Positions 1 to 64,000 of a stretch of 64,000 bases of DNA are shown piece by piece. A program made the position numbers and the translations under genes. Under the pieces are notes generated by a model, which was not told where the DNA came from, made no database searches, and saw only the letters and a program-made list of their open reading frames with translations. The first letter of the stretch is position 1; every line of letters begins with the position of its first letter. The DNA comes from Pseudeuparius sepicola (taxonomy: Eukaryota > Arthropoda > Insecta > Coleoptera > Anthribidae), in contig OY987298.1 of NCBI GenBank assembly GCA_963920635.1, positions 130,085,735 to 130,149,734 of the forward strand, written 5' to 3'.

Positions 1-35
1 GTTTTCGGCTCTGACTTTAGATGTGACTCACCCTG
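1..35. repeat. Right end of a TA-flanked CAGGGTG-type foldback element
   Basis: The sequence GACTCACCCTG is followed by TATA at 36-39. This is the outward end typical of the CAGGGTG repeats that recur through this window, inserted at TA. The other end lies before the window start. Confidence 0.5.
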
Positions 36-492
36 TATATTATAGAAGTTATTACGATTTTGCTAATATGTTGGGTGTTTTTATTATTTTCGAATAACAT
101 TTTTCATCTCAACAGAAACGAAGCAATAATCAAGTTTATTGCTCTAGTGCCACGGACAACTCCAACTCGAAGATTTTCAATGAATATCTACATAACCGAC
201 TGTAAATTTTTACACACAATTTTATCAATTTCGTTTTGTTAGGGTTTCGGCGACAGACATACAACACAAAAAAATATTCTCTCTTACCTGGATCGCAAAG
301 ATCATGTGGAGTTATTCTCCTTTGCCAATGATCATACAGCTGTCTAGGCAAAATTGGGAAATTTTTTAATATTATTTTTGCATTGGCCTTTGCATATAAA
401 TAATGTACATTTATAGGCAAAAAGAGTCGATAATATTGGTCCCGTCATATCCTCAACAGCGCCGATATATCATTTTGATTCCCCAAGAACGA

Positions 493-630
493 TATTATAA
501 AAGAGGGCATTTTTGTGGCATATCAGGAAAAGGATAATCAGCAGTTGAAAAAAATCCTGGTCTAAGTGCAATTTTCCACTGATTATCATTTACCTGGTAT
601 GCCACAAAACCTCCCTCTTTATTTATAATA
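493..630. repeat. Short hairpin repeat (MITE-like)
   Basis: An imperfect inverted repeat folds almost end to end. The left arm carries AGAGGGCATTTTTGTGGCAT and GATAATCAGCAG. The right arm carries the complement, with ATGCCACAAAACCTCCCTCT. Arms are about 55 bp around a short loop. No reading frame is involved. It resembles a palindromic MITE; I did not identify a family or a target duplication. Confidence 0.6.
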
Positions 631-819
631 ACTATAGTTACAAAAATTCATCCGTGTTGTTAACGATATTATTGTTCGAAATTGAGAAAAATTCGCAAGT
701 ATAATCGCGTCAAGATGCCAAATACCAAGGTCTAAGAAATTACCTACATATGTTTACTTTTGTTTTTTAGTGCTTTTTTTTTAAATACATATTGCTTATT
801 GATATAATTATATTGTATA

Positions 820-2038
820 CAGGGTGTCCAACTTTAAAAGTGCACAAATCCGTAAAATCTTCATTTTTAAAGATAATCGCCTTAACTTTTTTTTGTTTGA
901 AAGGCCTTCAAAAACCGCTTCTTTTGACCCTCCTGCCATTTTCAAAATGCAAATCCAGAGCCGGCTGCGATATTTTTATACCCCCGATTTTCACGAAAAC
1001 CATTTAGCGATTTTTTTATTTAAAATCTGACCACACAGCGTTAATCAGAACATCCCAAAAACCCCATATACCAAATTTGAATAAAAAATATACAGGGAGT
1101 TCCATTCTGCAGGGTATCAAAATTGAGCAAAATAGGACTTTTAATGGCATCTGGAGAGTCAGGTGTGCCATGGAATCCCTTCAAAACACTTGAATGGTAA
1201 ACAGGACCACTGAAAATGTTGGTGTGAAAATATTTACTACAAAAACATACAGGGTATTTTTTTTCTGAGCCCTCTCAAAATTCTGAAATTTTATGAAACT
1301 TATACGGATCAAGAGTGCTCTGGAATCATGGAAAAATATTGATAAACACAAAAGTAATGAATTTCTTTACAAAATGCCAACTAACAAATAGAAACAATTT
1401 AAATTATTGGACCTTTCTCAACAAAGTCACTGTCTAAGATGATACATTTTCTGTGCGTTTCCTGTTGTGGCACACCAGCCAACCTTAACTGATATGGACT
1501 TACTGACTGGCAGGCTTCTGTATTTTTTAGCTTTAGTTCATTTATACTGTGTAGAGCGCTTTTGATATACTCGATTTTTGACCCGTATAAAGTATAAGGA
1601 CCCTCTGTATATTTTGTATTGGATCTTTGCACACCAACACCTTGAGTGGTCCTATTGACTATTCAACTGTTTTGAGGGGATTCCATGGCACACTGGGCTC
1701 TGCAGATGCCTTTAAAATTCATATTATGCTCAACTTTGACACCCTGCAGAATGGAACGCCCTGTATATTTTTTGTTCAAATTTGGTATATGGGGGTTTTG
1801 GGGTGTTTTGATTATCGCTGTGGGGTCATATTTTAAGTAAAAATAATATCGCTAAATGGTTTTCGTAAAAATCGGGGGTATAAAAAATCGGAGCCGGCCC
1901 TGCACTTGCATTTTCAAAAAGGCAGAAAGGCCAAAAGAAGCTGTTTTTGAAGGACTTTCAAACAAAAAAAAGTTTAGGCGATTTTCTCCAAAAATGAAGA
2001 TTTTACGGATTTGTACAGTTTTAGAGTTGGACACCCTG
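820..2038. mobile_element. Foldback TA-flanked element, 1.2 kb, CAGGGTGTCCAAC ends
   Basis: The element starts CAGGGTGTCCAAC and ends GTTGGACACCCTG, with TA on both sides (818-819 and 2039-2040). Each arm is about 400 bp. For example, the gtgccatggaatcccttcaaaac block near 1167 is mirrored near 1670-1690, and cacaccaacac near 1630 mirrors the block near 1230. Around 350 bp of unpaired sequence lies in the middle. TA duplication and end sequence fit a non-autonomous Tc1/mariner-type element; no transposase is present. A shorter relative lies at 47400-47771. Confidence 0.8.
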
Positions 2039-2142
2039 TATGTAAAATTGTAGTGTTTTAAACTTTAAGTACAAACCTTTGGCCTTTGAGTAGGTAATGG
2101 CAATGCAATCTACCTTTGGTAAATAGGAATAAGGAGGACCAG

Positions 2143-3479
2143 CAGTGGCGTTCCTAGATGTAAAGTAAGTAAAACATAAAACATCACTTAGGTACACTAG
2201 AAAAACAACCATTACAAATGCATACATAAAATTAAATAAATATTTTCTAAGAAAAAGAAACTAAAAATGTAAAAAGAATTAGGTTTACAAAGTAATAATA
2301 CAACTGAAAATAAATATATTTTGCATCGGAAAAGGAACATCCAGGTACTTGTAAAAATAAATAAAACATTTTCTTCTATAAATGAAACAGAAAAGTAAAA
2401 TATTTTTGAAATATTGGGGTTATCCCTTAGGTACAAGGCACACAAGATACAAGTTAAGCGAATAGTACTTTTCTGGCAAACGCTGATATTATATCACTGA
2501 TATTTATTGTATCAAGTAGGATATATTCAATGGAAATTATTGCTAAACCGTTTAATCTCTCATGGCTCATAGACCTTAGATAGTTTTTTTATAATTTTTA
2601 ATTTGGAAAATGATCTCTCCGCGAATGCTACGATAACTGGGGAGCACAAAAGTATTCGGAAGACTATTGCGGTGTTCGGAAAACTATTCGTGAGAGAATT
2701 TTTGAACAAGTACTCTAAAATAGTTCTTGGACTTGCAGTATATTCTGATGGAAGAAAGATATTTAAATTTTTTAGCTCACTATACAGGTCTGAATCGTCG
2801 AAATCCCCTACGAAATTTGCGGCCTATACTACCAACGTCACGCCGCGCCGCGCAGTTGCCACAGAGCAAAGACCATAATAGCAGAGCATATATAAAACAA
2901 CCAGCAGTATAACTTACTCTTGAGAAATCATCCGCAAATTCAATGACCTTGAGCCATATTGGTGGAATAGAAGTCAGAGGTGTAGTCGGGAAAAACAATT
3001 CAGAAATACAGAGTAGTATTAGTAAAGTATATAGTGTGTGGTAAGCACAAGCAGCTTTTACTCCTTCCTGGGATTCTTTGTTTAAAGATACTAGCAAAAA
3101 GAACAATTTACAAAAAAGCACACTCCACGGCACTGTAATATCTCTCATACAGCCAATAAAGAACTGCCCAATCGCTGCATCAATTTGACAGAATCTATTC
3201 GCACATGGCGGCTGCGCGAACAGGTGCGCAGAATTTTCCCGCCATGGGGAGTAATAGTGCTGGTTGTTTTATATGCTCTGATAATAGAGGTATATAGTGC
3301 CGACTGCCGACGGCCGATGGGTTACGGGTTCATATCAATATGGTGTTCTCTTTTTGAGGGCGAATGCAGTAATGTAGAGACTTACTACCTTTTTTCCGAA
3401 AAAATATTTTTTCGCCACGGAAGGGCGGCCTGTGCCCCCCTGCGATGCAGACCCCTGCTGCCGGGTCAGCTCGCCCCTG
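2143..3479 (-). mobile_element. hAT element relic with transposase C-terminus
   Basis: The left end CAGTGGCGTTC and the right end (reverse strand CAGGGGCGAGC) match at 8 of the first 10 bases and fit hAT termini. The flanks are AGGACCAG on the left and GGGACCAG or GGACCAGG on the right, a near-match offset by about one base, so the boundary is tentative. The inside holds a hAT transposase C-terminal segment on the minus strand (2454-2823). 2930-3480 holds no frame I recognise. Confidence 0.55.
2454..2823 (-). pseudogene. hAT transposase C-terminal (dimerisation) fragment, frameshifted
   Basis: Read on the minus strand with no in-frame ATG, the segment opens after an AG (possible splice acceptor just above 2823). 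It gives a stretch with ELKNLNIFLPSE, then FPNTAIVFRILLCSPVIVA, AERSFSKLKIIK and, one frame over, MSHERLNGLAIISIE and a stop at 2454-2456. The AERSFSKLK...RLNGLAIISIE block is the hallmark of the hAT C-terminal dimerisation region. The frame change falls at a seven-base T run (2584-2590), so a single homopolymer indel explains it; a sequencing error is also possible. The catalytic core is not seen, so this copy is inactive or partial. Confidence 0.75.
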
Positions 3480-3487
3480 GGACCAGG

Positions 3488-4030
3488 ACCATCAATCTCT
3501 GTGTTATAAAATTGTCCCTCAAAACTGTTAAATTAAGATGGCGCTGCTGTTGTCCCCGGGTACCAAATCTACACTCCGAACATTGATACTTTCCACTCTG
3601 CTAGAGATGTGTCAATCATGAATCACTGTGATTCGATCACTTTAAAGTATCGATTGACCGAATCTCAACATATCGAAACGATCCAATCATAAAGCAGTCG
3701 CCAGTCGGTTATTACCGACACTCCACAGTCCACACATCGAACGGCCGACGATCTAACGAACTAAGACCGAATTAAATGATTCGATATTTTTTGAAATCGG
3801 TCACCGATCGATTTGGTCGTAGTAAAATGAACGAATTACCCATATCTACTACAACCGCTAAGTTCGGGTCATACCCGGGGAGAACACGAGCGCTATCCTT
3901 ATAGACGACAGTTTTTGAGCCGAACACCCATATAAGATGGTGCTCCTTACCTCTAGCCTCCATGGTTCTGGTCGGTTAAAGATTAAAGAAGATGTAAGGT
4001 TGTTACACTCTTAAGTGAGACAATCTGAAT
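3488..4030. other. Non-coding stretch with ATCGAT-rich repeats
   Basis: About 3600-3830 is rich in degenerate gattcgatc/atcgat words, and 3840-3970 contains a moderately GC-rich block. No convincing reading frame, RNA gene or terminal repeat was found. It could be a decayed LTR or other transposon fragment. Confidence 0.3.
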
Positions 4031-4033
4031 ATA

Positions 4034-4060
4034 CAGGGTGTAACTTTGATAGGTACAAAT
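4034..4060. repeat. Lone left end of a CAGGGTG-type element
   Basis: TA at 4032-4033 is followed by CAGGGTGTAACTTTGATAGG. No matching inverted end was found before the Penelope-like element at 4237, so the element is truncated or was interrupted. Confidence 0.4.
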
Positions 4061-4236
4061 ATTTTAACCATCAGATACTTGGTTTATATTAGTTTTACTG
4101 CTCAATTATAAGTTGTTAGTTACAGCTTGCAGCATCTACATTTTGACTGTTTTTGTATATCCAAGACTCAAAAATATTTTTTCTCGATAACTTTACTATT
4201 TTTGGGATCTAAAAAAATAGGTATCAATTTATTTTT

Positions 4237-4530
4237 TTTAGTTGTAGGTACGTTTTCTGCTTATGGGGACAATGCACAAATGATCAATTAAACTACGCAA
4301 ATCATTAGCTGACGTTTCGACTATATTGGCTTTAGTCTTGTTCAGAGCACTACAATAAAATCAACAATAATAGTTTTTACAGATTAAAACAGTACGTGAA
4401 TACATTATCACTTTAGAAACTGGTACATACAATTACAAAATACATAAGCCATACAAACAAAAGTAAAACATAAGTAAAGTCATTGTTGACAGATTGAAAC
4501 TCACCTGATTCTAACAGTTTAAAATTTGTC
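4237..4530 (-). repeat. Downstream pseudo-LTR of the Penelope-like element
   Basis: This is a near-identical direct copy of 7235-7524, sharing the blocks ctgcttatggggacaatg and agctgacgtttcgactatat and the end tctaacagtttaaaattt. It differs at scattered bases, including one inside the hammerhead core. Confidence 0.85.
4298..4352 (-). ncRNA. Hammerhead ribozyme-like motif, core damaged
   Basis: On the minus strand the motif has GACTA...TAGTC as stem II followed by GAAACGTC. The first conserved core box reads CTGAACA instead of CTGANGA. The conserved G is therefore changed, and self-cleavage would be expected to be lost. The intact version is in the other pseudo-LTR at 7290-7345. Confidence 0.5.
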
Positions 4531-4722
4531 TGGTTACTATCATCATTAGAACATAATGATTTGTCATAATGAAAAGGACATTCCAACAATTATGTATATA
4601 TATAATAATTTTTAGGTGATTAACTAAGGCATGCAGAAATTAGAATAAAGTCGAAACGCTATTTTTATAGATTTTTCGTTCCTGTAAATGTTTCATTGTT
4701 TGCCATTTCTTTGGTTCATGCT

Positions 4723-5382
4723 TTATACCGGATGGATTTTTTGGATCAAATTGGAGTATACTGAACTGAGGTTGGATGTGTCCGTTCTAAGATTTATAGA
4801 ATTAGGGTGTTCCTTTATGTACAGCATTTCGGATATTAATCGTTTCGGTAAATTTTGTTCTCTATCTAAAATTGTAATATTTACAAAATCAAATTTATGT
4901 CCTGTTTGAAAGTGATGTGCCGATAATGCTGTTTTATTATTTTTGTTAATGTTTACTGGACTACAGTCATATTTGTGGTTATACAGTCTTTTCCCAACTT
5001 TTTGTTTTGTTTGTCCGACATAACAACCATCACAACTTAGACAATTTATTTTATATACGATACATGACTCTTCAAGTAATTCTGTAGGACTTTTAAGTTT
5101 GGAAAATAGTTTGTTGACGGTTTTTTGGCAATAGAAAACTATTTGTATGTTGTTATTTAGGATATGTCTCAATCTATTGTTTAATCCAGGAATATTGGGA
5201 ATTTTCATGTATATTTTAGCGTTTTGAGGGTTATTTATTTCGTCAATTCGGTTGGTATCACAGTAAAGTATTCTATTTATTATATTTTTGGGGTAATTAT
5301 TCTGAATTGCTATTGTCTTAATTTTGTTAAAGTTTTTCTTCCGGCACTTTTGATCGCTGAGTTGTTCAACTCTATAAATCAT
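4723..5382 (-). pseudogene. GIY-YIG endonuclease C-terminal part of a Penelope-like protein
   Basis: A 219-residue open frame ends at 4723. Around residues 105-130 it has a Cys pair (CLSCDGC) immediately followed by YVGQTKQKVGKRLYNHK. This matches the GIY-YIG nuclease fold: YVG stands in the GIY/YIG strand position, with the conserved Arg and His-rich helix after it. An HHFQTGH segment follows and fits the distal part of the domain. In Penelope-like elements this domain nicks target DNA for reverse transcription. The frame is the best preserved part of the element and has lost its in-frame link to the polymerase upstream. Confidence 0.85.
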
Positions 5383-5440
5383 ACTTTTTATCGTTGCCAG
5401 TTTTTGCTGTAGGGGATGTGAGGAACGGTAGTTAAGTATT

Positions 5441-6191
5441 CTACCAGAACTTGTAACTTGTGGGTTTCTGGTACCAATCTAGAAGTAATTTATTATTTTC
5501 TCTAACAAAAAGAATGTCTAAGAACGGAATTTTTTTATCAGATTCTAGTTCTAAAGTGAATTTTAATGAATCACAATATGAATTGAAGGCAGTGAGGAGA
5601 GCTCCCTCTTCACCTTTTCTCACACATATCATCTACGTAGCAAAAAAGAAAGGTAGCTGAAATGGTAAATTTTCTAATACATTGCATATTAGGTCATGTA
5701 GTACCAAATTAGCTGAAATAGGTGAAGATGGGTTGCCCATCGCAGTGCCATATATTTGACTGTAAAATTTATTTTGGTATTGGAAATAACTGGATTCGAA
5801 AAAGGAAGGAAACTATATTTTGGAAGTTGTTAAAATCTATCTCGGTATGTTGTTTAACATCATCCCAGTGTTTACCGATTGCACTTAAAACAAGAGGTTT
5901 TGTCACATTGGTAAATAATGAAACAACATCCAGTGAAATAAGAATGTGATCTTCTGGAATGGCCACATCCATAATTCTTCTCGACATATCAAATGAGTTT
6001 TTTAAAGTAAATTTAAATAGTGGAGTTAAATTATTTAAGATATCAGAAATAAATTTCGATAGAAAGTAAGTAGGTGTTTGGACACATGAGACAATTGGCC
6101 TTAACGGTAGATTGTTTTTATGGACTTTGGGTAGTCCATAAATTTTAGGTGGTTTAGCATTCAGAATAGTTAATTTTTTTGCCCTTGTCAC
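5441..6191 (-). pseudogene. Penelope-like reverse transcriptase, broken
   Basis: Two frames on the minus strand. Codons within 5769-6191 give PPKIYGLPKVHK, LRPIVS and ISLDVVSLFTNV, which match finger and palm motifs of the Penelope RT; the D of SLDVVSLF is the first catalytic aspartate. The YVDD catalytic motif lies at 5628-5639 but in a different frame from the following piece (5441-5632). That piece carries the thumb-side motif with FTLELESDKKIPFLDILF and YQKPT. At least two frameshifts therefore separate the parts. The RT would copy element RNA at a GIY-YIG nick if intact; here it cannot be made. Confidence 0.85.
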
Positions 6192-6319
6192 ATCAATAAT
6201 GTTTTTTTTGGGTCAAGTTTTTAATGATATTATTATTACATGTTTGAAATTTATTTATAGGGTTTCTTTCTAATTCTTTGTAGATAGTTTGATCTGATAG
6301 AAGGGATGTCATTTTTTCA

Positions 6320-7168
6320 TTATACGTTTGTCTTTCCAACAAAAGTTGCATTTCCTTTGTCTGATCTAGTCAAAATAAGGTTGTCATTGTTTTTTAAAAA
6401 AGTCTTAGTCTTGTGAAACAATTTGTTAAAATGAGTTTGTCTAGTTCTGTTATTAAGAGAATGAATGTGATTTGTAATAGCATTCGTAGACTCTCCTCTT
6501 AAAACATGTTTATCGATGTTTTCAGATTGTTGTTGGATACAATGTTCGACATCTTTGAGAAGGGACGTTAAATGTAAGTCATTTTTATTGTATTCTATCG
6601 CGAATTCTGGTCCTAAGGAAATGAAGTTCGCTATTTCTTCAGGAACCACTGTATTAGAAAAATTATGTAACCAATTTTTCTTATGGTCAAATGAATCAAA
6701 ATTAGGTTGTTGGTTATGTCTTTTCAAGTTATTTAATTTTTTAATTTTGAATTTTATATTGATAAATATTTTGTAATATGTTTTTGAATTAAGGAAAGGA
6801 ATTTGGTCAATAAATCTGTTGATAAAATGGGGCGTATAGAGTTAATTTTTTTGGTTAATGTTTTCCTTAGAGATTCAATCTGCCAGTGAGTTATACATAT
6901 TTATTTCTATATTAAGTATACTAATTCTAAATTTTTTGGTGACGAGATCTAATTTACTTATATATGGATGTTTTCCAGCTTCAAGTAAGTATGTACATTT
7001 TATGTTCTGCACAATATGGTCAGAAAAAAGGCTGTTATTCTTGCATTGTAACAGGAACAGTTTTCTGTTTTCAAATCTTGCCAACTTTTCTTTTAAGTTT
7101 GATATACGTCTTAATTCTAATTTTACCTCGTAGCCGTAGTTGATAGTTATTGTACCGAGTAAACTCAT
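6320..7168 (-). pseudogene. N-terminal region of the Penelope-like protein, broken
   Basis: Two frames (6875-7168 and 6320-6727) precede the reverse transcriptase in the same orientation. The second contains NFSNTVVPEEIANFISLGPEF and TRSDKGNA, typical of the segment just upstream of the RT fingers in Penelope proteins. The first begins at an ATG (MSLLGTITINYG) about 65 bp inside the upstream pseudo-LTR boundary and is a plausible native start. The two are out of frame with one another. Confidence 0.7.
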
Positions 7169-7234
7169 GATCGATGTTGGATATGTGCAATAGGTAACTA
7201 TGTGGTGGTTGAATTTAGTCCTCGACTATAGAGT

Positions 7235-7524
7235 TTTAGTTGTAGGTTTTCTGCTTATGGGGACAATGGAAAAATGATCAATTAAACTACGCAAATCATT
7301 AGCTGACGTTTCGACTATATTGGCTTTAGTCTTCTTCAGAGCACTACAATAAAATCAACAATAATAGTTTTTACAGATTAAAACAGTGCGTGAATACATT
7401 ATCACTTTAGAAACTGGTACATACAATTACAAAATACATAAGCCATACAAACAAAAGTAAAACATAAGTAAAATCATTGTTGACAGATTGAAACTCACCT
7501 AATTCTAACAGTTTAAAATTTTTC
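7235..7524 (-). repeat. Upstream pseudo-LTR of the Penelope-like element
   Basis: Direct repeat partner of 4237-4530. It lies upstream of the coding pieces in minus-strand orientation and contains the better-preserved hammerhead-like motif. Confidence 0.85.
7290..7345 (-). ncRNA. Hammerhead ribozyme-like motif, core intact
   Basis: On the minus strand CTGAAGA (fits CTGANGA) is followed by stem II GACTA/TAGTC with a short loop, then GAAACGTC. An ACG...CGT pair around TCAGCTAATGATTTG could form a short stem III. Stem I pairing is weak by eye. Hammerheads with this arrangement are known in Penelope-like elements, which raises the likelihood. Confidence 0.6.
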
Positions 7525-7689
7525 TAAAAGCGCTCTTTCTAGAAGTGTATACCTAATTCTAGAAAACAATATTAAACATTAACATTTTTTTTCATAAATT
7601 ATGTTTTTTCAAAGAAATATCTCTTTAAATAATAGTATAATTCATACACCAAAATTGGATTTATTTGATAAATTGGTTGGATAAAACGT

Positions 7690-7835
7690 TTTTTCATTTC
7701 TCGATTTCGAAAAGTCTCGAAACCTTTTTCTAGATCTTGTCTCGACAAAAAAATGCAGTCTTGTCTCGATCTCGCCTCGAAATCGAGACGAGACGAGACG
7801 AGAAATCTCGAATTTCGAGAGTCTCGTGAAACCCC
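7690..7835. repeat. TCTCG/CGAGA-rich simple repeat
   Basis: The segment is built from degenerate tctcg and cgaga words (for example cgagacgagacgagacgag near 7783) that can pair with each other. It gives long chance frames rich in Arg, Ser and Phe. No coding role is supported. Confidence 0.5.
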
Positions 7836-7919
7836 ACACTGTTTGTCAACCTTAAGCCCTGAATACACGTGCGCCTCGTCATTTCCGCAAATCAACGCCC
7901 CAAATTATGAGTTCCGATA

Positions 7920-8170
7920 AGCGAATTATAATCCCCAGCTTGGCGGACTGAGCGTAACGCAAACTAATGCTGTAGTGGAGCAATTAAAGAATTAACCGCG
8001 AATTATTGCAGACTTGGCGAGGCGCGGCCCGCTCTGCGGATATACAGCGAGCGTTGATTAAACATTAGCATTCGAAATTAATTTCGATCGCGGGACGCCG
8101 AGTTTAAAATAACACCCGGCGAATTTCGTTATCCGCCCCACGGGCATTGATTGCCCGCCGATTGTGGAGA
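7920..8170. other. GC-richer island 1
   Basis: This block is clearly richer in G+C and CpG than its surroundings, with cggcccgctctgcgg, cgatcgcgggacgccgag and ttatccgccccacgggc. No sustained frame. It resembles the other islands in the window and may be conserved non-coding or regulatory DNA. Confidence 0.35.
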
Positions 8171-8199
8171 GCTTGGATACAGCATGGAAGTCAATGTCT

Positions 8200-9119
8200 A
8201 ATCCAACATTCAATCGAGATGAAAGTATAGTTATTTTTAACTCCTTAACTTTTTAAATTTTTGACCTTGAAAAGAAATGCCAAATAAAAAAGTTGTTAGT
8301 TAGTTCCAACATAGCCATTTGAATGCAGATGCCACCCAGATGTAGAGGTCACGCTCATGGAAATAATTTAACAACATAATCTAGCAACATAAATAAATAT
8401 CATGCACTTTTAACAATGTTGGTTTTTAAATAGCAAAAACCTCCTGTATATTTTCTATTTTTTAAATCTACCTATTTGTGCGATTCTAGCGATATATAGA
8501 TGTTATATATTTGGTAGATATTCGACTTTGCAACTTTCAATTTCTCGCTTTTGATGGCTACTCTCTCGAAAATAAAACCTTTGCGGGTGCGAGTATACTT
8601 TATATAAAAGAAAATATTACAATCGAATTTAAAATGTGGCTACATTTACCCATGCTTATAAAAAATAAAGTAAAATAAAAAAATAAAGTAAAGTACCTAA
8701 TTAATATTTAAAAAAATCAAAAAAGTAAAATTTGAAAAATTACGGAAGAAATATACAAAGTCCATTTAATATTTAATTGGGTTTTTCGCCACAACATGAA
8801 TCAAACTGAAAGAAAGACAGCTTTTTCAAGTTACCTGGAAAATTCATAAATGCCTGACATTGTCGTTTGTTGTTGAAGTTATTTTTTGCGTTAGTGTTCA
8901 AAGCTTCGTTCTTTTAAATAGTTGAACTTCATTGCCTTGGTGCACAAATGACTACATATTTTTGAAACTAGAAAGTTTAAATTTGCTATAGGTGCGGTTA
9001 TGGAGCGCTATAAGAACTCCGTAGGTGCGGTCATACAATAAAGCTAACTTGTGTTAATTTTGTGGTTTCATCTGATTATTTATTATATTGATAAGTTACT
9101 TGATATACGTTTATTAGGA
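8200..9119. other. AT-rich stretch with no recognisable gene
   Basis: There is no convincing reading frame, terminal repeat or RNA gene. A near-duplicate word, aggtgcggt(t/c)at, occurs twice around 8990-9035. Confidence 0.4.
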
Positions 9120-9280
9120 GTTAATTTTGGAGTTATAACAGCTATTTTGTGAAACATTTTGTCGATTTCAACGCAAAAGGTTAATTTTATCGTTATGGAA
9201 CAAGAGTATACTTTTTTTTGCACTAAAATGATGAACCTGCAAGACCAAAAAGATAAACCCAAAATGTTATGAGTGTAAAA
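9120..9280. repeat. Fragment related to the foldback element at 18624-19673
   Basis: The segment with cgatttcaacgcaaaaggtt, gaacaagagtata and atgaacctgcaagacc closely follows the right arm of the 18.6-19.7 kb element (around 19265-19385). It lacks the terminal CAGGGTGTCCC, so it is a truncated copy. Confidence 0.65.
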
Positions 9281-9443
9281 CCACTAAAACCCATTGTGCT
9301 ATCCCCTGCGCCTCTGAGCGATGGGAATAAATTGTTTCTACATGAAGTTCTTGCACTTCAGTGACTTAAGGACTGCACCAAGTTTCATTTACGTTACATA
9401 ATGTTTGTAGAATTTATTGTGAAAAATATGTTCTCAAACTGTA

Positions 9444-9916
9444 CAGGGTGTTCCCGTATATTTTGACCCACCCCTAGAGGCTATATTTTTCGAGTTAGAA
9501 AAAATTACTTAAATGAAAGTTGTAGGATTTTTTCTGAACCGCTAGGATCTGTTACTAGATAAAACAAATGAGCATCGCAAATTTATGAAAAAATATAAAC
9601 TTACTTTTTTAATGGAACACCCTGTATATTTGTGGATTTTTGAATTGCACGCATTTTTCCGATTCCAACAATATAAATATGTTATATGTTTGCTCTAAGC
9701 ATTCGCATGATATTACAAATGGCAGATAAATACGATCTTTATATTTAATCAAGGTTGCCATGGAAAAACATTTTAACTTAGGCAAGGGCATTCCTGTCAA
9801 TCCATTATTTTTGGGACAATACACCTTGGTACCCTACAACTTTTATTTAAGTCATTTATTTCTAACTCGAAAAATAGAGGCTCTAGGGGTGGGTCAAAAT
9901 ATACGGGAACACCCTG
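9444..9916. mobile_element. TA-flanked foldback MITE, CAGGGTGTTCCCG ends
   Basis: The ends CAGGGTGTTCCCGTATATTT and its reverse complement are flanked by TA at 9442-9443 and 9917-9918. The terminal repeats are about 80 bp (gacccacccctagaggct is mirrored as gcctctaggggtgggtc). The 473-bp element has no transposase frame. An internal aacaccctgtata near 9617 suggests an older nested end. Confidence 0.85.
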
Positions 9917-9918
9917 TA

Positions 9919-10521
9919 CGTTTATTACCCTGTTACTTTCTTGTTATGCATTTTCGGACCCATGTTTTATTAAACTTTTTGCTCAAAATAACATTTTAAC
10001 CTGCCACATTACGTTGGCACCATAATTTATAAACACCCTATATGTATATGTAAAAATGTTTCCCTTAAAGAGATACAGGATATTACCGTTGAATCTCAAC
10101 AATAGGTTTTTGGTTATATTTTTTATTATTGTTTATAATAAAAATAATTTGACTACTTGCTTCTCAAAATCAAATGAAAATCGCGCGGGGAGATATGATC
10201 CCCCAAATTTTTCTGGGGTAAGTCTATTGAGTCTGGGAAACATGTATGTTTATAATGTTTAATTTCCCTAATTTTTAAGTATCTGTAAACGTAAACTTGT
10301 ATTAACATGCATTGTTTTCGAGATAAATCAGGTTTTTAGGATGCGTGACGTCATTGAGATAATTCTAAAGGAAAATAAAATAGCAAAAAGGCTATAGAAG
10401 ACAAGACAAAATCTTTTATATAGGTAAAGCATGTGCTACAAAATTCTTCCTAGAAAAGATAAAAGGTCTTAAAAAATCACTCCTCATATTTTTGATAGGA
10501 ACTATTTTGGATTGTTTCGGG
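9919..10521. other. No recognisable gene
   Basis: AT-rich sequence with no supported frame or repeat boundary. A small ccccaaatttttctgggg hairpin lies near 10201. Confidence 0.4.
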
Positions 10522-11525
10522 CAGTGGCGCAACCAGAAATTATTGTCAAGCGAGGCTGGTTGACAAAGTTCATATTTCATTGTTAAGAATTACGCCGTAG
10601 GCGAAAATTTTCAAGGTCAAACATTTTTAATGAACTAAAAAAAATTTAAGTAACCTAATATTAGCAAAAAATATTAGGCAACTGATTGTAGTTTTTTCTT
10701 TGTTAACTGTGGAACCATAATAATAATAATAATATAACTATATGGAGTAACTGTAACAAGTAGGTAAGTACTCTTTTTTTTCTTTTACATAAAAGGCCGA
10801 GAGAATTCCTTGAGTGATGTGGAAGTAAAAATAAGTTAGTGCCTATAAATTTATTGCCACATCCTTTAAATTAACATGTCCTTTCAAAGGGCCAAATGTA
10901 GAATATATATGTATAGATAGGTAGGTATCTTCCTATAGAAATGTATGGAATTAAAATGAGGTGTTCGCTTATTAAAATGCGCCGCATGCAAATTTTTTTA
11001 GAAGTTTTAAGGACAGACAATTTTTAACTGAGGCGTAGAAAATTGTAAAGTTACATCGCCATGATATGTTTCCTCTCCTTTTTTCTCAATGGGAAGGGTT
11101 TGAACACTCTACCCCCCTCCTTATCTACGGCCCTGCCGTAGGTATATGAAGGACAGTAGAAAACAGAAGGCCAGGCGCATATAATTCAGGTGAGATTAGT
11201 TTTAAGTTCGGCGCAGGTTTGGTTAGGTTTTAAGGCCCGCGGCGCGAAGCGCGTGTGCGTGTGACTTGTGTTTCTGTTCTGTGTCGACAGCCGGCATTAA
11301 ATTAAATGTCAAGTACTAATGTGTACCACCGATATCCGATATCCTCAATATCGTAAATTTGATAAATCATAACATAAACTTAAAAAATACAGGTTAAACA
11401 AAATACAAATCATTCGGTCTTGTTTTTATTTAGCATTGTATAGCGCTTTTTCTCTTGGTTGGTACGAGCTCGGGGGGGGGGGGGGGGCTGCAGCCCGGCA
11501 GCCCCCCCCCCTCGTTGCGCCACTG
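10522..11525. mobile_element. Non-autonomous hAT element, 1.0 kb
   Basis: The ends CAGTGGCGCAAC and GTTGCGCCACTG form a perfect 12-bp terminal inverted repeat. The flanks are identical 8-bp copies GTTTCGGG at 10514-10521 and 11526-11533. Both traits are diagnostic of hAT insertion. The inside has no transposase frame. Near the right end, a G run (about 16) and a C run (about 10) bracket a ctgcagcccggcag block. Confidence 0.9.
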
Positions 11526-11533
11526 GTTTCGGG

Positions 11534-12539
11534 ATTGTTTTACTGAATTTATTCCACTTTGTCAGGAGCCACTTCCCGCGCTGACCATTTTCACAAAAAC
11601 CTGGCTCGCGCCACGACAAAAGTTTTTAAGTGATTGGAGTATCCTGCCGATACATTATCCTCTCTCCCCTTGACCGCCTATCTAATATCCCTATTTACCC
11701 AAAGCGGCGCCCGTCACCTGAGGCCGCAATAAACTTCTGCCCCAACTCCCAACTCCGTCCGGCAAATTTGTCATCCGAGCTCGGCGGGACGCATCGAGGA
11801 CACGGCCAGCAACCTGCCCGGTGGCTTTCGGGCCTTAGTATTCCTCATCCGCGTAGTTTGGCAGTTCGTCGAGGCCAACGATAAAGACAGGCCACGGCGC
11901 TAACGCATAATCGCGTAGTCACGTGATCAACTTAGTTCTATATAATGAAAGGCATTTTTGGAGATAAGTAAAAAAAAAAAAGATTTCGTAACAATTTGGC
12001 AAGTTTTCTTTCATCTATTACATTATTGGTTTTGTGCATCCAAGCTTTCTCTAATTGTTTTTTCAAAATTTTCAACCTGCCTCAGCTGTTTTAGGCTGAG
12101 AGTTAAACGGCACTGCACTCACAATATTTTGGCACATTCTCAAAAATTGTTCCTTTAGCTTAGGTGATATTCTCTATAGGTATTTTCCTCCCACAACACA
12201 TTTGTCCACTTTAATTATTGTTTCACTTTCTTGAAAACGTGTTAGCCACACATACTTAAGGGTTTTTTAGAAATTAAATCTCAGTTGGGATTTGGTGAAT
12301 CCATTTTTGGCGGAAATTTTCATCCTGAGACAAAACAAATGTTTGTTATGGCGACACTTTCATCCTGGCTTTTGTAATATGTATAAATATAATATAAACA
12401 GACCCAATATTTGGTATTTAGGATATTTTTTACGAAATAAACGAAATAAAAATGAAAACTAACCTCAGTAGGTATACTGTAAATATTGACGAGGTCTCAG
12501 TTGATCGGCAACGTGAAAGAGCGAATAGAAACCATATCA
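11534..12539. other. Non-coding stretch with LTR-like patch
   Basis: No convincing gene. Around 11850-11935 the order ggcagttcgtcgaggcc, ataaagacaggcc, cggcgc and tcacgtga parallels the promoter part of the solo LTR at 12545-13162, in the opposite orientation. It may be a diverged LTR fragment. The remainder, 11940-12540, is featureless. Confidence 0.35.
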
Positions 12540-12544
12540 GGGCG

Positions 12545-13162
12545 TGGGTCGACAACGAAAATCCTCGAGTACGTTACAACACTGATTTATTTCGCACAAG
12601 GTGAATGGTGAATACAATAAATACACAAACCCGAACGTGGTCAACGGGAACGGCTTCCAGCCACCCGGACCGTCTGAACTCGCGGATCTCCCGTAAGCAG
12701 TTCTCTGTCCAATACTAATACTGTCCCATGTCCATAATAGTCCATTCCGGGTTCCCTATTCTGTGGTTCGGGGGAGAATTCCCCTAACAGCGCTCACGCG
12801 TCGCGTCTCGCGTCGCGTCGGTGAGAGCGGCAAAAATACTCTTGGACGGTACGACTCCCACCCAGACAACCAGAGGCCATAATAACACCTGGGCGGTTCC
12901 GCTCCGCCAGGACACACGCGCACTAGACACAAACTTGTTTCTAAAATATAAACTAAGACGTTTAAAAACGCTTTAAACATTGAAAACTTCTCAAAACCCA
13001 AGCTGCCGCTTTCAGTTATGTGACAAATGACATGTAACGTCTGACTAAGATGGTCACGTGATTTTTGTGCGCCAGGGCCTGTCTTTATAGTAGGCCTTGG
13101 CAGTTCGTCGGGTGACGTCATTGATTGCTATAGGCGGCAGTTGCTGTCCCGCGGGACGACAC
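12545..13162 (-). mobile_element. Probable solo LTR of an LTR retrotransposon
   Basis: On the minus strand the block begins TGTCGTCCCGCGGGACAGCA. It has a TATAAA (13084-13089), a GC-rich transcribed part, an AATAAA-like stretch near the far end and finishes near GTCGACCCA. GGGCG lies just outside both ends (12540-12544 and 13163-13167), fitting a 5-bp duplication, though the exact terminal base is ambiguous by one. Neither a second LTR nor internal genes are present nearby, so it is called a solo LTR. The family is not determined. Confidence 0.6.
13084..13089 (-). promoter_or_regulatory. TATA box of the solo LTR
   Basis: TATAAA on the minus strand within ctactataaagacagg, about 70-80 bp from the LTR start. 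The same ataaagacaggcc context recurs near 11870. Confidence 0.45.
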
Positions 13163-13315
13163 GGGCGCGTCCGTTGTATTGGAAACTGGAAGGGCCCCAG
13201 ATAGTAGAGATGAAGCGATCATGGGCAATTTCATGTAAACGTTACCGTGTGACGTCATACGATGTCTAAGCTTCAGGACACTGCGAATAAAAGGTCCTAT
13301 TATGAGAGCCGGCCG

Positions 13316-14436
13316 TATGATTTCAACTCTCATAAGATTATAGAATGAGTTGTTATGTAAAATGTAGACAGTAGATATATTTCTTTACTTGAAGAGAGTA
13401 GGTTGCCTCAATTAATATGGGCCCCATCATTGTTATTTAAAGAAGTTGTGGGGCAAATCTAGTCTCTTATGATTGCAGAACAAATCCGATAGGCGTATTT
13501 TCGGCGCCCCGAAAATCCTCCGCTCTTAAATACGGCGCGAAAGACGGGGGCAAGTCTGTGTTGTGTGCGAAGTCCCGCTATACAGCCAGTGCCATAATAA
13601 TATACCGTTTGTTGCCCAGGAATTTTTTTTTTCAAATGCGTTTTTCGGGAGATCTGACGGTACGGAGAGATGGCCGGAGAACGCGTCAACATATTTAACG
13701 AAACCTTTTCAGGTAAATTATTTCACGTTTTCGAGTTATTAAGGATTTTCGGCGAAAAAAAAACGGCCAACGCAGGTGGGACGCATCTTTTTTACGTGAT
13801 TGGTCGGCATTTCCCGTCACCTAAAAGCCAAAGTCCGAAAACTGCCAGAAATTGCCCTTTTTCCTGGAGCTACAGCTAAGTTATTTCGGCTCGGGGCTCT
13901 GAGGTCGGAATTTTTAAAGCTTCCCTCATGTCTTCAGGTGAGATGCAGAGGCTTCGGTGTCCCCGAAAAATAAAAAAAAATAGAAAAAACACGCAATTTC
14001 TAAGAGCGGTTCCTCAGGATTTCCCGTCAATTTCGCTAATTCTACAGCCGTCGAGCTGTCCCGTTTCTCGAAACTTGAAAATCGGGAGTCGGGAAATTTT
14101 GTTAAATATCGGATTTTCGAGGTTTATTTCGGTACTGGAAGAAAGTACAAGACCCAATTGAGAAATTTACCACCTCCTTCGATTTTTATATCGGCACTTT
14201 TCGAATTTATCAAAAGACTTTTGCGAAAAAGTAGTAAATATTATGTTCGTGGGACGGGTTGTACCTATTAAAAAATTAAAAATTAACCACAACTTCTTTA
14301 AATAACAATGATCGGGCCCATATTATCTGAGGCAACCTAGGTACTCGCTTCAAGTAAAGAAATATAGGTACTCTCTATATTTTACATGGTGTCACATAAC
14401 ATCTTATTTTATAATCTTATTATAGTTGAAATCATA
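13316..14436. mobile_element. Inverted-repeat element, 1.1 kb
   Basis: The arms 13316-13452 and 14290-14436 are diverged inverted copies. They share tatgatttcaac/gttgaaatcata at the outside, tttctttacttgaag and atatgggccc in the middle and ttatttaaagaagttgtgg on the inside. The interior holds no clear transposase. No target duplication is evident, so the outer boundary could be internal to a larger element. Confidence 0.6.
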
Positions 14437-15320
14437 TGCAAAATTAATGTTAAAATATTAGAAAGCATTTTCTAATTAAATCAACAGATTTTTCAAACAT
14501 TCCAAACACCTTGTCGAGCCATTACACAGTAAGAAAATTTAGTAAAATTGAAACAGTAGTACATTTTTTAGACCACACGCATTCTGGTGAAATTAACCAT
14601 TTCGTTGACAGTGACAGTTTCCCATTGTTCTGATTTTGGCATGGCTAACTTGATGTTAATAATTATTTTGATAAACATTGTTGATAGCATAATAGAAAAC
14701 TTAATTTTTTTTGTATTTTTTTCTTATGCGACCCCATTAAAATTGTATTGTATCGTATTCAGACAGTTCCAATGTATCAATTTTCACCAAAAAACGTATA
14801 TGGTGCCATTTAAAAAAATCAAGTCGGTTACCATGGCAACCACATTTTTTGTGCTACGAAAGATTGCTTGATATCACCTCTGAAGCTACCTGCTTAATAA
14901 TTTAAAATTTAGGAAATACCATTTTTGTTTTGAACTATACTTACTTATACGTAATGCCCACGTAATGGGAATTGTAGGATTACTAATGGTGAGACAAGAA
15001 AAATCTGGTTGCAATTATTGGGACTACTACAGGCGGCCGCATTACCTTTAATTGACTATCTGAAAGTTAGAAAACTTAAAAATTGTGAATTATGATGGAA
15101 ATATTTTGCCTCCATTGGAATCTATGGCACTGGCATGTCACATAAAACCTGATGGCAGTTGGACACTGACATATAACATAACCTTGTATACCAGCCCACT
15201 TATGTAGTCTCCATGGAGTATACAGAAAACAAACTTCCCCTCAAGGCTTCACTTTTCCTATGTGATAGACTGTGACATGCTGGGTACCCTTATTTGAAAG
15301 AGTCCCTGAGGCGTAACAAT
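14437..15320. other. No recognisable gene
   Basis: AT-rich sequence. A 94-codon frame at 14587-14871 has no recognisable domain and reads as chance sequence. Confidence 0.35.
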
Positions 15321-15329
15321 TATCACTAT

Positions 15330-15570
15330 GTGCCGCCTACGGATCTCGCGGCCATCATTTCCCTCAGGCCCCAACTTTTTCGTGCCGTCGGTTTACTTCG
15401 GGCCACCTGATTCTTTATATTTCCCATATAGCCCGCATTGCACTCCGAAAAACAACGTTTTTCTTTTTGCGCCTTAGGGGGGAAGTAGAGCTTAAATGCT
15501 TGCCCCTAATTCGCGGCTACAAGACCGCGCGTATATGCGCCGTGCATGGATAAACGGGAAACTTTCTCAG
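15330..15570. other. GC-richer island 2
   Basis: GC- and CpG-richer than its flanks. It includes ttcgggccacctgatt, which resembles a word on the minus strand of the island at 36790-37080. No sustained frame. Possibly conserved non-coding sequence. Confidence 0.35.
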
Positions 15571-16384
15571 TGCACAGTTAACGTCTAAGGATGTAAAGTT
15601 TTAGCACTTGGAGAAACTATTTGTGAAGGATAAGCACGGTTGGAGGATGTCAACGTAGAGTAAAACACGAAAATTGGAAATTCATATGAATACCTTCTCA
15701 AATAGAACTTTAGCGTTGAAATTAAACTCTATTCCATTTCAATGTACTCAATCCAATCTAGTAACTTTAATAACTTTTGTTTTGTAAACCTGGATTCCTA
15801 ACGCAACTTAGTGTAATTAAAGTTCTGAGATACATTATGGTATGGTATGGGTATCAACACAAGTCAGTGCCTATAGTAAAGATTTTATAATGCTGAAATG
15901 GACCATATAGGGTTTTTGCACTTTACTCCCTATTTTGCGGGGCTAAAATGCGGCATTTACTCAAAAACAATACAAGGGCTACATAATGGTGCTGGTATCA
16001 ATTGGTACCATGGTGCCAAAATTGGTACCAAAAGTTGGTATCTTGGTATTAACCATCAGTTACACCAGCTCTTAAAAAGTTAAGATAGGAATGTGAAGTT
16101 CTTGTTGTTCTATCTCAACCAGTAATCAAAACGGCTATTTTCAACTATTCATAGCTATTAATTTTTAAAAATTGACATTCTTTAGGCGTGTGCGGAAGAT
16201 TTGTACTTTTTGTATTGAGGTGCCACATCCCGATAGTTTTCTTTAAAAATAAATTAGCCCAAACGAAAGTTTGGTTTTTTAGACAAAAAAATTATGGCCA
16301 AACTAAAAAGGAAAATCATTTTTTGACCCACCCGGCACATCCTGAGTATTGATATGAGATATGCGTTTTCCAAAATGTCTTGTT
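15571..16384. other. No recognisable gene
   Basis: AT-rich. A short degenerate run of ggtatcaattggtaccatgg words lies near 15990-16050. Nothing else is supported. Confidence 0.35.
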
Positions 16385-16925
16385 CTATACAATGTGTCCC
16401 GGATAAGAATGAACAGCGTGGGGATCTTGCAAACGGTGAGAGATAGAACAACGGTTAAACGGGAAAAAAGTCGCGCAATTTTAGGATCAAAAAAATGGTT
16501 CAAAGAGGTTTCTAATAACTTTTATCGTTTTTGAGTAAAGAAGTAAAATTTTGCGTTTTCGATTTTATTTTTTTCCGAAGTTGTTATCACAGATAGAAAA
16601 AAAGAAAAACACTTTCTTATGACACTTTTTAACGGGCTTTAAGATGGCGTTTTTAGATTTGTTCTACAACATTTCGTTTTTGAGAAACCATCTTCAACTT
16701 AATTTTTTTAAATACGGACCTGGATTTTGTTCAGATTTTGAAAGCACTTTTCATTGCAAATACCATGATGCACGAAATATTTTGAAAAGGTTTTGAGACA
16801 ATTATACTGAAAATTTCTTTTTCCATTAATTTTTTCTATTGCGGCCCTGTATTTAATAATAAGAAGTTCAAGTATTAATTAGGGTTGCCAACAATTTAAC
16901 TTACAGTCTATTTTTACTTCGAAAA
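16385..16925. repeat. Interspersed repeat, copy 1 (CAATGTGTCCCGG end)
   Basis: TA then CAATGTGTCCCGGATAAG at 16390 looks like a decayed CAGGGTGTCCCGG end. The body (gaacagcgtggggatcttgc, atcttcaacttaattttt, gcacttttcattgcaaatacc) is matched in reverse orientation at 36105-36654. A CCCTG-TA occurs at 16845-16851, but the similarity between copies continues past it to about 16925, so that is not the true right end. Confidence 0.7.
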
Positions 16926-18249
16926 CTTAATATTTTTAAATAAGGCCCTGTCTGGTAAGTTTTTTCTTCTGTTGTTTTACAGCAAACAGTGTCGCATTGT
17001 GTTTTGGAGTAAATTCTTCGCTTTTTCTAATTATGAGAAGAAAGCTTTAAGCCAATGAAACCAATAACTTTTGCCATTTATTAATTGCAATTGCAATAAT
17101 ACATTCGTTCGGTCTCTACACTATTTCTGTGACACAAGAAGGGACGGACTGGTCAATCAGGGCCCACCGGGGAAAAATTGATTAGGGCCCCACGCTCTCT
17201 TTTTTAAATAATTAAGTTTTGCAAAACTGGGATATAGGTATGTGTGTTATGATAATAGTAATAATAATAAAAATGTTAATGATAATAACACGCGAATAAA
17301 TAATAATAATTCTCACCTCACCCTCACAGTACCTGAGAGTACCGCAGAAATAAATCAATGAGGGAAAGGGAATTATTATAGTAGGAGTAGGTAATGTCTA
17401 TATGCCCTGTGCGCCTGTAGGTATATAAATATTAAAAGGGACAACATATGCCCTCAAAAAACTTTTAGTGCATACCTATTTATTAAAAAACAAAGAAAAA
17501 CAAATTTCGAACCAGAATGCGACAGAGTGCGAATGAAATATCAAAGCCTTAGGCCTACATTGATTTTTTATATTATTCTTTCTTGTTTCAAATAAATCTA
17601 AATAGTACGACAAAACTATATTAAGAAAACTTACTAAGAATGGAAAACTGCGCACGATGACAAAATTTGACGATTCTAGGCTTATACTTTGTATTTTGGT
17701 ATGCTTAGGATTGTCAAAAATGTTTTCATGAAACACAGTTTCCTACCCTGAGTAACTTTTATTTATACAGTTTTATCGTACTACCTACAGAAAATTATTT
17801 AATCGAAGAAAAACAAGAAAAAATAAATAAATAAATAGAAGTATTAACGCCCATTAACGCTTTAAAATTTTGTACACCATACCATAAGTAACTTATCAGA
17901 CTGAACAAATTTTCTTTATAACTTTTTTCGATACCTCTACAAATAGAAGCAGTTTATTCTTATGCAAATTAACGTTTCTTTAATGTTCCGGTCACCCAGT
18001 AAGTAATGTTAACTTTTCCCTTACCAATTTTATTTTAAGAACAAGCAGACATTTTATCAAGAATAACCTTTTTTCAAAAAATTGAATATTATAATTTTTT
18101 TACAAGTACCTATAGTTAAGTCCATCCGTGGACACACTGTCTATAAAAATATCTTTCTCTTATAATATCACGAAAATAAAATAAAAAAGTTCTCTTTGGT
18201 AACTTAAACAAAAAAAAAACTAACATCACAAATAAATCACAGCATATTT

Positions 18250-18600
18250 TTATACATTATGATTGTTTTTTAAAATATTAATAATTTGGTCATTGTCCAG
18301 ATTGTCCGTTATAATTATTGTGGAACTAATTCGAGATTTTTTTAATTTTAATTTTGAAAAACAGTTTCGCATTTGACCTGGGACACTGATAATGTTAAAA
18401 GGAATTTTTAAATTAAGTACAAATTTACAAAAGCCGAAGAATGCCTGTTCAAATTTTTTAAGTATTAATAAGTAACAACACACCAGACAACTTGAACATG
18501 AAGAACTTGAAGAAGCTTCTAACTTATTTTGACAATTTATATTTAAATCTTTCACAGAGCCGGAAAAGTTTACTGAAAAAACTTAATTCTGAAATTAGTT
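18250..18600 (-). pseudogene. hAT-like transposase C-terminal relic
   Basis: The minus-strand frame contains LKIPFNIISV followed by NCFSKLKLKKSRISSTI and LDNDQIINIL. The CFSKLKLxK block corresponds to the RSFSKLKLIK motif of the hAT dimerisation region, and it sits where the 3' part of the transposase should be in the 17139-21252 element. Upstream there is a Ser-rich patch with several Cys. The match is short and diverged. The frame is cut off from its upstream part by the TA foldback element. Confidence 0.5.
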
Positions 18601-18623
18601 AATTTTTATCCATATCTAGTATA

Positions 18624-19673
18624 CAGGGTGTCCCGTTAATAATGGTCCATAGAGCAACTGCACATATTTGCCTTATAGAAATGTTGTTTGTTAATTTTTT
18701 GAAATTAAATTATGGCTACATCTCCCAAAATAATGAAGCTGCTGAACTGAAATTTGGCACTGCTATGTTTTTGAGGATGGAGAATAAGCCAAAAATATCA
18801 ATTTTGCTGTATCTCACAGAGGGCGCCACTTGCGCTGTTTTTGGATCGTGTTTTTATTCCTAACTTTTTTGAGGTTACCTTTTTGATGTTGCAGGTCCAT
18901 CATTTTAAGGCACCTTTTCATTCTGCAACAAAAAGGTACTCTTGTTTCATAACGATCAAATCAACCGTTTGCCTTGAAATTGCCAAAACGTGCCCCCAAA
19001 ACACCTGTTGACTGTACATTCAAAATGAAGAAAAAAATGCCAGTTAGGCATTGGTCGAAACACCATTCGTTTTCTTGAAATAGAGTGTCCAAATTTTGCC
19101 AAGTTTCAATCCGTTCCATTTTGAAAACAAAACATTTTTGGTACATTGTTCATAGAAATTTTTTTCTCACTTTAAATGGTACAGTGAAACTGTAAGACTT
19201 GAGAGTAGCAGGTAAAAATTTTATTTTTCGAATGTTGGAGTCTACAGGTGTTTCGGGGCACATTTTGCCAATATCAACGCAAACGGTTGATTTTATCGTT
19301 ATGAAACAAGAGTACCTACCTTTTTGTTGCAGAATGAAAAGATGCCTTAAAATGATGGACCTGCAAGATCAGAAAGATAACCTCAGAAAAGTTAGTAGCA
19401 AAAAAACGATCTAAAAACAGCGCAAGTGGCGTCCTCTGTGAGATACAGCAAAATTGATATTTTTAGCTTATTATCCATCCTCAAAAACATAGCAGTGCCA
19501 AATTTCAGTTCAACAGCTTCATTATTTTGGGAGATGCAGCCATAATTCAATTTCAAAAAATGAACTTCTCTTAAACAAACAACATTTCTATAAGGCATAT
19601 CAGCCTCAATCGTCATATTTTGGCCCCAAATATGTGCAGTTGCTCTATGGACCATTATTAACGGGACACCCTG
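18624..19673. mobile_element. TA-flanked foldback element, CAGGGTGTCCCGTTAATAATG ends
   Basis: TA lies at 18622-18623 and 19674-19675. The ends are CAGGGTGTCCCGTTAATAAT and its reverse complement. Arms of about 430 bp mirror each other almost to the centre: ggtccatagagcaactgcac at one end, and an acaggtgttt(t/c)ggggcac pairing near 19010 and 19245. It is inserted inside the hAT element at 17139-21252. No transposase. A truncated relative lies at 9120-9280. Confidence 0.85.
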
Positions 19674-19675
19674 TA

Positions 19676-19887
19676 TTACAAATAGTTACAAAAGCTTCTT
19701 TGCGGGTTAAGAGATCCTCTCTTTTGCGAGGAAAATATTTTGGGTCAAAGAACTGAAAATCTTTATAATTTTTTTCATTGTTGTAAAATCTGTTTAAAAT
19801 GCTTTGAGAAATTTGATTTATAATAGTTTTGTATGTTTCTTCTTCAAACTTTTTGTGTAAATTAGCAAAGACATAATGCTCTGACAT
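19676..19887 (-). pseudogene. hAT-like transposase fragment, interrupted
   Basis: An open minus-strand frame beginning MSEHYVFANLHKKFEEETY and containing ILNRFYNNEKNYKDFQFFDPKYFP. The pattern of a long helix ending in a RF motif followed by a short L/FDPKYF segment resembles the region between the catalytic core and C-terminus of hAT proteins of the ZMYM1-like group. The foldback element at 18624-19673 breaks it just downstream. Assignment is by resemblance and by position inside a duplication-bounded hAT. Confidence 0.45.
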
Positions 19888-19991
19888 TTCTCGGGGCTAT
19901 TTACTTTTTTTAGGTTGTCTCTGAATTCTGAACTCTGAGAAAGGAGTGGGGGCGTGGGGAACGAGATTTTCTGTGCTAGTTGAGCTACGTG

Positions 19992-21040
19992 CAGGGCCGT
20001 GTTAAGGTAAAAATTTGCCCCGGGCAAAGTTCTTTTTTGGCGCCCCCCCCCAATTCAAAATTATATTAACTAAATTAGTAGGTACACAATATATTTTTAA
20101 GTACTAAAATAACAAAAATAAAGGGCATTCTATATAAAATATAGATATAGATAGGTACATAATGTGAATGTTTCTAGTAATTTGTAGTTATACAGTTATT
20201 TTTGTCCAAGAAAGGGTTTAGGATCGTCGCTTAAAATCTGTTTGTCAGAAGCAAACCAAACTGCCTAGATGGCAGCTTGGGTGGTAGTAGTTATACCGAG
20301 AATTATACTAAGCACACACACAAAAAAAAAGAAAATGCTAAGCGCTAAGCGTTTCTACAAGATATTTTTTTGTTCAGCAAAATCAAAGAGAATAAGGTGG
20401 AGAGATCCCTTGGACTTATTTTACTACTAAAACGTTAAAAGAAATGAAATTGATGTATCTAAATGAAAATGAAAATTTAATTGAAATTCTCATCGACCTT
20501 TTTCAAAGGTAATAAAATGTAGTGTACGAAATTTTGAAGTTTTGAATTAAGAAGTAGCAATACATCTCTATTTTTTCGTATCGACTCATTAAATTTTCAA
20601 ATTTCGATTTGGCGTGCAGAAGCGCAGAATCAATGACATTTACTATATTTTATATATCTACCCAAAAGATGCAATTTACAAGTACTGCTAATGTGCTCTT
20701 GACTTTTCGAGTGCCTCTCTATCTTGTAAATTTTTAAACTTCCGCGTTTTGAAAATAAAGAACGGGCCAAAAAGTTGGGTTCCATATTCCACAACGATAT
20801 AGACATCGGTAGACGTAAACAAGTTCCGAATTCACAACTTACAAAGATTTTAGTAGTTGTATGCGAATTCCTCGTTCTAGAAAAATAAAAATCGGTAGGT
20901 AACTGAAAAATTAAAAAATGTTTAAATATTTTTTTGAAGCAGTAAATTGTTAGTACTAGCGCCTTTGTTGATTTTGGCGCCCCCTTGAATAGGGCGCCCG
21001 GGGCGAACACCCCCTTTGCCCCCCCCTTAACACGGCCCTG
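19992..21040. mobile_element. Non-autonomous hAT element nested in another hAT
   Basis: The terminal inverted repeat CAGGGCCGTGTTAAGG/CCTTAACACGGCCCTG is perfect over 16 bp. The 8-bp duplication GCTACGTG flanks it exactly at 19984-19991 and 21041-21048. It is 1,049 bp with no recognisable transposase. Subterminal C-rich runs (ggcgccccccccc and gccccccc) occur at both ends. Confidence 0.92.
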
Positions 21041-21260
21041 GCTACGTGTAAATAGACCCTAGGTAGGGAGGTACCGCACGACCTAAGTAAAGGAGATCTG
21101 TTTAAGTCGGCACGTAGTTTTTATTCTTCGTTGCGCAGCATGGAGCGCGGCCTTCGTACGAAGGGGCGCTCGAGGCCCAGGGCCCCTACAGGCGCCAGGG
21201 CCAGGGCCCCTCGAGGAATTCCCCGGTACCCCGCCTGCGCAGTCCGGCCCTGGACACAAG

Positions 21261-21490
21261 ATATAACATGTGAACCAAGACACGCCTATCTTGATAAATC
21301 CTTTCGTTTGTAAAGTAGAACAAACGTATTTTGTACTGCCACATTTTCATAATAATTGGAGAAAAGTAAATTGCAACAAAGGCTTATTTATAGTCAGGTT
21401 GTCTATGAGTTGTCACCTGCAAAGTCCTGACAACTCCAAAATAATAAAGTGTAATTCTGGCAGCCAAAGAGTTTTTTTTGTCCACTAATA
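21261..21490. other. Left flank of the giant palindrome
   Basis: Short unique-looking AT-rich sequence between the hAT duplication and the palindrome duplication. A 72-codon frame (21270-21488) has no recognisable domain. Confidence 0.35.
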
Positions 21491-21496
21491 ATAATT
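21491..21496. repeat. Left 6-bp target-site duplication ATAATT
   Basis: Identical to 35659-35664. It directly abuts the AGTAGTATAGC terminus. Confidence 0.85.
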
Positions 21497-22616
21497 AGTA
21501 GTATAGCTATGCCGGTTCAAGGCCAATTTCCCCATGTATTTCTTATGGGAGCAAAATCCTGCACTTTTTTGACCAAACTTACCCCCTCCACTCCCAAACC
21601 ACGCCCCCCAGCCAATCGCGCCGACCGTTGACCTTCGCCCCTGCTCCCAACCCTGCCGAAGGTGCCCGAGTCCCCGTCATTATCCCTCCGACCGTTGACC
21701 CAGCCGCGACATGTCACGACTCGCAACTAATAAAAACCCTAAATCATAATTAAGCCATGACGTCCCCCTGTCGACCTTTAGCCGCGGCCATGCATGGATT
21801 TTTGCTACCACCTCTGCCTGCGTATTTTTGCGTCCGCGACGCCGAGACATGTCGAGACTCGCAACTAATAAAAACCTAACACCTATAGAAAAATACCAGC
21901 TTGCAATATGTACGTGATGTAATTCCTCGGAAAAAAGTACTTTCTCTTTGTCGGAATAAGCGCCTATGAAACGAGCACGCTGATCTCATCGGTACTGGCG
22001 ATAAAAAATTTGTAGGAAAAGTGTAATAAAGAATAGATATGAGATACATATGAGTGTATACATTTTCTTGACTACATTACCTAAGGATGTATCAAAAATC
22101 TATCTTCCTATATTTAGAGACTGCTTCTCAAAGGAAAGTGGATATTAAATTTGGGGCATAAATTAACCATTTTTAGTTGAGTTTATAACCATCTAGGTAA
22201 GTAAATTTCTTTAATTCCGAGAAAGCCAGGCCCTGTTTTAAATTACTTGACTAAAATATAATAGGTGCAAAGTTCACCAGTTTTTAAAAATATCCCGTCA
22301 CACGATTATCAAGTTGAAAGACTAGCTGCAAAATCGGATTTTGTACAACGCGTTTCCTGTTTAAAATTTCACCCAGAAAAAAAAAGGTACTAATTCTCAC
22401 TTATGCCATGTTCACCGTATGATTTTTATACTATTCCGACTTCGAAAACCCAAAGGTATAAGTGTAGCGTGTGGAAAAAGGGTTTAAAACCCTTAAACGG
22501 TCTATATATGGAATACAATGAGGGCATGCAACATGTTCTTCAATAATGAAAATTAAAACAATGTTCATTTTTGACTGTCCATTATCCTACCAAGAAAAAG
22601 CTTATAGCGTCTAAGC

Positions 22617-22910
22617 GACTATAAAAACGACTCTAAAAACGTCTAAACGACTCTAAAAAACGACTAGACGACTCGTAAAAACGACTAGACGATTCGAAAA
22701 ACGACTAGACGATTCGGAAAAAACGACTAAACGACTCTGAGAACGACTAAACGATTCTGGAAAACGACTAGACGATTCTGAAAAACGACTAGACGACTTG
22801 AAAAAGCGACATACCATTGAATACCATCGAGTACCATGGAATACCATCAAATACCATGAAATACCATCAAAGACCATGGAATACTATCGAAAACCACGGA
22901 ATACCATAAA
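22617..22910 (+). repeat. Minisatellites in the left arm
   Basis: 22617-22807 is built of about eight units of roughly 20 bp, cgacta(g/a)acgattc plus an A-rich spacer. 22808-22910 is built of about ten 10-bp units around ataccatcga/ataccatgga. Both arrays are mirrored in the right arm at 34245-34538. They produce long chance frames of Ser/Arg/Phe-rich protein and should not be read as genes. Confidence 0.75.
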
Positions 22911-22984
22911 TAGTCTTGGATATCCCTGTGAAAAAATTTGCCTCGGGGAGAGCATAAAAGGAAATTATCCGTGATCGATGCTCT

Positions 22985-23264
22985 GTGATCGAAAGATCGT
23001 CTTTGATAATACAATCACTCTCAGTTAAAGACATGTTTTTGTCACTTGAGATTGAACCTAGGAGTTATGGTATCCAACACACCAATGACGGATTAGTCAT
23101 GGGACAAATACCAGTAACTGTTGAAGATAACGTATTATGTATTGGAGATCAAAATTACCCTTACACCAGGTCTGTCTCAACTGCTTTTGAAGAACAAACC
23201 ACAAGGTATTAATGAGAGTGACCTAAAAATATACAAACAATTGTTGATTACTAATTTTCGATAG
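22985..23264 (+). pseudogene. Frameshifted Maverick-associated small protein (left arm copy)
   Basis: The first frame runs from 22985 (an ATG at 23033 is also possible) and has a YGIQHTNDGLVMGQIPVTV core followed by an Asn/Ile/Gly-rich strand. Near 23158 the reading moves one base to a frame that gives TPGLSQLLLKNKP and continues to a stop at 23262-23264. The order YG...GxxPV...Y..TPGL..LL..K.P resembles, from memory, a short domain of unknown function common in arthropod Maverick-linked proteins (annotated DUF8207). Both arms carry the same shift, so it predates or was copied with the inverted duplication. Function unknown. Confidence 0.5.
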
Positions 23265-23329
23265 GTTCAACAAATCAGGTTTTAAAAGTATTTGTGTTTA
23301 GGTGCCTATGGTTTCATCTGGTATATGTT

Positions 23330-23385
23330 CCATACAGGATTCGAACCTTAGCCCACATTCCAAAGCCAAACACTCGGCATTTAAG
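23330..23385 (-). repeat. tRNA/SINE-like promoter segment (left arm)
   Basis: On the minus strand GCCGAGTGTTTGG (A-box-like, as in Leu/Ser tRNAs) is followed about 30 bases on by GGTTCGAATCC, a perfect pol III B box. This spacing is usual for tRNA-derived SINE heads. No full cloverleaf was found, so it is not called a tRNA gene. The mirror copy is at 33770-33825. Confidence 0.4.
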
Positions 23386-26300
23386 TAAAATTCTAGGAAA
23401 TGCTTGGCAGTGTGGTAATAATCTCGACGCGCTGTTGTAGCAGGGCTCCGCTGGCTCCCGCAGGCCTCGCCGGTCTCTGTAGACTCAGCAGGTCCCTTTA
23501 ATGATGTGTACCGCAGGCTCCGATTAAATTAAAAAAATTACTATTAACACTAAAATACCCGGACAATAACCATCATTCCAACGCCAAAACACCCAACAGT
23601 AGTATTTCTGCGAATGCATCGCAGCCGGGCGCAAGGTGGATGACTCACATCCGCTAGCCGGAACTTGTCAGGACAGGTTGACGACCTAAAAACAATTCTC
23701 TCTACTTAGATAAAAATAGAATGTCCAATAAGATTTTTTTCACACACTTTTATATATAAGCACAGATAACGTAACCATATAAGTATATATTAGAATATTA
23801 TAAAATATTTAAGCCCCATATAGTTCGAATTTGAATGGGATATTATGTTACATGGGTAATATATCTCAACACTTCGTACACAAACAAAACTCGCTCGTTC
23901 TTTACAGTTTTATTACTGTGAATTCGGTACCTACTAAAGCGGCAGACTTGGGATGCCGCAGTAGCAAATACAATATGAAGCGCAGCTCTGATGTATACTA
24001 AAAATGTTATTATCAAACTTGAGACGCACACATATTTAAAAATATAAATACCGCCGGATGAATGCAAGGCCAATTTACGGAATATAGCAAAACAATTAGA
24101 TTATGGACATGGATATTAATTTCTTTAGGTAATGGTAATAAACATTTGATACTATCGACAGGAGTCTACGCAAAATAATTGTATCAGTATTCAGCAAATA
24201 AAAAAGTTATGGGTACCCGTCACCGATGAAAAAGTATACAAAACTGATAAAATGTTCGTGGGATCTTGTATATTAAAATATTTAATCGCGTATCTAAGTT
24301 GTTATTTTATTCATTGCCCATCCCACAAATTTGGATTTTTAGCTCTTGTAATCGCTCGATCACGATTGAAACTACACTCATAAAATGTTTAAAAAAATGC
24401 CCACCCCACGTGATCGCTCGACAAAAACAAAACGTGCAAAGTGGCTACTGCTCGAGGTTTGACCTTTGTCCTTAGGGACACGTGTGACCCAGTTGATGTA
24501 GAATCTAAAAAAACCCTCTAAATCATACTTCCATAGCATAGAATCTAAAATCCCCCGGTACAGTACGGATGAAAATTTCAAACCAGGCATAATCAACATG
24601 TACGTTCAAAGTAAAAAAAACTTGTCGGTCAACTGTTTAACCCCGAAATTTTGTTGATTTCTAGGAATAAAAAGAAATACTGCAATTGTAAGTCCAAAGC
24701 TATTTACGCTATCAAATTCGTTTAAAATGCGAATGATAATTTGCCGCATTAAAACCAGGCGTGAAAAATTCAACATACGTCCCTAAGAAGTTCAACCAAT
24801 TTTACCCTGGAAATACAACATTTTTAATGAATAAAATATCGAACATACAACAACCCCCTTCTAAATATAGTATAAATCATGGTTTTTTTTTGATAATGTA
24901 GAAAGCTAAACTGAAAATTGTTGCTAGAGGTTCTAAAAACCGGGGTGCCAAAAATCAACTATTATTAGAAAATACGCTGATGTCATAATATAGCCGTCGA
25001 TGTCACCGTTAGCGTGTCCTATGAAAAATGCGTTCTGCTTAATAAGGTGTAAAAAAATCCATGACGGGGCTTAGATGAATAAATAAAGTTTGATGTATGT
25101 GAAAGTATAGACTAAATTTTCGTATAGCCCGCGTGATCGCTCGAGGTGGCGGTATCCTCTGGACTAGAAAATATCATATCGGCTCAATCTCCAAACATTT
25201 TCATTTTGAATTATACGTTTTCATTGATGATAGATCTAGCAAGAAAATTGGACTGGACTCGATATGAGAGACATTAATCTAACTTTCACTAAACTGCACG
25301 TACTACTTAGAGGGTTGTAAGCCGTTTTAATAAAAGCACCAGACTTGCTTAAAATTCATGGCTAAACGTTAACATAATGTCATACAAACATGCGGCACGC
25401 AAAATATTAAGAATAGATATATGAGCTCAAACATGTTGATCAAAAAATATATTTATTTCTGGCGATTTAGTTTACCAGTTATCATTTAAAAACAAAACCT
25501 GGTCCCAATATTCAGTGAAAATAATAATTGAAAACTTTGTACCTTATAAACCACCACTAAATAGTGAGTCGGAAATAAATAAAAAAATATATATAAATAT
25601 ATTATTTTGATATTATAGCCGAAACTGAATTTATTGGGGTGAAGATGTAAGGAAATATTTTTAGCTAGGAAAAAGTAATGCAATTATCATAGGTACTGGT
25701 TGCAGAACCCGTTGTCAGTTTTGCAAGGATTTTTGATACAAATATAATTGCTAACGTTTACCCCATTTACGAAAATGATAACAAAATTGGATCAGACAAG
25801 ATGTTTTTTCGAAGTATAGTTTTTAAACACAGGGTGCCACCACCGGTTTTACGATATAGGTTTAAAAATGCGACGCAAATACATAAAAAAATACCCTAGA
25901 GATAAGAAAACAAAATACAACTCACCAAAAGATTCTTGGTGATGTATAAAAAGAAATCAGGTTACATCTAATGTCCCAGACAGTAGAATAAACATCCCCG
26001 AGCGATGAGATATAACCAAACATCATTTTTCCAACGGCACAGTCATTTTCACGGGAAAAACAACCAGTAACCGTTCAAATTCCATAGATAGATACTGCCG
26101 TAAATTTCACTGAACTACGCGTATCTATTATACTGAAGTAGGTACTGATACACTTCCATCTTTCCAAAGAAAAACAAACACGAAACTCAGACTTTTCATA
26201 TATTACAACGCCTCGAGTCTTTGTGGCCACGACCGAGAATCTACTGAAGCAAGTGCGACGCATAGGACGTGAAAAGTGCCGAGTTGGTTTTATTAAACAA

Positions 26301-27859
26301 TGAAACTTATACCTACGTATATATATAAAATAAATGAGAAATATGCCAGAGATTTGAAACCTAATTGTGTTGCAAGTTTGAGGTCCAAAAAAATATTGGT
26401 TTTAATTTTTTAAGGTGAGAAACACATCTAACAGCCAGTTTGGAAATATACAAGGCAAAAAAAGTAGTGATGTGGCTGCCCCATTTTATGTTTTATACAG
26501 GTTGGATTATTTTAGAATAGTTGTTCAATAGACCGAGACAACATCATAAACGCTTCCCGTTAGAACAGAATCTGATGAAAAGAAAAATTCCATCTGGGTC
26601 AAGCTACTAGATAACCAAAATAAAAAATACTGAACGTTATAAAATTTAAAAAATCATATTTTCAACGGATTTTTATCCTCTGAAAATGGCGTAAAATTCA
26701 GTTTCACTGGGTCAAGCTAGGTGGTAACTATATAACCAAAATAAAAAAAATACTGAACGTTATAAAATTTAAAAAATCATATTTTCATGGGATTTTTGTC
26801 CTCTGAAAATGACGCAAATTCAGTTTCAATAAGTTACTAATTGGGGTAATAGAGGAAAAATCTTAAATAGGAATTCTGAGACAACGAGGCTGAGAGTAAA
26901 TAACATACAAAAATCTTGTGCGTTGACTTTGAACTGAATTTAATAATTAGGTTTAATAACGACAATTTTCTCGATTATCTAGAATCAAAAATATTGCAAG
27001 TGACAATTCACTATTTTCTCGACATTATGTAAAGCCTTATTATTGCGTCGTAAATTAAAAGATCCAAAAATATTGGCATCAATTGTTTAGTAAATGTGAT
27101 TAAAATATGTCTACTTTATCAACAGTTATTTGTAACAGCTTATTATCTCGGAAGCGTAAACTCTTTGAATTTTTTAGACAAAAAGTTGTAGTTTAATAAT
27201 GGTCAGTTGGATTCCTTTTTGAATCATGTTTGCGTATTACCTACAAGGATTTACAACCTCCAAACATAGAAATCGCTCATTTTAACCCGATTTAATAAAA
27301 ATTTCACCAAAAAAAACAATACTTTCAGTCATATAATACACTTCTGATTAATAAAAAAGGCACTATAGTAATAATGAGATTTTCAATGGAATTTTTATAG
27401 ACTGTTTGCCCATTTTGAGAGTCTGTTTGCTAGCTTTTGGGGGTATTCCTTGATATTTTAGACGGATAAAAATGAATAACATTGGGTTTCCTAACTGAAA
27501 TACAAAACGCACTGTTGACTTTACTTCCGTGGATAGTAAGCCTATAATACGTATCGAAAACAGAGAAATATTCAGGTCAAGAAAAAAGTAGCCTAATTTA
27601 CAAGTTTGGGAATCAAAAACTACCTTTTGTCTTTTAATTTTGATGAGAAAATACGTCTAATTCGTAAGTCAAATAAATGGGACATCATGAACGATATACT
27701 AATAATTGAACAAATGCTATCTCAGTTCTATAGGCACAAAGGTACTATGGGTAGTAATAGTTTTGGGATCAAAAGACAAGCTTTTAAATTTGTTAAGAAA
27801 ATACGTCTAATGAAATTGAAAGTAGTAACTAGATTTTGGTTAACATTTCGTTAACGTGT

Positions 27860-29290
27860 TGATGAATGTTTGATGCAAGTGAAAAGTAGATCGAATTTTC
27901 CAAAAAACGGTGACTGACCAAACAAGTTATTATAAAAAGTTGCTCAGGAGACCGATGTAACCTAGAAAACGCCTTTCCTTCGAATAGAAAGTGACATAAA
28001 TAGTTACAAAATGGGACTTAGACGGATATTCGATGCAAGTGAAAAGTAGGCAGAATTTTCGAAAATCGGGACGGACCAAAAATTATTAAGTTGATCGGGA
28101 GTTTGAGATAACCTATGAAACGCCTTTCATTGGAATAGAATCTGACAAAAAAAATCCAAGAAAATTTTAGACGACTGTTTGCAAGTGAAAAGTATACAGA
28201 TTTTTTTCGAAAACCGGCGACTGACAAAAAAATATACTTATTAGAATCTGTATGCTTTTCACTTGCAAACATACTCGGCCTCCCAATCAACTTTTCTAAT
28301 AATTTTTTGTTTCTTTTTCACTTGCAAACATTCGTCTAAGTCACGTCTCGGATTTTTTTTGTCATATTCTATTCGAATGAAAGGCGTTTCCTAGGTTAAA
28401 CCTTCCGATCAACTTTTCTAATAATTTTTTGTTTTTTTTCCACTTGCAAACATTCGTCTAAGTCACGTCTCGGATTTTTTTTTGTCATATTCTATTCGAA
28501 TGAAAGGCGTTTCCTAGGTTAAACCTTCCGGTCAACTTTTCTAATAATTTTTTTTTGTTTTTTTTTCACTTGCAAACATTCGTCTAAGTCACGTCTTGGC
28601 ATTTTTTTTTACAGATTTTGTTGAAACAAAATATCAATGTTATCTGGGGGCCTTCCGACTAACTATTTTTATCAGTCACTCGAAAAAATCTATCTACACT
28701 TTTCCACTTGCATCAAATATTCGTCTAATAAGTCCCGTTCCTTATTCGATTTTTTTATTATATTCAAACGAATGGCGTTTTTTTCGGGAATTCGGTCTAT
28801 ACTATTCACTTGCATCAAACATTCGCCTAAGTCCCCATCATGGAATTTTATTTCAGATTATATTCGGACGAGAGGCGTTTTCTAGGTTACCTCGGTCTCC
28901 CGAGCAAAATTTTCTAATAAGTATATTTTTTTGTCAGTCGCCGGTTTTCGAAAAAAATCTGTATACTTTTCACTTGCAAACAGTCGTCTAAAATTTTCTT
29001 GGATTTTTTTTGTCAGATTCTATTCCAATGAAAGGCGTTTCATAGGTTATCTCAAACTCCCGATCAACTTAATAATTTTTGGTCCGTCCCGATTTTCGAA
29101 AATTCTGCCTACTTTTCACTTGCATCGAATATCCGTCTAAGTCCCATTTTGTAACTATTTATGTCACTTTCTATTCGAAGGAAAGGCGTTTTCTAGGTTA
29201 CATCGGTCTCCTGAGCAACTTTTTATAATAACTTGTTTGGTCAGTCACCGTTTTTTGGAAAATTCGATCTACTTTTCACTTGCATCAAAC
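27860..29290. repeat. Tandem repeats around the palindrome centre, orientation switching
   Basis: Units of about 100-160 bp share cacttgca(aa/tc)...attcgtctaagtc, then a t(c/g)t(c/g)attctattcgaatg block, aaaggcgtttcctaggtta and a t-rich end. They read on the plus strand at 28259, 28319, 28441, 28567, 28704, 28807, 28970, 29116 and 29277, and on the minus strand near 28180, 28035 and 27877. The orientation changes at about 28246-28259, the start of the unpaired 665-bp spacer. Confidence 0.75.
28247..28911 (+). other. Unpaired spacer of the giant palindrome
   Basis: Pairing stops at ttagaa (28241-28246) and resumes at ttctaa (28912-28917). The 665 bp between consists of the same tandem units as the adjoining arms, all in plus orientation, including near-identical ones of about 121 and 127 bp. 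It has no recognisable gene. Confidence 0.8.
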
Positions 29291-32200
29291 ATTCATCAAC
29301 ACGTTAACGAAATGTTAACCAAAATCTAGTTACTACTTTCAATTTCATTAGACGTATTTTCTTAACAAATTTAAAAGCTTGTCTTTTGATCCCAAAACTA
29401 TTACTACCCATAGTACCTTTGTGCCTATAGAACTGAGATAGCATTTGTTCAATTATTAGTATATCGTTCATGATGTCCCATTTATTTGACTTACGAATTA
29501 GACGTATTTTCTCATCAAAATTAAAAGACAAAAGGTAGTTTTTGATTCCCAAACTTGTAAATTAGGCTACTTTTTTCTTGACCTGAATATTTCTCTGTTT
29601 TCGATACGTATTATAGGCTTACTATCCACGGAAGTAAAGTCAACAGTGCGTTTTGTATTTTAGTTAGGAAACCCAATGTTATTCATTTTTATCCGTCTAA
29701 AATATCAAGGAATACCCCCAAAAGCTAGCAAACAGACTCTCAAAATGGGCAAACAGTCTATAAAAATTCCATTGAAAATCTCATTATTACTATAGTGCCT
29801 TTTTTATTAATCAGAAGTGTATTATATGACTGAAAGTATTGTTTTTGGTGAAATTTTTATTAAATCGGGTTAAAATGAGCGATTTCTATGTTTGGAGGTT
29901 GTAAATCCTTGTAGGTAATACGCAAACATGATTCAAAAAGGAATCCAACTGACCATTATTAAACTACAACTTTTTGTCTAAAAAATTCAAAGAGTTTACG
30001 CTTCCGAGATAATAAGCTGTTACAAATAACTGTTGATAAAGTAGACATATTTTAATCACATTTACTAAACAATTGATGCCAATATTTTTGGATCTTTTAA
30101 TTTACGACGCAATAATAAGGCTTTACATAATGTCGAGAAAATAGTGAATTGTCACTTGCAATATTTTTGATTCTAGATAATCGAGAAAATTGTCGTTATT
30201 AAACCTAATTATTAAATTCAGTTCAAAGTCAACGCACAAGATTTTTGTATGTTATTTACTCTCAGCCTCGTTGTCTCAGAATTCCTATTTAAGATTTTTC
30301 CTCTATTACCCCAATTAGTAACTTATTGAAACTGAATTTGCGTCATTTTCAGAGGACAAAAATCCCATGAAAATATGATTTTTTAAATTTTATAACGTTC
30401 AGTATTTTTTTTATTTTGGTTATATAGTTACCACCTAGCTTGACCCAGTGAAACTGAATTTTACGCCATTTTCAGAGGATAAAAATCCGTTGAAAATATG
30501 ATTTTTTAAATTTTATAACGTTCAGTATTTTTTATTTTGGTTATCTAGTAGCTTGACCCAGATGGAATTTTTCTTTTCATCAGATTCTGTTCTAACGGGA
30601 AGCGTTTATGATGTTGTCTCGGTCTATTGAACAACTATTCTAAAATAATCCAACCTGTATAAAACATAAAATGGGGCAGCCACATCACTACTTTTTTTGC
30701 CTTGTATATTTCCAAACTGGCTGTTAGATGTGTTTCTCACCTTAAAAAATTAAAACCAATATTTTTTTGGACCTCAAACTTGCAACACAATTAGGTTTCA
30801 AATCTCTGGCATATTTCTCATTTATTTTATATATATACGTAGGTATAAGTTTCATTGTTTAATAAAACCAACTCGGCACTTTTCACGTCCTATGCGTCGC
30901 ACTTGCTTCAGTAGATTCTCGGTCGTGGCCACAAAGACTCGAGGCGTTGTAATATATGAAAAGTCTGAGTTTCGTGTTTGTTTTTCTTTGGAAAGATGGA
31001 AGTGTATCAGTACCTACTTCAGTATAATAGATACGCGTAGTTCAGTGAAATTTACGGCAGTATCTATCTATGGAATTTGAACGGTTACTGGTTGTTTTTC
31101 CCGTGAAAATGACTGTGCCGTTGGAAAAATGATGTTTGGTTATATCTCATCGCTCGGGGATGTTTATTCTACTGTCTGGGACATTAGATGTAACCTGATT
31201 TCTTTTTATACATCACCAAGAATCTTTTGGTGAGTTGTATTTTGTTTTCTTATCTCTAGGGTATTTTTTTATGTATTTGCGTCGCATTTTTAAACCTATA
31301 TCGTAAAACCGGTGGTGGCACCCTGTGTTTAAAAACTATACTTCGAAAAAACATCTTGTCTGATCCAATTTTGTTATCATTTTCGTAAATGGGGTAAACG
31401 TTAGCAATTATATTTGTATCAAAAATCCTTGCAAAACTGACAACGGGTTCTGCAACCAGTACCTATGATAATTGCATTACTTTTTCCTAGCTAAAAATAT
31501 TTCCTTACATCTTCACCCCAATAAATTCAGTTTCGGCTATAATATCAAAATAATATATTTATATATATTTTTTTATTTATTTCCGACTCACTATTTAGTG
31601 GTGGTTTATAAGGTACAAAGTTTTCAATTATTATTTTCACTGAATATTGGGACCAGGTTTTGTTTTTAAATGATAACTGGTAAACTAAATCGCCAGAAAT
31701 AAATATATTTTTTGATCAACATGTTTGAGCTCATATATCTATTCTTAATATTTTGCGTGCCGCATGTTTGTATGACATTATGTTAACGTTTAGCCATGAA
31801 TTTTAAGCAAGTCTGGTGCTTTTATTAAAACGGCTTACAACCCTCTAAGTAGTACGTGCAGTTTAGTGAAAGTTAGATTAATGTCTCTCATATCGAGTCC
31901 AGTCCAATTTTCTTGCTAGATCTATCATCAATGAAAACGTATAATTCAAAATGAAAATGTTTGGAGATTGAGCCGATATGATATTTTCTAGTCCAGAGGA
32001 TACCGCCACCTCGAGCGATCACGCGGGCTATACGAAAATTTAGTCTATACTTTCACATACATCAAACTTTATTTATTCATCTAAGCCCCGTCATGGATTT
32101 TTTTACACCTTATTAAGCAGAACGCATTTTTCATAGGACACGCTAACGGTGACATCGACGGCTATATTATGACATCAGCGTATTTTCTAATAATAGTTGA

Positions 32201-33769
32201 TTTTTGGCACCCCGGTTTTTAGAACCTCTAGCAACAATTTTCAGTTTAGCTTTCTACATTATCAAAAAAAAACCATGATTTATACTATATTTAGAAGGGG
32301 GTTGTTGTATGTTCGATATTTTATTCATTAAAAATGTTGTATTTCCAGGGTAAAATTGGTTGAACTTCTTAGGGACGTATGTTGAATTTTTCACGCCTGG
32401 TTTTAATGCGGCAAATTATCATTCGCATTTTAAACGAATTTGATAGCGTAAATAGCTTTGGACTTACAATTGCAGTATTTCTTTTTATTCCTAGAAATCA
32501 ACAAAATTTCGGGGTTAAACAGTTGACCGACAAGTTTTTTTTACTTTGAACGTACATGTTGATTATGCCTGGTTTGAAATTTTCATCCGTACTGTACCGG
32601 GGGATTTTAGATTCTATGCTATGGAAGTATGATTTACAGGGTTTTTTTAGATTCTACATCAACTGGGTCACACGTGTCCCTAAGGACAAAGGTCAAACCT
32701 CGAGCAGTAGCCACTTTGCACGTTTTGTTTTTGTCGAGCGATCACGTGGGGTGGGCATTTTTTTAAACATTTTATGAGTGTAGTTTCAATCGTGATCGAG
32801 CGATTACAAGAGCTAAAAATCCAAATTTGTGGGATGGGCAATGAATAAAATAACAACTTAGATACGCGATTAAATATTTTAATATACAAGATCCCACGAA
32901 CATTTTATCAGTTTTGTATACTTTTTCATCGGTGACGGGTACCCATAACTTTTTTATTTGCTGAATACTGATACAATTATTTTGCGTAGACTCCTGTCGA
33001 TAGTATCAAATGTTTATTACCATTACCTAAAGAAATTAATATCCATGTCCATAATCTAATTGTTTTGCTATATTCCGTAAATTGGCCTTGCATTCATCCG
33101 GCGGTATTTATATTTTTAAATATGTGTGCGTCTCAAGTTTGATAATAACATTTTTAGTATACATCAGAGCTGCGCTTCATATTGTATTTGCTACTGCGGC
33201 ATCCCAAGTCTGCCGCTTTAGTAGGTACCGAATTCACAGTAATAAAACTGTAAAGAACGAGCGAGTTTTGTTTGTGTACGAAGTGTTGAGATATATTACC
33301 CATGTAACATAATATCCCATTCAAATTCGAACTATATGGGGCTTAAATATTTTATAATATTCTAATATATACTTATATGGTTACGTTATCTGTGCTTATA
33401 TATAAAAGTGTGTGAAAAAAATCTTATTGGACATTCTATTTTTATCTAAGTAGAGAGAATTGTTTTTAGGTCGTCAACCTGTCCTGACAAGTTCCGGCTA
33501 GCGGATGTGAGTCATCCACCTTGCGCCCGGCTGCGATGCATTCGCAGAAATACTACTGTTGGGTGTTTTGGCGTTGGAATGATGGTTATTGTCCGGGTAT
33601 TTTAGTGTTAATAGTAATTTTTTTAATTTAATCGGAGCCTGCGGTACACATCATTAAAGGGACCTGCTGAGTCTACAGAGACCGGCGAGGCCTGCGGGAG
33701 CCAGCGGAGCCCTGCTACAACAGCGCGTCGAGATTATTACCACACTGCCAAGCATTTCCTAGAATTTTA

Positions 33770-33825
33770 CTTAAATGCCGAGTGTTTGGCTTTGGAATGT
33801 GGGCTAAGGTTCGAATCCTGTATGG
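33770..33825 (+). repeat. tRNA/SINE-like promoter segment (right arm)
   Basis: Mirror copy of 23330-23385: GCCGAGTGTTTGG followed by GGTTCGAATCC in plus orientation. Confidence 0.4.
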
Positions 33826-33890
33826 AACATATACCAGATGAAACCATAGGCACCTAAACACAAATACTTTTAAAACCTGATTTGTTGAAC

Positions 33891-34170
33891 CTATCGAAAA
33901 TTAGTAATCAACAATTGTTTGTATATTTTTAGGTCACTCTCATTAATACCTTGTGGTTTGTTCTTCAAAAGCAGTTGAGACAGACCTGGTGTAAGGGTAA
34001 TTTTGATCTCCAATACATAATACGTTATCTTCAACAGTTACTGGTATTTGTCCCATGACTAATCCGTCATTGGTGTGTTGGATACCATAACTCCTAGGTT
34101 CAATCTCAAGTGACAAAAACATGTCTTTAACTGAGAGTGATTGTATTATCAAAGACGATCTTTCGATCAC
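33891..34170 (-). pseudogene. Frameshifted Maverick-associated small protein (right arm copy)
   Basis: Exact mirror of 22985-23264, including the one-base frame change before TPGL. Its presence in both arms at the same distance from each terminus shows it belongs to the duplicated half-element and is not a separate insertion. Confidence 0.5.
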
Positions 34171-34244
34171 AGAGCATCGATCACGGATAATTTCCTTTTA
34201 TGCTCTCCCCGAGGCAAATTTTTTCACAGGGATATCCAAGACTA

Positions 34245-34538
34245 TTTATGGTATTCCGTGGTTTTCGATAGTATTCCATGGTCTTTGATGGTATTTCATG
34301 GTATTCGATGGTATTCCATGGTACTCGATGGTATTCAATGGTATGTCGCTTTTTCAAGTCGTCTAGTCGTTTTTCAGAATCGTCTAGTCGTTTTCCAGAA
34401 TCGTTTAGTCGTTCTCAGAGTCGTTTAGTCGTTTTTTCCGAATCGTCTAGTCGTTTTTCGAATCGTCTAGTCGTTTTTACGAGTCGTCTAGTCGTTTTTT
34501 AGAGTCGTTTAGACGTTTTTAGAGTCGTTTTTATAGTC
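34245..34538 (-). repeat. Minisatellites in the right arm
   Basis: Mirror of 22617-22910: about ten 10-bp tggtattc(c/g)a units, then about eight units of roughly 20 bp around gaatcgtctagtcgttttt. One base differs between arms near 34317. Confidence 0.75.
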
Positions 34539-35658
34539 GCTTAGACGCTATAAGCTTTTTCTTGGTAGGATAATGGACAGTCAAAAATGAACATTGTTTT
34601 AATTTTCATTATTGAAGAACATGTTGCATGCCCTCATTGTATTCCATATATAGACCGTTTAAGGGTTTTAAACCCTTTTTCCACACGCTACACTTATACC
34701 TTTGGGTTTTCGAAGTCGGAATAGTATAAAAATCATACGGTGAACATGGCATAAGTGAGAATTAGTACCTTTTTTTTTCTGGGTGAAATTTTAAACAGGA
34801 AACGCGTTGTACAAAATCCGATTTTGCAGCTAGTCTTTCAACTTGATAATCGTGTGACGGGATATTTTTAAAAACTGGTGAACTTTGCACCTATTATATT
34901 TTAGTCAAGTAATTTAAAACAGGGCCTGGCTTTCTCGGAATTAAAGAAATTTACTTACCTAGATGGTTATAAACTCAACTAAAAATGGTTAATTTATGCC
35001 CCAAATTTAATATCCACTTTCCTTTGAGAAGCAGTCTCTAAATATAGGAAGATAGATTTTTGATACATCCTTAGGTAATGTAGTCAAGAAAATGTATACA
35101 CTCATATGTATCTCATATCTATTCTTTATTACACTTTTCCTACAAATTTTTTATCGCCAGTACCGATGAGATCAGCGTGCTCGTTTCATAGGCGCTTATT
35201 CCGACAAAGAGAAAGTACTTTTTTCCGAGGAATTACATCACGTACATATTGCAAGCTGGTATTTTTCTATAGGTGTTAGGTTTTTATTAGTTGCGAGTCT
35301 CGACATGTCTCGGCGTCGCGGACGCAAAAATACGCAGGCAGAGGTGGTAGCAAAAATCCATGCATGGCCGCGGCTAAAGGTCGACAGGGGGACGTCATGG
35401 CTTAATTATGATTTAGGGTTTTTATTAGTTGCGAGTCGTGACATGTCGCGGCTGGGTCAACGGTCGGAGGGATAATGACGGGGACTCGGGCACCTTCGGC
35501 AGGGTTGGGAGCAGGGGCGAAGGTCAACGGTCGGCGCGATTGGCTGGGGGGCGTGGTTTGGGAGTGGAGGGGGTAAGTTTGGTCAAAAAAGTGCAGGATT
35601 TTGCTCCCATAAGAAATACATGGGGAAATTGGCCTTGAACCGGCATAGCTATACTACT

Positions 35659-35664
35659 ATAATT
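35659..35664. repeat. Right 6-bp target-site duplication ATAATT
   Basis: Directly follows the ...ATACTACT terminus and is identical to 21491-21496. Confidence 0.85.
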
Positions 35665-35741
35665 AATTTTTATATCGCTAATAACTATTAGGGAACATTG
35701 CCTGGTGTTAGGTAAGCCTAATATTTTGTTAAGGTTTCATT

Positions 35742-35945
35742 CTACCGTAGGTTTTGGTTTATTTTAGAGTTCACTTCGCCACTTAAACAACCCCCTGTAA
35801 AGCCTCCTGTGTACCCAAATAAATTAGTTTGAGCCAGACGATTTTGATTGGAACCACCTTTTATTGAACCACTCCTGAGGGAAATTGGTCTTTGCTCACA
35901 TGCTAACATGTTAAATTTGTCGTCATTTGAAAAAGCACCCTCCAT
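35742..35945 (-). CDS. Unidentified 67-codon frame beside the palindrome
   Basis: A minus-strand frame beginning MEGAFSNDDKFNMLACEQRP and ending QNLR, with mixed polar, Gly- and Asn-rich composition (GYTGGFTGGCLSGE) unlike the AT-driven chance frames around it. No domain is recognised. It could be a coding exon, a transposon fragment or chance. It lies 78 bp right of the palindrome duplication; no continuation was found on the left side of the insertion. Confidence 0.25.
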   Translation of the reverse strand: MEGAFSNDDKFNMLACEQRPISLRSGSIKGGSNQNRLAQTNLFGYTGGFTGGCLSGEVNSKINQNLR

Positions 35946-36104
35946 TTACAATAGTACAAATTATTAACTAAATGATACAGTGGGAGTTATGACAAATGAC
36001 AAGGGATTGGTTTCGTTGTTTCAAAGCCTTGGAGATTATTATTGGAGGATATTATTTTTTAATATCGTATGTGACTGTTATTACTCTTTGCCGTCCTTTT
36101 TTTG

Positions 36105-36654
36105 GTTTTTCGATTGAAAGATAAGTTGTAAGTTAAATGGTTGACAATACTGATTAATATTTAGACTTCCTATCATTAAATACAGGTCCGCATTAGAAAA
36201 AATTAATGAAAAAAAAAAAGGAATTTTTATTATAAATGTCTCAAAATATTTTAAAAATATTTCGAGTCATACGTCATGGTATTTGCAATGAAAAGTGCTT
36301 TCAAAATCTGCAAAAAAATCCATTTCCGTATTAAAAAAAAATAAGTTGAAGATGGTTTCCCAAAAACGAAATGTAGAACAAATCTAAAAATGCCATTTTA
36401 AAGCCCGTTAAAAAGTGACGTAAGAGCGTTTTTCTTTTTTCCTATCTGTGATAACAACTTCAGAAAAAAATAAAATGGAAAACGCAAAATTCTACTTTTT
36501 TCAAAATAACTCCAATACGAAAAAATATATTAGAAATCTGTTTGTACCATTTTATTCATCTTCAAATTGAGCAACTTTTTCCTCATTTAACCGTTGTTCT
36601 ATTAACCGTTTGCAAGATCCCCATGCTGTTCATTCTTATCCGGGACACATTGTA
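36105..36654. repeat. Interspersed repeat, copy 2 (inverted relative to copy 1)
   Basis: Reverse-oriented relative of 16385-16925, ending CTTATCCGGGACACATTG-TA at 36653-36654. It shares ggtatttgcaatgaaaagtgc, gttgaagatggtttc and gcaagatccccatgctgttc. Similarity continues outward past the TACAGG at 36181-36186. Confidence 0.7.
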
Positions 36655-36789
36655 TAACCACAGCCATATAGATAATTTTTAAGAACAAACTGTCGACAAA
36701 GACTGGTTTCAAAATATGTAAATGCAACAACGCATAATACATACTTAGGCATATTTTTATGTTTTAGATAACAATAATATAATATCCTA

Positions 36790-37080
36790 CTCTCCTTTGC
36801 CGTGTCACTCGAAATATCAAATTATTTCGCCGGCCTTAAAATTCCGGTCCCGCCTGCCTCGACGCGCGACATTCCTCGCAATTAGAGCCAGAGTCCGCCC
36901 CTAACGAATTCATAAATTCCTCGCCTTCTTCCGGAATTCTGCCGGAGGCGCCTCCGGGGGCGGCGGCCCCACACGCCCGCCGCGCTATCGAGTTAGGTGC
37001 GTCCTTTGTTCCCGCCCTTTAATGAGGTGGCCCGAAGGAAGGGGACCGGGCCCTTGTGCCAACGACGATAATGCGAAGTA
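36790..37080. other. GC-richer island 3
   Basis: CpG-rich block with ggaggcgcctccgggggcgg and a ggtggcccgaaggaag word that resembles, on the other strand, part of island 2. No sustained frame. Possibly conserved non-coding or regulatory DNA. Confidence 0.35.
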
Positions 37081-38100
37081 GGATGCCGCAAAAATGGAGA
37101 TTACGACGGAATGGTTAATTATTAACCTCGCAGGTGTTAGAAGAGTTCTGCATTATTGAAAGAAAGTGCATATATTTTAATTCAACCTACAGCCTTTGTT
37201 ACAAATTGTGATACTCACCCCTTGGAAGATGGTAGTTGGCGAGCGGTATTGTACGGGGCGAGTCACAAGTTACTTACTTTTAGTGTAGGCCTAAAGGTGT
37301 ATAACGGAAACACAGGGTTAGTTTGATATTATATGTGTATTGAAATTAACTACGAAAGAGTGCATTAAGTTGCAAAAATATAGTAAAGGAGATTTCACAA
37401 ATGTGCAATAATTGAACAATTGAAAATTCTATGATTTCACACAACGCTACACTCAGGTTATCGGAATATGAGTCCTTTTTATTAAAATAGTCACAACGTT
37501 TCAAAAGGTACACTTGTTGAATAATTAAATTAAAAGTAGAGCACAAAACAATTTGTCAAAATGGCACAAAATACAAAACTATGGCAATGGAATTACAATA
37601 TTCAGATGAAAAGGTACAAAATTGCACAAGATTCCCAAATAGTATAAAATTAAATGATTACTCTGTATAACTTTGCTTAATTCCCCAGTACAAAGTGGTA
37701 TAAAAATGTAATTCAAAATTAATCGAAATTGCTGACATAAAAAAGTTCAATCTAAAAAACAAAATTCTGAATTCATCAGTAAAATTAATTTGCCTTTAAA
37801 TAGCTTCCCAAAATCCTTTCCAATTTCCAATAAAAGTTACAAAATTATTTTTAGTTTAAATAAAATAAATTATTTGAATTTGCAGTATAATAATATGACT
37901 CAAAATAAATTCCCAAAAATCATTCACGGTCCACAAAAGTTATGAAATTATTTCCAAATAATTGAAATGCACAATAAATTCAATTTTAACAAAAGTTTCA
38001 AAATAATTTTAAAATTCGAAATAAAAGGCAAATCAAACATGGAAAATTCAAAAATAAGGAACAAAATTTCTTACGTGGTCAGTCCAAATTCAGCAAGCGA
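37081..38100. other. AT-rich stretch, low-complexity in part
   Basis: 37550-38080 is strongly A+T with recurring aaaatt/ttccaa words on a near-repetitive background. No gene recognised. Confidence 0.35.
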
Positions 38101-38125
38101 TGCTCAAGTGTCTAGGAATTATTTT

Positions 38126-38400
38126 CTATAGGTAAATTTTTTTAGCAGTATTTTCTGCAACAGACTCTATAACTTCTTGGGCAGGGCTTTCAGCGTTCTT
38201 GTTGGTGACTGCTTTGGCTCTTGGTTTCACGCTCTTTGCTCTTTTATATTCTAAATTGGAGACTAAATCTCCCACGTGACCCCCAGGAATTCCTGCTGGC
38301 GATGCTATTTTCCAGAAAATCTGGTTTTGGTCGGTTTTTACTGGTATTTGCGGCGCTCGGCCCAACCAAGCTTCCGTAGAAGCGGAAAATTTTTAGAAGA
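38126..38400 (-). CDS. Unidentified frame, possibly a retroelement or host fragment
   Basis: A minus-strand frame open from about 38400 (no ATG until 38365) to a stop at 38126. It contains QIPVKTDQNQIFWKIASPAGIPGG and a Lys/Ala-rich tail with AKAVTNKNAESPAQEV. Composition is protein-like rather than AT-driven. About 150 bp upstream on the same strand, ggcgccccaagccagg resembles a retroviral primer-binding site, which hints at a gag-like origin; this is weak. No family recognised. Confidence 0.25.
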
Positions 38401-38600
38401 GAAAATTGGGGCTACGTCACAGAATATCTGCCTACCGTCCTGCGCACCTTGATAGGAAAGTTTTTAATTCTTTATATCTGGAATGCGGGAGCTCCACAGA
38501 CTTATACTGTAGAATATAGTGACATTGAAATTCCTGGCTTGGGGCGCCCGCTGGGCTCTACAAAATCAATTCTGAATAAAGCCAATAAGATCAATAACTA

Positions 38601-39270
38601 GCATAGTCGGGTGAACGAAAATCTCCATATTCAAATGTCAATAACTTGTAAACCATAAAAATTAGAAGAAATTGTCAACGAAAAAAACTACTCGCAAAAA
38701 TAGCATTCCAGTGGCGTATCAATTGGGATTTGATTGGAAAAAAATATTCAGCGGAATTGTGCCACGCTGTCACTTTTAAAAAGAGTTGCGCCGATTTCCG
38801 AACAGGCGAAGAGTTTGGATTACACTATACACGTAGGTATGTTATTTGTGTATTAAAAATAGCGATTTGTGATTGGAGTGAAAATTTTTTTTAAAACAAG
38901 CTGATTTTTTCAGGGTAAACTGGAAGTAGGTACTTAGAGTTCACCCTTATAAAGCACTTTATCTAGTGGTGATCTTTTACCTATATCTCGTGAAGTATTG
39001 AAGTTAAAAAAAAACTTCATAAGGGAAAGTTGTAGAGAATGTAATAATGTACGCATAAAAAAAAATTGCAAAAAAATGTTTGCAAAACCACCCCTATTGC
39101 GGGGTTCGTAACACGACTTCGATGGTGATTTTTTGGGGTTATACTCAGGACGCTACCCACAACCAACCCTGAAAATATCTACCTGATAAGAATTTTTTTA
39201 TTAAGTATACTTCTTTGAAAACACCTTATTTTCATCTGTTTTAGCAATAATGAAAGATGGGGTTTTTCGG
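38601..39270. other. No recognisable gene
   Basis: AT-rich, with only short chance frames and no repeat boundary seen. Confidence 0.35.
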
Positions 39271-39274
39271 GCTA

Positions 39275-39318
39275 GCGCACGGAAACAGCGCATGGAAAAA
39301 CTTTCCGTGCGCTTAATA
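39275..39318. repeat. Hairpin AGCGCACGGAAA/TTTCCGTGCGCT
   Basis: A perfect 12-bp stem with a loop of about 18 bases. The GCACGGAAA word recurs in the larger hairpin at 39647-39784. Confidence 0.55.
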
Positions 39319-39646
39319 AAAATACCGAATATATGGCTTTAAAATAGAAATATACAGCAAAGTAAACTAAGAAACTCTATATGCTCTCTGATATTTAATA
39401 TGTACCTATTTTGTATTTTAATTCGTAAGTGTTTCAATATTTAGATACATTTTTGTAATATATTTGACGTTTTATTCACCTGACAATAACTAATTTACAA
39501 CAAAGCACCTTTGAAATAATTTGAGAGTAACCATGGAAACGCATCATACATACCAAACACTATATTGTCTGAATTGTTTATTTTTTGTCAATTATTTTTA
39601 TTTTAATATGCCGATAAAATATGTTTTAAGTTTCCGTTTTCAAAGA

Positions 39647-39784
39647 AGTATATCGTTCATTACACGTCCAGAAATAGATTTTTCTGTGCTTGCATGACTT
39701 CCCGTGTTCGGCTGCGCCTCGCACGGTAATTTGTCACGCGCGCACGGAAAAATCTTTATTTCCAGACTCGTAATGAAATATACT
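39647..39784. repeat. Palindromic repeat, 138 bp
   Basis: The arms agtatatcgttcattac... and ...gtaatgaaatatact pair through ccagaaatagatttttc(t/c)gtgc and its complement, with a GC-rich loop holding gttcggctgcgcctcgc. Type and size suit a short palindromic MITE. Confidence 0.6.
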
Positions 39785-39954
39785 ATTTTTCTACCTCTAT
39801 AAAAAAATGTCAATTTTCTTGGACTAACAGCAATAATCATTTTTTTGTGTCTTCTGTGCAATTTTGGTTTTATGGATTATGACCTATTGGAATGAAAGGT
39901 ATAGAAATGACTAAATGCTCCTTTATACTCCACTTCTTAATCGAAGCGAACTTA

Positions 39955-40240
39955 TTGACTCGTCACCACCAGTCACCTACTCCCAAAACTTACCCGTACC
40001 CCAATCCTCTACGCGGTAGCGTGCGGCGGTCCCGCGCTCCTCCATTCGCGGGGCTATTAATCCCGATCTCCTTTGTCGGCGGCGTTTTTCGGAGGCGCCG
40101 TCGCCATGGCGACGATTCCCGTTGCCGTGACGACCGGCGATGCCGGCGCCCCCCCGGCACGCGCCGCCCGCGCCTGAGCGAAGCCGCGGGAACGGCGGGG
40201 TCCCCGATACACGACAGTGGAGAATGACAAGGTAGGGAGC
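39955..40240. other. GC-richer island 4
   Basis: Strongly CpG-rich, with ggcggcgtttttcggaggcgc and ccggcgatgccggcgc. It yields an Arg-rich open frame (39892-40227) that looks like a by-product of base composition. Could be a promoter-associated or conserved non-coding island. Confidence 0.4.
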
Positions 40241-40790
40241 TGAGCCGAAACAGTCTTACCTAATCTTCTACGAATTCGCGATTTTCGTTTTCTGGCACAA
40301 TTGACAACCCATATTGCTCCACCAGTATTGTCAGAAAATACATTACATTCGAGTTCAGTTCCATCATCGTTTGTAGAGGATAGAAATTCGATTCACACAC
40401 ACTTCAAAACCATAGCAAATAGCAACCGAACCAAGATACTTGATGGCTCAATCAAATACTTACTGCCACAACTCAAACATTAGATAGGTACAGTTATGAA
40501 AAAAAAAAAAAAAACACATTAGAAAATTCGAACTTTAATAAATGATTACATAAGTCCTCTGGAGATATGGTACATACGTTAAAATGTAAAAAGATAAAGG
40601 ATAAGCAAATAGTAAATCCCGTTTTAACCAAAAAAGAAAACTTTTTCGCCAGATGCAATGGGGAAAATGTTATCTAATCACTTTGTAAAAAAAAACAGCA
40701 ACAATCCAAATTATGCCAGTGCCTTGATACATAAATAACTATATATAGCTTTATTTATTAATTATTACTGTACTACATACTATAATACTA

Positions 40791-40934
40791 CAGTTTGTTC
40801 AGCGAATGTTCGGCCCTACGTCACAACTTCCGTCCTTGTCTGACTCGTAAATGTACGACCGATATCCATCGTATATTAAGGTAAGACAAGGACGGGAGTT
40901 GTGACGTAGGGCCGAACATTCGCTGAACAAACTG
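40791..40934. repeat. Near-perfect hairpin MITE, 144 bp
   Basis: CAGTTTGTTCAGCGAATGTT at the left and its complement at the right begin about 50-bp arms with a single mismatch seen (ttccgtcc versus ggacggga). The loop is about 44 bp. The flanks are ta and ca, so a decayed TA duplication is possible. Confidence 0.75.
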
Positions 40935-42300
40935 CACACTATTCACTTCGGGGATCTTAAATAATTAGTAACCGAAAATGTCTCTTTTCTTCCTTTTTGT
41001 TCTCCTTATAAATAAATAAGGATTCAATCTGCTTACCGGTGGAGTCTTCATTGCTGTTGCTAATTCCAATGCTACATCATCTTCTTGGGATTTTGGTTGC
41101 CCTAAAACAGGAACAAATTAGTTAAAACACAAATATTTACAGGAAAAAACGTGGCGTGGGGTTTTGAGGTTAGAATTTCGTTTATTTCTTCTCCTCGTCC
41201 AATTTTCAGTTCATATTGATTCGCGCGGCAGCTTGTATTTTTGAAGTATTTTCTGTAGCATGAAATGTCGAGTTCAACTCTTCCCTCATAATAAAATACC
41301 TATGCTATAGTACAACAAACAGGAAATATGAAAGATAAAAGCTGGTTCTTTTTGAGAAAATTAAAAAGATGCATGGCAGGATCATTTTACAGTAGTTCGA
41401 ACGTCAAAACAAGTTTTCTTATATAATAATACCTTTCTTGGCAATTTAAAAAAGTATTTAAAGATCTACTTTCCGTCACACGACTTTGTTGGTCTGAACC
41501 CCCAGGGACCCATTTTTATTAATGTTTTATTAATTCCCTGTATCTAATGCTTTCATTTCTGAAAATACCTACTCTCTAAAACATTGTGCTTTCCAGATGT
41601 ATCATTGGTCAGGAATATTTCGCAATAGTCGCTCTTATCTTTCATTTTAATATATAAATAAGGGCTACGAATTGTGCCTGCAAGTCAGTGAAAGATTGGA
41701 ACGCGAATTTGGTGCGGATTTTAGAGCTGAAGAATATTCTTGGTCAGTGACTGTGCCTGACAAGTGTATTTCTATTCAATGAAGGTGGTGACCAAGGCAA
41801 CAAGTATATGGACTCTTATTGTTGGAAAATCCAGTACACCGTTAATTAAAATTTCTGTCTGCAACATGTTAAAACTAGCATTACAACATAACTATTATAA
41901 AGTGCTGTCGCATTTTTTTTTATGTTTGCTGAGAATTGGCTATACCGTCCTTACCTCTGTATAGCAAACTTCAATAAAACCAGATTTAGTGGCCCGTGGA
42001 AGACTCTCGCGCTGTTTGTTTTGTACAGTTGCATGAATGATGAATATGTATTACACCCTGCTAATAGGAGGCCGCTTTTAAGGAGAGGTATGGTAGTCCT
42101 GCAATTCCATAATTAACTGCGCCAGTGGTGAACGTCTTAAATTAGGTCTCTCGCTTCTTCCCTGGCAGCAACTTTGTACAGGGTACGGTCCAAAAGGCAG
42201 AGTCGGCTTTGGAATACCAGCAACATTTTTTTATAAGCTTTGTCACAGCCGACTCTAGGAGAAGCCCTGAAGTAGAGAAAACTGGCAACACGGGATGCGG
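40935..42300. other. Non-coding stretch with one promoter-like spot
   Basis: No gene recognised. TATATAAATAAGG at 41651-41663 and a TCAGTG at 41685-41690 resemble a TATA box and an arthropod initiator, but the spacing is a few bases too long and no coding exon follows. It may be an LTR remnant. Confidence 0.25.
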
Positions 42301-42309
42301 GTCCACGTC

Positions 42310-42569
42310 GCGTGCCCTGACACTGCCTGTCAGTTGATTTTACAAGAAATTTACCAGAATTCGTTTGTGTAGTGCGGGTAGTGCTATCGTCGTCAGATTG
42401 CTACGACGAGGCAGTGTGTCTCTGGGTGGAAACAGACAGCCCGAAGTGCTGGCGACAAGTGCAAAAGTGAAAAATTTCTCTAAAAGTTCGATGTGAAGAA
42501 TCGTTCCTTTACAATTTCAAGCCTCAAGATGCTTAGAGTCGTCGAGAGAAGCTAGAATATACCTCGCTG
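42310..42569 (+). promoter_or_regulatory. Candidate 5' untranslated exon of a host gene
   Basis: An island of balanced base composition contains gcctgTCAGTtgatttt (initiator-like TCAGT near 42330). It has a short upstream frame (ATG near 42527 ending TAG after eight codons) and a good splice donor, ctcgct|GTAAGT, near 42569. This is how many insect first exons look. There is no protein evidence and no downstream exon was identified. Confidence 0.3.
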
Positions 42570-44170
42570 TAAGTCAAATCGTAATAATAACTTGAAATAG
42601 CTAGGTTTTCTTTGCTTGACGGCAAGCGGTCAATTTGTATTTGTTTTCGGCTTTCTATAAAGGACGAAAATTTAAGAATAAAATGATTAAGGAAATAAAA
42701 TACCACTCCTGCTGCGCAGTCGTGGTATTTTCAGCTTTGGGATTATAATTCGTAAAATTAACGAAAGGTATTATCGATAATAGGCACACCACTTGTTATA
42801 TTACCCCTGAAAATATAACCATAAGGGAAGATAGATCATTTGCCTGATCGCGCACTTTGCGAAAAATTCTCACAAAAATTCGACTTACAACAAAATGTAG
42901 TCCCCTCTATTTGCCCAAATTTACCACATTATTTGTCGAAACTGTAGGTACTTATCCACACCAGAAATTGTACTTATTATAAATACTTATACTTTCTGTG
43001 TATATTTTGTTACTTCTTGTTACTGCTTTTATTGTCTGTTAAACAAATGTACCTACTTACTTAGGTGCCCAATTATTGAAACAAAGTTCACAAATGTATT
43101 TAATTATAATTAAAAAGCAGGTTGAACATCTATTAGAAAAGATAAACTAAGCCAAAGTGCAGACTGCTCTATACTGCATAGACCCGTTGAACCGTCCCGC
43201 TGCGGCGTTGCCACATGTTTGCACAGGGCTTGTAAGTTGAGAAAGTTGTGGCTTTGTTAATTCATTATGCAAGAGTTTTCAAGCGCTATTTCACCTTAAG
43301 AACTGCCATTCGAAAACTATTGGAACGTTTCGAGAAACAATGTGGACCTCTCAAGTGCTGGAAAATACTGAAAGCGGTAACATTCCCCTACCTATAAAAA
43401 ATAAATTGTCCTAAATATATGATGGACCGCAACTCACAATGTTTAAGGATTATAAAACTTTTAATTGCCTATTAGTTATTTAACAAATTTCCATGACATT
43501 TTAGAATTTGTGTCACATAATCGTTTTGTATAGGTTTTCACAAAAATTTTCTACGAACTGGAAAAACTCGAAGCGTCGTCAATAAAGCTAAGAAAGGACT
43601 ATAGCAAAATTCTCCGAATGTCGTATACAGAGCACCCAAAGCCATTGAAATTAATAGAGAGAACTTATAAGCGTAAAAGTTGCTGTTGCCAATTAGAAGT
43701 TGGAGTTGCGAGTAGGTACTTAATTTAATAATATAACCTATAAAATCAGGCAGAACTTTTTTATGTTCCAAAATAACGAATAAAGTTCTGATAATATGAA
43801 AAACAAGTAAGTAATAATTATCAACTTATTTTATTGCTTCTGTAGCTATTAAGGTGTAGCTTTAGCAGCTAGCATTCGTCGCGATGTCACACAAGCCCAA
43901 CGTGTTGCACTTATGCTTCCCAGTCGTGTTTTCTTGGTTATCGTTATACATTGTACGTAAATTGTTGGTGCTGATATTTTTTAAATATGTATACTTGTCC
44001 TTATCTATCACTTTTCCCCGTTACATTTACTTTCCTTCCTTTATTTATTTTTTGCCAGTCTATTAATTATTTTTTTGATGTCAAGGTTTTTTCTTCCTCA
44101 TCGACAGCACGTATTTTGAAAAAATACAAAAAATAGAGAACACAAAAGTCATTTTAGAAATTTATCCTAT
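42570..44170. other. No recognisable gene
   Basis: AT-rich sequence with short chance frames. Nothing supported. Confidence 0.35.
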
Positions 44171-44171
44171 A

Positions 44172-45392
44172 CAGGGTGAGTTTTTTTCGATGCCCACTAT
44201 GGGGATCTCGGAAACTAGCAGAGCTAGAACAAAGGTTAAATGCGGAAATAATTGCAGTTTTGGATGCTCAATCTAATGCCCCTTTTGGATTTTTAAGAAA
44301 GTTCATAGCTCACTAAATATTTTGAAAAGAGTGATTTTTTGCTATTTCATCAGATCTCTGTAGCTCCGTTATTTCTGATAATACAGAAAAACTACAGAGA
44401 CAAGATTTGTAGATAATTTTGGGCTTAATAAGATAATCTGATCCAATTTTTTATGTCGTTTGTGATTTTCGAGATATAGCATAAATTTGTGTTTTTTTTA
44501 TGTAAATCATAGTTGGCTGTGGCCTTATCAAATCGGCCATTTTTTGAGCTTTCCAAAGATATATTACTCGGCATAGTTATCATAAAAAATAAAAGAGCTA
44601 TGGCTAATTTTCTGTTTCTTTTTTTAATTTTTCACATAGTCAGCCATGGAATATTTTCACAATTACCTACGTTCTATTTTATAATTAGACATACTTCAAA
44701 CTTTCTAATACTTTGTTTTTAGCTGGTAACAAAAAAAAATAAATCAAAAATTAAAAAACTCAAATTCAAATTATTATTATTTTAAAAGGTCACCTTTTAA
44801 AATAAAAAAGGTATTCAAATAATCCACCATTATAATTTATGCAAATATTGCATCTTTTTAAAACTGAATTTGTCGCCTTTCTTGGAGAGCGAGTGTCAAT
44901 ACTGGCAATTGCTTCTAAAACAGCTGCTCTTAATTCAGCAATTGTCTCATACTTTATTTTGTATTGTTCCCCACAAAAATAAATACAAAACAGACAAATC
45001 GGGGGATCGGGGCTGCCAGGAATAGGTCTACTTCTGCCTATCCAACTATTTGGATAGAGCTGACCTAGGTAATTTCTTACGGGCAAATAATTATGTGCTT
45101 GAGCTCCATCATGATAATGTTTGTTTTATTTTGTTACATTTTGTTACCAGCTAAAAATAAAATATCGAAAGTTTGATTTATAAAATAGAACATAGCTCTT
45201 CTATTTTTTATAATAACTATGCCGAGTATTATATCTTTGGAAAGCTCGAAAAATGGACGATTTAATAAGGCCGCAGCCAACTACGATTTACGTTTAAAAA
45301 AATACAAGTTTAAGTCATATCTCAAGAATCACAAACAACAAAAAAATTGGATTAGGTATTAAGTCCAAAATTATCTATAATTTTTGTCTGTA
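44172..45392 (-). mobile_element. TA-type foldback element with mariner transposase relic
   Basis: The left end is TA-CAGGGTGAG (44170-44180). The arms 44390-44735 and 45145-45392 mirror each other (ccaaagatatattactcgg and agctggtaac). The right arm stops at a point corresponding to about 44390, so its outer part is lost. The centre codes on the minus strand for a transposase fragment. This links the CAGGGTG foldback family to Tc1/mariner-type transposases. Confidence 0.65.
44800..45123 (-). pseudogene. Mariner-type transposase fragment (D...D region)
   Basis: The minus-strand frame starts before its first ATG: HYHDGAQAHNYLPV, then RNYLGQLYPNSWIGR, then SPD and, near the end, AELRAAVLEAI and CINYNGGLFEYLF. 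HDGA(Q)AH holds the second catalytic Asp and SPD the third; WIGR and G..FEYL are standard markers of insect mariner-like transposases. The usual PLDFFLW after SPD is degraded, so this copy is dead. The first Asp region is absent. Confidence 0.75.
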
Positions 45393-45792
45393 CAGTGGTC
45401 ATATTTCAGTTTTCAAAGGGGTTGACCCCCTAAAATCTCGGAGGAATATTCGCTACGCGCGCAGTTAATATTTCAGGGGTCTGATTTCACCTTTACTTAT
45501 ACACCTCGAACCGCTGCGTCGATTGGCGCAAGATAGGATGTTGTAGCTCTAACCGTTTCGGCGCAAATGGCCTTCAAAGTCAAATCGAAAGTGAAAACTC
45601 GAAGTTCTGTTTTTTAGTTCCTTTAGTGCCTTCCCATTTTTGTGATCGCAATTTGAATCGATAATGAAAGTAACACATCGTAAGACATTTAATGCAAGTG
45701 TCATCAATAATTTAAAAAATCGGGAGTATCTACTTTTGTTCTCCCTAGTGATCGACCACCTCCCACTACTTCATTCCCTGATTAGGTATAAT

Positions 45793-46158
45793 ATTTTTTT
45801 ACTACTAACCTGAGAAATAACCATTATTTACCTCATTCCTCTAATGAGAAGTAATATTTCTCTACCTAGGTAAATAATGAAAAATTTTCTGTGACATTTA
45901 TAAATTAGTGTCATTTTATCAGCTTAACAACTGAACTCCCAGGCTACTTGATATTTTGAAGTATTTGAAAAAAGCGAGAAATTACTAAAATATGGCAATA
46001 TTTCAATGTTAGTAGTAAAAAAAATTCTATATACACTTCGGTTGAGAAGGCCATTATTTACCTCGCATATTATATCCTTCGGCGCTACACGCCTCAGGAT
46101 ATAAAAATGCTCGGTAAATAATGGCTCACTTCTCAACCTAGGTGTATAATATACTATT
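45793..46158. repeat. Double-hairpin repeat, copy 1
   Basis: A 366-bp unit with a near-identical direct relative at 54273-54652. It contains two hairpins with cattatttacc stems: 45822-45883 and the larger 46040-46138. The latter's stem runs ggttgagaag...cttctcaacc and its inner part is atatccttcggcgctacacg. The shared minus-strand frame is a chance frame, since it runs through the stems. Confidence 0.75.
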
Positions 46159-46387
46159 ATTATAATCACAGCCCATTTTTTGTTATTCGTTCGTGCCCCT
46201 CCCTAGCCTGATTTTTTTATTTTATTGCTTTCAAGTAGTCGAAACGTTACATTTATCTCTGTTCTACTTATTTGATTTCTCATTAGCGACACCTTTAGAA
46301 CTGCCAGGTCAGTGTATCCTAACTGCATTGCAATATAAAACTAAGTCATCTCAAATTTTTCGCCCTCGCTATAAGAGATAACATAAA

Positions 46388-46732
46388 TCACGCGACGACT
46401 TTCCACTCGCCTAGGTTCGTTAAAAGAAATGGCACTGGAGGCGTCCCTAGACGAAAAACGAAATTCTCTACTCCCTCCTTTATCTCCAGCCATGCGTCTT
46501 TCATCATGGGATCCGTTGCATTAATGTAATCCCGTATCCTTTTGAGGATTCCTTTGACAGACGTTTCAACGTAAAATTTATACCACCTTGACGGGAACAA
46601 AATTACTAAGATATCCTTATTGCGCCCGTTCCTTTCCGAAGAGAATTCAGGCGATCGGTATTCGCTTTCTTTTGTCCAGGGGGAATGTCGTTCAAATTGT
46701 ATTAAATGTCGGGAGAGTTGATTGAAAAAAAA
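46388..46732 (-). CDS. Unidentified coding-like exon, about 115 codons
   Basis: The minus-strand frame is open from just after a stop near 46735 to TGA at 46388-46390. The first ATG is at 46598, but the open frame and its protein-like character extend upstream (HSPWTKESEYRSPEF), so an internal exon or gene fragment is likely. It contains ILKRIRDYINATDPMMKDAW and RLGTPPVPFLLTNLGEWK. Codon use is balanced and GC at third positions is higher than in surrounding frames. A pyrimidine run just upstream could be a splice-acceptor tract. No domain recognised; host gene 3' exon or transposon fragment are both possible. Confidence 0.4.
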   Translation of the reverse strand, partial: FFFNQLSRHLIQFERHSPWTKESEYRSPEFSSERNGRNKDILVILFPSRWYKFYVETSVKGILKRIRDYINATDPMMKDAWLEIKEGVENFVFRLGTPPVPFLLTNLGEWKVVA

Positions 46733-46825
46733 AGTTTACCACAAGGGAGATGGGAGAGATGAAATACGTCAGATGAATTAGTGCCTTTAAAAAGTGATAC
46801 ACACATTTTTGGCTTGGTTGGTATA

Positions 46826-46850
46826 CAGGGTGATTCAGGTTAAATTCTAT
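46826..46850. repeat. Lone CAGGGTGATTCAGG end
   Basis: TA followed by CAGGGTGATTCAGG, with no inverted partner found. Probably a truncated TA-type element extending to the right; 46850-47400 has no other recognisable feature. Confidence 0.4.
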
Positions 46851-47399
46851 AAAGACTATACCAAATCGTAACGACGTCTGGACCGCCCTCCGTTTTGCGT
46901 ATGTTCTTTCAGATTTTTTTTTAGTAGGCGATGGTTTTTACTGGAACTGGCCAGTAAAACACCGCCTTCTAGAAAGATCTAAGGGTGCGAATGCGCGATA
47001 ATATATTTCCATGAGATTTTTATTTCTCGAGAGAAAAATAAATATGTACCTAAGTGGCAACAGTAGCTAGATAGATACAGTTTTCACTTTGATGGAACAT
47101 AATTAACTTGTGGGTGTATAGTCACGTCGATGGTGGCATTTTTTAGAACAGCGTTAGGTACTTTTTCAGAAAAAAAGTAACTAGATACTGCTGGTAACTT
47201 CACAACCCTGGTTACGAGAACATACAGTCCAAGAAAATGTCATTGTGACGATACTTAGTGCCCTTAAGAAGAAGAACTAAGACCGAAAATATGAAAAGTA
47301 AAGATATTCAATATGCAAAGAATCTGCATTATAGCTTCAAAAGGTAAATGGAATTTTTTTCGAACATAATAGTGATAAGGTGTATTTTTAAGATCATAT

Positions 47400-47771
47400 A
47401 AGGGGTGTTTACTTTTATGGCAAATCCATAAAATCCTTATCGTTGAAGATATCCGGGTAAACTTGTTTTGTTTAAAATATCTTACTGTTACTTACTGTTG
47501 CCAAAATACATATCCAGGGACGACTACGATTTTTTTATACCCCCGATTTTCACTAAAACCATTTAGCAATTTTCTATTTCAAATCTGACAATTAGGCTTA
47601 ATCAGGATACTCCAAAACCCCCACATACAAAATTTGAACAAACAATACACAGGGAGTTCCATTTTACAGGATTTGTATAAAATCCTCATTTTGCTCAACT
47701 TTGGCACCCTGTAAAATAGAACTTCCTGCATATTGTATATCATTTGTACCTATAGTGATAAAAACATACAC
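47400..47771. repeat. Diverged, internally deleted relative of the 820-2038 element
   Basis: It shares, in order, atacccccgattttca(c/ct)... followed by aaaccatttagc, aatctgac, ttaatcag, accccca(t/c)ata and acagggagttccatt with the 820-1120 arm. It then turns to ctcaactttg(a/g)caccctg, the right-arm sequence. It begins AGGGGTGTTTACTTTT and ends ACACCCTG. It is a shortened copy lacking the long central part. Confidence 0.7.
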
Positions 47772-48625
47772 CCTGTGGTGTATTTCGACGAGGAGCAGTG
47801 GTCAGGATATTCCCAGAGACGGAATGTTTGTTTGGGCTAACAAGAAGTGCAGTTCACGGCATTCATCCGGATATTAAAAATATAAAAATAGAGAATTGGT
47901 CAAATTCCCCGAAGTGGCTTGAGTACAAAGCGTGTATGTTATAGAAAACGTTATCGCAAATACGACTGGCGCCCTGTTGGAAAATAACGGCGTGGGACGT
48001 ACTATGCTGTGCCATATAGAAAGGTAAAGAGCAATACTGATATTTGAATAGAAATATTTGTTAATACGTATAGTTAGTAAGTTTAGATTTTGGAATTTTG
48101 TTGCCTTCGACTTTCTCTGTCAGTAGGTACTTTCATGTTAATATTGATATTAGCTTCTTTGTGATCACCCTTATGGGGTATCAAAACTTCTAAAATAAAG
48201 CTAATATTGATGTAAAAACTGGTGGTGACTTCGGGTTTGAGAAAATTTTTCTATGTCGTTAAGATTTCACTACCTTCCTATGTAAAAACATGTGGAGAGA
48301 AGGAGTTCCTCAAAAGATTTAGTTCTTAGTTCCTATACCGTATCCAACTGAATTATTAAATTAAAAATGTAATGTCAATGATGTTTGTCAGTTTATAGGA
48401 GATCCAGAAATATCGGGAAAACATAATATAAAAATGAAAATAATAAATCATACACTCTCACCATGCTATAAATTGTTGGCATCAGGTGTTCATTGTGGTT
48501 TCCGGTTAGAATCAATGTCTTTATCAGTTATAGAAAACCGTATAGTAATACCAGTCAGTGCAGAACAATTAGTATATAAATCACAAAGATAAAGTAATGA
48601 AGGACCAATTCAATACAGTGAATCT
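47772..48625. other. No recognisable gene
   Basis: AT-rich, with short frames only. Confidence 0.35.
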
Positions 48626-48627
48626 AC

Positions 48628-50461
48628 AGGGTTAACTATCACTTAGTACAACAATTTTTATGGTAGATAAAGAAAAAATAGACTTGCCAAAATAAACATT
48701 TGTCTTAAGCCCAAAAAAATTTTTTTTCAAATTGTTTAAAACCCCTCAAAAAATGCCGCCTATGGACGCCCGCCGTGACCTGTCTTAAAATTTCGCCTAT
48801 GTCAATGGTAGTGACAGGTAGTGAAATAGCGCGGCGTTACCACGTCTATCAATTTATCCGAGGAATCACCACGAAATTTCGATTTCGTGTTGGAAACGAT
48901 TACTTTCTAAGGAACATGTAGAATGCCTATGAAACACCTACCTTACTGACATTTCCAAGATTGAATATCGCACCATTTTCTGTTTTCTTGCTTTTTGCAT
49001 TAAAAGTCACACAGCACAGCACTACGCAACATTCACATTTTCTAAATCTGTTGGAAACCTCTTGGTTCTCCTCAGCCATTCCTTTTGTTTGAAGCGAGGT
49101 ACTCAGCCTGGCGACCACGACGAGGTGGATCACCTCCGCGAGGAAAACCCCGAAGGGTAACCAAAAAACACAACTGCACAAGCACTACAGTAGCTGTTCA
49201 CGTAACTGCTGCTCGTTGTTGAGTTCCTGTTCGTACACAATCGCCTTCATGTATCCCCAAATACAAAAATCCATTGGATTCAAGTCTGGTGTGCCAGGCC
49301 CTAACTTTCCCATTTAATTAGTTATTAGTTGTATTGTTATTTCTAAGCGACCGTATTCCAATGATACGATACACAGATAACAGTATGCCCGCGCGCAGGT
49401 GCTGTCACGTCAATGGTGACGCTTATTCCACAAAATCATGGCTACCTTTTTGACTCGTTTATTGTGAGCTAGGCAACCACATATTCACCAAGATGTCTCC
49501 AGGTGCCTACATTCTTGTTTTGGATTTAACTTGACCTGAAATTGATAGCTGACGTATGAAAGTGACTAATTTCAGAAGTATTTTTTATAAGTTGGCCGCG
49601 CTTTTGTTGAAGTGACGTAGGTGTGCAGAAGAGTTTAATTTTCGTTCTCCTAGCTGTCATACCGTTTTCTGTGTATCGTGTGCTGATGTTGTAATTCAGG
49701 TGAAGGCACTGGGAAACCTTTGATTTAATTTAGGCGATAGGGGAAATTCGTGTCGTGACTTGCGCGGGAGAGCCAAGAGGGGAGGATACTAATGGAGTAA
49801 CGGCACACGTTGTAGCAGCCAACTTTCGCGGGTCCCGGGGTTTTTGGGACTAAAAAGGCAGAGAAAAAGGGAAGCTGGAGTGTAGTGAGAAGCCTCGAGC
49901 ATCACCAGAGGCAGAGGAGAAGGAAAATTGTGGAAAATTTGGAGACGCCCTGTGCCCCGGATACAGGAAATCAAGAAGTGTTGCCACGGCCGACCGACCG
50001 GTATTCGACGCTTTGACAAAATTGTTAACTGTGTTTTGCATTGGGACAGCCGAGCTGTTGTACGATATGGAACGACATTGACTCGGACATTGGGTGAGCT
50101 TTTAATTGAAAATAAACTGTTGTTTCGGGTTCTGCGCTGCGCGCTAAAAGAACGAACTATCAAAACGGGGTTTACGCCTTTATCTAGGGCTTAAGAGGTC
50201 AGGTGAATTTAGGTCAGTTAAATTTCAAAGTAAGGTAAGGCTGTATCGATTCAAATCGATTGTTATTTATGTATTTTTGATTTGTTTGAGTAAAAAGGTA
50301 TTTTCATCCTTCCTAAAACAACGGCAACACCGCGAAAATAACTTCAAGCTGACAGTAGTACGTTCCGAAGCCATATTGGATGACGTAAGGCGGAGATTTA
50401 CAGGGCAAATAGGGGTTTTTACCCTTTTTTGAAAGATCGTAAAAAGTGATAGTTAACCCTG
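48628..50461. mobile_element. TA-flanked 1.8-kb element with mariner relic and non-repeat cargo
   Basis: TA-CAGGGTTAACTATCACTT begins at 48626 and its exact complement followed by TA ends at 50463: an 18-bp perfect terminal repeat with a TA duplication. A mariner-type transposase fragment lies on the minus strand at 49190-49315. 49600-50200 is of balanced composition, looks host-like and contains a possible splice donor, tggGTGAGC, near 50092. Either the element picked up host sequence or two unrelated ends coincide. Confidence 0.5.
49190..49315 (-). pseudogene. Mariner-type transposase fragment (third Asp motif)
   Basis: The minus-strand frame, with ATG at about 49312, gives GPGTPDLNPMDFCIWGYMK followed by AIVYEQELNNEQQLREQLL and a stop. 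TPDLNPMDFCIWGYMK is the classic (S)PDLNPxDFxxWGxLK motif with the third catalytic Asp of insect Tc1/mariner-family transposases. Upstream catalytic regions are missing. The frame on the far side of the stop (48927-49181) has no recognisable domain. Confidence 0.8.
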
Positions 50462-50463
50462 TA

Positions 50464-52480
50464 TACATTTTGTCCAGCGCTCATGAATCAACCAATCCGA
50501 AACAATAAACAATACACATGCTGTCTAAAATAGTTCCAGAGTTTAAGTTTAATCATAAACATTATCAGGCCAATCCGTGAGGTAGGGTGCTTTATTTTCG
50601 TTTTTAGACAAAAGTTGAAGGGAATTCCCTCTCTGTATTCAACATCCGTAGCAGCGCATATACCGCTAACAAGGCAAAGAGGAAATCTTTTATCGATGCC
50701 TGGCAGACACTGTACCTGTTGAATTTATAAGCAGTTGCCGTTACTGAAGTATGTATAAAATATAGGTCAAAGATTAGACTCGGCCGGGTACACGGCCTCT
50801 GTGGAATGGCAAACAGCCTCTCGTCTCCGCATGGGCGTACGTAGTTGAGCTTTTAAGGAAGAAAACGTACGTGCGCTTGTTTTAAATTTTTGGAGCCTAG
50901 GTTACATCTCAGTTCTCAATGAACTCTGTCCAGCAATAGCTGACTACGAAAACCAGTAGGTACAGGGTCGTTCTCGATGTGCCAGACCTAATGTTGTCTG
51001 AATAAAATATCTGCTTCTGGTCTTAAATGAGACCAAAAGAAGATTGAAATGTTTTTGTAAAATACCTTTTTTCTTGAACATTTGGATAGTTTTTGTAGCA
51101 GAACTTTAACATTGGATAGAAAATAACATTTGTAAGGCTGGAAATAAGTTGTCATCAAAAGCAAGTTTGGTTGACTGTATCAATAGAATTTTATTTACAG
51201 TTAGCTGGAAAAGCTATCGAATTGTACTTAAATATATTTTTGCAAGGGTTTATTTTTATAACATGCATAAACACTAATGACATAATTTTAAAAGTTATAG
51301 TGTCATTAGTATCTACGAGTATTTAAAAAATACCCTTATCCTTTGTAAACCTTTCAAATTCACTAGTTTTTCCAGCTAGTTCTAAATAAAAGTTTATCGA
51401 CACAGGCAACTAAACATACTTTTGATGTTGTTTTAATTCGGTTCTTAAAACGAAAATTTAAAATTTCAAATGCTTCATTTTCAAGATAAAGTGCGTTAAC
51501 ATTTTGAGACTCAAATTACAGGTCTTTTTATTCCTTATACATACGTTTACAATTATTTGAGTTAGCGCGTTGTGGGGATCTGTTAATATTCCACATAGGG
51601 ATTCCATCGATCACATTTTTTGGAAGAAATATTTCCAACGACCTATATTTTATAGAATTTTCGTTTTTAAATGGCATTTTTTTCTATCCAATGTTGGTCC
51701 CGATTTAAGTGAAGCCTTATTATTAAGAAATTTTGTCTATTTTTTTCTAATAAAAATTTACGATAACTCTTACAGGAAAAACGTAGAATAACAAAATCAT
51801 TATCAAGTTTTTACGACGGCAACGACTAAAGTAATTAAACGTTTAACGGTTATGTTCAAGTGCTTTCGCCGGTGTTACAGTTCGATTCCATGGCCTGCTT
51901 GCACGATTCGATCGGCCTATTGTCACGGCCAACTTAGCGTCGAAGAATGAACGTTGCAAGTCCTGTTCCAAATTGGTAGGTTTTAATTATCCAGGAGGTT
52001 CAGACAAACAAGGATTTTTTGGCGATTTTTCCTTTATTAAGATAGGACTAATTAAAAAACATGTAGAATGGTCGTCTTGCTCGTTTTTTAAAGGGTTATT
52101 ATCCAAAAACTGATTCCCACATAATAGACTGGCGCAAAAATTATTATGAAGAAATCAAAACAAAATCTGACAGGGTATTTTTAAACATATGGAACCTACT
52201 TCATACACGTCAAAAAGTTCATATAACCCTGATAATAACAAAAGCCACAGAGTCTTACTAGTAAGATCAGAAAAATCGGCCAAAATCAAACATGATGCTT
52301 ATTTTTAAAATTGAGAGTGACACAAAATCGAAAGAACCGTGGGATTAGAAAAAAGCGCGTAATTTACAGTCCGCGTGCTCTAACCTGACACGCTTATGTA
52401 TCGTTGGCCTTTAGGCTGAGTTTGTCGAGTGTCACCGCGCGCCCACTGTATTTACAAATAAGCTGGTAAGCTGGGTGGAA
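50464..52480. other. No recognisable gene
   Basis: Mostly AT-rich. A moderately GC-richer patch at 51840-51990 lacks a sustained frame. Confidence 0.35.
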
Positions 52481-52487
52481 AGTTTTC

Positions 52488-52508
52488 TATGGGACACCCT
52501 GTAGTTTA
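52488..52508. repeat. Lone GGGACACCCTG end
   Basis: GGGACACCCTG-TA near 52493-52505. Left partner not found. Confidence 0.35.
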
Positions 52509-52689
52509 CTTGTAATAGCATCCTCATTATTGTGCAATTCCTCAGAAACCCCTAACGTACGATTCTTATATGTTTTTAGCTGTCCGCATGTCTATTTTCA
52601 TACAACCACGAGATAAATATAGAGATGAAAAATGTCTCCATAATATTATGTGGATAATGTAATATGCGCCGCATAGACGGATTAAAATA

Positions 52690-52870
52690 AAATTTCGTTT
52701 TTTCAAAATATTAAGTAGGTAAGCCATGCCTTTTTTCAAAAAATCCACAAGGCGCGTTGAATTGGGCCCACAACACTGCAATTCTTTCCCCATTTAACCT
52801 TCCTTCTATCTACGCTAGTTTTCGAAATCCCCATAGTGATCATAAAAAAACTGTAGATATTGTGTTTCGG
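52690..52870 (-). repeat. Fragment of the same family as 44172-45392
   Basis: On the minus strand cactatggggatttcgaaaac, ggaaggttaaatgg and aagaattgcagt follow 44200-44270 closely (cactatggggatctcggaaac, aaaggttaaatg, aataattgcagt), then aatattttgaaaa further on. The 16385 and 36105 repeats share a weaker form of the same opening. Confidence 0.6.
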
Positions 52871-53299
52871 GAGGAAGTGGAAATATTTTAGGACATGTCT
52901 AGGAAGCCAAAATAAGCTCATAATATGTTGTAAGGGCGTATAAATGGGTTGGTTTAGCTATGTTCCTTTTTAATTTTGTATTAGTCAGGCGCCAGATTTT
53001 ATTTTCGCTTATTCTACATAGGGGTTCTTAGAAGGAGAAGAAAACTCCAGGTGTCCAACACTCAAAATTTTAAAAGGTGAGGGTGAAATAAAACAGGGAA
53101 TTTTGAAATATTCGCTTTATTTTTATGATATTCCCTAATAATAAAATAATCTGTAATTTGATTAGATAAATATTAACAAAAATCGTATAAAGCTCGGGTT
53201 TCAGTCTCGGTTATTACGTTATTACCTATGCCTATAAAGCAATCTGAACAAGCGAAAATCGAGATCAAACAGCGTAGCTCAATACCGGTAGTAGTATTA

Positions 53300-53395
53300 T
53301 TTGCCCGAATTGCAAGTCGTAATTCGGAATTTCAAGTTGTAAGTCGGAATTCCGAGTTGCAAGTCGGAATTCCTAGTTACAAGTCGGAATATAAC
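53300..53395. repeat. Short tandem repeat, about 22-bp unit
   Basis: Four diverged units of the form caagt(c/t)gtaagtcggaattcc. No coding role. Confidence 0.6.
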
Positions 53396-54008
53396 GCCCA
53401 GAAAATTTTTCTGCGTCAGGTGGTCTCTCCGCTTCCATAGAAAACACATACCTACCTATCACTCCTTACTATTTTCAAACTTTAATGCGAAATTAAAAGT
53501 TTGGGGGTTTTGGAAACATTGTTACCAATGTTACCCCACTTCTTACTACTTACGCCTGAGTTTTCTCAAATTAGGTTAGGCAAATTACAATATTGTGTTT
53601 ATTAAGAATTCATACCAAATTTGAATTCGATATTAAAAAAATTAGAGACGGTTGCCAAGCCTACATAAACAAAAAAATCCAATAAATAGCCAAATAATTG
53701 CAACATCTTGTAAAAGAAAATTTGATATAAAAAAAACAAAAAGTAAACCCTAAAGTTAAAGAATGATTCAGTTAAATCATTATAAAGAAAAAAGTGAGGG
53801 TCGGGGGTGCAGCTTGGTGTATAGGGTTATTCCTAAAACATTTGTTTTTAATTTTGGAAGAAAATTTAAATATGAAAATTGTATAAAATTTTCTTGCATT
53901 TTCAGAAAAACAAATGAATGTCGCGTTTTGGAGACATAGGCCAAACTTATAATTGGATATATATGGAACAAACTGTATATTTCTCGATTTTACGCATACA
54001 TAGATATA

Positions 54009-56648
54009 CAGTGTGTTCCGCATAAGATCCGACACAGAGCAGGAGCCTACAGGGGAGAACAAAATAAGGTGATTTAACGCAACTTACTTCTATACTAAGT
54101 TGCACCCCTAAAATCTATAGGTCTTGAAAACGGGCTTTGAAATTTAGTAAAACCATGTGTACAAAGAAAAAAGTGAGGGTCGGGGGTGGGTAGGGCCAAA
54201 GTGACCAACACCCTTTTTTGTTCCGTTTGTTCTTAAAAATTTTTGACTAAATTCAAGTACATAGAAAATTTGTTTTTTTACTACTAACCTGAGAAATCAG
54301 CATTATTTACCTCATTCCTCTAATGAATGAAATAATGATAATAAAAAAATACATAGGTAAATAATGAAAAATTTTCTATGTGACATTTAAAAATTAGTGT
54401 CATTTTATCAGCTTGACAACTGAACTTCCAGGCTACTTCATATTTTGAAGTATTTGAAAAAAGCGAGAAATTACTAAAATATGGCAATATTTCAATGTTA
54501 GTAGTAAAAAAAATTCTATATACACTTCGGTTGAGAAGGCCATTATTTACCTCGCATATTATATCCTTCGGCGCTACGCGCCTCAGGATATAAAAATGCT
54601 TGGTAAATAATGGCTCATTTCTCAACCTAGGACGGTGTATAATATACTATTTTTCGATACCCGGGAGATATTTTGGTTGCTTTTTATAACATTTTTATTC
54701 CATTTGCAAGAACACCCAGCACGGGCCTCTCTGGAAAGTAAAAATTAATAATTAATTAATCCTGGAGGGTTTATTTTTTCTTCTTGGAATGCAAAGTAAT
54801 CCGTTAAAATGGAAATTGACTATCTAGATGAGACAAAAGCACTTAACTTTTTCCGAACAAGGGTTGCAGCCCGGATGGTTTAATCCTGGCTATTTTAAAT
54901 TCTAGCAAAAGTTGAAGGTAATGGTTTATTGATGGATTTGAGTATGTAATGAGCTCGCTGCAGCATTTATACTCCAAGTCTAAGGCCCGCAAATATAAAG
55001 TTTTCACCGAAAGTAATTACAAAAGGATATAAGTATTTGAGATTTGATAAATGTTGGGCTAGTTGTTACAACATTCGAATGTAACTTTAAATCTTTTTAA
55101 AACCTAGCCCTAGGCATTTCGTTCTACAAATTTCTGCAATTTTTTCTACATTGAAAATACATGGGGATTTCAGAATTAATTAATTCAGTTTTATAATGGA
55201 TTCACAGGTCAAAATACGCAAAATTTCATTCCTCAAACAACTCAAATATTAACTCGATAACAACGGCCTAAATTTATTTTTCAGTAACAGTGGCGTAGTC
55301 ACAAAGTATTTAAAGAAAGAATTTAAGTAGATAAATGAATGTATAACTAAACTGTTGACGTAAACATAGTCCATAGTCTACTAATGAAACTGACTATTAC
55401 AATAACTAGTTTTTTTATAGTAGTACATGAGTTCGTGTCGAATGTTCTACTGAAAGACCAAATGCTCCAACAAGCTCATTATAATTTAAGAATATCGCCA
55501 TTTAACCTTTGAAATGTTGAAATTTTATCACAATAATTAGCTTTTTTATTTAAATATTTTAATAAGTTCAAGCCACTGGCCAACCGTTGAAGCCAAAATG
55601 CGATTATCTTTGCAAATAATATTATTGTATATTTTCGAAATGTAACAATGAGATTTTAACGTGAATAATGCATATACAGCCACAAACCAAATAATTAATA
55701 GCACACAAATGTACTGAATAAATAATCGTTGTGAGCCAATCCGTTGTAAGTTTTTAGTAGGGTTGTATTTGTTTTAGTTTCAATATAATATAATATTTAG
55801 TTCTAATTTGTTTAAAATTGGGATTTAATTTGAATACGAACGCAAAAATAACAGTTCTAAAGTAAATATATGATGCAAATTTTATAATAATTAAAAAATA
55901 CTTGCAAAATATCGTCATCTAAAAAATTGCATTCCCAACGATCAAAAGAACTTACCTATACCTGTGAAGTTTGATTGTAATTATATTATAGCCACCCAAG
56001 TAGCACAAAGCAACAAATTAAAAAGAAACAGGAATAACAATAAAATAAAATAATAATAAAACGGTGATCATTTTCAACAATTTCTAAAATAACTCTTCAT
56101 TGCAAATTATATTGTTATACCTGTTGTTTAAATTCTTTTTCCATTAAATGGTTGTTATTCAAGTTTGACGTTTAATTTCATAGCAAACATTTGAATTTTC
56201 AAAGATTTTAAATATCATGTCTGCAATACATGTTTTCAGTTATCCGCATTTTTGGCGAAAGCGGTAAAGTTTTTCGAAAAATAACAAGAGTGAAAAAAGT
56301 TTTAGAATCATATTCTTCATAACACGAAGTAACAATTTTGTAAGTCCGCCAACGGACAAAAAAGTTCTGTCACATGTTTACGGTGCATCACTCTTTACAA
56401 TGGTACAATTTAACTATGTTTTCTGGCGATTAATGCCCTTGGTACACCCACTACGTGTACCAAATTTGGTTTTTCCAAGTTCAAATATAACTGAGATATT
56501 GATTTTTTCGAAATTTCAAAGCCCACTTTTAAGGCCTATAATTTCTCAGGGGTGCAACTTAGTATAGAGGTAAGTTGCGTTAAATCACCTTATTTTGGGT
56601 TCCCCTGTTTGCTGCTGCTCTGTGTTGGTTCTTATGCAGAACACCCTG
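54009..56648. mobile_element. TA-flanked element, 2.6 kb, about 150-bp terminal repeats
   Basis: The left end TA-CAGTGTGTTCCGCATAAG (TA 54007-54008) pairs with the right end CTTATGCAGAACACCCTG-TA (56648/56649). Arms share gataaggtgatttaacgcaac-type sequence (ttgcgttaaatcaccttatt on the right) and ggggtgcaacttagtatag. The double-hairpin repeat copy 2 is nested at 54273-54652. The rest (54660-56500) is AT-rich and has no transposase I can recognise. Confidence 0.7.
54273..54652. repeat. Double-hairpin repeat, copy 2
   Basis: Direct relative of 45793-46158, with a few substitutions and a short indel near 54628. The large hairpin is at 54539-54627. Nested inside the 54009-56648 element. The phrase agtgagggtcgggggtg also occurs twice nearby (about 53792 and 54171). 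Confidence 0.75.
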
Positions 56649-56650
56649 TA

Positions 56651-57276
56651 TATTGCACAAAATCGTCCTTTGAATTGTTGAATGTCGGACAAAACCAAAA
56701 TTGACATAGAAAATTCAACGGTACAACAACTTTGCATCAAATATAAGAGAATTTTGTAGGGCTAACATAATTTTCTCTCGAAAAAGGCATATTCTTATCG
56801 ATATTTAGAAATAAAAAGTTAATAGAGTGATAAGGCTTTACAAGTTTTTCAAAGTTACAAGATCCTAAAATTTTCAGAAATTTCCTAATAATTATTCATT
56901 CAGAACAATGTACATATATCTTTTTAAAAGCGTTCTAATTTGACACAGTTACGTAAAATTGAAAATAAAACAGATTTTTCAAGTAAAACTTGTTGAAGTT
57001 TTAACAAAACATTTTTAGCGATTTCATTTTTTAAATATAATTTTTGATAAATAGTGAAAGTGACAAGACCTATTATTGAATGGGTCATTTTCATCTTTTT
57101 TTAAAGCAAAAGGTAAAGCCAAAGTTAAATTTCAAAATAAATCATTAATAAAAAAATGTCCCACCATCATGCGAGCTTTTTGAGCCTGTGTAGGTAACAT
57201 TTAAACCTCCAGATTTTACTGTTAGTGTGCTATTATTCAAAAATATATTTAATCAAATCTGGATCCGAGAGCCATA
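56651..57276. other. No recognisable gene
   Basis: AT-rich; nothing supported. Confidence 0.35.
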
Positions 57277-57278
57277 TA

Positions 57279-57660
57279 CAGGGTGGAACTGAAGGTGGCT
57301 ATGAAACAAATGAACTTCGACAAACTGAACATCTTTAATGAACTGTCAAACCGTCTGTCTACAGAAAAGTACTTCTCTTATAATAAACTACGGTATCAAT
57401 GTGTTGTCAATTAAAACAACTGCAAAAATAGTGTTTGCAAAATGCCGCAAACTTACACAAGATCAGAAAAAGTGGATATGTTGAATCACAGAATATATAG
57501 CCTACGGCGCTATTTATTCTGTGGTTGAATCCAAAAATGCATTCAAGTGAATGGCGGGCATTTCGAACACTTACTATAAAATCGGTGCAGAGTTGCCATT
57601 TGTTTGTATTGACATTGTTTTCAATAAATATTTGATGTTAAAATTTCATAGCCACCTTTA
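57279..57660. repeat. TA-type foldback repeat with decayed right end
   Basis: TA-CAGGGTGGAACTGAAGG at the left. aaggtggctatgaaa is mirrored as tttcatagccacctt near 57644-57658, where the outermost CAGGGTG is lost. An internal hairpin at 57480-57535 (gaatcacagaata...tattctgtggttgaat) has an acggcgct loop like that of the double-hairpin repeats. Confidence 0.6.
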
Positions 57661-57781
57661 TAGTTTATTATTGCAAATACAAATAAGTTAAAGAAAAACC
57701 ACTTTCTGTCAGCCAAAATGTCACTTGTCAGGCATCGTTGGTTTCAGTACATCGAGGAGAATCCGAAACTTAAATAATATA

Positions 57782-57964
57782 CAGGGTGTTACATTTAAAA
57801 AACAAAAGTGAATGTCACTTCCGGTAAAACCGGAAGCGGAAATAAATGAATTTACACGCCAAAAAATGACATTTATAAAGTAACAACGACATGCCAAATT
57901 TCAAAATTGTATCTCAAAAAACAAGGGAAAAAAGTGGGGTGTACCGTGATTCGGTTCCACCCTG
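57782..57964. mobile_element. Short TA-flanked MITE, 183 bp
   Basis: CAGGGTGTTACATTT at the left and GGTTCCACCCTG at the right, with TA at 57780-57781 and 57965-57966. The terminal repeat is short and imperfect. An internal palindrome cttccggtaaaaccggaag lies near 57820. Confidence 0.7.
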
Positions 57965-58243
57965 TATAGGTACGTTTTTTTTACAGACGAACAGTACAAA
58001 TGTTTCGGCATGTCATAATTTTAATATTCTCAACTGATTGGATCAAGTGTATTATTAATTTATAAGTAACTCAGTTATATTATCATGATAATACGTGTTA
58101 AGATACATTTTTTTTTTCATAACCTAATAAAATAATAATATCAACATGACTTTTATATTCAAATCTGCGATTTAATATAATATGGTCCCTTAAAATTTCT
58201 AAGATGTATTATATCTACTGTATATTTTCTTCCTGGGGGTAAT

Positions 58244-58770
58244 TATATTTAGGGATATTCGGCCATTTTTTGAGCATTGCTGAATATATAGCAAGGCCGA
58301 ATAATGCTTTGAACAACCGAATGCTCGACTAATTATTCGTTGAGTCAATACGGTTTTGATAAATTTTTTGAATAATAAATAGAAAGATTTTCATTTTAAA
58401 AAGCACCATTATCCAACTTAAATTAGGTTAGGTGCCTCACCAGCCAGCCGTAAAATACTTATTTGGCCTTGTCGAATAGTTGAAGAATGGAGGAATGGAG
58501 GAATATTTGCCCAATTATTATTATATTTGGTGCATCTCTACTTTAAGTATTAATCTTTCTTTCTTTGTCTAAGGGTCATTTTTGATATTGGTGTGTATTC
58601 ATCCGTCATTCAGTTATCAGAATAAGAGGCCCTTAAAAAGCGTTTTCATAAGAAATACTATATATTTGAGAGATTAACCGAATATTTTGCCAAATAGTTA
58701 GCCGAATATGCGGCTAAATAGTTAGCCCAATATTAGGCCGAATATTTGGTATTCAGCCAAAATCGCTAGG
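58244..58770. repeat. GGCCGAATATTCGG-type degenerate repeat
   Basis: Many variants of ggccgaatatt, gccgaatatgcgg and attcggcc, facing both ways, dominate the two ends of this stretch. Repeats of this style are common in insect genomes. No coding content. Confidence 0.5.
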
Positions 58771-58782
58771 CCGCATGCCTAC

Positions 58783-58975
58783 ATGCGCCGTAAATAAATG
58801 TTTAATTTCGCTATATGTGATTTAATATAGTTATATTGTAAAAAGTGAAATAAAAAAACAGTTAATATTTTCGCTTTCCTAAAGAAATGACAAGTGACAG
58901 TTGACCTATATGCGCCGTAAATAAATGTTTAATTTCGCTATATATGATTCAATATAGTTATATTGTAAAAAGTTA
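58783..58975. repeat. Direct duplication of about 68 bp
   Basis: The block atgcgccgtaaataaatg...atatagttatattgtaaaaagt occurs at 58790-58850 and again at 58912-58974, offset by about 124 bp with a few substitutions. Two tandem units of a longer repeat are likely. Confidence 0.7.
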
Positions 58976-61435
58976 AACAAGTCTAAAAAATCCAGTTAAC
59001 ATTTTTGCTCGAAATTTCTAACAAAAAAAAAGGTGTTTTTTGAGGTAACTCAAGGTTACGTTTTTTCAAAATGTTTAATTTTTGGTTTCTACCAACGTAT
59101 TTACTTATAACTTTGATATGGTAAAACAAAATTGCAGTTAATATTTTTTTCTAGGTCAAATTCTATTTTCCCTGGCCTAATATAATACCATTTAGTAGAG
59201 GATACATATTCTTTTACTCAATGATAATACTCTGTGGCAATGAAAATAGTGGGAAAAAATCTATACTGTTCTATTATAACCTTAAAATAAAAAAGTGGAC
59301 TTAACACCTTCTCGGAACTCAGACAAGTATTTTTAAATAGCAAGCAGAGCTTGAAAAACTGAGCGTCCGAGTGTACCTTTGATTTGTTTTTCTTTTTCGG
59401 TTCTTCCCACCAGAATTTATGGAATGCGTTCAATGAGTTTTTTTATGACCAGTAATGAAACATTTTTAATCTGCCCACATCTGGAATCCAGTTTAATCCA
59501 GCCCCAGTTTTTCCCAATTTTAAATTTAATATTTTGCTGTATATTGATTTTGCGTTATTTCCACAAATCGCACCATTAGGCACATCACTGCGATAGCGAT
59601 AGGTACCTACGTTTTTTCGCTATTTTAGTGGAGTTCGTTGGCTGAAACCATACATATTATGTATAATGATTTTGTAACGATTCGTCCTATTAGCTATACA
59701 GTTTGTAGTTTATGCACTTTTTTTTATAGAATATTTTCATATACATACCTGTATCAAGGATAGAAGGAAGTTACGACAATTTCACTTGATTTGAGATTCA
59801 GATCCGTTATCTGTCTATATGCTTGTGGGTCATTATTTTACAGTTATTACCAAGTATTAAATACTCATTTTGTTTTAGTACCCCCTCAAAAATACAAAAG
59901 TAAAGGATATTATTAAATTAAATGTGTTTGACGATTGCTAAATTAAGTTGAATACAGCAAGAAAACAAGTTAAGCACCTATGCTACAATCAAATAACTCC
60001 TGCGCTTGGCATAAATAAAAGCACGTGTTTGATGACGTTCTGCGAAATAAGGCAATAAGGCAATATGCCATAAAATATCAGAGCGCCTGGCAACAGGGAT
60101 GTAATCGGTCGCAAAAGTGTATTTATGCGGTTTTATCTTGTTGTCTTGTTGTCAGCTAGTTAGACACTGCCAAAAATAATGTTATCGATGTTTTGAACCA
60201 TTTTAATTAAGCTAATAAATTTTCTCCGAAATATTTTGACGTAAACAATTGTAATTCTATGGTACGAGTTATTCGATTTTAGTATAGGTCATATTCTATT
60301 TCGTAAAACACGAAATGTATAAAAATATATACCTACATATATTTATTTCTGGTACTCCTGAAGATACTGATTCAAAAGTGGTAGACTTCTGCAGTATAAA
60401 GTAGTAGATACACTGATAAAAACCAAACAATATAAGAGTCCATGTAAGAAGGGAAAAATATTCATTAAAACTAAAAAACCATTAGAAATGTGGAAATGGA
60501 AATAAGTGCATTACATGGAATACCTATTTTTTTTTCTATCCCATAGCACATAACACAATCAAGTCTTTGCGTTCTTCCATGTCAGTTTGCGCGTCTAGTT
60601 TGTCAGTGATGTCAGCCAGCAGCTACCACGAGAACATGCGAGTGCGCGCTAATGTTAAAAGAATGAAGTAACACATCTGTTTACAATCCAAAATATCATA
60701 GTAAGTATAACCATAGAAGAATCATAGTAGATGGTAAAACCGGAAATATATAACAATCATTTTTCGACTTCCTCATAAATTTCACTTCAAAGGTGTCTTC
60801 TTCGATAAAATTAAGTCCAATTACCTCTAATATTGTAGATTTTTCTCTTTAGATCGTACTAACAAATATTAGTCCAAATGCAAATAGTAAATTTACGATA
60901 TGTTGTGCAAGTGGAAAGTGCGCTCCAGCCTTGACGCGTGAGCTTACCATCAGATGATTAGAAAAGCGCTGTTAAAAAGGGATTTTAATGCACTTCTGAA
61001 AATATTTCTTTATTTTTTGGTTGACTTTAGAATTTTTTAATTTGAGATTCGTATTAAGATATTTTTCCAGTTGTGGTTAAATTTATTTACATCATGACTG
61101 ACAGAGCCCCTATATGGATGAGCCACCACTGTCTGGAGCTATGCAGAAGCATTAAAAATACTTATACGTCCTAACTAAAGGGTACCTACTATCGGAGAAA
61201 CTGACGCTATTCTCGATGGGTATACCTACATGGACTCCGCAATTTATTTTTCAAATATGTTTTTCAATTTAACATGTCAAAACCTTGATGAGTTTGATTC
61301 TTATCTATAGACGCCAATAAAGTAGAGTCTCCTTCACAATTCCTCCGCACAAGCATGTGGCTGCTTCTGAATACTCCTAGTCTGAAGTATGCGGTGAGGG
61401 TGAGAATTATTATTATTTCTACATATACCCTGTAG
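58976..61435. other. Long AT-rich stretch without recognisable genes
   Basis: Only chance frames. 60570-60660 is slightly GC-richer, with a gtttgTCAGTgatg initiator-like word, but nothing else supports a promoter. Confidence 0.35.
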
Positions 61436-61439
61436 TTAT

Positions 61440-61900
61440 ATGGTCAATAATATCAGAGCAGGCTCACCTTCTCTGTCGGGGACACTGGCCGGCAACCTCG
61501 ACTTTCTGTAGCCCCAATATGCATAAGGTGGACTCCTTAGCCGCATTAGCATTACTAATTGAAAGCGGCCCCCGGTTTGCCCGAATGGCAGCGCGCGCCG
61601 GCGGGCTAACTGGCAAAACATCCTCGGAAGCCGGGCATCTGCATAATGGCAACTTTAAGAATTAAAACGGTATTCATTCCGGAGTTGGCGCTGGCGTTTC
61701 CCGTCAAGGGCCATTTCCGGGGCGGTTATGGTGATCTGCGCACCCCGCTGAGCGAACTGCGGGATTTAAATAAATGAGGCTTGCGTAAACGCGCCGACTG
61801 TGCGGAATCGTTGGGTTTTGCTTCCCAAAATTTCGCCGTTTCCCTTTCCTACTCTCCTCCGGGTTGATTCTACCGATCAGCGATAATTTGTTCCTAAACC
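61440..61900. other. GC-richer island 5
   Basis: The longest GC-rich block here. It includes gcagcgcgcgccggcggg and ggccatttccggggcggtta as well as AT-rich homeobox-like words (attaa, taattg). Frames through it are short and on both strands. Conserved non-coding or enhancer-like DNA is a reasonable guess; not a recognisable gene. Confidence 0.4.
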
Positions 61901-61989
61901 TCACCTGGTGGCAACTGGTAGGTATATGGGAAGGTCAACATCTATTTTCTCAGCCGAGTTGCCTACGGAACTCGGTTTGGCCAACTAGC

Positions 61990-62410
61990 ACGGGCGTAGC
62001 CAGGATTTAGTTTTTGGGGGGGGGGGGTTAGTTTGAGAAGTAAATAAAACAACAAAAATATACTTACATGAAATTTAATATCTATATATTCATCCGAAAA
62101 ACTACGACATATTTATAAAGTTGTTAACTTTAAATGAAATGGATAAATTAATTTCGTTCCTCTGCGCTAAATCTAAAACCATTAAAGAAGAAATCTTCGG
62201 CTTTAATATATCCACTACTTCATCTGCATGAATTTCTGTTCCATAGTGAATGTTCCTTAGAGCCAAACCATTAAGTCTGTTTTTACTTGTAGTGTTTCGT
62301 AAATAGTTTTTCAGTCTCCTTAGGCTCGACAAAGACCTTTCTGGGGTAGCAGTGGATATACAGGAATGGTAGCCAAGATTTGTAGTAATGTGTAAATATT
62401 AGGATAAAGG
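61990..62410 (-). pseudogene. hAT transposase C-terminal relic
   Basis: The minus strand gives LYPNIYTLLQILATIPV (about 62344-62405) and, one frame over, STATPERSLSSLRRLKNYL followed by RNTTSKNRLNGLALRNIH (down to about 62225), ending at a TAG at 62102. This is the IPVSxAxxERSFSxLxxIKxYLR...RLxxLAL signature of the hAT dimerisation domain. One frameshift lies just after IPV. The nearby cacgggcgtagccagg (61990) resembles a hAT end (CAGTGGCGTAGCC); no right end or 8-bp duplication was found. Confidence 0.8.
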
Positions 62411-63168
62411 TTTTTATCGCACATATCTAGGCATTCCAAACTAGATTTCGGGGTAGGCAAGTTCGGCTGCAACTGCGTCTGCCTCTCGTCAAAAGATGGC
62501 GCTAGGCGCTACTATTACTACATATATTCAAACGTAATAATAATTTATCTCTTCACTCCTCGTATTTTTAGGTAATATTTTGCTTATTTTGGGGGGGGGG
62601 GGGGTTTATTCAAGCTAAGGTTACAATTATTATCCAATAGAGGTATAACATTAACTTTGCACAAAAACTTCCTGCGAAGGCAGCACTTCTCTCGCGAGTT
62701 TCGCGACGTCGCGCGAAATTGAGAATTGTTGCGGAACCAGCAATTTAACTTCAAACGAAACTTGATATCGCATAATATGTGGCAGTACATGATGTACCGG
62801 CAATTCGTAGGGACGCACGGCAAATATCTCATGCATAACATTTAGCGTTGCTCCGGTGGAAGTGATTAGATTATCCAACAGAACTCGATATTTGAGTTAT
62901 ACATTATGGAGCGCCACAGAAAGCGAAGCAGCAAGAATTTCAAACCACGTGGCCCTTTTATCAAATTAGGTTGGGAGACGTAGTCGATGTTTTTGTAAAT
63001 ATTGGAGTATATGTATAGGCTGCCATACTGCTGCAGCGATGCACTTTAGCAATTGTTTACTTGAATGTTCCCGTCTAATCAAGGCGGCGGGCGACGAAAA
63101 GTAGAAGGAAGCGCTCCATTCCCTTCGCCTCTCCATTGTCTCTTGCCGACAGGACCACAGATATTGTA
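62411..63168. other. No recognisable gene
   Basis: Contains a run of about 14 G at 62591. No supported frame. Composition becomes more balanced after 62680. Confidence 0.35.
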
Positions 63169-63390
63169 GGCGCACTGAGAGATTGCGTCCGCGGGGAAGC
63201 GGGGAGCGCGGAGAACGATTTGTCGCTATTGGCCGACTGCAACAGTGCAAAAAATGCACCGCGCTTTCGTGTTCGCAATTAAAAATAGAACCAAGGCTAG
63301 GTTCAGAGGACTGATTATTCCTAGGCGTGCTCGTCGAAATCTTTAATTTCCGCTCCCCGCTTCCCCGCGGACGCAATCTCTCAGTGCGCC
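63169..63390. repeat. Perfect 40-bp inverted repeat with 142-bp loop
   Basis: GGCGCACTGAGAGATTGCGT at 63169, continuing through ccgcggggaagcggggagcg to 63208, is exactly inverted at 63351-63390. The loop is 142 bp. No clear target duplication, though the flanks ttgta and ttgca are similar. It may be a short element with GGCGCACTGAGAG ends or a structured regulatory region. Confidence 0.8.
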
Positions 63391-64000
63391 TTGCATAGTT
63401 TTCAGCGGGGACGAGAGGCAAGGAGTAACGGCGTTCGGACTGCCTAGACCATATTGGAAGTGGCCTTTCAATGTGTTATAGTTATATCTTCATTGATAGC
63501 TGGGACCAACTATAGCGTATTATAAGCAAATATGTCGAAAACCAGAGCAGTCAAATAAGAAACATATCAACAAATTGATGGTTATGCCTATAAGGAAACA
63601 TATTTCTTCTACTCCGCGTGTATATTTGCTGTTTTCTTCACAACCTACTTAAGTAGACAATCCCTGTCCACTGAAGGGATATGATTTCATATCCATCCTA
63701 TGACATATATGAAATCGATATCCTTCAATCAATTCAATGTATTAAATTATTATTATAATTATTATTATCAATTTAATGTATTGAATTATTTTCACCGTTT
63801 CTCCAAATACTTGTTTAGCATCTATTGTTACACATAGAAAATATATAATAAAAAATACGTAAACTGTACAACTCTGTGCGCCGGTATATTATAGAATAGG
63901 CGGATATTGTGGATATTCTACTAGGTATATGATGTTCGTAAACGCAGTTTGGGATTCGCTATTCAAATTTGGTCGATAAATTATGAAACTTTCAGGGAAA
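63391..64000. other. No recognisable gene
   Basis: Includes an imperfect palindrome around gaagggatatgatttcatatc (63676) and a duplicated caatttaatgtattgaatta-type word at 63730-63790. Otherwise featureless. Confidence 0.35.

What the first reader, a model, noticed from the sequence alone, without database searches (positions are those of the whole stretch)
21497..35658. A 14.2-kb near-perfect palindrome integrated like a Maverick/Polinton
The sequence shows two arms of about 6.75 kb, differing by only a handful of bases, around a 665-bp spacer. Known Mavericks have terminal repeats of roughly 0.1-1 kb around a gene-rich middle. An element that is nearly all terminal repeat and has lost every core gene is, to my knowledge, undescribed. 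Protein-primed replicators such as adenoviruses are known to form snap-back, symmetric genomes. A similar event followed by normal integration would explain this structure (inference).
Basis: partly seen in the sequence, partly recalled or inferred. Interest (0 to 1): 0.92.

Follow-up and report, generated by a model that had tools for sequence, protein, structure and literature searches.

The report
Mobile giant palindromes with Maverick ends
The 14-kb mirror-image sequence is one copy of a family of gene-less jumping DNA elements that bear the ends of virus-like Maverick transposons, and its two halves match each other better than they match other copies, which suggests that one half is copied from the other as the element renews itself.

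Summary
The palindrome is real: arms 21497-28246 and 28912-35658 differ by 3 substitutions and one 3-bp indel. The flanks carry a perfect 6-bp duplication and the ends are (AGT)2...(ACT)2, both published Maverick/Polinton hallmarks. It is not a one-off: in the source genome (769 Mb, unnamed) 15 inverted pairs of this end could be formed. In all 12 copies whose two arms I read, the arms are long inverted repeats (about 4.7-8.2 kb), and 10 of 12 have perfect 6-bp duplications. On 4.5 kb, arms are 99.58-99.96% alike within a copy, 97.7-99.5% between copies, and left and right arm are sisters in 10 of 10 copies; 10 of 11 on an inner 2 kb. A gene-bearing Maverick has the same 11-bp terminus but nothing more found in common, so the arm is not half of it. 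Pieces of two copies of another family show a PolB gene in both arms (100% and 99.9% within, 99.4% between). Best reading: a non-autonomous foldback Maverick, moved in trans, whose arms are re-equalised by self-templated copying or arm-to-arm conversion. New variant of a known kind.

The parts
21491..21496 (.). left copy of the 6-bp target site duplication ATAATT
   Evidence: chance level
21497..28246 (+). left arm of the palindrome; no recognisable intact gene
21497..21507 (+). terminus AGTAGTATAGC, (AGT)2 Maverick end motif; the same 11 bp end the gene-bearing Maverick M2
22616..22912 (+). minisatellite stretch of the left arm (12- and 21-bp units, then 10/20-bp units)
22958..23209 (+). broken gene relic, first piece (84 codons open); likeness to an arthropod Maverick-associated protein is recalled only and was not confirmed
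   Evidence: this stretch is 96.8-99.8% identical in 9 of 9 other left arms compared
23118..23261 (+). second piece of the same relic, in another frame
27866..28246 (+). three units of the repeat array (spaced 146-160 bp here), TGCAAGTGAAAA orientation
28247..28911 (-). asymmetric spacer: six further units of the array in right-arm orientation; the common central loop of E3, E4, E8 is not found here
28181..28266 (.). local inverted repeat across the orientation switch; the single strand 28160-28280 folds at -27.8 kcal/mol, z -8.1
28912..35658 (-). right arm, mirror of the left, three array units at its inner end
35648..35658 (-). right terminus AGTAGTATAGC on the minus strand
35659..35664 (.). 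right copy of the target site duplication ATAATT

Best explanation
The window holds one copy of a multi-copy, non-autonomous family (M1) of Maverick/Polinton-like elements with foldback architecture: two arms of up to about 8.2 kb around a loop of about 50 nt, no core gene found in the arms. Shown: it has inserted at many places, with a 6-bp duplication at 10 of 12; the palindromic layout is inherited; in each copy the two arms share variants that other copies lack. Inferred: a Maverick integrase recognising AGTAGTATAGC (such as the one in M2) inserts it in trans. The arms are re-equalised because the element passes through a self-complementary stage in which one arm is copied from, or repaired against, the other: a displaced or incomplete strand folds back at the centre and is completed on itself, as in snap-back genomes. 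The asymmetric centre of the window copy is either a deletion scar of an unstable palindrome or the loop of an off-centre fold-back. The confidence given is for element class, mobility and concerted arms; for the self-templated stage it is about 0.5.
For: Genome search: 46 matches, 40 of 1105 candidates scored; 15 inverted pairs can be formed from them, the rest stand single in this capped list. Arms of 9 further copies measured. Perfect, mutually different 6-bp duplications in E1-E4 and E6-E10 and E11: 10 of 12 M1 copies. Published hallmarks are the same: (AGT)2//(ACT)2 ends and 6-bp duplications (PMC8097293, passages). Same 11-bp terminus on M2, which has an integrase with chromodomain, a double-jelly-roll capsid protein and an A32-type ATPase. 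Within-copy identity 99.58-99.96%, between left arms 97.7-99.5%; left and right arm sisters in 10 of 10 copies. 74 variants private to one copy sit in both of its arms, spread over the stretch; 63 are private to one arm. 83 of 89 left-right differences are private. E3, E4 and E8 share a central loop. In pieces of two PolB-bearing palindromes, 15 copy-specific sites are in both arms and 3 in one arm, of 18.
Against: Re-equalising at transposition is not separated from later arm-to-arm gene conversion. M2 inside copy E12 abuts both arms at the same arm position without a duplication, which fits arm copying after an insertion, in place or not. Left-right differences are more clustered than uniform (21 neighbours within 50 bp, 10.6 expected, none of 2000 simulations as high); two spots, in E2 and E10, stand out. 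On a 2-kb inner stretch left and right are sisters in 10 of 11 copies (not E8), and in 4 of 11 (E2, E5, E8, E10) another copy is closer than the own partner. E5 and E12 lack a 6-bp duplication. Six of 12 copies begin AGTAGA, not AGTAGT. The central loop was found in only 3 of 10 copies searched. No integrase has been shown to act on this terminus.
Confidence: 0.8

Rival explanations
1. Arm-to-arm gene conversion in place: the palindrome is inherited as such, moves by ordinary integration, and the arms are kept alike after insertion by intrachromosomal conversion, as in palindromes of sex chromosomes (recalled).
For: M2 in E12 sits symmetrically between two arms cut at the same position, without duplication: copying from one arm to the other after an insertion explains it. 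Conversion predicts the sister pattern too.
Against: One-arm changes that were not copied: a ~200-bp length difference between the arms of E2 and a second long-repeat element in the left arm only of E10. 83 of 89 left-right differences are private point changes.
Confidence: 0.35
2. Each palindrome arose on its own by a snap-back event in that copy, as the first reader proposed for this one.
For: There is one orientation switch per copy, with different numbers of array units on its two sides in the 8 copies mapped, for example 3/9 in the window copy, 8/8 in E7, 0/7 in E6 and 4/9 in E3, an outlying motif not counted.
Against: E3, E4 and E8 carry the same central loop; centres of E2, E3, E4, E6 and E8 align with each other at about 97-99.7% up to near the loop.
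Confidence: 0.12
3. Foldback element of the Mutator or P superfamily.
For: Long arms with internal tandem repeats are foldback anatomy (PMC4079207, passages).
Against: Foldback Tetris makes 8-10-bp duplications; here 6 bp in 10 of 12 copies, and the end motif is that of Mavericks.
Confidence: 0.03
4. IS3EU/GingerRoot element, which also makes 6-bp duplications.
For: Same duplication length (PMC10045372, passages).
Against: Those end in TA..TA, occasionally TG..CA. With the T taken into the element no 6-bp duplication remains in the window copy (flanks printed), and the base outside AGT differs between copies.
Confidence: 0.03
5. Assembly artefact (hairpin read or mirrored contig).
For: Long inverted repeats are a known source of misassembly (recalled); no reads could be examined.
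Against: The mirror stops exactly at the element ends with a duplication, flanks differ, the arms carry private differences, and long inverted arms recur at 12 loci.
Confidence: 0.02

Closest known systems
Maverick/Polinton elements
   Same: 6-bp target site duplication, (AGT)2...(ACT)2 ends, and an 11-bp terminus identical to that of a gene-bearing Maverick in the same genome
   Different: No polymerase, integrase or capsid gene found; arms of about 4.7-8.2 kb against terminal repeats of 46-1,447 bp in intact vertebrate Mavericks (PMC8097293, passages); palindromic through the centre in E4, E8 and E7
Foldback elements (FB, Galileo, Tetris)
   Same: Long inverted arms with tandem repeats, a middle without coding capacity, non-autonomous copies (Tetris: PMC4079207, passages; FB and Galileo recalled)
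   Different: Duplication of 6, not 8-10 bp; Maverick termini; longer arms (length comparison recalled)
Snap-back genomes of AAV (and of adenoviruses, recalled)
   Same: Self-complementary molecules, symmetric or with an asymmetric single-stranded loop (PMC8235507, passages)
   Different: Those are aberrant genomes in particles; here the form is integrated and inherited in many copies
LTR retrotransposons
   Same: Two terminal copies alike at insertion that diverge afterwards (analogy, recalled)
   Different: Inverted, not direct; no sign of reverse transcription

Membership tests
Maverick/Polinton | 6-bp target site duplication | tested here: met
   Window copy, and 10 of 12 copies of the family; also a related nested element in E10
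Maverick/Polinton | (AGT)2//(ACT)2 ends | tested here: met
   Window copy and E2, E3, E5, E10, E11 have AGTAGT; E4, E6, E7, E8, E9, E12 have AGTAGA: 6 of 12
Maverick/Polinton | protein-primed PolB, integrase, ATPase, protease and capsid genes | tested here: not met
   None in the 27 pieces scanned of 135 of 30 codons or more; tblastn of 13 M2 frames against the arms gave no hit at E<=0.01. So a non-autonomous derivative at most, not an autonomous member
Maverick/Polinton | mobilised by a Maverick integrase | not testable with these tools
   Only inferred from shared termini
Foldback (Mutator type) | 8-10-bp target site duplication | tested here: not met
   6 bp
Foldback (architecture only) | long inverted arms with internal tandem repeats, no coding capacity | tested here: met
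IS3EU/GingerRoot | TA..TA termini with 6-bp duplication | tested here: not met
Snap-back replication | one arm templated from the other in each cycle | tested here: inconclusive
   Concerted arms shown; conversion not excluded

The most novel reading that the evidence does not exclude
Mavericks in this genome have a second way of life as self-complementary, palindromic genomes: in each cycle one arm is copied into the other through a hairpin intermediate, so that both arms are renewed together like LTRs. It has produced a mobile gene-less family (the window element) and an independent palindromic family that carries the polymerase gene in both arms.
Probability: 0.4. Interest if true: 0.92.

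Novelty: new variant of a known kind. Interest (0 to 1): 0.8.

Why it matters
Maverick replication is inferred mainly from genes (recalled); intermediates are hard to observe. Concerted arms in integrated copies are a fossil record of the intermediate: they say that the two arms are made alike once per cycle or continuously afterwards, and the two can be told apart by dating. It would also place foldback architecture in a superfamily for which the listings of my searches showed no report (held full-text library only, listings capped), and give natural 14-16-kb palindromes that persist in a genome, with a series of different centres, useful for the study of palindrome instability.

Tried and rejected
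Gene content of the arms: Pfam scans of 27 distinct open pieces of left arm and spacer, of 135 pieces of 30 codons or more, gave nothing over a cut-off. Two protein searches of the broken relic, pieces apart, gave 0 hits. Two degenerate DNA patterns for a recalled motif of that relic's suspected family gave 0 hits in viral contigs, so the recalled likeness stays unconfirmed. The terminus pattern gave 0 hits in viral contigs and 3 in prokaryote contigs; by my estimate chance alone gives more for 17 bases. No Rfam match and no tRNA in the window.

I first took E12 for the autonomous parent with 8-kb terminal repeats (note). The junction sequence showed instead a different Maverick, M2, lodged in the centre of an M1 palindrome, so I dropped that reading. 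PolB was not identified in M2: its three minus-strand frames gave no DNA_pol_B_2 match and its place is not among the listed PF03175 matches, a list that is incomplete. I first read the window's centre as a possible unique fold-back point; the loop shared by E3, E4 and E8 made central deletion the simpler reading.
Full report
OBSERVATION. The window is 64 kb, 35% G+C. Self-comparison gives one outstanding pair, 21496-28246 against 35659-28912 inverted, 99.91% over 6751 columns. Inside the arms there are three substitutions and a 3-bp indel. The ends read AGTAGTATAGC on both strands, and the 6 bases outside (ATAATT) are the same on both sides. A random pair of positions gives a 6-bp match in 0.05% of cases. 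The 665-bp spacer is not a unique middle: array units (TGCAAGTGAAAA motif) run forward three times at the inner end of the left arm, and from the switch at about 28246 nine run backward, six in the spacer and three in the right arm.

IDENTITY OF THE ENDS. In intact vertebrate Mavericks the commonest end motif is (AGT)2//(ACT)2, with 6-bp target site duplications and terminal repeats of 46-1,447 bp (PMC8097293, passages). IS3EU/GingerRoot also makes 6-bp duplications but ends in TA..TA, occasionally TG..CA (PMC10045372, passages). Foldback Tetris makes 8-10 bp (PMC4079207, passages). The window element fits Mavericks by both tests. No core gene was found in the arms: 27 distinct open pieces of left arm and spacer, of 135 of 30 codons or more, gave no Pfam match over a cut-off. 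The longest open frame in 21497-28912 is 121 codons; the median longest of 100 shuffles is 98 and the largest 153.

A FAMILY, NOT AN EVENT. The whole genome in which the window lies (769 Mb, 16 contigs, unnamed; I did not identify the host, and call it animal-like from its transposons, recalled) answered for the first kilobase of the arm with 46 matches, 40 of 1105 candidates scored. Fifteen inverted pairs 13-52 kb apart can be formed by orientation and spacing; the other matches stand single in this capped list. I read 13 of the 15 (E1 = window to E13; E13 only in part). E2-E10 have inverted arms, as do E11 and E12; several contain nested insertions. Perfect and mutually different 6-bp duplications flank E1-E4, E6-E10 and E11; E5 and E12 have none. 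So 10 of 12. Six copies start AGTAGTATAG and six AGTAGATAGG.

THE CENTRE. E4, E7 and E8 are palindromic through the centre, E4 and E8 with two axes, that is with arms that differ in array length by about 0.5 and 0.13 kb. A common loop of about 50 nt (44-54, by how the stem is read) was found in E4 and E8, and in E3, which keeps one complete half while its other half stops in the array; it was not found in the other 7 of 10 copies searched. E2 and E6 have one half reaching close to the loop position. The simplest reading is one ancestral palindrome with later, mostly asymmetric, central deletions; an off-centre fold-back at replication would leave the same marks. E10 carries inside its left arm a second long-repeat element (end AGTAGTAATAC, 6-bp duplication TATAAC, arms about 5.6 kb at 97.6-99.7% by block, 4.9-kb middle with an acetyltransferase-like frame). 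Only part of its arm resembles the window family, at 86-92%.

CONCERTED ARMS. Over the first 4.5 kb the two arms of a copy are 99.58-99.96% identical and left arms of different copies 97.7-99.5%; in the tree left and right arm are sisters in 10 of 10 copies, support 0.85-1.0. In 3741 ungapped columns, 74 variants are private to one copy and present in both its arms, along the whole stretch, and 63 are private to one arm. Of 89 left-right differences 83 are private to that arm; they are more clustered than uniform, with two spots in E2 and E10 standing out. Against: on an inner 2-kb stretch with little divergence left and right are sisters in 10 of 11 copies, and in 4 of 11 (E2, E5, E8, E10) another copy is closer than the own partner. 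Arms that evolved independently since the palindrome arose would not be expected to share copy-specific variants. So the arms are made alike again, at transposition or after it.

THE GENE-BEARING RELATIVE. The middle of E12, about 18.2 kb, is a Maverick (M2): integrase core with chromodomain (rve 4e-11; chromo 7e-4, under its cut-off), double-jelly-roll capsid protein (1e-68), A32-type ATPase (3e-9), a weak adenovirus-type protease match (0.006, under the cut-off) and a phospholipase A2-like domain. PolB was not identified in it. Its ends read AGTAGTATAGCAAAGGGG: the first 11 bp equal the window element's, the rest does not. Its terminal repeat is at least 1.82 kb at 99.9%, with further repeats inside. 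Both ends of M2 abut the M1 arm at the same arm position, with no duplication, as if an insertion in one arm had been made symmetric by arm copying. Thirteen M2 frames have no tblastn match in the M1 arms at E<=0.01, so the arms are not a snapped-back half of M2.

A SECOND PALINDROMIC FAMILY, WITH POLYMERASE. PF03175 (DNA_pol_B_2) has 152 matches in the genome, 87 of 1839 candidates scored, many in open frames of 1254 codons; the printed list is cut. Six places show matches in inverted orientation about 2-12 kb apart. I could read pieces of two: on C5 the inverted stretch is 3954 bp at 100%, on C7 2944 bp at 99.9% (3 mismatches), both running to the edge of the fetched pieces; the two copies differ by 17 mismatches and one gap in 3001 bp. 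Of 18 variable columns in the four arms, 15 separate the copies in both arms and 3 are private to one arm. The C5 and C7 left pieces have no DNA match to the M1 arm or M2. Ends, duplications and centres of these could not be fetched.

MECHANISM. Shown: integration with 6-bp duplications; inherited palindrome; concerted arms in two families. From known families: Polintons encode a protein-primed PolB and a retroviral-like integrase (PMC6431247, passages), and snap-back genomes with symmetric or looped form arise in AAV (PMC8235507, passages). Inferred: the integrase acts in trans on the shared terminus; a displaced strand folds into a hairpin; completion on itself, or repair of mismatches in the stem, makes both arms alike before integration. 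The rival, conversion in place, explains the E12 junction equally well; it is weakened by one-arm changes that were not copied (E2, E10).

NOVELTY. The listings of the paper searches (held library only, lists capped, titles and starts of abstracts seen) showed no palindromic or foldback Maverick. The phrases non-autonomous (or nonautonomous) Polinton or Maverick and palindromic transposon occur in none of its papers; the 3 listed hold only 'Polinton-derived'. Papers outside that library were not searched.

Noticed in passing
window 4723-7225, minus strand: Decayed Penelope-like retroelement (reverse transcriptase-like and GIY-YIG-like pieces; naming recalled, Pfam gave no support).
   Followed up: partly
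window 2560-2823 and 62102-62398, minus strand: hAT transposase dimerisation-domain pieces (PF05699, E 1.1e-7 and a sub-threshold 0.0034).
   Followed up: partly
L027 (copy E9 on C2): Nested retroelement with reverse transcriptase, integrase and a Baculovirus-F-like envelope frame inside one arm of a family member.
   Followed up: partly
L033-L035 (copy E11 on C12): Inserts with CAGGGTG...CACCCTG ends (mariner-like, recalled) sit at the same two arm positions in both arms of one copy, but the inserts differ in length and mostly in sequence; independent hits on a hot spot or exchange, unexplained.
   Followed up: partly
G000 C12, about 548, 779 and 1010 kb: Three copies of the element at a spacing of about 231 kb on a 1.05-Mb contig: segmental tandem duplication or an unusual chromosome.
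   Followed up: no
G000, PF03175 matches: The genome is very rich in PolB frames (87 of 1839 candidates scored; many open over 1254 codons), pointing to a recent Maverick burst.
   Followed up: no
L042 (copy E13 on C1): A further Maverick-like gene set (A32-type ATPase with zinc finger, integrase with chromodomain) within the E13 span, which also holds Pao- and Gypsy-type retroelements (L041).
   Followed up: no
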